Assembly: GCA_958430865.1 (NCBI GenBank)
Contig: CAUDNR010004505.1
Coordinates: 19,498 to 48,391 of the forward strand
Source: Entrophospora sp. SA101
Lineage: Eukaryota; Glomeromycota; Glomeromycetes; Entrophosporales; Entrophosporaceae
Direction of reading: 5' to 3'
Length of the DNA stretch: 28,894 nt
Positions 1 through 28,894 of this stretch are shown here, piece by piece. Position 1 is the first letter of the stretch. Every line of letters starts with the position of its first letter. The translations under genes and the position numbers were made by a program. The notes beneath the pieces were generated by a model. It was not told the DNA's origin and did not search any database. It saw only the letters and a list, made by a program, of their open reading frames with translations.

Positions 1-1185
1 TTTGATTCAACGCATCTTCGATGCCAATTCACTAGCGAATTATCATATAATAAATTACGCAACATTTTCACTGTGCTCTTGGCAAATTGATTATAACTAG
101 TAAGTTTACCTAGCAGGTAAGCATACACAACGTTAATCTTTCGAATTAGTTGTACACAATGTAACTAAATTCAATATTTTATTATGGGTTGCTAAAATCG
201 TTAAAATTGAAGATGTGTTCTTAAACCCATCATTCAATAACAGACAATAGCTAAAATGCCTACAAATAATTGAATACCACCAAAAACGAGGATTCATACA
301 TAAAAAAAATTCTATTTTTAGATTAAAGTTAAGCGCACACTAAATTCAAATTTCATTGAATTTTTTTTTTTTTCTTAATAAATATCTAAATATGTCTATC
401 GAAACAATTATAGATTTCCTTTGTTAAACAAACACATCTAAGATGACCGCAATCATAAATAGATATTAAACGACGCATTCCATACATTCCATACATTCTT
501 TCATAATGAACATTGACAAAACTTTATCTTTTTTTAATGATAGTTGTTTACTACTATTGTTTGTCGTGGTTGCTTATACCCTTGCATTATTTCTTTAGAT
601 AAAAAATGTGTTCTCTCCCTTGAAGTATATAATCAATTCTTAATATGGGTTCAATCAGAATCGGATGATAGTCATTTCCTAATTAATTCTTTCGTTCCTA
701 TTCTTGTTCCAAAAGCTCATCCGTGTTTATCTTTTGATTCTTTGATTGTTTGGTGTTTTTTTGCTTTCTAAATTTTTAATTTTTTTTTTAATCTTAAAAA
801 AATTATTTTTTGATTTTTTATTTTTTTATTCATGTTTCTATTATTGTATTGAGTTGAAGGTACTTTTACTCCAATAATAAGTGTTCTCCTCTTGTTGAAG
901 CATAAGCAATTCTTTGTTTTTCTGTTCAGCATTGGGAAATCATATATTTATTTAACCGAGTGAGGATAATGATCAATTCCTGATATATTAATTCATTTTC
1001 TCCTTTATTTTTGTATTCTTTGTATTTTTTTATTATAGTCATCGCACAAAAATTTCTTTTTGGTATTTGTCGTTATTATTATTGCGCAAAAAATTTTTTT
1101 TGGTAGTTATTTGCGTAAAAAAATTAGAGTTTTTTTAAAAATTTTATTTGTACTTTTTTTTAAGCCGCTTCTTTTATAATATTTA
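1..1185. other. AT-rich non-coding DNA
   Basis: No convincing gene was found. A 75-codon open frame at 544-771 begins with TTG and has no recognisable domain. Homopolymer T and A runs are frequent. Two degenerate direct repeats are visible: a GTTCTC..TTGAAG..CAATTCTT motif near 608-645 and again near 881-916, and a GC(A/G)CAAAAAATTT..TTTTGGTA motif near 1044-1068 and 1083-1105. These look like old repeat debris. Confidence 0.5.
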
Positions 1186-1296
1186 TGTTGAAAGATAGCA
1201 CCCCCTTTCACAACAATTTATAATGTGTAACAAATTATTTTCAATTGTTTTAAAGTAGGAGGTGCTATCTTCCAGGGGGAATGTTATCTTTCGAGA
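1186..1296. repeat. Small inverted-repeat (hairpin) element
   Basis: The left arm carries GAAAGATAGCACCCCC. The right side carries GGAGGTGCTATCTT (about 1258-1271) and then a second, diverged inverted copy, GGGGGAATGTTATCTTTC (about 1275-1292). The left arm can therefore pair with either right copy, with about 55 nt of AT-rich loop. This resembles a short MITE remnant. No target duplication is obvious and no function is known. Confidence 0.5.
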
Positions 1297-1993
1297 TTTT
1301 ATAGTAATAGTACAAACGATATTTTAATCCATTTTTGGTTGGCAAGAAGCAAATAATTTTTGATGATTGCACATGGGGTTTGTCTTCTTTTGTTTACCAT
1401 TATGTAAAATTTACAAACGAACTTGAATCCAGTGAATTAAAACAATTGCAGCCTTTTAAAAGATAAGATTTTATGCAAAATATGAATTATATAGAATTTA
1501 TTAATGTAGATTGGCAAAATACTGTAAAAATACTCAAAATATTCTTCATTTAATATCAATTCAACAACAACAATATGTTTCCAAAAAATAGCAGTGTCCA
1601 ATCACCCAAGATCAAATGTAGCATTGGAACGTTATCAATCATTATTTGGCCATAAGAAATCAAATCCAACAATAAAAATAAATAATTTTAAAATCGTCTC
1701 ATTCATAATTGAAAATAGAAGTTGTCGTTACAATTTTTATTATATATATCTATGTTAAAATATATTAGAATATATATTTACATCCTCAAAATTATTTAAA
1801 AATTAAAAATTTTTTTTAATATAATTTTGATCCTAACATTAGTAGCTAAGTAAATATGAAGTGAAGAGGGATTAAAAGAAAAAAAAGCAATAATAATAAT
1901 ACAAACAATCAAAATTTTTATGGAATAATATAATAATAAATATATATTTTTACAACACAGTTTAGGTAAAATATTAAATATTATTTTATTAAA
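1297..1993. other. Non-coding DNA downstream of SEC62
   Basis: AT-rich sequence between the hairpin element and the 3' end of the SEC62 gene (minus strand). It must hold the SEC62 3' UTR and polyadenylation signals; AATAAA/ATTAAA-like words are abundant, so no single site can be chosen. No other gene was seen. Confidence 0.5.
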
Positions 1994-2984
1994 TCATTCA
2001 ACTTTCCTTTTATTATCATCGCCTTTTACATTAACATAACCATCATCATCATTACCCCCCTTTTCCTCCACCACCACATCATCATCTTCGTCTCCATTTT
2101 GAACAGTGGTGTGAAGATCTTTAGGTTTCTTTTTAATATCATCATTATATCCATCATTTTCATATTGTCCCTCATCCTCATTATAATTATCATGCCCAAT
2201 ATTTTCCCTTTTTTTCGTTTCTTCCCTACCAAAAACCGGAATGAAACTTTCCACAAACCCAACATCTGCAAATAAATTAGGAAATAACCATATCCCAGGT
2301 GGTGCAACAACCAATGTAGTTATAAATAATACCAATCTAAACAAAGATACTAACATCAATACTCCGAACAAACTTAATATTGCTACAGAAAAATACCAAA
2401 CACCATTCCGTATTGAAGATGGCCATAGTGGAAATAATACTGCAACAAAAACAATAGAAACCAATGACAATCCACCTAGTATCATCTTCAATTGAGATCC
2501 TTGGTAGAACCATACATAATATTGATCTTCTTTCCATGTTTGCATTGATGTTATTGCTAAATTTTTAATTCGAGATGATGATGTACTTCCTTCATTACCT
2601 GATCGTTCAGCTCTCAAATAAAATGTATAACTAAGAAGTTCTTCAAGTAAACCATTTGCTTCATTTTTATTATTGATTTTAGGAATGTTCTTTTGTTTGG
2701 AATATGCCTCTTTAAGAAGTTGTTTTATAGCTGCTTTACCTATAATTATAAACAGTTTTTTATTTTATTATTAATCAATTTATAATTTGAGGATTACAAA
2801 CTTTTTTATATAAACTTTTGTTGTAAAAATGTCAAAGTGAAATAAATAAAAGCATGGTTTTTTCTTTACCTTTAAAATAATCAACTCTTTTGCCATTCAA
2901 AATTCCTTGACGAGTTTTTACAGTAGACCTTAAATATTTTGCTACGTTTAAAATTTGTGGGGGGGCTTTAGCTTGATCTTCCAT
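1994..2984 (-). CDS. SEC62: Sec62, ER protein-translocation subunit
   Basis: Two exons, 2984-2870 and 2739-1994, joined across a 130-nt GT..AG intron (donor GGTAAAG, acceptor TATAG) in phase 1. They give a 286-residue protein starting at the ATG at 2984. Sec62 works with Sec61 and Sec63 in post-translational import into the ER. Family signatures are clear: an N-terminal cytosolic domain with TRQGILNGKRVDYFKGK (about residues 24-40) and FYLRAERS (about 77-84), then YYVWFYQGSQLKMILGG, and two membrane segments at about 124-145 and 152-183. The segments are followed by PPGIWLFPNLFADVGF. The C-terminal tail (about 222-286) is very rich in Asp, Glu, Asn and Lys. Length is close to that of fungal Sec62 proteins, and nothing looks broken. 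The start lies only about 100 bp from the foreign-looking block that begins at 3082, so the promoter must be short or shared with that block. Confidence 0.95.
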
Positions 2985-3081
2985 GTTTTCTTTAATTTTT
3001 TAGAAAAATAAATATATAGTTAATTTTGTTTTACGTATGAAGGGTAGGCTCCATATTAATATGTGACACATACGTTAATTA

Positions 3082-3940
3082 GTGCCGATCACGGGATTTG
3101 ATATTTCAAAGAAGCACCAAACTAATTATGATTGAGCCCAAAATGTTCATGTGCCTCATTTAGATCAACAAGTAAGTAAAATTTACTATCTTAGTCCATG
3201 TAAAGTTCATTTATTTGGTATTCAAGATGAAGCAGTAAGGAAGCAAATTAATTATGTTCTTAATGAAGATGAAATTATAGGAAAAGAATCCAATAGAACT
3301 CTTAGTATGATTTTTGATGGAATTAAGAAATTGAAGATTACTTGTGACAATGCTGGGGGGACAAAATAAAAATAATGTAACAATTTGATTTTATTTATAT
3401 TTGGTAATTTGTGGTAATTACAAAAGCATTGAATTAAATTTCATGGTTCCAGGACATACCAAATTCAAATGTGATGGTAGTTTTGGATTGATTAAAAAAC
3501 TCTATAGGAAAACAAGAGTAGATTGTCTGGGCCATGTGGTTGAGGTGATAAAAAGGTCTAGTCCAGCAGGATTAAATAAAGCTCAGTGTTATGAAGGTGG
3601 AAAAGGCTTTCAATACTTAGATATTAAAGCTATTTTGGGAATTTATTTTAAGAAACTAAATGGTTTACAAAAGTATCAACATTTTCTTTTTGAAGCATCT
3701 AATTTTGGTACAGTGAAAGTTCAAGAAATTGCTAATGGACCTTTTGTTGAGTTCAATTTATTGAAAACCAAGAAAGCAGATATTTTTGAAGAAATTAGAG
3801 CTTTATCTATTTTGGTGTTAACACCACCTCCTTTGGATTACAAAAGGCAAGAATATCTTTATCATAATATTCGTCCATTTGTTAGAGATAAATTCAAAGA
3901 TATTACTTGCCCAAGACCAATCTATACTGGAAGTGAATAA
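3082..3940 (+). pseudogene. DUF7869-like protein with in-frame TGA codons
   Basis: One reading frame from about 3082 to 3369, then a +1 shift caused by a six-G run at 3355-3360, then the continuing frame to TAA at 3940. Restored conceptually, it covers about 285 residues. It resembles the DUF7869 family, a mostly eukaryotic, often transposon-associated family of unknown function. Shared landmarks are AQNVHVPH (from 3136), VHLFGIQDEA, TCDNAGGQNKNN across the frameshift, NFMVPGHTKFKCDGSFGLIKK (3431-3493) and a C-terminal region ending TGSE. Two in-frame TGA codons (3133-3135 and 3386-3388) fall where Trp suits the family; the second follows the QNKNN motif, where I recall relatives having Trp. 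No TGG is used. The N-terminal part of the family is missing or lies in unreadable sequence. The family assignment is from memory. Confidence 0.6.
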
Positions 3941-4135
3941 AATATTTAGAATAAAATCACTTTGCCACTTGTTAATTTGTCCCCTTACCATCATTAAATT
4001 TAATCTTTTGACAAATATTTGTTAGCTTTTCCACTTTTAAAGTAAAAAAATACTAAAACAATTTATATACTTAACATACCCTCATAAAAAAGATATAAGT
4101 ATATTAAAAGAATAAATAAAAAAAAAATAACAAAC

Positions 4136-4913
4136 ATGGTAAACATTATAAACAAACAACAACAAGCAAACAAAACACTAATAAATGAAATAGAATTATT
4201 GAAGAAACAATCAGCTGAAAAAGAAGAAAACTTTAAATTAAGAATTTGAAATACTGTTCACAGCCTTACTGAAAGTTCAGAATATTGGAACAAGTTTAAG
4301 TACCTTAGAAAGATTTACTTGACCTAACAATGGTTGAGTAAGTCATCCAAAAAAGAATGGAATTGAAATTGGAAGAGTTGTTTTCAGTGATGGATTCACT
4401 CCTGAAAATTTTGTTAAAAGTTTTGGTAGTGAAGCATTAAATTATGAAGAAGCTTTTGGTTTTACTTACCAAGAAAAAAAGGAATTAAAAGAAAAGAATG
4501 CTGTTTTAGAAGAAAAAGTTGCTGAATTAGAAGCAAAGCAAAAAGAACTGGAAATGAAAGTAGAAGAGTTGGAAGATGAAGTGGAAATGGAGCAAGAGGA
4601 AGCTGAAAAAGCATTAAACACAGCTATGAAGTGGAGAAAATGTCAAATGAATGAAGTGATACTAAAACATGATGCTGCAATGGGCAAACTCTTAAATCAA
4701 ATAGATTTGTTGGAAAATAACTTGTCAGCTAAAAATCAGGAAATAAACTGAAGAGATAATTTGGCAAGCAAAGAATTACCAGCTTTACCAAAACAACAAA
4801 AAGAAAATAGATTACAAAAGTTTAAACAATTAATAAATAAAGCAAAAGGAAAACTAAAGAGAAATTCCAAGCTTTTATTATTCAGAAAAGTAAGTAGATT
4901 AATATGAAATTAG
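4136..4913 (+). pseudogene. Coiled-coil protein readable with TGA as Trp
   Basis: ATG at 4136 opens a Lys/Glu/Gln-rich frame to about 4240. A one-base frameshift then leads into the frame running 4242-4913, which stays open to TAG (4911-4913) only if TGA codes for Trp. The in-frame TGA codons are at 4320, 4335, 4749 and 4905; one TGG is used at 4632. The first part is globular-looking (ERFTWPNNGWVSHPKK, then GRVVFSDGFTPENFV). Heptad-like EKKELKEKNAVLEEKVAEL follows, and an acidic coiled coil continues to about residue 190. The tail is basic (KQLINKAKGKLKRNSK). No known family is recognised. Under the standard code this stretch would be only short broken ORFs. The next frame starts inside its last codons. 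Confidence 0.5.
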
Positions 4914-5293
4914 AATATAGAATTCTGGAAATAGCAAAGGGAGATGAACAAGAGTGTAACTTCTGTTTTCTAGATTTTGATGATTCAACTCTTAATATTG
5001 ATACTGCTCCTGCTATTAATCAAATGGTGGCTTGTAATACTCCTGATGGTTATTCTGACATTGTCTTTGTCTCTGGTGAATGTAAAAATGATTATGATAA
5101 TAATACTCTTCCATGATGTGAGAAATGTGGTAGGTTAAAAAGGAATAGAAACAGGTGTTTTTGTAGCCATTTAAAAATTAAATCAACTAAACCACTTTCT
5201 GACAAAGAACTACTTTCACAAGCTTTTAGTTTTCGCCTAGAAAATAAAGCTAGAGAACTAGAAAAGAGTTATCAATTACCAAAGAAGAATTAA
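4904..5293 (+). pseudogene. Cys-rich (zinc-ribbon-like) protein, TGA as Trp
   Basis: ATG at 4904 overlaps the end of the previous frame by 10 nt. The frame runs to TAA at 5291-5293 if TGA at 5114 is read as Trp: DNNTLP-W-CEKCGRLKRNRNRC. Cysteines cluster in two groups: C-x2-C near the start (ECNFCF, about residues 23-28) and C-x2-C followed by C-x-C after the TGA (CEKCG..RNRCFC). This suggests a zinc-binding fold. The C-terminal end (SDKELLSQAFSFRLENKARELEK) passes by a one-base shift near 5254-5270 into the coiled-coil frame that follows, so the two may once have been one protein. Function unknown. Confidence 0.5.
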
Positions 5294-5511
5294 AAATTGA
5301 AAGAGAAAAAATAGCCAAGTTTCAGGAAAAATTTGAAGAGTGAAGTAAAAAGCAAAAACAGGAATTATTAGATAAGGTAAAGGGTTTAGAAGAAAGAATT
5401 AAACAACTAGAAGAGGAAAACAGGAAATTAAAAGATCAACAGAATGGTCAAATTGCTCAAATTGAAGTTAAAGAGACTAAAAGATGATCTTGATTGAAAA
5501 TGAAAAAGTAG
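5254..5511 (+). pseudogene. Coiled-coil fragment with three TGA(Trp) codons
   Basis: The frame is open from 5254 to TAG at 5509-5511. It encodes an uninterrupted amphipathic heptad pattern (KEELKIEREKIAKFQEKFEE, then LLDKVKGLEERIKQLEEENR). TGA occurs at 5341 (EE-W-SKKQ), 5485 and 5491 (TKR-W-S-W-LKMKK), and there is no TGG. It probably continues the Cys-rich protein at 4904 after a frameshift. Under the standard code it would break into pieces despite the continuous heptad pattern, which supports the TGA=Trp reading. Confidence 0.5.
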
Positions 5512-5568
5512 TTTAAAGAATATTCTGTATAAATTGAAATTCATTTCAACTATCAAAGAAAATGGTAG

Positions 5569-5795
5569 TTATTTTCCTTTTAAAGATTTTTGCTTTTTTA
5601 TTAGGTAATAATGCATCATCATAATGCCAACACTTATTATTTTTCTGTCTTCTTGGTAAATTTCATAAGTAATCCTTTCTTTTCTTAGATAAGCTTCAAG
5701 TGTCTGAGTATCATTTATTTTGAAAATATACGGTACAATTTTTTCACCTTGTCCTTTTTTAAAATACTTCTAATGGTGCTGTAATTGGGTTCCAT
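5569..5795 (-). pseudogene. Decayed minus-strand ORF in the TGA=Trp block
   Basis: From an ATG at 5795 the minus strand reads MEPNYSTIRSILK, then shifts frame near 5762 into KKGQGEKIVPYIFKINDTQT, continuing through YLRKERITYEIYQEDRKIIS to TAA at 5569. An alternative upstream frame reads LLWNPITAPLEVF. The composition is protein-like, but I do not recognise the family. It carries no Trp-position TGA, so it does not itself test the code change. Confidence 0.3.
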
Positions 5796-5906
5796 AGTAG
5801 ACCTAATGTAAATTAATTTCATATTACTATTTTTATATAAGGGGATAGTTCTATATATCACTTAAGATAACAAATGGGTTATTAATTATGATCACATTAC
5901 AAATGA

Positions 5907-6965
5907 CTAAATTTTGATCCCTGAAATTCTTGGTTATACCAATGTTCACTTTGTCTGGTTTTGTTGCAGCATGCCCCATATATCATTCAAAAATATATTT
6001 CCACAGGCGTATTGCTCCAAAAATTTGATATTAAAAAATTAATGTTAATGAACAAAAAACCAATGTTAGTAGCTGTTCTGAAAAAACTAATATTGTAGAA
6101 AAAATAGAGAAGCATATCAAAGGAAAGACAGTATTACTTTTATCTGTTCTATCATCTGTTCTACAGATAAAACTTCCTAATATGAATGATGAAGACTTTA
6201 CTTGTGTCTGTTTGCCAAACCAGATAGTGTAAATTCAAAAAGTTTAGCTGCAGGTATAAAGGAACTTCTTACAGGAAAAAATACTCAAGCGCCTCATCAT
6301 AATTAAAAGATAAAAAACATGATACAGTAACTGACTTATATCCAGTGGAATGGCATGAGGAAGCAGAAGCAAAACCAATCATTGTTGTAGAAGGAAGTAA
6401 TGTTTTATCATATAATGAAATTATAAACATGGCTAATTGAAGATTTATTGTGTGCAGCTGATGACCTCCAGTTAATTTGAAGAATTAAAAGATCTCCTTA
6501 TTATTATAAGATAGTTGGTGAATCCATAAAAGACAGAAGAAACTATGGGAAGGATATTCCTGAAGCCTTTTATTTGTAGACAAACATAACCAAACCATAA
6601 GCACATTCTTCCTACTGAAAAACATGCTGACTAATAAACTTGTCAGAAATTTGATAAGAATGCTGAAAAAATTGCCAAATTCATGGATTTATATTTAACA
6701 ATGAAGAAGAATTCCAAAAGCAGTCAAAAGAAAATAGCTCACTATCTAAAATGAAATCCTATCAACAAAGTGAAAACAGGCCAGAAGGGAAGAAATTAAC
6801 CCTTATTGAATTTATATTTTTGGACTAATTACTACAATGGAAGTTGTTAAATAATTACAAAGTTACGAAATAGGAAAAGAAAATAGCAAGATTACATTAT
6901 ATTGATAGTATATAATGGTGATAACTTAAATTTTGAACCCAGAAATTCTTGGTAGTACGAATGTT
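5907..6965 (+). repeat. Pair of diverged direct repeats
   Basis: A motif of about 42 bp appears twice in the same orientation, at about 5910-5955 and 6927-6970: TAAATTTTGAWCCCWGAAATTCTTGGT followed by a TAC(C/G)AATGTTC core. The copies are about 75-80% alike by eye and lie near the right part of the TGA=Trp block, about 1 kb apart, enclosing the fragments at 6046-6830. They could be duplicated ends of an integrated segment or a repeat of the donor genome. Confidence 0.45.
6046..6830 (+). pseudogene. Decayed ORF fragments, TGA=Trp block
   Basis: A chain of plus-strand pieces separated by frameshifts: EKTNIVEKIEKHIKGKTVLL (from about 6085), FAKPDSVNSKSLAAGIKELL (about 6210-6295), DLYPVEWHEEAEAKPIIVVE (about 6333-6395) through NEIINMA-N, then QLIWRIKRSPYYYKIVGES and KDRRNYGKDIPEAFY. 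Basic/acidic debris ending EGKKLTLIEFIFLD closes at about 6830. Likely Trp TGAs are at 6438 and 6478, and TGG is used once (VEWHEE). Gene identity and number are unknown, and decay is heavier here than at 4136-5511. Confidence 0.35.
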
Positions 6966-7093
6966 CGTATATGAGCAAGGCTACTAATAAATATTATTAT
7001 TACAGTACTATTATTACATTCTAGATTTTTTTTTTTTACAAGAAACAAAAATAAATAAATTTTCTTTCCATCCACTCATTCACCATTATTAAA

Positions 7094-8830
7094 TTATAGT
7101 TCAAACGTTTCATAATGAACTTTAAATAAACAAGTTTCATCACTCTCGATCACAGAAGCATTTCTAACTTTCCTCCTCATTATAGCTGGTCCACAAACAC
7201 CAACTGCAATATCGCCAGCCACATTATATTGTTTAACGTCACGTAATAACAAATTGAAATCAGGTCTACCGAGGAAGAACAATGAAGACAGTGGTGTTGA
7301 TATTGTTGTTGATTTAGTCAAAAATATCTTTACGTTTAATAAATATTTGTTATTTGGTAATGCTCGACTCTTTGATATTAATTCTTGTAATTCAAGTTCA
7401 AACCAACTATAAGAATCTAAGAAAATTTAAAAATTAAGATTAAAACTGAAATCATAATAATGATAATGACGATGATGAAAAATAGTTTACTATTTACCTA
7501 AATGAGGTATTAACCAACAAAAATGGATTGTTTGGGTTTTTAATGGAATATTTGTAAGTTGTCTATTAATTAAATCATTTAATATGCTAATCAGAGGAGT
7601 AACTCCAATTCCTCCACCAATTAACACGACTGTACTATATTGTGCAAAATCAAGACTAGGTTTGCCATAAGGTCCGTCGACTTTTAATTTGAGTGGTGGT
7701 AATAATTGTTGTTGGTGTTGTTGTGATCTGATATACAATTGGTTAGAAAATCCTCCTTGAGATTTCATATGAAAACTTGCCATATTGTTATTATTGTCAC
7801 TATTATGATCATCGTCATGCGCGTTGATAATACTTTTGGAGGAAGAAAATGAAATTGGGTGCCATGCAATCAATGATGTTGGTTGGTTTAAATTTGGTAT
7901 ATTTATAAACATATATTGACCTGCCGAGTAATAATAATTGAAATCAAATACCACTTTTGTTACGTTGGCTTGCATTGCTTCTATCGATATTATTTTAACA
8001 TCCTTATATCCTATCAAAGACCTAATTATTCGATCAATTACATATAATCCAACACCGACACAAGTGAATGTGCTAAAGTTATCATTGTGTAATACGCCGA
8101 ATATCACAAAAAAGATAAAATTAAAATGTGACCAATAAAAAAATTCAAAGAAACGTCTACGAAATAATGGATGAGATGTCAAAAATATTATAAACAATGA
8201 AACATAGGACAAAAATCCCCATAAATTAATTTTATCTAAAAATATTTGTGATAATGAATTGAAGTTTTGTTGCATTTGATATGAACCATGAAATGTTAAC
8301 AACAAAAAAATTGTTTTACCAACCCATCGATGAAATGTGATTAATCTTTCAAATGGTACCCCAAATAATACTACAAATACTGAATTACGCGTTGCCAATG
8401 GAAATACAAATGCTGCATTTGCTAATGCTATATATGCACTTCTATTATATAGATCTGGCACCGTACTAATTCCATCTTGAAATGGTAGATATAAAAATAT
8501 CAGATTCAAAGTAATAAATATCACCAATAATATTATTTCATTTATTGAAATTTCTCCAATTAAAGTGTAATCCAATACATAATTTAATATTTTATATATC
8601 CAAACAGTTATTTTAAAATGTATAGCAGTGTTGTTTTTATTATTATCACTATTATCCTTTACTGTGTCAAATTTTTCTTCATAGGATGGTAAATCCGGTA
8701 ATTCTGGCCATTTTGAACCTGATAATAACAATTTTACTTGACTTATTTGATATATAGCCGAAAGAGCTACTACAATACTTAAAAATGTAAGACATTGGTA
8801 ATATCCCGCTACAAAATTTGGTTCATCCAT
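7094..8830 (-). CDS. Ferric reductase / NOX-type flavocytochrome
   Basis: Two exons, 8830-7498 and 7416-7094, with an 81-nt GT..AG intron (donor GGTAAATAG, acceptor TTCTTAG) in phase 1, giving 551 residues. The ATG at 8830 is the first in frame. The family moves electrons from NAD(P)H through FAD and two haems across a membrane to Fe(III), Cu(II) or oxygen. Several membrane segments lie between about residues 10 and 270. Paired haem-ligand histidines sit at 167/181 and 235/248, with spacings of 14 and 13. An FAD-site HPISFSSS is at 324 after GQYMFINIP (304), the NAD(P)H motif IGGGIGVTP is at 404-412, and VCGP is at 518-521. An Asp/Asn/His-rich insert (about 337-350) and a Gln-rich patch lie in the FAD domain. 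All key residues seem present. Sequence alone does not decide metal reductase versus superoxide producer; high-affinity iron uptake is the default guess. Confidence 0.9.
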
Positions 8831-9195
8831 TGTAAAGGAGTAAAGGAAAAGTTTGATAGGTATGTAGAAATTATGAAAATGAAAGGAAGTTTTTATATGA
8901 GGCCAGCTCAAAAATTATATGTAAAAGAATAAAGGAATGGGAGGAAGAATAAACCAAAAAATTTTATTCGAATTATATATTCAACATATAACATATATGT
9001 GTATGAAAAGAATTTTTATATTCTAGAGTTGAAACACCTAATATTAATATAATTAATATACATCACACGCGTGTAACAATAAAATGATTTTTTTGCAAAT
9101 ATGGTAAGAATGCAAATTAATAATTTTTATTTTTTATAATTTAAGACATAATTAAAATTAAAAATTAAATTAAATAATAATGTAACTATAATTGA
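8831..9195. other. Intergenic region upstream of the reductase gene
   Basis: 365 bp between the reductase start and the 3' end of the kinase-like gene, both on the minus strand. It must hold the reductase promoter and the kinase-like gene's 3' UTR. The sequence is AT-rich with TATA-like stretches (for example near 8973-9000). No GATA-factor site cluster or other specific operator could be established by eye. Confidence 0.4.
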
Positions 9196-9478
9196 TTAAA
9201 ATAAGAATTTAATTATAAACCAAGTTACTGTATAGAATAAACAGAACATGATTGATAATAAACTTGTTCTAATATGAATTGGTAAATTATTATAAAGTTT
9301 TCCAGAATTTGGAATTGCAATATTGATAATATCAGGAATGACAACCATTACCATATTATATATATTTTTATCAATTTCTTTCCAACCAATAAGACAATCA
9401 GATTGATCGTCATCTATATAGGTACCTGGCATTGGTGTTTGTGTTAATTCTAATGTACTTTTGTTTTTCATTATAACA

Positions 9479-9509
<31 letters not shown>

Positions 9510-11238
9510 TATTGTTACTGTTGTTGCTTGTGAAATCTAGTGGCGCAGTGTTTGGTGAAGTGTTATATTGCGTAGAAATAATTTTGGTGGTGGTAGGTGG
9601 TAATAATGATGGCGCAGAGAATCTTGTATTAACAACCGTTGGTGTTTTAACGCTTTCTAAATAAACAGAAGGTTGACGTGATAATGATAGATGTTGTTCA
9701 TCTTTAATAGTTTGATTTTCTAAAAAAAACAATTTATTTAATTAAATAGTAATAATACCACTTTTTAATAAAAAAAACAAAAACAATACTTACTATCGAT
9801 TGTTGAATAATGATAAACTAATTTATGATAAGTATCTGGTGAAAAATTAATCGGTTTAGGAAGGTTGTTAAATTCAAACACTCTGTCGGTATAGATGGCT
9901 TTAGGATGCCTCCATTCGATTCCTTTTTTTTTCTTTTTTACATAATCGTTGATATGAAATTCCATTCCTATGTTGTCAGATGATGTTGCCGGATCACTGC
10001 ACAAATCCAGCCAAGATTGTAACCAGATATAAACTTCTTCAGCTTCTGGTCGATTGACAGGATTTGCATCCCAACATCGATTAATCAGTTTACCGAGTGA
10101 ATTTGGCATTTCAGTAGCGTTGATATGAAGTCTAAGTCCACAACAGATACGTTGAGCAAGTGATATGTCATGAGCATCCAAATCAAATGGCGGCAATTGT
10201 GTGGCAACTTCCCACATAACAATGCCTAAACTATAAATATCAGACGCCGTAGTCAATTTTCCACCACATAAAACTTCAGGAGCAATATATGGTAATACGC
10301 CAGATACCATATTTGAATTTGATAACGATGGTTGTTGTGATATGTTTGATACCAGCGTATTGTTCATTAATCTTACTATGTTACCAGTATGAAGATTTCC
10401 ATTAAATAAATTTTTCTCATGAAGACGATGAATAGTCAATGCAATGTCCGCTAAAATTTCTAGTTTTGTTTTCCAGTCATGCTCAATGTACGGTTGAGAA
10501 TCATATAAATAGGATTGCATTTCCGTTTGTGAACAGCGAATTACCAATCCATATTTTCTAGTTTCTGGAATTTGGGTTATTCCAAAGCATCTAATTAATC
10601 CATCAACACCATTTTTATGAGAAGAAAACTTTTTTAAATAAAAAATAATTAGTCTATACAATCGAATAAATAAATCAATCAATCAATCAAAAAATTTAAT
10701 TATTCACCTCAGCTAATAAATCAAAAGAATCTTTTTCGTCATATTCTTCAAAAACTTTAATTATATATTTAGTTTTAACATCGCTTCTTGCCCAATTTTG
10801 TGTTGTATTGTCCCACTCTGTTATGTATCCATCTAACCAGATTGCGGAATAAGCAACACCAAAACGTCCAGTTCCAATTGTTCTAATATCTGTAAAACGA
10901 TTCCATGGAATCCATTCAATCACCTCGGAATGATCAGTAGCAGAAAATTGTATTGTTTTTATGTAATGATCAATTTCTTTATTACTGCTAGTCCAAGTTG
11001 ATAATTTTTTTTGAAATCGTTCAGAATTACATTTTTTACACCAGTGTTTTGCTGTTTTCAAGTCACTAATGGTATTATTATTACCACTACTGCTGTGATT
11101 ACACTCTAAACATATTTCAATTTTTTCATCAATAACGCGTCGTTCAATTTCTTTATCACTGGTTGTTGTTGTAGGTATGTCTTTTAAATTGAAAGAAAAA
11201 TAATGATTTAATTTTGTTGTTGCAGGTTGTATTTCCAT
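9196..11238 (-). CDS. TKL-like pseudokinase with C-terminal membrane anchor
   Basis: Three exons, 11238-10708, 10628-9794 and 9719-9196, with GT..AG introns of 79 and 74 nt, joining in frame to 629 residues. The N-terminal module has Cys pairs at 43/46 and 67/70, then EVIEWIPWNRF and a Gly-rich loop IGTGRFG (121-127) with Lys161 in IIKVF, as in Glomeromycotina TKL-like kinases. The catalytic loop reads NGNLHTGN: the HRD-type Asp is replaced by Asn255. No DFG can be found; the stretch is about 270-274, VSNIS. The APE motif (293-295), Asp307 and Arg370 remain. This pattern predicts a pseudokinase that may bind nucleotide or a partner but not phosphorylate. Exon 3 adds a Ser/Thr/Asn-rich linker with a poly-Ser run and ends in a hydrophobic segment (about 607-629) that looks like a tail anchor. 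The first intron acceptor (AAAAAAG) is less certain than the rest. Confidence 0.85.
9481..9509 (-). repeat. Coding TCA microsatellite (poly-Ser)
   Basis: A (GAT)n run on the plus strand, read as TCA codons on the minus strand, gives about nine Ser residues in exon 3 of the pseudokinase. Repeat length probably varies between isolates without breaking the frame. Confidence 0.8.
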
Positions 11239-11613
11239 TTTTTACAATAAAATTATGGTTGTTTGTTTATAATATATGAAACAGGGAGGAATGAGTAATA
11301 TGTTGAAGTATATTGTAATATGATAAATAATGTCACGATGAAAGACAGTGGTAAGTTAGTAAAAAGTAAAAAAGGTAAGCAACATACTCGTGGAATGTAA
11401 AAATATATATTTTAACTTTAAAAAGAAGAATAAATGTTTAGTAATAAAATATGAAAGACAATAATAATTTGTCAACATGAAATATAATAGGTTTATTTAT
11501 CATTTTGTAAAAAGAACACAAATATAAACAACAATGAAAACAAATTTTATTAAATGAAAATCCGACCCTTTTAAGGATGTGGTATCTCATGTGACCTGAT
11601 CAAATTAATTTAA
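11239..11613. other. Promoter/intergenic region of the pseudokinase gene
   Basis: 375 bp between the pseudokinase start codon and the left end of the hAT element. It is AT-rich with TATA-like words near 11265-11275 and 11402-11412. The hAT element ends about 375 bp upstream of the start codon and could affect expression. No specific factor site can be assigned. Confidence 0.4.
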
Positions 11614-14001
11614 CAGTGTTGAAAATTCAATCGGCGGGTGTTACGTTACACAGAGCGTGTGCAAAAAAAATTAAATTAATTTCTCCTTGTTTTTTTACAT
11701 TCCCAATTTTCATATGCTTTCAAAAAATCAAAATCCTCAATTTCTGGACCATTTAATAAAATCATTAAATGATCATCTAATGTAATTAGATGCATTTTGT
11801 TCTTCAAATTGTTTTTAATTAATTTCACTTGAGAAAATATTCTTTCTACATGAGCATTAGAAAGAGGTATAAGAAGTGCTATTTTAACAACTAGTAGTAT
11901 AGTTGGATAATTAAAAGAAAAATCGTTAGCAGTATCCAAAATATGGTGCCATAATTGAATAAAATCCATTCCTCCATTATTATTTTTATAGAACTGAAGA
12001 TAAGATTTAACTGAATTCCATTCTTGGTTAAGTTTTTCTTTATCAATGATTTCATTAAATTCATTTCATTTACAAGTTTGATTTCCCCATAAAAATTACC
12101 TAAAATTTCTATTTCTTGATTTCCATACGTGACTAACTCTGTGTCATCATCTGGAAGTTCCTTTGGATCAAAAATACTAAGAGCGTTATATAATTAATAT
12201 TCTGGAAATCTGTTCTTGATGGCATTAATGATTGCAATTGAATATTCTCTAACAAATGATGGAATAAAATTATAGTTATCTTCCAAATGTTTTTGGAATA
12301 TTGTACCATAATTTGGTGGAACTTCTTCAGAACCTATAAATTCAGTTTCAATTGGTTTAATTGTAACATCAAGTTGTAATTTAAAATGAGATATGGATAA
12401 ATGTTCTAACTGGAATGCATTGATTAATTTCTTTAAAATATTTGTTAAATCAGCAAGGTACATTGTTGCTGAAATGAAAGTATCATCTAATTGTTCATAT
12501 AAAATTACTGCAAGTCTATCTCCTTCTTCAATATAATCATTTAGAGTAGACAATACAGATTTCATGATTTTATGTAAATTACTCACAGAATTTGAAAATG
12601 ACAATTACCTAGTATCACACATGTTTAATATTACAAGTGATGGCTCTTTGTTAATTTCCTAATTAAAATGAAATTATTTAATAAAAATAAATGAAAAAAC
12701 AGATTAAAAAATATAAATATAATTACCTGCATCAACTTCAACATTTGTTGTCTTTTATGAGATTTTGAAAAATAATTATACAAATTTTTTAAAGTTTTTT
12801 CATATTTCTCAAAATATATAACATCTTTTGAAGCATCTTTTCCAGCTAGATGAAGTCTATGTGATATACAATGGTTTGAAGTCATAAATGGATTGATTTT
12901 TTTAAATCTTGCTGCAACACCACTTATGTATCCTAATAAAGATGTATTCTCAGTTAAGATAAAAAAAAATACTAAACTTTTACTTAATTAAATATTAATT
13001 CATACCAGTCATATTAGAAGCACCATCACTTCCAAAATGAATAATTTTATCATAAGATATTTCTTTTGAATTACAAAATGTTATAATTTGGTTAAATATA
13101 TTTCACCATCAGTCAAGTCTAGGTTAACTATACCTAAATATCTCATATATGGTATATTATTGATGATATATTTTCCTACTATTGCTAAATATTTGTCATT
13201 ATCAATACTATTGGTTTCATCAATCATTATGCTCCAATAAACTGAGGAATTTAATTCTTCAAAGAGAGATTTTTTAATTGTATAAGCAATACTATCTAAA
13301 AAATCAATACCAGATACATGATTATTATAGTTTCCATATTTTGATTTAGATGGTGATGGTTTTCCTAATGAAGCAGGCTTCAAGGTAGAGACCTTATCAC
13401 TAATTATTAATTCTAGAGATGTTAATTTGCACAAATCAGGATAGGTGTTTAGAGGAATATTATTTTTTGAGCAGCAGTAAATAATTCTCATTAAAGAAAT
13501 AATTTTTAATTTTTCTGTACTAATTCTTGAAGTAACTGGTTTAAGTAATTCTTCTGATTTTTTATGTTCATTGGTTTTCATATGTTCTTTAATTCTTCCT
13601 TACCTTAATGAAGATGTGCCTTTTGCAAATGCTGTTGTCCCATTGCAAATTCTACAAATTCTACAATATAAAATTATATTTCCATTAACAGATTCAGTTT
13701 CCAACCATGGATAATCATCAAACCACTTAGGATCAGCAGCTTTTCTAGTGTGTGATTTTTCAAGCACTTCATCATCAAACAAATCAATGACCATTGGAAT
13801 ATTTGACATTTTAAAATATTTGAAAGAAATCAGTTAATTGTTACTTTGGTAAAAAAATTTTTAGTAAATTTATTTCTGAATGATATTAATTTTTAATTTA
13901 ATTTGTGTATATTAATTAATATTAATATAAATAAATAAATATTTCCGTGCACATGGAAATTTGGTGTAACGTGACACCCGCCGATTGAATTTTCAACACT
14001 G
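11614..14001. mobile_element. hAT-superfamily DNA transposon with intact ends
   Basis: The element is bounded by near-identical terminal inverted repeats of about 38 bp. The left begins CAGTGTTGAAAATTCAATCG at 11614. The right is its inverse ending CAACACTG at 14001. One mismatch is seen (T/C in the GGGTGTYACGTTACAC part). The 2.39-kb interior holds a minus-strand hAT transposase. The 8-bp flanks (TAATTTAA on the left, ACAGTTTA on the right) do not match well, so the target duplication is lost or one flank has been rearranged. Confidence 0.85.
11676..13809 (-). pseudogene. hAT transposase (zinc-finger, ZNF862-like), decayed
   Basis: The ATG at 13809 begins MSNIPMVIDLFDDEV, followed by a TTF-type finger (CRICNGTTAFAKGTSSLR) and a HMKTNEHKKSEE segment. 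The core gives SIMIDETNSIDNDK (first catalytic Asp region), FGSDGASNMTGYISG (second) and NHCISHRLHLA. The C-terminus holds the hATC dimerisation region (SNAHVERIFSQVKLIKNNL), ending in a stop at 11676. At least two GT..AG introns can be inferred (about 13003-12935, and 12726-12661 with acceptor TTTTAATTAG). Damage is light: TAA after GTSSLR (about 13606), TAA in place of the Trp expected after CDTR (about 12607), a frameshift near 13085 and more near 12064 and 12195. The element is recent enough to read through by eye but is probably inactive. Confidence 0.8.
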
Positions 14002-14261
14002 ACAGTTTATAACAGTCAGGAATTTTGCTAAATCGGGATGTGTAACAAACAATGTTCTAGAAAATTTTTCCCCAATAAAATTTCGTAAAAAAGCCATTGA
14101 TCTTGTGACTTTTTTTTTAAGAAACCTAAAAAAAAAACTGAAGAATTAGATAGAAATGCATATATTAAACCATAATCAGTCAATAATCAGTTCGGAGCAT
14201 TGAGGGATCTCAGTGATCTGAGTACTGAAAAAGTTGGACAACAGAAGGAATAGTTTGAAGG
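14002..14261. other. Degraded sequence between the hAT and Tc1 elements
   Basis: The frame that later carries the Tc1 transposase is partly open here: KKPKKKTEELDRNAYIKP, stop, SVNNQFGALRDLSDLSTEKV, stop at 14250. This does not look like a Tc1 N-terminus, so it is probably another repeat remnant fused to the truncated Tc1 copy. No other feature was seen. Confidence 0.35.
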
Positions 14262-15132
14262 TAAATTAAATGTAAGTAATTATAATAACCTTCTTGCAGC
14301 CAATTTATTACCTTTTATTAACGAATTAAGTAGAGAAGATTGCCATAATGATGGTGATGGTGTATTTATCTTTCAAGAAGATAATGCACCATGTCATAAA
14401 GCAGCTGCTGCAAACATATGGAAAGAAAATAATAACGTCATGGTTCTCCCCTGGCCTGCACAAAGCCAGATCTCAACCCTATTGAAAATTTTTGGCAGGA
14501 TTTAAAAAATAAGATTGAATTATTTGATTTATTGAAAGAGGAGTGGTTTAATACTAATCCAGAAAAAATTAATAAATTAATAGATAGTATGCCACGAAGG
14601 GTTGATGCTGTTTTAAAAAGTGGAGGAAACCCGACAAGATATTGATTTTTTTTTAATAAAATACAATTAATTTAAAATAGTTTCATATATTTTTTGATGT
14701 CTTTTATGTTTCAAATTAGTGAGCAGTTTGAGGTTGAATTGTTTCGTGAATTTTTTTACATTTTATTTTTTCTCTCGTTAATTAATCTACCAAATGCTCT
14801 GAAATTTAGAAGTAACTAGATTTAAACATGAGAAACATTTTTCACTTATACCACAAAGGTCGTTAGAACTTGCTAATGTGGTCAATTTTTGAGTTAAAGA
14901 TTTTTAAAAAAATTCCAGAATTTTATTGTTTATCTTTTAAAGTTTGTAAAACAACAATGGTTTAATTGTATGTGGTAAAACTTCAGTATATTATAGTATT
15001 TGATATGAAGATTAATTTTTACTTAATAAGCAAGTGTGATTGGGATAGTAAAATTTTTAGTTTTTGTCATGTCACTTTATTCAATTATTTGCAATGATCT
15101 GCAGGTGTCCCTATACTTTTGTCCAGTGAGTG
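14262..15132 (+). mobile_element. Tc1/mariner element, 5'-truncated
   Basis: Only the C-terminal half of the transposase and the right terminus remain. The reading frame starts near 14262 (GKLNVSNYNNLLAANLLPF) and contains the second catalytic Asp region FQEDNAPCHKAA (14371-14406). A one-base deletion near 14463-14468 interrupts the QSPDLNPIENFW motif that carries the third acidic residue. The frame then runs to TGA at 14643. The right end at about 15105-15132 (TGTCCCTATACTTTTGTCCA followed by GTGAGTG) is a typical Tc1-type terminal repeat and is followed by TA (15133-15134). No matching left end occurs upstream, and the DNA-binding domain and first Asp are gone. Confidence 0.8.
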
Positions 15133-15135
15133 TAG

Positions 15136-15460
15136 ATCTAAGTTTATATGCTAACCCTGCTGATTTTGATGATTTTGATTATTCATCTGAATAAGAGAAT
15201 ATAAATTTTAAAAATAAGAACAATTTAGAACAATTGAATAAGCTTACAACTATTTTAAAAAATAAAAAATTACCCTGCAGATGAATGCTTTCAATATTTA
15301 GCAATTTATAAATAAATAATTTGTTAATTTAAATAAAGATTTAGGTAAGATAGAAGCAAGTATTTGTGCAGCAAAAGAAGTTTATAATAAAGATAATAAA
15401 GTTTCATATAAGGCAACATGTATTTGTAAATGGGCATTGCATTGGTTTAAAAATGAAGTA
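15136..15460 (+). pseudogene. Repeat-encoded ORF remnant, part A
   Basis: Begins right after the Tc1 end. It reads DLSLYANPADFDDFDYSSE, stop, then NLNKDLGKIEASICAAKEVYNKDNKVSYKATCICKWALHWFKNEV, interrupted by a stop and a shift. The reading is cut at 15460 by the pogo-like element and appears to resume at 18124. The sequence resembles a repetitive protein family I associate with Glomeromycotina transposons, possibly the DNA-binding part of a transposase; the family name is not known to me. Confidence 0.45.
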
Positions 15461-18134
15461 CAGTTGACTCTGGCTATACTGAACTCCCTGTCATGAAAAT
15501 TTTCATTTGTTATAGACAGAGTTCGTTATAACCAGCTAACATCTTTGTGTCACATTGCGTGATGGATTTTTTCCAGCAGTGATTGTAGGAAAATTTTATT
15601 CTATTTTATTACCTTGGCAAATATTAATTTTCATTTCTTGATATTAAAGTTTGTAAAAATACAAATTATTTTTATTATCTTATATAATAAAATACATAAT
15701 ACAATAATGAATATAAGATATACAGTACATAATTAGATAAATAGATAGGCTATCATCAAAATGAATTTTAAATGAGATGTTATATGATACATTTAAAATC
15801 AAATATGACATTGGATTTGAATAAAATAAACTGAATCTACTCAATTATTTTATCCTCAAAGTAGTGGTGGAGGCCAGGTTGTTTAAGATTTTTTTGAATG
15901 GCTAATCCAATCCGTCTATTTAATCTTCTCAAAACCCTTATTTCATCATCAACCTCACCAAATTCCAGTTCTTGCTGGTACAAATATTTTAAAACTATAT
16001 CTACCGACTCTCTAGCTACTGCGTTACTTATGATTTCGATTTTTTCTACTAATTCATTTCCTCTTTACTACTCTCCTCCCCTTCTTGGTTTACCATTTCT
16101 ATTATATTTTCATCAGTGAGGCTCATCCAATCCTCAATGTTAATATATTCATTTGCTGAAAGATCTTCACCATTTGGTAACTTTTCAAGCAACATTTCCA
16201 AATCTTTCTCTTCATCCTCATCATTGATACTGGAAGGTTCGACAATTGTTCTTTCTGGAAGAATACCAGTCTTTAACCAGCAGTTGCATATTGTTTGTGA
16301 TGATACATTAGACCATGCATCTGCTGCATTTATTAAAGCATTGTATATGGTATAATCAGCAAGTGCATTTGCTGTGCCATCTTGAAAATCATCATATGCT
16401 TTAATTCAATTTTGAACAAATAGAGTTTTGTATTTACATTTAAAGGAATGAATGATCCCAGCATCACAAGGTTGAAGAAAAGTTGTAGTATTTGGTGGAA
16501 GAAATTCAACTTTTACACTATCCAATTTCTCTGCAGTTTCTTCAAGGATAATATGTACTGGTGCATTATCAATTAGCAATAAAATATTTCTATTTTGTTT
16601 TTTCATATTTTTGTTAAGTGTTAAGAGAATTTCATTAAAAATGCTAACTTGCATCCAAGCAGTCTTATTCCAATAATAATAAATGAGGCAAGTTATTGTA
16701 ATTTAAGTTTTGCATTGCCTGAGGTCTCCGATATTGGTGAATAAAACTAAGTCTCATCTTCTCTGTTCCCAAAGAGTTTTCAGCACAAAAAATTGTAATT
16801 CAAGATTTATCTTTTTTGTGGCCTGATAGTTTATTACAAGCTAAAACACATGAAGGTTCCATCTTCCAAAAGAGACCGGTTTCATCACCATTCCAAATGT
16901 CTTCAGGACTATAAGCACCAAGAGTGTCTGTAGTGAAATTCATTCATTTTCTAATTGCTCAACAGATGGTGCACTTGCAGCTTCACCTTGTTTTGTGAAT
17001 TGACGAAGTCCATGACAATTTTTAAAACCTGTCAACCACCCATCTGATGAATGAAAATCATTGATTGAAAGCTGAGCTGCAAAATATTTTGCTTTCTCTT
17101 TTAAAATATGGCCAGTGATGTCTTGTTGTGCATTAAGTGCATTATCAACCCAAAGACTAAGAGCTTCTTCAAGTTGTGGCCACTTAGGTACACAAAATTT
17201 CTTCAAATCATCCCATTCACTTGTAATGGAAAGCCAATGTTCTTTCTCTTTTAAGATATCAGTAACTGTTGCTTTCCCAATATTGTATTGTATGGCAAGC
17301 TCTGCATTGGATTATTGTTTTTTACCTCACAAAGTTCATGTTTTTGGGAAACAGAAAGACTTGTTCTTTTTTGAGTTGACATATTCATTAATAATGTATT
17401 AATAATTTATTAAGTATGAATTGGCTAGAAATTGAGAGTATTTATAATAATGTATTGGCATTACTAATCATGCAAATTCTTTACAAAAAGCCATGACATA
17501 ATCAAAGTTAATGATGAAATTAAATGTGACGAAATGGGATGTATACACTAGAAAATGATGGAAGTGATGAAAGTGGTGAAAGTTGATGCAAGTGTGATGA
17601 AAATGATGAAAAATGATGATGAATGTTTAAAAATTTGTTTCAAAAATACCTCACACTTGATGAAATATTTTTTGGACATAATAATGATTATTAACATTAA
17701 TACTAACTGACAACATGTAAAAAAAAACTGAATATGCAATATGATATTAATTTGGCAAGATTGATTACATAATGTTACCAGATTAGATAATAATGATTTG
17801 TCAATAAATATTACATCATGTTATACTATTATTAATTTGTTGAACTATGGCGAATGTTACATTTTTGATACAACAAGGTTATTTTTTTTGATGCCTTAAA
17901 ATGTTTATTATTTTATCAGAAAACGAAATTTTTACATCATGTTACACATGATATTATGTAACAGTTCGTTACAGAAAGAGCAAATCAAATATGAAAATTC
18001 AAAAAGATGAGTTTGGATCCATTATAAGCAGATTTATTAATAAAGTTGTTATAAACAGATTTATTAATTATAAAAATTCGGTCATGGAGATTTTGGTTCG
18101 CTATATCCAGAGTTCGGTATAGTCAGGATCAAAA
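15461..18134. mobile_element. pogo/Tigger-like DNA transposon
   Basis: The left end at 15461 (CAGTTGACTCTGGCTATACT) follows a TA dinucleotide. The right end near 18108-18134 is its diverged inverse (GAGTTCGGTATAGTCAGGATC), and longer subterminal sequence also matches (GAACTC..GTTATA / CTATATCC..GAGTTC). The 2.67-kb interior encodes a decayed CENP-B/pogo transposase on the minus strand. Sequence left of 15461 and right of 18124 reads as the two halves of one ORF, which supports a clean insertion. The outermost three bases on the right are not conserved, so the exact end is uncertain by a few bases. Confidence 0.75.
15837..17382 (-). pseudogene. pogo-type transposase (CENP-B HTH + DDE), decayed
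   Basis: The ATG at 17382 gives MSTQKRTSLSVSQKHELCEV, a CENPB_N-type helix-turn-helix. A frameshift near 17308 leads into IGKATVTDILKEKEHWLS and a CENPB second HTH (WPQLEEALSLWVDNAL..GWLTGFKNCHGLRQF, 17180-16985). Catalytic motifs remain: GDETGLFW (near 16880, first Asp), LLLIDNAPVH (near 16565, second) and LQPCDAGIIHSFK (near 16470, third). The C-terminus is acidic and ends FEDKIIE at a stop at 15837. Damage includes frameshifts near 16945 and 16675, a TGA where relatives have Arg (about 16802, consistent with CGA to TGA decay), and stops near 16665, 16406 and 16060. It is inactive. Confidence 0.75.
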
Positions 18135-18420
18135 AATAAAATCATTAATTGATGATGAAGATGTTATTAATGGTAGTCTTGAGTTTATCAGACTAAGTGG
18201 AGGACAACACCTTTAGAATATAAAGAATTTGTTAACTCTAAACTATTGATAGAAAATAAAAAATCAATCAGATAATACTTCTTGTGTTTGGCTTAAAAAA
18301 CTTGGATTAATCCCACAATCTAAGAAAAAAGGCATCTACTATTATGGCCATGAATGAGAAGATGTGATATTTTATCATAAGATTTTTTTAGAGAAAAAAA
18401 TGAAAGAGTTTGAACTAAGG
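18124..18420 (+). pseudogene. Repeat-encoded ORF remnant, part B
   Basis: Continues part A after the pogo-like insertion: QDQKIKSLIDDEDVINGSLEF, then IRLSGGQ with frameshifts, TPLEYKEFVNSKLLIENKK, WLKKLGLIPQSKKKGIYYYG, stop, EDVIFYHKIFLEKKMKEFELR. Several stops and shifts show long decay. It is of the same unnamed repeat-associated family as part A; the split by a nested element dates it as older than the pogo-like copy. Confidence 0.45.
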
Positions 18421-18452
18421 TTGCGGGAGAAACTCCTCCAGAAATCAATCAA

Positions 18453-18585
18453 CAGAGTTTCGACAGGTTACACATTAATTGTTTATTAGAGTTTCGGCAG
18501 AGTTTCGCATTTGGGGTTTTCGCCAATCATCAGAGTTTCGACAGGTTACACATTAATTGTTCATTAGAGTTTCAACAGAGTTTCG
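18453..18585. repeat. Two-copy tandem repeat, 55-bp unit
   Basis: Units at 18453-18507 and 18531-18585 begin CAGAGTTTCGACAGGTTACA and differ at about three positions. A shorter motif, CAGAGTTTCG, recurs inside and between them at least five times. Spacing is 78 bp. Function unknown. Confidence 0.7.
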
Positions 18586-18753
18586 ACAGTCATTAAGAGG
18601 TTTCGCCCACAACCTTACACACAACTAGTATATAAAAATAGAATTCATTGAACACAATTAAATTTGATGTCTGTAACTGTTTTCACATTTTCTGAAACTA
18701 CAGGTTTTAAAGCTCAAATTGCAACCTTTTCTGCAATCTCTGCAACCCTGCAG

Positions 18754-19244
18754 CCCTATAAAAAATAACATACGGCAAAACAGTACATGAACTGTATTGT
18801 TTTACGGAATAGGTACAGAAAAATGTATGGAATCTTCCTGTTAAATGCGCTGAAATGTACGGAATTTGTACGGGATAGATACGAAGTAGGTGCAGAAACA
18901 CGCACAGAATACACACGGTTTTTACGAAACCCATTTTTCTTGTACATTTCCCGTATGAATTACGTGATGTGCTAATGTGAAATTCGTGTGGAAAACGTAC
19001 GAGGGAAAACGAATTCCATATGTTTTCCGTAAAAACTGTGTGTATCCCATGCATGTTTCGTGCACATTCTGCACCTACTTTGTATCTATCCCGCACAAAT
19101 TCCATACATTTCGGCGCATTTAACAGGAAGATTCCGTACATTTTTTCCGTACCTATTCCGTAAAACAATATGGTTCATGTACTGTTTTACTGTACAAATT
19201 CCATACAGTTTCCATACATTTTCCGTACCAAAATTTTTATAGGG
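18754..19244. mobile_element. Large foldback (palindromic) element, copy 1
   Basis: Ends are CCCTATAAAAA (18754-18764) and TTTTTATAGGG (19234-19244). Arms of about 170-210 bp (18754-18925 and 19026-19244) are inverse copies with many short indels, for example GGAATCTTCCTGTTAAATGC on the left and its inverse on the right. The unit is built from repeated RTACRGAAT/TGTAYGGAA words. The short ORFs on both strands are shadows of this structure. It lies between the BED-finger fragment and the long inverted-repeat arm, so it inserted there later. A related copy is at 27417-27646. Confidence 0.75.
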
Positions 19245-19529
19245 TGTGATGTTCCATCATAGTGGGAGAACCCTTATTCCGATGCTTTCCACAACTTTTA
19301 CAATCAGCAATGTAATGATCAGGAGAAATTTTTATTCTTTTATTAAAGTAATTCCATACTACAGCATGTGGACGTCCACCTTTTTTTCTTTGTGTATCTA
19401 TTTCATTATTAATAGGTATTAGAGAAAGTGATGAAAAGAGGAAAGAGAATATGTAAAAGATAGAGGAGGCGAAAGAGAAGTTTTTTGAGTATTAGAACTT
19501 GAAGAATCAGATGTAATTGGGTTTGACAT
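19245..19529 (-). pseudogene. BED-finger hAT transposase N-terminal fragment
   Basis: The ATG at 19529 gives MSNPITSDSSSSNTQKTSLS. After a frameshift near 19410 the frame reads RKKGGRPHAVVWNYFNKRIK and then ADCKSCGKHRNKGSPTMMEHH, a BED-type zinc finger (C-x2-C...H) as found at the N-terminus of hAT transposases. The fragment ends exactly at the foldback element, which appears to have cut the finger before its last ligand. The rest of the transposase is not visible in the window. Confidence 0.55.
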
Positions 19530-20225
19530 TTGTGAAAATATGATAAGAAAAAAAACATATAATAATGTGGGAAGATGATTAATTTTCTGCATGATTGATT
19601 ATCAGTCCATCTATTACGGAGATGACAATTAGGAATTCAAGTCCCAAACATTGTTCCAAATGGACAAAAGAACAAAGGAATTTGTGTTTTAACAATGCTG
19701 TCAAAAATCCTTTTAAAACCATATTTTTAAAGATTTAATTAATGAATAAATGTATTTAAAATAAAATAATGAAGAAAAAAAATTTTATTAATTGTGTAGA
19801 TTCACATAATAAAAATTAATTTAACACATTCCTATATTGTTCTGTTTTGTCTTCAAAAGAGCAATCAACCACCATTAAAAAAGCAAAAAATAAACAGACA
19901 AAGTTGTAGTTGGACATTGGCAAGTAAAGGTTTATTTAAGAATCCAGGTCATAACATGAATAGTAGAAATTTAAACACTAATATTAATAAGTTTTGCAGT
20001 TTAGGAATTTTGCCCACAGCTTAGGCCATTTTAAGTTTTGCCAATTTCGCTGGAAAAACTTCATGGGTGAAACTAGAACTAAACCGAAATTGCCTAAATG
20101 CCTAAACTATGGGTTAGTTTCAGCCACCACTATCATTATGATATATTAATATAAAAAAAAAGATTTTCCATAAAATGGATTTTGTGCACAGTCACATGTA
20201 AAGATGGCTCTGCAACTTCAATCCA
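19530..20225. other. Non-coding repeat-rich interval
   Basis: No gene was seen. It includes a weak inverted repeat at about 19998-20115 (AGTTTAGGAATTTTGCC on the left against an imperfect inverse, GCCTAAATGCCTAAACT, on the right), probably another MITE remnant, and AT-rich filler. Confidence 0.4.
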
Positions 20226-20482
20226 CCTAATTCGGACATTTTCCGAAAGGCAAATCCTTTATCCATGGAATAACAATGGGTAAAGCTTCTGCCTTTCGGG
20301 GTGTGTGGCGTGGATATTTCTGATGTTGATCTCCGGGATTTTGTCCGGATAACTCACTCTATGATCGACAAACTCATGGGTAGGATAATTATAATATATC
20401 CCTCTACAGGCAAAACCTTTATCCATGATGACAAATGGATAAAGGTTTTGCCTGTTTGGAAAATGTCCGAATCACCTGCTTC
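20226..20482. repeat. Twin-hairpin element
   Basis: About 257 bp with a hairpin at each end. Left: 20243-20266 pairs imperfectly with 20275-20299 around an 8-nt loop, outer bases CCGAAAGGC/GCCTTTCGG. Right: 20407-20426 pairs perfectly over 20 bp with 20435-20454 around an 8-nt loop, outer bases CAGGCAAAACC. The two hairpins are also related to each other, and the outer flanks are inverse copies (AATTCGGACATTTTCC on the left, GGAAAATGTCCGAAT on the right). About 105 bp of single-copy sequence lies between. I do not recognise a named family; the plan recalls double-hairpin elements of fungal mitochondrial DNA and some foldback MITEs. Confidence 0.7.
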
Positions 20483-20703
20483 AATCCCTATAAAATTAAA
20501 TTTATTTTATCAAAAAAATTTTTTTAATTAATGATTTTATTTAAAAACAATAAATCCCATTTTGCAGTTATGTGATTCCATTTTTGATACTAAATCATCA
20601 TAATTATAGTTTCAGGGGTTGCAGAGGTTGTAGAAAAAGTTGCAACTCGAGCTTTAAAACCTGCAGTTTCAGAAAATGTGAAAACAGTTACAGACACCAA
20701 CTT

Positions 20704-21010
20704 TAGTCACGCGACTTTTTTCTATTCTAAATTCAATTGAAATAGCAAAAAAGATTGACGATTGATTTTGTCACAAGCGATAAAACGAATGTCCACTATG
20801 ATATTTACCAGAGACTAAAAATCTGTTTTTAAAAATAAAAAAGATCGGCAGATGCAGTGTGCATTGTGCGCATCATGCACATGAATATTGAATTTTTCCC
20901 CATCCCTTGTTACGATTTTTTTCCGAGTGAACATTCAATTTTCAAATTTTCTTTAAATATCTTTTTTATTCACTCCATTCACATTAAAGCTTTTGAAAAA
21001 GTATTCAATA
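20704..21010. other. Non-coding spacer
   Basis: Just over 300 bp with no recognised feature, apart from a GC-richer patch near 20844-20880 with alternating TGCGCATCATGCACATG-type words. Confidence 0.4.
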
Positions 21011-21510
21011 ATGGATAAATTTGTTATTCGCAAAAGTAGACTCTGAGGATAAAGAAAAAAGTAATGAAGGATCCGAACAGGCAGCAGCTAGTACACAAAA
21101 GCGAAAAATAAAGGAACAATCGGACAAGAAGGTGAAGATTTTGATCCAAATCGATTACGAATTTACCCTTGGGTTGAACAAAGTGAAGATAGTAATAGAA
21201 AGATAACAATGTTTTGCAGCTGGTGTAAAAGGAAGAATATTTTTACAACGGCGGTGCACAATCATACCGAAAGCAAATGGATATGTAAAATTAGTTACTA
21301 TATTAATATAACATCAATCGGTTTTTTGCATATTTACACCAACTGCAAGGATAAATTTCGCATTTTTTTTCTTGATTGGTTGGTGTTATTATTATTATTA
21401 TTTCCTCATTTTGTGTACTAGCTTGCTATCCTTTTCTTTTACTTTGCGAATAATAACATTGAAGAAAAAAAATGATAAATTTGATCCAACTGAATCCGTC
21501 GCACCTCTAA
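21011..21510 (+). pseudogene. Zinc-finger transposase N-terminal fragment
   Basis: The ATG at 21011 (MDKFVIRKS) opens a frame with early damage. Pieces then read SNEGSEQAAASTQKRK, after a shift GEDFDPNRLRIYPWVEQSED, KITMFCSWCKRKNIFTTAVH and NHTESKW. The RIYPWVE..CSWC pattern resembles the TTF-type zinc finger at the start of hAT-like transposases (compare YPWLETE..CRIC at 13809). After a gap another piece reads KKNDKFDPTESVAPLNLYRE (about 21460-21520). No catalytic core follows. It is probably a 5' remnant of a transposase or a gene derived from one. Confidence 0.4.
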
Positions 21511-21559
21511 ATTTATATCGTGAGCAAACAAATTTATTATGTATTTTGCACATTTCTAC

Positions 21560-22959
21560 AGAAAATCTTAAGCTCGTGCAAATTGTACAAGATGAAAAAC
21601 CTCAATACCGTTTATATTCGACATGTTTTTTTTATAGAACATTTTCTTTTGCAATTTTGTCCTACCAGGATTTTCAGTTGTTTGGAGATATCTTACTACC
21701 TTCGTGAAGACCTAAAAAATTAGAGGTCAAAAAAACCTAATCGGTTAAGCATATAAATAAGAAATCACACAACCATGTAATTTATGATTTTAGTGTACAA
21801 AAAAATGTTAGTATGTTGTTATTTGATGACTTAAGTTCTTTTAAATAATGAACAATTCTTATGTCTGCTCATTATGAATCAATTATTATTATTATTACCT
21901 TTATATTATCTTTATATTATCTTTCTAGGTGACAATAAATTATAATTACAAAGATTTTCAATAGGTGGTAAATCAATTTAGTTGTATTTCACTTTTACTC
22001 TCCATTCTCTTACATCAACCGATAATGTGAATGTGGCTTCATTTCACAATTAAGTGGGACACTTTGTCATTTTAACTTTATACAATTAAAAATAGATTCA
22101 AGGGTTCTGGCCAAAATGCATATCGATCCTTTTCATTTATCACAAATTGGAATTAAGGGTAATCTACTATTTTAACAGATTAATGGATTACTTTAATAAC
22201 GGGTTAATGGAATAATTTAACACCGGCCAACTGTTTATTAGCCTCTAGTAAAAATAGGTGTACGGATACTTTTAATAGATGGGATGTATATATAATAAAA
22301 TGGCAGAAATAAGGAAAATTTTGAATTTAAATTTGTATTTGTAATTTTTGTTTTGACATAATGAAATAGTGTGTTATTCTTTATTAACCCATATTTTTAA
22401 GAATAATTCAATACCACACATCACAACAATATCAACGATTTCTTCTTTTTCTAAATCCAGTTTTTTTTATTGATGCTATGATCAAGTTTTGTGTTATTTA
22501 AACTTGAGATAACAAGGTTGTACTAAGTTTTTATATTAGTGAACTTATTATGGTGAAATTTATTATTAAAAATTATTAAATAGGGTTATGCAATGAATAT
22601 AATATGATGACAACGATACTATTTCTCTATTACTTGAGAGTAGATTTTTTTGTTAATTCAAAGAATCCCAACCTTCCTCCAAAAATTTTTCTACCGCATT
22701 CCAGCCAACATACAATGTCATAAGTGTGATCCCATATTGAAGGGAGGGTTCCGTTTTATTGAAATAAATAATAATAACGCCACATAAAACATTACAATTA
22801 GAATTTACGAGAAATTTATTAACCCCTGCCGATCTTAGAAATTTTTTTGATCCTTAAGATAGATATTATTCTCATAGTAATAAGTAATTCAGACTGAAAA
22901 TTTTTTATCGAAATTGTTCTTCAGGGCTTCTTTCCCTTTATAACATCCGGGTTTCAAAA
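21560..22959. other. Long non-coding AT-rich interval
   Basis: Nothing convincing was seen. Overlapping short ORFs near 21520-21723 have no recognisable content and may be decayed tail of the preceding fragment. Short tandem words occur near 21886-21925 (TTATATTATC) and near 22175-22222 (TTAATGGAWTA..TTTAA). Confidence 0.4.
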
Positions 22960-23027
22960 TTGGTCCTTAAAGTTAATTTTACTCCTAAAAAAGGATATTA
23001 TTTCTACAATAAAATTTTCTCTGTAAC

Positions 23028-23097
23028 ATCTTTATTCATCTTCATAATTATTATTGTCATCCAAGTGAAATTCGTTTTTATCATCATTACCATTATT

Positions 23098-23153
<56 letters not shown>

Positions 23154-23464
23154 TATTATAAGTTGATAAAGGACTAAGTACGGACTTGAAAATCCTAAAG
23201 CAACTTCATTATGATGAGGTGTCTGTTTTGATGATGGGCAAAAATGAAGTTGGAGATTGTAAAGATGGAGAAGATGTAGTAACGATCAAGTTCTCGTTTA
23301 CAATAATTTATATCATAAGGACGTCTTCTTTGTATTCCCCTCATCCCAATTTGTTCCTTTGTTTTATTTTTATTATCACCACTAATAGTAGGGTTAATTG
23401 CTGAATAGGCTCGATGATTTTGAATTTCTTGTTTTTCTTGTTCTAATTGTTGTTGTCTTTCCAT
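23028..23464 (-). CDS. Possible low-complexity protein gene with Asp repeat
   Basis: The ATG at 23464 gives MERQQQLEQEKQEIQNHRAY through KEQIGMRGIQRRRPYDINYC to about 23295 (open frame to 23195). A second frame reads TSSPSLQSPTSFLPIIKTDT. After two stops it continues as SVLSPLSTYNN, about 18-20 Asp and NNGNDDKNEFHLDDNNNYED, ending in TAA near 23028. The pieces look like real low-complexity protein, but I cannot find a splice that joins them, so this may be a gene with a frameshift, a pseudogene, or chance. No domain was recognised. The acidic end resembles in style the tail of the Sec62 protein in this window. Confidence 0.25.
23098..23155. repeat. (ATC)n microsatellite
   Basis: About 19 near-perfect ATC units on the plus strand. 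On the minus strand it could be read as GAT (Asp) codons of the uncertain gene at 23028-23464. Confidence 0.95.
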
Positions 23465-24095
23465 TATTACATTTATTTTCCTTTTAAAATTTAAAAAATA
23501 AAATTAATTTAAAATAATTTTTTAGGAAGCATGATTTAAATAACTTGTCTGCTATATATTATTATTATTATTATTTACACTTGTCTACTTTTGTTAAATC
23601 ACAACATGATTGCGGAAAGAAAGGATCGTAACTTTATTTTTTGCTCCAAAATTTGATTGGTATCGAGTACTATATGTATAGTATATCAGACAGGACTTTT
23701 TCCTTTAACTTTTTGGAGTTTTCCGGATCTATTTTATTTTTTTGTTTTTTTTGTTTTTTTTGTACGGATTTTCCACCCGCATAAAATCAAATTCAATTTA
23801 CAAATCAATAAAATCAATACTAGACTTCTTTTTTTCGTTTTACTATTTAAAAAATACTAGATTTAGGTTTTAAACATTTTTTTCCCCCCAAGAACTTTGC
23901 GTTAAAAATTTTTATTTAAATATTTCAATACTGTCCTTTATCTCAAAAAGAAAAAAAGAGACCTAAAATATATGAAGATACAATTAAAAAGTATTTAAAT
24001 ATTTAAATAAGAAATTATAACAAAATAATAAATAAATAAAATTGGCAAAACTGGGTCCTTTAATTAAAACAGAGGAGGAGAAAATAAAAAAGAAA
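23465..24095. other. Non-coding interval upstream of the glycosyltransferase-like gene
   Basis: 630 bp, AT-rich, with an (ATT)n run near 23558-23575 and T-rich tracts at 23724-23761. It must contain the promoter of the gene starting at 24096. No specific site could be assigned, and the short ORF at 23657-23860 is not credible. Confidence 0.4.
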
Positions 24096-25127
24096 ATGAA
24101 CATTTATATGAAGAAAAAAGTTTTTAAACGTTTAAACATATTAACAATTATTGTACTTGTAATAATGATGATCCTAATAATGCAATATATCGGAACTAAT
24201 ACTCGTGTGCCTGAACCTGGTAAATAAATAAATCAAAGAAAATTACATGACCATGCACATATATTCATATATTTACATATGTATTATCTTATAACTTTTG
24301 TAGATTTAGATTCCAAATGCATTGAAAGTGATAATAATAACATTAACAATAATTACAATAACGATAGAAATAAATCATTTACAATTATAACGGGCGCAAG
24401 TAGAAATCATTTTTGTCCATTAAAGGCTTTTCTTTATAATATGTATGAGACGCTTGAAGGATTTGATTATAATATGGTGGTATATGATCTGGGATTATCA
24501 ATAGAGCAAAGAATGGCATTAAAAGAATTAAAGAATTCAAATTATTTAAGTGATTTAAGAGTATTTAATTTTAGTAAATATCCTTCATTTTGGGATATTA
24601 ATGAGGGAAGAGGTGAATACGCGTGGAAACCTGGAATGATTAAAGAGGTATCTAAAGATTATCCTGGCACACTTATTTGGTTGGATTCCGGCACAAAAGT
24701 TGAAAGATTTTTATTCAAAAAATTAAAAATTTTTACCGAGACATTTGATGGATTTGTATCACCAAAATCACCTGGATTCATGAATGAATGGACTCATCCT
24801 GGCGTATATGATTATTATAAAGATGATCATAGCAAATATGACAAATTGATGAATTGTAATGCGGCTTTTGTGATATTTGACACATACAGAGTGCAATATT
24901 TGATTGATGAATGGTATGACTGTGCACTGGTTAAAGATTGTATAGCCCCAGTTGGTAGTAGTAGAGTTAATCACAGACAAGATCAAACAATACTGACTTA
25001 CTTGGCTGCAAAAGGTAACAGATATTGTGATAAGAGTAGACGTTTATTTGGCGTTACTATCCATATGGATAGTTATTGTAAAGAAACCATATCGGGTTAT
25101 GAATCAAATCACCCCGAGCTTCAATAA
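24096..25127 (+). CDS. Type II membrane glycosyltransferase-like protein
   Basis: Two exons, 24096-24219 and 24304-25127, with an 84-nt GT..AG intron (donor GGTAAATAA, acceptor TTTTGTAG) in phase 1, giving 315 residues. The ATG at 24096 gives MNIYMKKKVFKRLNILTIIV; an ATG four codons later is also possible. A short basic cytosolic end is followed by one membrane segment (about 14-32), an Asn-rich stem (51-64) and a lumenal domain starting FTIITGAS at 67. Landmarks are YAWKPG (147-152), LIWLDSG (165-171, a likely acidic nucleotide-sugar/metal site), WTHPGVYDYY (204-213), DQTILTYL (268-275) and late Cys residues. This topology fits a Golgi glycosyltransferase. The fold resembles uncharacterised families of the DUF1647 kind, but that name is recalled, not tested. 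The frame is intact. Substrate unknown. Confidence 0.8.
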
Positions 25128-25527
25128 AGTATTAAATAATTTGTACATTTCTAATAATTATAATTTTTTTTTATATATATTTTAATTTTCATTTTTAATA
25201 GAATTATAATATTACATAGAGTAATAGAAACTGATTAATAATTTAATTAGAGCATTCATTATATAATATATATCAGTGTAAAGGTTGGAATCGACTAAAC
25301 TTTTTTTTGAACAACTAATAGTTAACTATTTAGTTGACTATTTTAATTGATTATTTAGTCGAATATTTTAGTCGAATATTTAGTTGACTATTTTAATCGA
25401 CTAATTAGTCAGCTACTAATATTACTACTACTACTACTAATACTAATGCTAATATTAATACTATGTTAGTGTTATTCTTGTCTGACCAATTACGATTTTT
25501 GTGTTTTATCATTCAAAATGTAAATTT

Positions 25528-25730
25528 TCTATGCGGAAGAGTATCAATATGATGATGACGACAGTGGTGGTGATAAATTTACATGTGAACTAATAAACAA
25601 TTCCAATATAAGGTCCAATAGTTCTAATGATTTAAGCGGTGATTCCAGAAGACCTTTTAAAAAACGAATCGTAACACATGGTTTTGTGTGGATGCATTTT
25701 GAAAAAGCGAAAATAAAAAAATATTTCTAA
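25528..25730 (+). pseudogene. BED-finger exon fragment inside the hAT derivative
   Basis: A plus-strand frame reads YAEEYQYDDDDSGGDKFTCE, NSSNDLSGDSRRPFKKRIVT and HGFVWMHFEKAKIKKYF before TAA at about 25730. The FVWMHFEK stretch resembles the start of a BED zinc finger, the N-terminal part of hAT transposases. The Cys/His ligands that should follow are deleted. It is a leftover of the parent autonomous element. Confidence 0.45.
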
Positions 25731-25810
25731 TCGACTAAATAATCGACTAAATAGTCAACTAATACTAATACTAATTAGTCAACTAAAATAATCGACTAAA
25801 TAATCGACTA

Positions 25811-25917
25811 CAGTGAACCCTCTATAAGTGCACCCCCTCGGGAACATAGTGCTATTTCTTGTGAGCGTGCATTTATGGAGGGTATACATAGTGCGTGCAT
25901 TTAGGGAGGGTTCACTG
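25811..25917. mobile_element. 107-bp MITE with TA target duplication
   Basis: Terminal inverted repeats CAGTGAACCCTC...GAGGGTTCACTG lie between TA dinucleotides (25809-25810 and 25918-25919). The inner arms also pair (AAGTGCACCC / GTGCGTGCATTT). This is a pogo/mariner-style non-autonomous element inserted in a TCGACTA repeat of the larger hAT derivative. Confidence 0.8.
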
Positions 25918-26057
25918 TAAATAGTCAACTAAATAATCGACTAAAGAAATTTTGACCAACTAGTAGTTGACTAAGAATTTTTTTGGGATGATTCCAACCT
26001 CTATATCAGTAAATAAGATTGTTAAATAATAACAGTTTTTTTAATCAATAATGAATA

Positions 26058-26666
26058 AAGTTCAGAATGATTCGGTTTCGGTTTTTTTAATTATTATTGA
26101 ACACAAAAAAAAAATTTTTTTTCTTCAACGAACTTCATCCAGCGAATTATAATTAAATTCACGTTTCAACGAACTTTAAAAATTTTGTTACACATTATTA
26201 TTATGAAAACAAAAATTATTCGTTGAAACGCGATTAGTAATCTCGTTTCATGAATTTTGAAACGAGGTTTGACTGTACAAGACTCTTATATTCAATTAAA
26301 TTAATTAGTAGCACTCTAATTACAACAAATATTGCACTTAATTACTATTTAGCAATTTAATCATGGATCCGCACTTGTGCAATTGCGATTCAGTGGTTTA
26401 ATCCCGAAATAGATCTTCAAGTACTAGTATGAAGTCGCAAAATCTATGTTAATTTCTATTAAATACATTATAATGTTATAAAATGGAATAAATAAATTAT
26501 AAAAATATATTAATGTGGAATTAGAGAATGAATTGGCATTAATTTCTAATTCTGGTAACACTATCAATTTAAATTTTTATTGGTTTAAAAATAAGTTCGG
26601 TTCGGTTTCAGTTTGAATGCAAAAAACTCAATTCAGTTTACTCATCAAACCGAACCATTAAGAACT
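26058..26666. repeat. Candidate MITE with TTCGGTTT ends
   Basis: AAGTTCAGAATGATTCGGTT on the left is matched by the inverse of AACCGAACCATTAAGAACTT on the right (26649-26668), with about four mismatches. Flanks TAATGAAT and TAATGATG are similar but not identical. Inside, a pogo-like right end (GAAACGAGGTTTGACTG followed by TA, near 26259-26277) marks a further truncated element. The assignment is tentative. Confidence 0.4.
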
Positions 26667-26713
26667 TTAATGATGAAGTTACACAATAAAATATTAATAT
26701 TAATATTATTATA

Positions 26714-27130
26714 ATTGGCTCGGCCTAAAGACCTCCTAAATTTTGGGCAAATTTTAAAAGTATAGAAGTCATTTTCTGTCCTATCTTTTTAAAAAAATAG
26801 CTCTATTAGTTGATATAATATGTATTTAATAAAAAATTTTTCTCAAAAAAATTCTTTGTTGTAGAGTTCTATTTTTTTTTTAAAACATGTACTTTACTAT
26901 GCTCATGAGAAATTTGAGCGCTAGGATCACTGCTAAATTTAGACCAGTTTTGATGATCATTATTAAATTAGACTAATAATCAACCATCATATCTAAATTT
27001 GGCAGTAAGATAAACCAAAATCACGTGAAACCCTTTTTTTAAAAAAATTTTTTGAACGAATCATGAAATCGCAATTTTTTGAAATTTGAGCATGTAGCAC
27101 AGCAATAGGAGGTCTTTAGACCAAGTCAAT
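26714..27130. mobile_element. 417-bp MITE-like inverted-repeat element
   Basis: Terminal inverted repeats of about 25 bp: ATTGGCTCGGCCTAAAGACC on the left and the inverse of GGTCTTTAGACCAAGTCAAT on the right (two mismatches). A second internal inverted pair (CACTGCTAAATTTAGA near 26930 and TCTAAATTTGGCAGTA near 26991) suggests a long hairpin. No coding capacity, and the target duplication is unclear. Confidence 0.65.
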
Positions 27131-27416
27131 CATACTATTATTATTGATGGATATTAATATTAACGGATATCTAATAATTATACCCACACCAAGGAAAATA
27201 AAGTTAGAGCTCCGAACAAGTCGGGTCGGGTCAACAGGTCACAGATTAATTTTTTTATTTATTGCAAAAAACTTAAAAAAACTAATACAAAAAAATTATT
27301 ATTTATTTTAATTATTCAATTTTAATACATTTATCTTTTATCATTGTCATTGTAATTATTGTAATTGTCAATCTCAATTTTTCTTTTTGACATTATTAAT
27401 TAATTTATGCTTATAT

Positions 27417-27646
27417 CCTATAAAATATAAAATATGGGATTGGTACAGAATAGATACAGAATAGGTGTGGAATGTAAAAAAAAAGTATGGAAAAGTTGCA
27501 CAAAAGGTGCAGGAAAGACTGTTAAAAGTACGAAAGTTTTGTTTTTGTTACATGAACTATTTCCGTACTATTTCCTGCACCTTTTGTACGTCTTTTCCAC
27601 ACTTTTTTTGCATTCTGTGCCAACTCTGTATTTTATTTTTTATGGG
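27417..27646. mobile_element. Foldback element, copy 2
   Basis: A 230-bp palindrome. The left arm from CCTATAAAATA (27417) pairs with the right arm ending in TTTTATGGG (27646); the central words TGCACAAAAGGTGCAGGAAA and their inverse (TTTCCTGCACCTTTTGTACG) are clear. End sequence and the GGTACAGAATAGATACAGAA-type words match copy 1 at 18754-19244, so this is the same family, shorter. The small ORFs in it are shadows. Confidence 0.65.
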
Positions 27647-27778
27647 AATACTGTGGGTTTTTTTTAAATTTATATGATGATATAGTAATGATGAAATAGT
27701 AATAATAATAACGAAATAGCAGTAACAATAATAATTCTAAAAAATAAAAAAATAATAATAAGGTTTTCTCTTATTACT

Positions 27779-27903
27779 GTTGTACATGAAAATGAAATTA
27801 TGTGAATTCGCAATTCACATATGTGAAATTCAAATTAGCCAATCAGAATTTCACCCACTCCATAATATTTCAATTTCACATAATTTCAATTTCACATACA
27901 ACA
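27779..27903. mobile_element. 125-bp MITE with TGTGAAATT-type ends
   Basis: GTTGTACATGAAAATGAAAT on the left is the inverse of ATTTCAATTTCACATACAAC on the right, with about three mismatches. Internal palindromes (ATTCGCAATTCACATATGTGAA) strengthen a hairpin. It is AT-rich and non-coding. Confidence 0.6.
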
Positions 27904-28155
27904 TCACCAAATAATTTTTCTGAAATAATCATAATAATAATAATAATAACATAATTTATTATTATTTTTATTTATATAAAACACTTGCATCAATTATTGC
28001 TTTTTTTTATGTCAAAATTGTTATTTTGCCATTTATTTTTACTCATTTATTAGTATCCATACTAGTTTCAAAAATAATTTTGGGTTTCTAAAGGCAATTA
28101 TAACATGATGTTGACCTGGGACAATTAAAACCATGACCTGACCTGTTTTGGAGCT

Positions 28156-28734
28156 CTATTGAAGACATACCTGATTTGAGAGTAAAGTGTAAATACATAT
28201 TAATATTCATGGAAATTGTTGTTATGTATATTGGAAGAAATTGTATTATTGTATTAGTATAAATATTAAATAAATGCATCATTGTCATTAAAACTTAGAC
28301 ATGATTTCATAGATTTTTTCCATTTCACCTTGCCCATTAAATATAAACCCTAATAATTCATAAAACAATAAATATATAAATTTAATAATTTAATATATAT
28401 ATATATAAATATTATTTTGAGTAATCCTTACATGTAAAGTGAAATTACGATTCATTGATAGGCAACTGTCTGAACTAGAAGTATATTCTATAAGTTTTAT
28501 TCTATATATTCCTATGCTACTATTAATAAGAAATTAATTAACGAAATTACTCTTTTTTAAAGTTAATCAACAAAAACATTCTTTTTTAAACCTAATATAT
28601 TTGAGATCCAGAACTTACTGAAGACCTTAATTAATAATTAACCTGAAACTGGAATCTTTATACTATCTATTCCTCTCATAGTACTGTGAGCGTGCAATCT
28701 GAGTTTCCTAGTTAATAGGTTATTTATAGCTCAA
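28156..28734. other. Non-coding AT-rich interval
   Basis: No gene was seen. A 66-codon minus-strand ORF at 28088-28288 overlaps the inverted-repeat end and has no recognisable content. Simple AT runs occur near 28391-28410. Confidence 0.4.
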
Positions 28735-28821
28735 CACACAGCCTACCTGCAGACTTATGGTCAAGTTTCCTTTATTTATATATATGTATGTCACACAGCC
28801 TACCTGCTGACTTACGATCAA
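28735..28821. repeat. 30-bp direct repeat, two copies
   Basis: CACACAGCCTACCTGC followed by (A/T)GACTTA(T/C)G(G/A)TCAA occurs at 28735-28764 and 28792-28821, offset 57 bp, with three differences. It is more GC-rich than its surroundings. It may continue beyond the window. Function unknown. Confidence 0.75.
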
Positions 28822-28894
28822 AGATTAATAATAAAAATAACTTTTATCTTCCTGGATAAAAGGGTCCCTAGGTTCTATGTAAATGATTATATCC

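Follow-up and report, generated by a model that had tools for sequence, protein, structure and literature searches.

A dispersed transposon-like family carrying TGA tryptophan codons in the nuclear genome of a glomeromycotan fungus

The window analyzed here, a stretch of 28,894 nucleotides from Entrophospora sp. SA101, carries one member of a transposon-like family that is dispersed in a 101-Mb glomeromycotan assembly and encodes a DUF7869 protein (ORF A) together with ORFs B, C and D. The copies reside in the standard-code nuclear genome of the fungus, and most of the synonymous divergence between them arose during purifying selection on the TGA-bearing ORFs; we infer that the element genes were maintained functional by a translation system other than that of the standard-code host. 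Our preferred reading, a tentative one to which we give a little less than an even chance, is that this TGA = Trp family derives from standard-code nuclear DUF7869 transposons, is expressed in Mollicutes-related endobacteria (MRE) and has repeatedly entered nuclei.

The element copy in the window and its family

A sequence-only reading of this DNA had delimited a block at 3082..6830. Element sequence occupies only about 3126-5977 of it, the remainder up to 6830 lying outside the right end shared among copies and being 99% identical on the allelic contig C573, which carries about 5977-6830. Window 5846-7500, right junction included, is also present on C573, and misassembly at that junction was rejected on this ground. 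The features of the window are:

3126..5977, plus strand: dispersed element in a truncated, decayed form that lacks the left part (delimited by the own-genome repeat family, the extent of homology in copies and the right end)
3126..3369, plus strand: ORF A piece 1 (DUF7869 protein); TGA 3133 is Trp333 of the full-length copy L023
3374..3940, plus strand: ORF A piece 2, frame-shifted and containing the DUF7869 match; TGA 3386 is Trp424
4136..4913, plus strand: ORF B, frame-shifted pieces 4136-4327 and 4242-4913; TGAs 4320, 4335 and 4749, TGG 4632
4904..5511, plus strand: ORF C, frame-shifted pieces 4904-5293 and 5254-5511; TGAs 5114, 5341, 5485 and 5491; start overlapping TGA 4905-4907
5569..5797, minus strand: ORF D, small conserved antisense ORF of the right-end region (minus-strand frame 5569-5769 and a ten-copy alignment; name and start assigned by inspection)
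5939..5977, plus strand: precise right end ...ATGTTCACTTTGTCTGGTTTTGTTGCAGCATGCCCC, shared among copies
1997..2999, minus strand: flanking host gene Sec62 (Pfam Sec62, E 6.2e-44); own stop TGA, five TGG in the main exon
7094..8914, minus strand: flanking host ferric reductase gene (Pfam Ferric_reduct, 3.3e-20); main exon with eight TGG, open in the standard code

The Pfam family PF25273 (DUF7869) matches window 3281-3937 (E 1.4e-12, 48 bits, cut-off 26), and the full-length ORF A of L023 scores 62.3 bits against the same cut-off, which places it in the family. The ORF A protein looks transposase-like; among its acidic residues D411 is invariant and D332 and D453 are nearly so, a set only suggestive of a DDE/RNase H-fold transposase triad. 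ORF B appears coiled-coil-like by eye and from weak, sub-cut-off Pfam matches, while ORF D, frame-shifted in the window copy, contains no Trp and is hence silent on the code. Rfam and ARAGORN gave no match on the window.

The family was delimited from genome searches in which part of the candidates were scored (40 of 2163 for the repeat family, 72 of 1634 for ORF A, and 93 of 1211 and 150 of 392 in further copy searches, the matches of the last being partly listed). The right-end 32-mer has 967 genomic matches at up to two mismatches, 100 of which were listed; eight ends, L070-L072 among them, were picked non-randomly from the exact matches. Right ends were compared in 23 copies; 20 have distinct flanks, and all stop at GCATGCCC or GCATGCCCC (or GTATGCCC, GAATGCCC). 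A precise end and dispersed copies in different flanks, as in a DNA transposon, are thus both present. The left limits differ among copies, and target-site duplications are therefore not definable; of the eight loci scanned, two (L010, L023) carry an exact 13-base inverted motif, ACAAAGTGAACAT, at each end. In four of the five copies inspected, L034 being the exception, the ORF C start and the ORF B stop are no more than a few bases apart, a spacing that may be likened to that of an operon; close ORF spacing is also known in some eukaryotic elements and viruses.

TGA as a sense codon under selection

All ten TGAs named in the sequence-only reading were found where it placed them, 4632 is TGG, and the frames read with code 4 end as it had claimed (3938 TAA, 4911 TAG, 5291 TAA, 5509 TAG). 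The signal for TGA = Trp in these adjacent frames is real and above chance, as the sites stay TGA in alignments of sibling copies, which are partly non-independent (L013 and L014 are the same sequence). In ORF A, 3133 is TGA in 9/9 siblings and 3386 is TGA in three and TGG in seven; in ORF B, TGA is found at 4320 in 10/10, at 4335 in 8/10 and at 4749 in 15/15, and 4632 is TGG in 15/15; in ORF C, TGA occupies 5114 in 15/15, 5341 in 14/15, 5485 in 16/17 and 5491 in 17/17. The ten thus hold as a set, with the exception of 4905, which is TGA in 15/15 aligned siblings but by itself gives no argument for Trp because it overlaps the ORF C start codon (ATGA, 4904-4907).

Codon tables were drawn up from 22 ORF A, 17 ORF B and 18 ORF C alignments of 27 sequences (the window and 26 loci, including the reference copies L023 and L019; pieces shorter than 150 bases and gapped codons left out). 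Columns of ORFs A-C with at least 80% Trp contain 120 TGA, 47 TGG and two other codons, and the third-base switching between TGA and TGG resembles that of the Lys, Glu and Gln boxes. Some looser ORF B columns mix TGA with AGA, TAT, GAA, TGC or TGT, which speaks against plain Trp there, and ORF B columns with CGA as the commonest codon include five cells of the CGA-to-TGA type. At the two fixed ORF A sites, where aligned proteins have Trp, an origin of TGA from CGA through CpG deamination was rejected: the Trp237 codon is TGA in 13/13 copies and the residue is Trp in 60/60 aligned proteins without a gap at that position, a count that takes in the query and other TGA-class members, and W333 is Trp in 39/62 ungapped proteins (query counted).

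Across the three ORF A segments split by these two invariant TGAs, dN/dS is 0.14 (codons 1-236), 0.12 (238-332) and 0.18 (334-607) in 17 of the 22 alignments, vs. 0.89 and 1.05 in shifted-frame controls. Older ORF A divergences give 0.18 at dS 0.3-0.4 and 0.14 at dS 0.4-0.6, and the youngest (dS < 0.05) give 0.94 in ORF B (six pairs) and 0.96 in ORF C (seven pairs), these low-dS pairs being not all independent owing to the L013/L014 duplicates. The youngest divergences are therefore close to neutral and the nuclear copies decay, and the values of 0.12-0.18 across TGAs against about 0.95 among the youngest indicate a lineage selected with TGA as sense, with nuclear copies decaying afterwards. 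The 76 genomic ORF A matches listed, compiled by hand from the match table, contain 253 in-frame TGA, 46 TAG and 119 TAA; TGA is the sole stop type in 26 of them and is missing from none. As expected of genes read with translation table 4, TGA stands at conserved Trp, is interchangeable with TGG, and does not interrupt selection.

Nuclear location and base composition

Host gene families above the Pfam cut-off flank the element at the five places inspected, the window among them, and contig C1452 joins synthetase-like exons free of stops with an element copy. The CpG observed/expected ratio of the element is 0.06-0.16, like that of nuclear repeats (eight hand-chosen repeat-like stretches, two being the same sequence), against 0.83-0.89 in MRE DNA; the depletion is ancestral, the selected lineage itself, and not only its dead copies, being nearly CpG-free. 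Codon usage is nearer to the host (0.11-0.15) than to MRE (0.20-0.21), the comparisons of CpG and of codon usage both drawing on nine hand-chosen host ORFs and six hand-chosen MRE ORFs, and Arg CGN codons, common in MRE, are rare in the element.

Endobacteria in the assembly

The assembly does hold MRE: three bacterial 16S genes, an MnmA 61-70% identical to that of named MRE, and tRNA synthetases with 7-15 in-frame TGA each and no other stops were found, and the six MRE ORFs write Trp as TGA 14 times and as TGG four times. The copy lists are incomplete, and among the copies listed the element was on none of the nine recognized MRE contigs (C293, C624, C792, C923, C1138, C1204, C1611, C1734, C2013), which form a small share of the assembly, so that this absence weighs little against residence in an MRE chromosome. 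Base composition and codon usage also depart from those of MRE chromosomal DNA, as represented by the six ORFs. No MRE-named protein occurred among the 120 of 272 ORF A relatives and the 120 of 237 ORF C relatives listed, the majority of them unnamed, even though the database does contain proteins of DhMRE and GvMRE. GTDB contigs, viral contigs, plasmids and phages yielded no relative of the element protein; an MnmA scan of the GTDB contigs returned 30 loci, all in Bacteroidales-type genomes and none of MRE.

The earlier proposal of MRE-derived DNA decaying in the host nucleus thus holds in that TGA is read as Trp, the DNA is nuclear, lies beside fungal genes and decays, and MRE occur in the same assembly. 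Its single fossil of an MRE chromosome gives way to one copy of a transposon-like family that is abundant and has a precise right end; codon usage and near-zero CpG of this family fit nuclear repeats and not the MRE genes examined.

Relatives and known systems

Identity is 90-94% for copies in Ambispora (P0005), Geosiphon and Diversispora, against 75% for standard-code relatives in two Rhizophagus species, which suggests spread between hosts. The region surrounding Trp333, a TGA in the SA101 copies, is missing from four gene models: those of Ambispora (P0005), Gigaspora rosea (P0006), Geosiphon (P0015) and Diversispora (P0016). P0007 and P0008 are encoded on metagenome contigs of 65 and 84 kb.

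Nuclear DUF7869 elements such as Rhizophagus irregularis GLOIN_2v1484099 (P0023) share the domain and a similar length with ORF A but only 36% identity (P0023), and relatives of this kind are also dispersed in the same genome. The P0023 search, with 67 of 1000 candidates scored, listed 69 matches, 13 of them stop-free and 12 of these longer than 360 codons, whereas TGA is present in 76/76 of the TGA-class matches listed; as the 12 do not occur among the ORF A matches listed, they probably constitute a separate class. Some other P0023 matches carry a single TGA.

MRE (Candidatus Moeniiplasma; DhMRE, GvMRE) resemble the element in reading TGA as Trp, in preferring it and in living in the same fungi, and differ in their high CpG and common Arg CGN, and in the absence of the element from their recognized contigs among the copies listed. 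NUMTs and other organelle-to-nucleus fragments likewise present foreign-code frames decaying in the nucleus; those, however, are random pieces of an entire genome, while the element is a single unit with a precise right end found 967 times. The same partners are reported to trade genes: one study describes transfers from fungus to MRE, of single genes (MGMT, kinases), and an MRE phylogeny that does not match that of the hosts (PMC10507103), whereas in the present case it is the nucleus that has amassed a mobile family. Among the titles returned by literature searches none concerned a TGA = Trp transposon of glomeromycotan nuclei, and no paper on DUF7869 was found.

Possible origins of the family

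According to the reading that we prefer, the ancestor would be an ordinary standard-code nuclear DUF7869 transposon that moved into a system reading TGA as Trp. The MRE of the fungal cytoplasm are the likeliest such system, and the ORF proteins would be made there. Element DNA would then pass repeatedly into host nuclei, its insertions accumulating, losing CpG and decaying; the depletion of CpG would be accounted for by long stays in nuclear DNA that is putatively methylated. A related but clearly less probable possibility is a trans-kingdom shuttle transposon, for most of the time methylated nuclear DNA of mycorrhizal fungi, expressible only by a TGA = Trp system (endobacteria in the same cytoplasm or a hypothetical UGA-reading state of the fungus) and passing between fungal orders; it would be a eukaryote-type element under selection in a code other than that of its resident genome. 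Rather unlikely, though close behind, is a purely nuclear transposon with no bacterial phase, for which a suppressor tRNA or strong readthrough in the host cytosol would insert Trp at UGA. The CpG depletion and the codon usage, which match host nuclear repeats and genes, would fit it, as would the many copies with none on MRE contigs among those listed; yet TGG outnumbers TGA 46 to 1 in the nine host ORFs, Sec62 ends at TGA, ORF B carries up to 11 TGAs, for which weak readthrough is insufficient, the same genome has the 12 long DUF7869 matches without any in-frame stop, and ARAGORN found no tRNA gene in 29 loci. Two pattern searches for a UGA-reading tRNA returned nothing tRNA-like, but they also missed the one that MRE must have and therefore carry no weight.

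Fungal mitochondria also read UGA as Trp, and a mitochondrial plasmid or other mobile DNA jumping into the nucleus would agree with the element's preference for Arg AGR codons (151 to 15), which is common in fungal mitochondria. We consider this source improbable: viral, plasmid and phage records contain no relative, and the eukaryote-type DUF7869 family is not, to our knowledge, a mitochondrial plasmid gene. A search of the assembly for COX1 gave no match. Decay of a standard-code element by TGG-to-TGA change, the alternative named in the sequence-only reading, is contradicted by Trp columns rich in TGA with nearly no TAG, both one G-to-A step from TGG, and by dN/dS of 0.12-0.18 on either side of fixed TGAs. 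In its favor are the evident decay of copies, which contain TAA, TAG and frameshifts, and the joint occurrence of TGA and non-Trp codons in a few columns of ORF B, but we hold it to be highly implausible. Endobacterial DNA misjoined to fungal contigs deserves equally little credence. MRE contigs are present in this assembly, and contamination of this kind is reported in PMC11423566, but the copies lie on many contigs, with host gene families in the flanks at five places, and share one right end among differing flanks, and C573 repeats the right junction of the window.

Implications

An abundant family of nuclear repeats kept under selection in a code foreign to its host genome would be direct evidence that DNA recurrently flows into nuclei from a compartment reading TGA as Trp, to an extent far exceeding single gene transfers. 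Exchange between MRE and the nucleus becomes testable through the element family, which also offers a means of tracing horizontal movement from one fungal order to another. It cautions, moreover, that in these fungi TGA = Trp genes come out broken or are skipped in standard gene models, as in the four models around Trp333.

Results

The sequence-only reading had treated 3082-6830 as a fossil block; all ten of its TGAs, its TGG (4632) and its four frame ends lie exactly where that reading placed them, and the block belongs to a repeat family with many copies in the same genome (101.3 Mb in 2123 contigs, the window being positions 19498-48391 of one of them). According to a published account, SA101 is Claroideoglomus claroideum/luteum and its genome came from sorted nuclei (PMC6987183, perhaps describing another assembly than the one used here). 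Compared with this genome, 3082-6830 gave at least 72 matches on at least 40 contigs, its own included (40 of 2163 candidates scored). The copies have in common a region that begins near 3126, the point at which the window copy is truncated, and stops at a precise right end near 5977; 20 of the 23 right ends inspected have distinct flanks. The 32-mer at the right end occurs at 967 places in the genome with up to two mismatches (reversed control, 0), many of which may be short derivatives, since only the last 350-430 bases of the element are present at three further, hand-picked right ends (loci L070-L072). Judged by its dispersal and one precise end, the element appears to work like a transposon.

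Longer copies carry ORF A, open for 587-607 codons and placed in the DUF7869 family by a domain score of 62.3 bits (cut-off 26), together with ORFs B and C and a short ORF D on the opposite strand. ORF C starts within a few bases of the ORF B stop in all but one of five copies inspected; the exception is L034, whose ORFs A-C each remain open in code 4 (TGA as Trp), ORF B having 11 TGA and no TGG. Among L025, L026, L034, L036 and L038, ORF B (open for about 200-359 codons) has a conserved N-terminus and very variable middle parts, while ORF C falls into several subtypes, a pattern suggestive of module swapping or of diversifying selection. Other features of the right end and of the window are:

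5569-5797, antisense: ORF D, beside the right end, conserved across ten aligned copies and kept in L070-L072, which lack ORFs A-C
5908-5947 and 6927-6966: 40-base direct repeat, 88% identical, bracketing the right end together with roughly 1 kb of the DNA beyond it
5916-6830: stretch spanned at 96% by a copy on contig C225
11679-13599 and 16052-17311, minus strand: other transposon remains, hAT-like and pogo/CENP-B-like by eye in translations

The reading of TGA as tryptophan was upheld by codon alignments of 22 ORF A, 17 ORF B and 18 ORF C sequences, in which the codons of columns that are 80% or more Trp are 120 TGA, 47 TGG and 2 others, and the third base switches between A and G much as it does in Lys, Glu and Gln codons. 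The picture is less tidy in looser ORF B columns, some of which have TGA beside AGA, TAT, GAA, TGC or TGT. Mutation alone would turn TGG into TAG as readily as into TGA, and was rejected because the in-frame stops over all columns are 173 TGA and 2 TAG, besides 20 TAA. Trp237 of ORF A is TGA in 13 of 13 copies and Trp in all 60 aligned proteins having a residue there, and Trp333 is TGA in 16 of 16 copies and Trp in 39 of 62 proteins (query and TGA-class members counted in both). Around these fixed TGAs dN/dS is 0.14 (codons 1-236), 0.12 (238-332) and 0.18 (334-607), whereas the two shifted frames give 0.89 and 1.05; selection therefore acted on both sides. TGA is tryptophan in the element ORFs.

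The host code is standard: nine chosen host ORFs contain 46 TGG and 1 TGA, and the stop codon of Sec62 is itself TGA. Residence in the fungal nuclear genome, as previously proposed, is supported by the host genes flanking the window copy (Sec62 on one side, a ferric reductase gene on the other) and by the allelic contig C573, which repeats the right junction at 99%. Among 20 flanking ORFs searched at L009-L028, host-type families scored above cut-off at 4 of the 20 loci (IF-2B, P4-ATPase N, Mcl1, SLC35F), and contig C1452 holds synthetase-like exons without in-frame stops as well as an element copy. A kinase/DUF6826 stretch common to L009 (7468-9000) and L013 (1003-2538), beside element copies, is a duplicated repeat; two neighbouring frames of it, of 195-196 and 315 codons, contain TGAs and stay open under code 4.

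As an internal control, the genome was searched with P0023, a standard-code DUF7869 relative from Rhizophagus irregularis. Thirteen of the 69 matches listed lacked an in-frame stop, 12 of them exceeding 360 codons; they occur alongside copies whose only stops are 2-5 TGA, and a few further matches have a single TGA. Because the stop-free matches are absent from the listed ORF A matches of the TGA class, we infer a separate standard-code class; its copies (contigs C18, C396, C1393, C1033, C896, C944, C864, C1592, C1061 and C1019) could supply a transposase that acts in trans on TGA-class copies.

Mollicutes-related endobacteria (MRE) are obvious candidates for the TGA=Trp reading, and are present in the assembly, which contains three bacterial 16S genes:

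C1138, C293, C923, C792, C1734, C624, C1611, C2013, C1204: MRE contigs, identified by 16S genes and TGA-rich tRNA synthetases

The synthetases, whose in-frame stops are all TGA (7-15), lie on all of these except C923. MnmA on C1138 (15,208 bases) is 69% identical to that of DhMRE and 61-67% to GvMRE; it matches P0291, a database protein named after Entrophospora sp. SA101, and the MnmA proteins P0302, P0308, P0312 and P0317, named after Ambispora, Cetraspora, Racocetra and Funneliformis, seem to be further cases of such MRE contamination in fungal records.

Discussion

The block is not classed as MRE DNA, because two tests for this, presence on MRE contigs and the base composition and codon usage of MRE genes, gave negative answers. 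None of the nine MRE contigs is among the contigs in the element matches listed; by a rough estimate little more than one copy would be expected on some 0.6 Mb of MRE DNA, given that some 230-250 protein matches are listed for the 101 Mb, and this absence is therefore weak evidence. No MRE-named relative occurs among the best 120 of 272 matches of ORF A or the best 120 of 237 of ORF C, most of which are unnamed.

Selection and decay can be separated in time. Pooled dN/dS at dS below 0.05 is 0.94 for ORF B (6 pairs) and 0.96 for ORF C (7 pairs, some of them duplicate sequence); for ORF A it is 0.87 and 0.48 at dS 0.05-0.15 (one pair each), 0.18 at dS 0.3-0.4 (105 pairs) and 0.14 at dS 0.4-0.6 (50 pairs). 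With dN of about 0.06 and dS of about 0.35, by our own arithmetic at least about four fifths of the synonymous divergence predates the neutral phase; the copies were therefore drawn from a diverse selected pool and decayed once inserted.

Ambispora, Geosiphon and Diversispora belong to different families or orders, and the copies annotated in them (P0005 in Ambispora) share 90-94% identity across 274-409 or 228 residues, whereas standard-code relatives reach 75% between two Rhizophagus species and 68-70% between Gigaspora rosea and Rhizophagus. Other Ambispora models are 85-90% (P0011) and 70-76% (P0013) identical to the Geosiphon and Diversispora copies. A tree of 64 proteins, built on protein sequence, unites P0001, P0026 and ten proteins of metagenomes, Ambispora and Geosiphon in a single clade, to which the Rhizophagus and Gigaspora rosea sequences do not belong. 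The residues around Trp333 are missing from four gene models, an indirect sign that would fit a TGA there. These comparisons are consistent with a horizontal spread of the element between hosts.

ORF A has an observed/expected CpG of 0.06, and ORFs B and C together have 0.16, with TpG at 1.27-1.28 and CpA at 1.11-1.29, as compared with 0.83 in six MRE ORFs, 0.89 in MRE flanks and 0.44 in host genes; seven of eight chosen nuclear repeat-like stretches (two being one sequence) have 0.09-0.30, and the eighth 0.68. CG is found in at least four copies at 3 of 1772 ORF A sites, against about 39 CpGs expected, and sites at which TG and CA both occur are hardly more frequent than those of a control pair (33 vs. 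29 in ORF A, 4 vs. 5 in B, 3 vs. 5 in C): the CpG loss is ancestral. Codon usage, too, is nearer to host genes than to MRE genes, and the selected lineage therefore combines a signature of nuclear repeats, which may be read as methylation, with one of TGA=Trp translation. A shuttle of the element between nucleus and MRE would explain both the CpG loss and the TGA=Trp reading; UGA decoding in the host cytosol might account for them as well.
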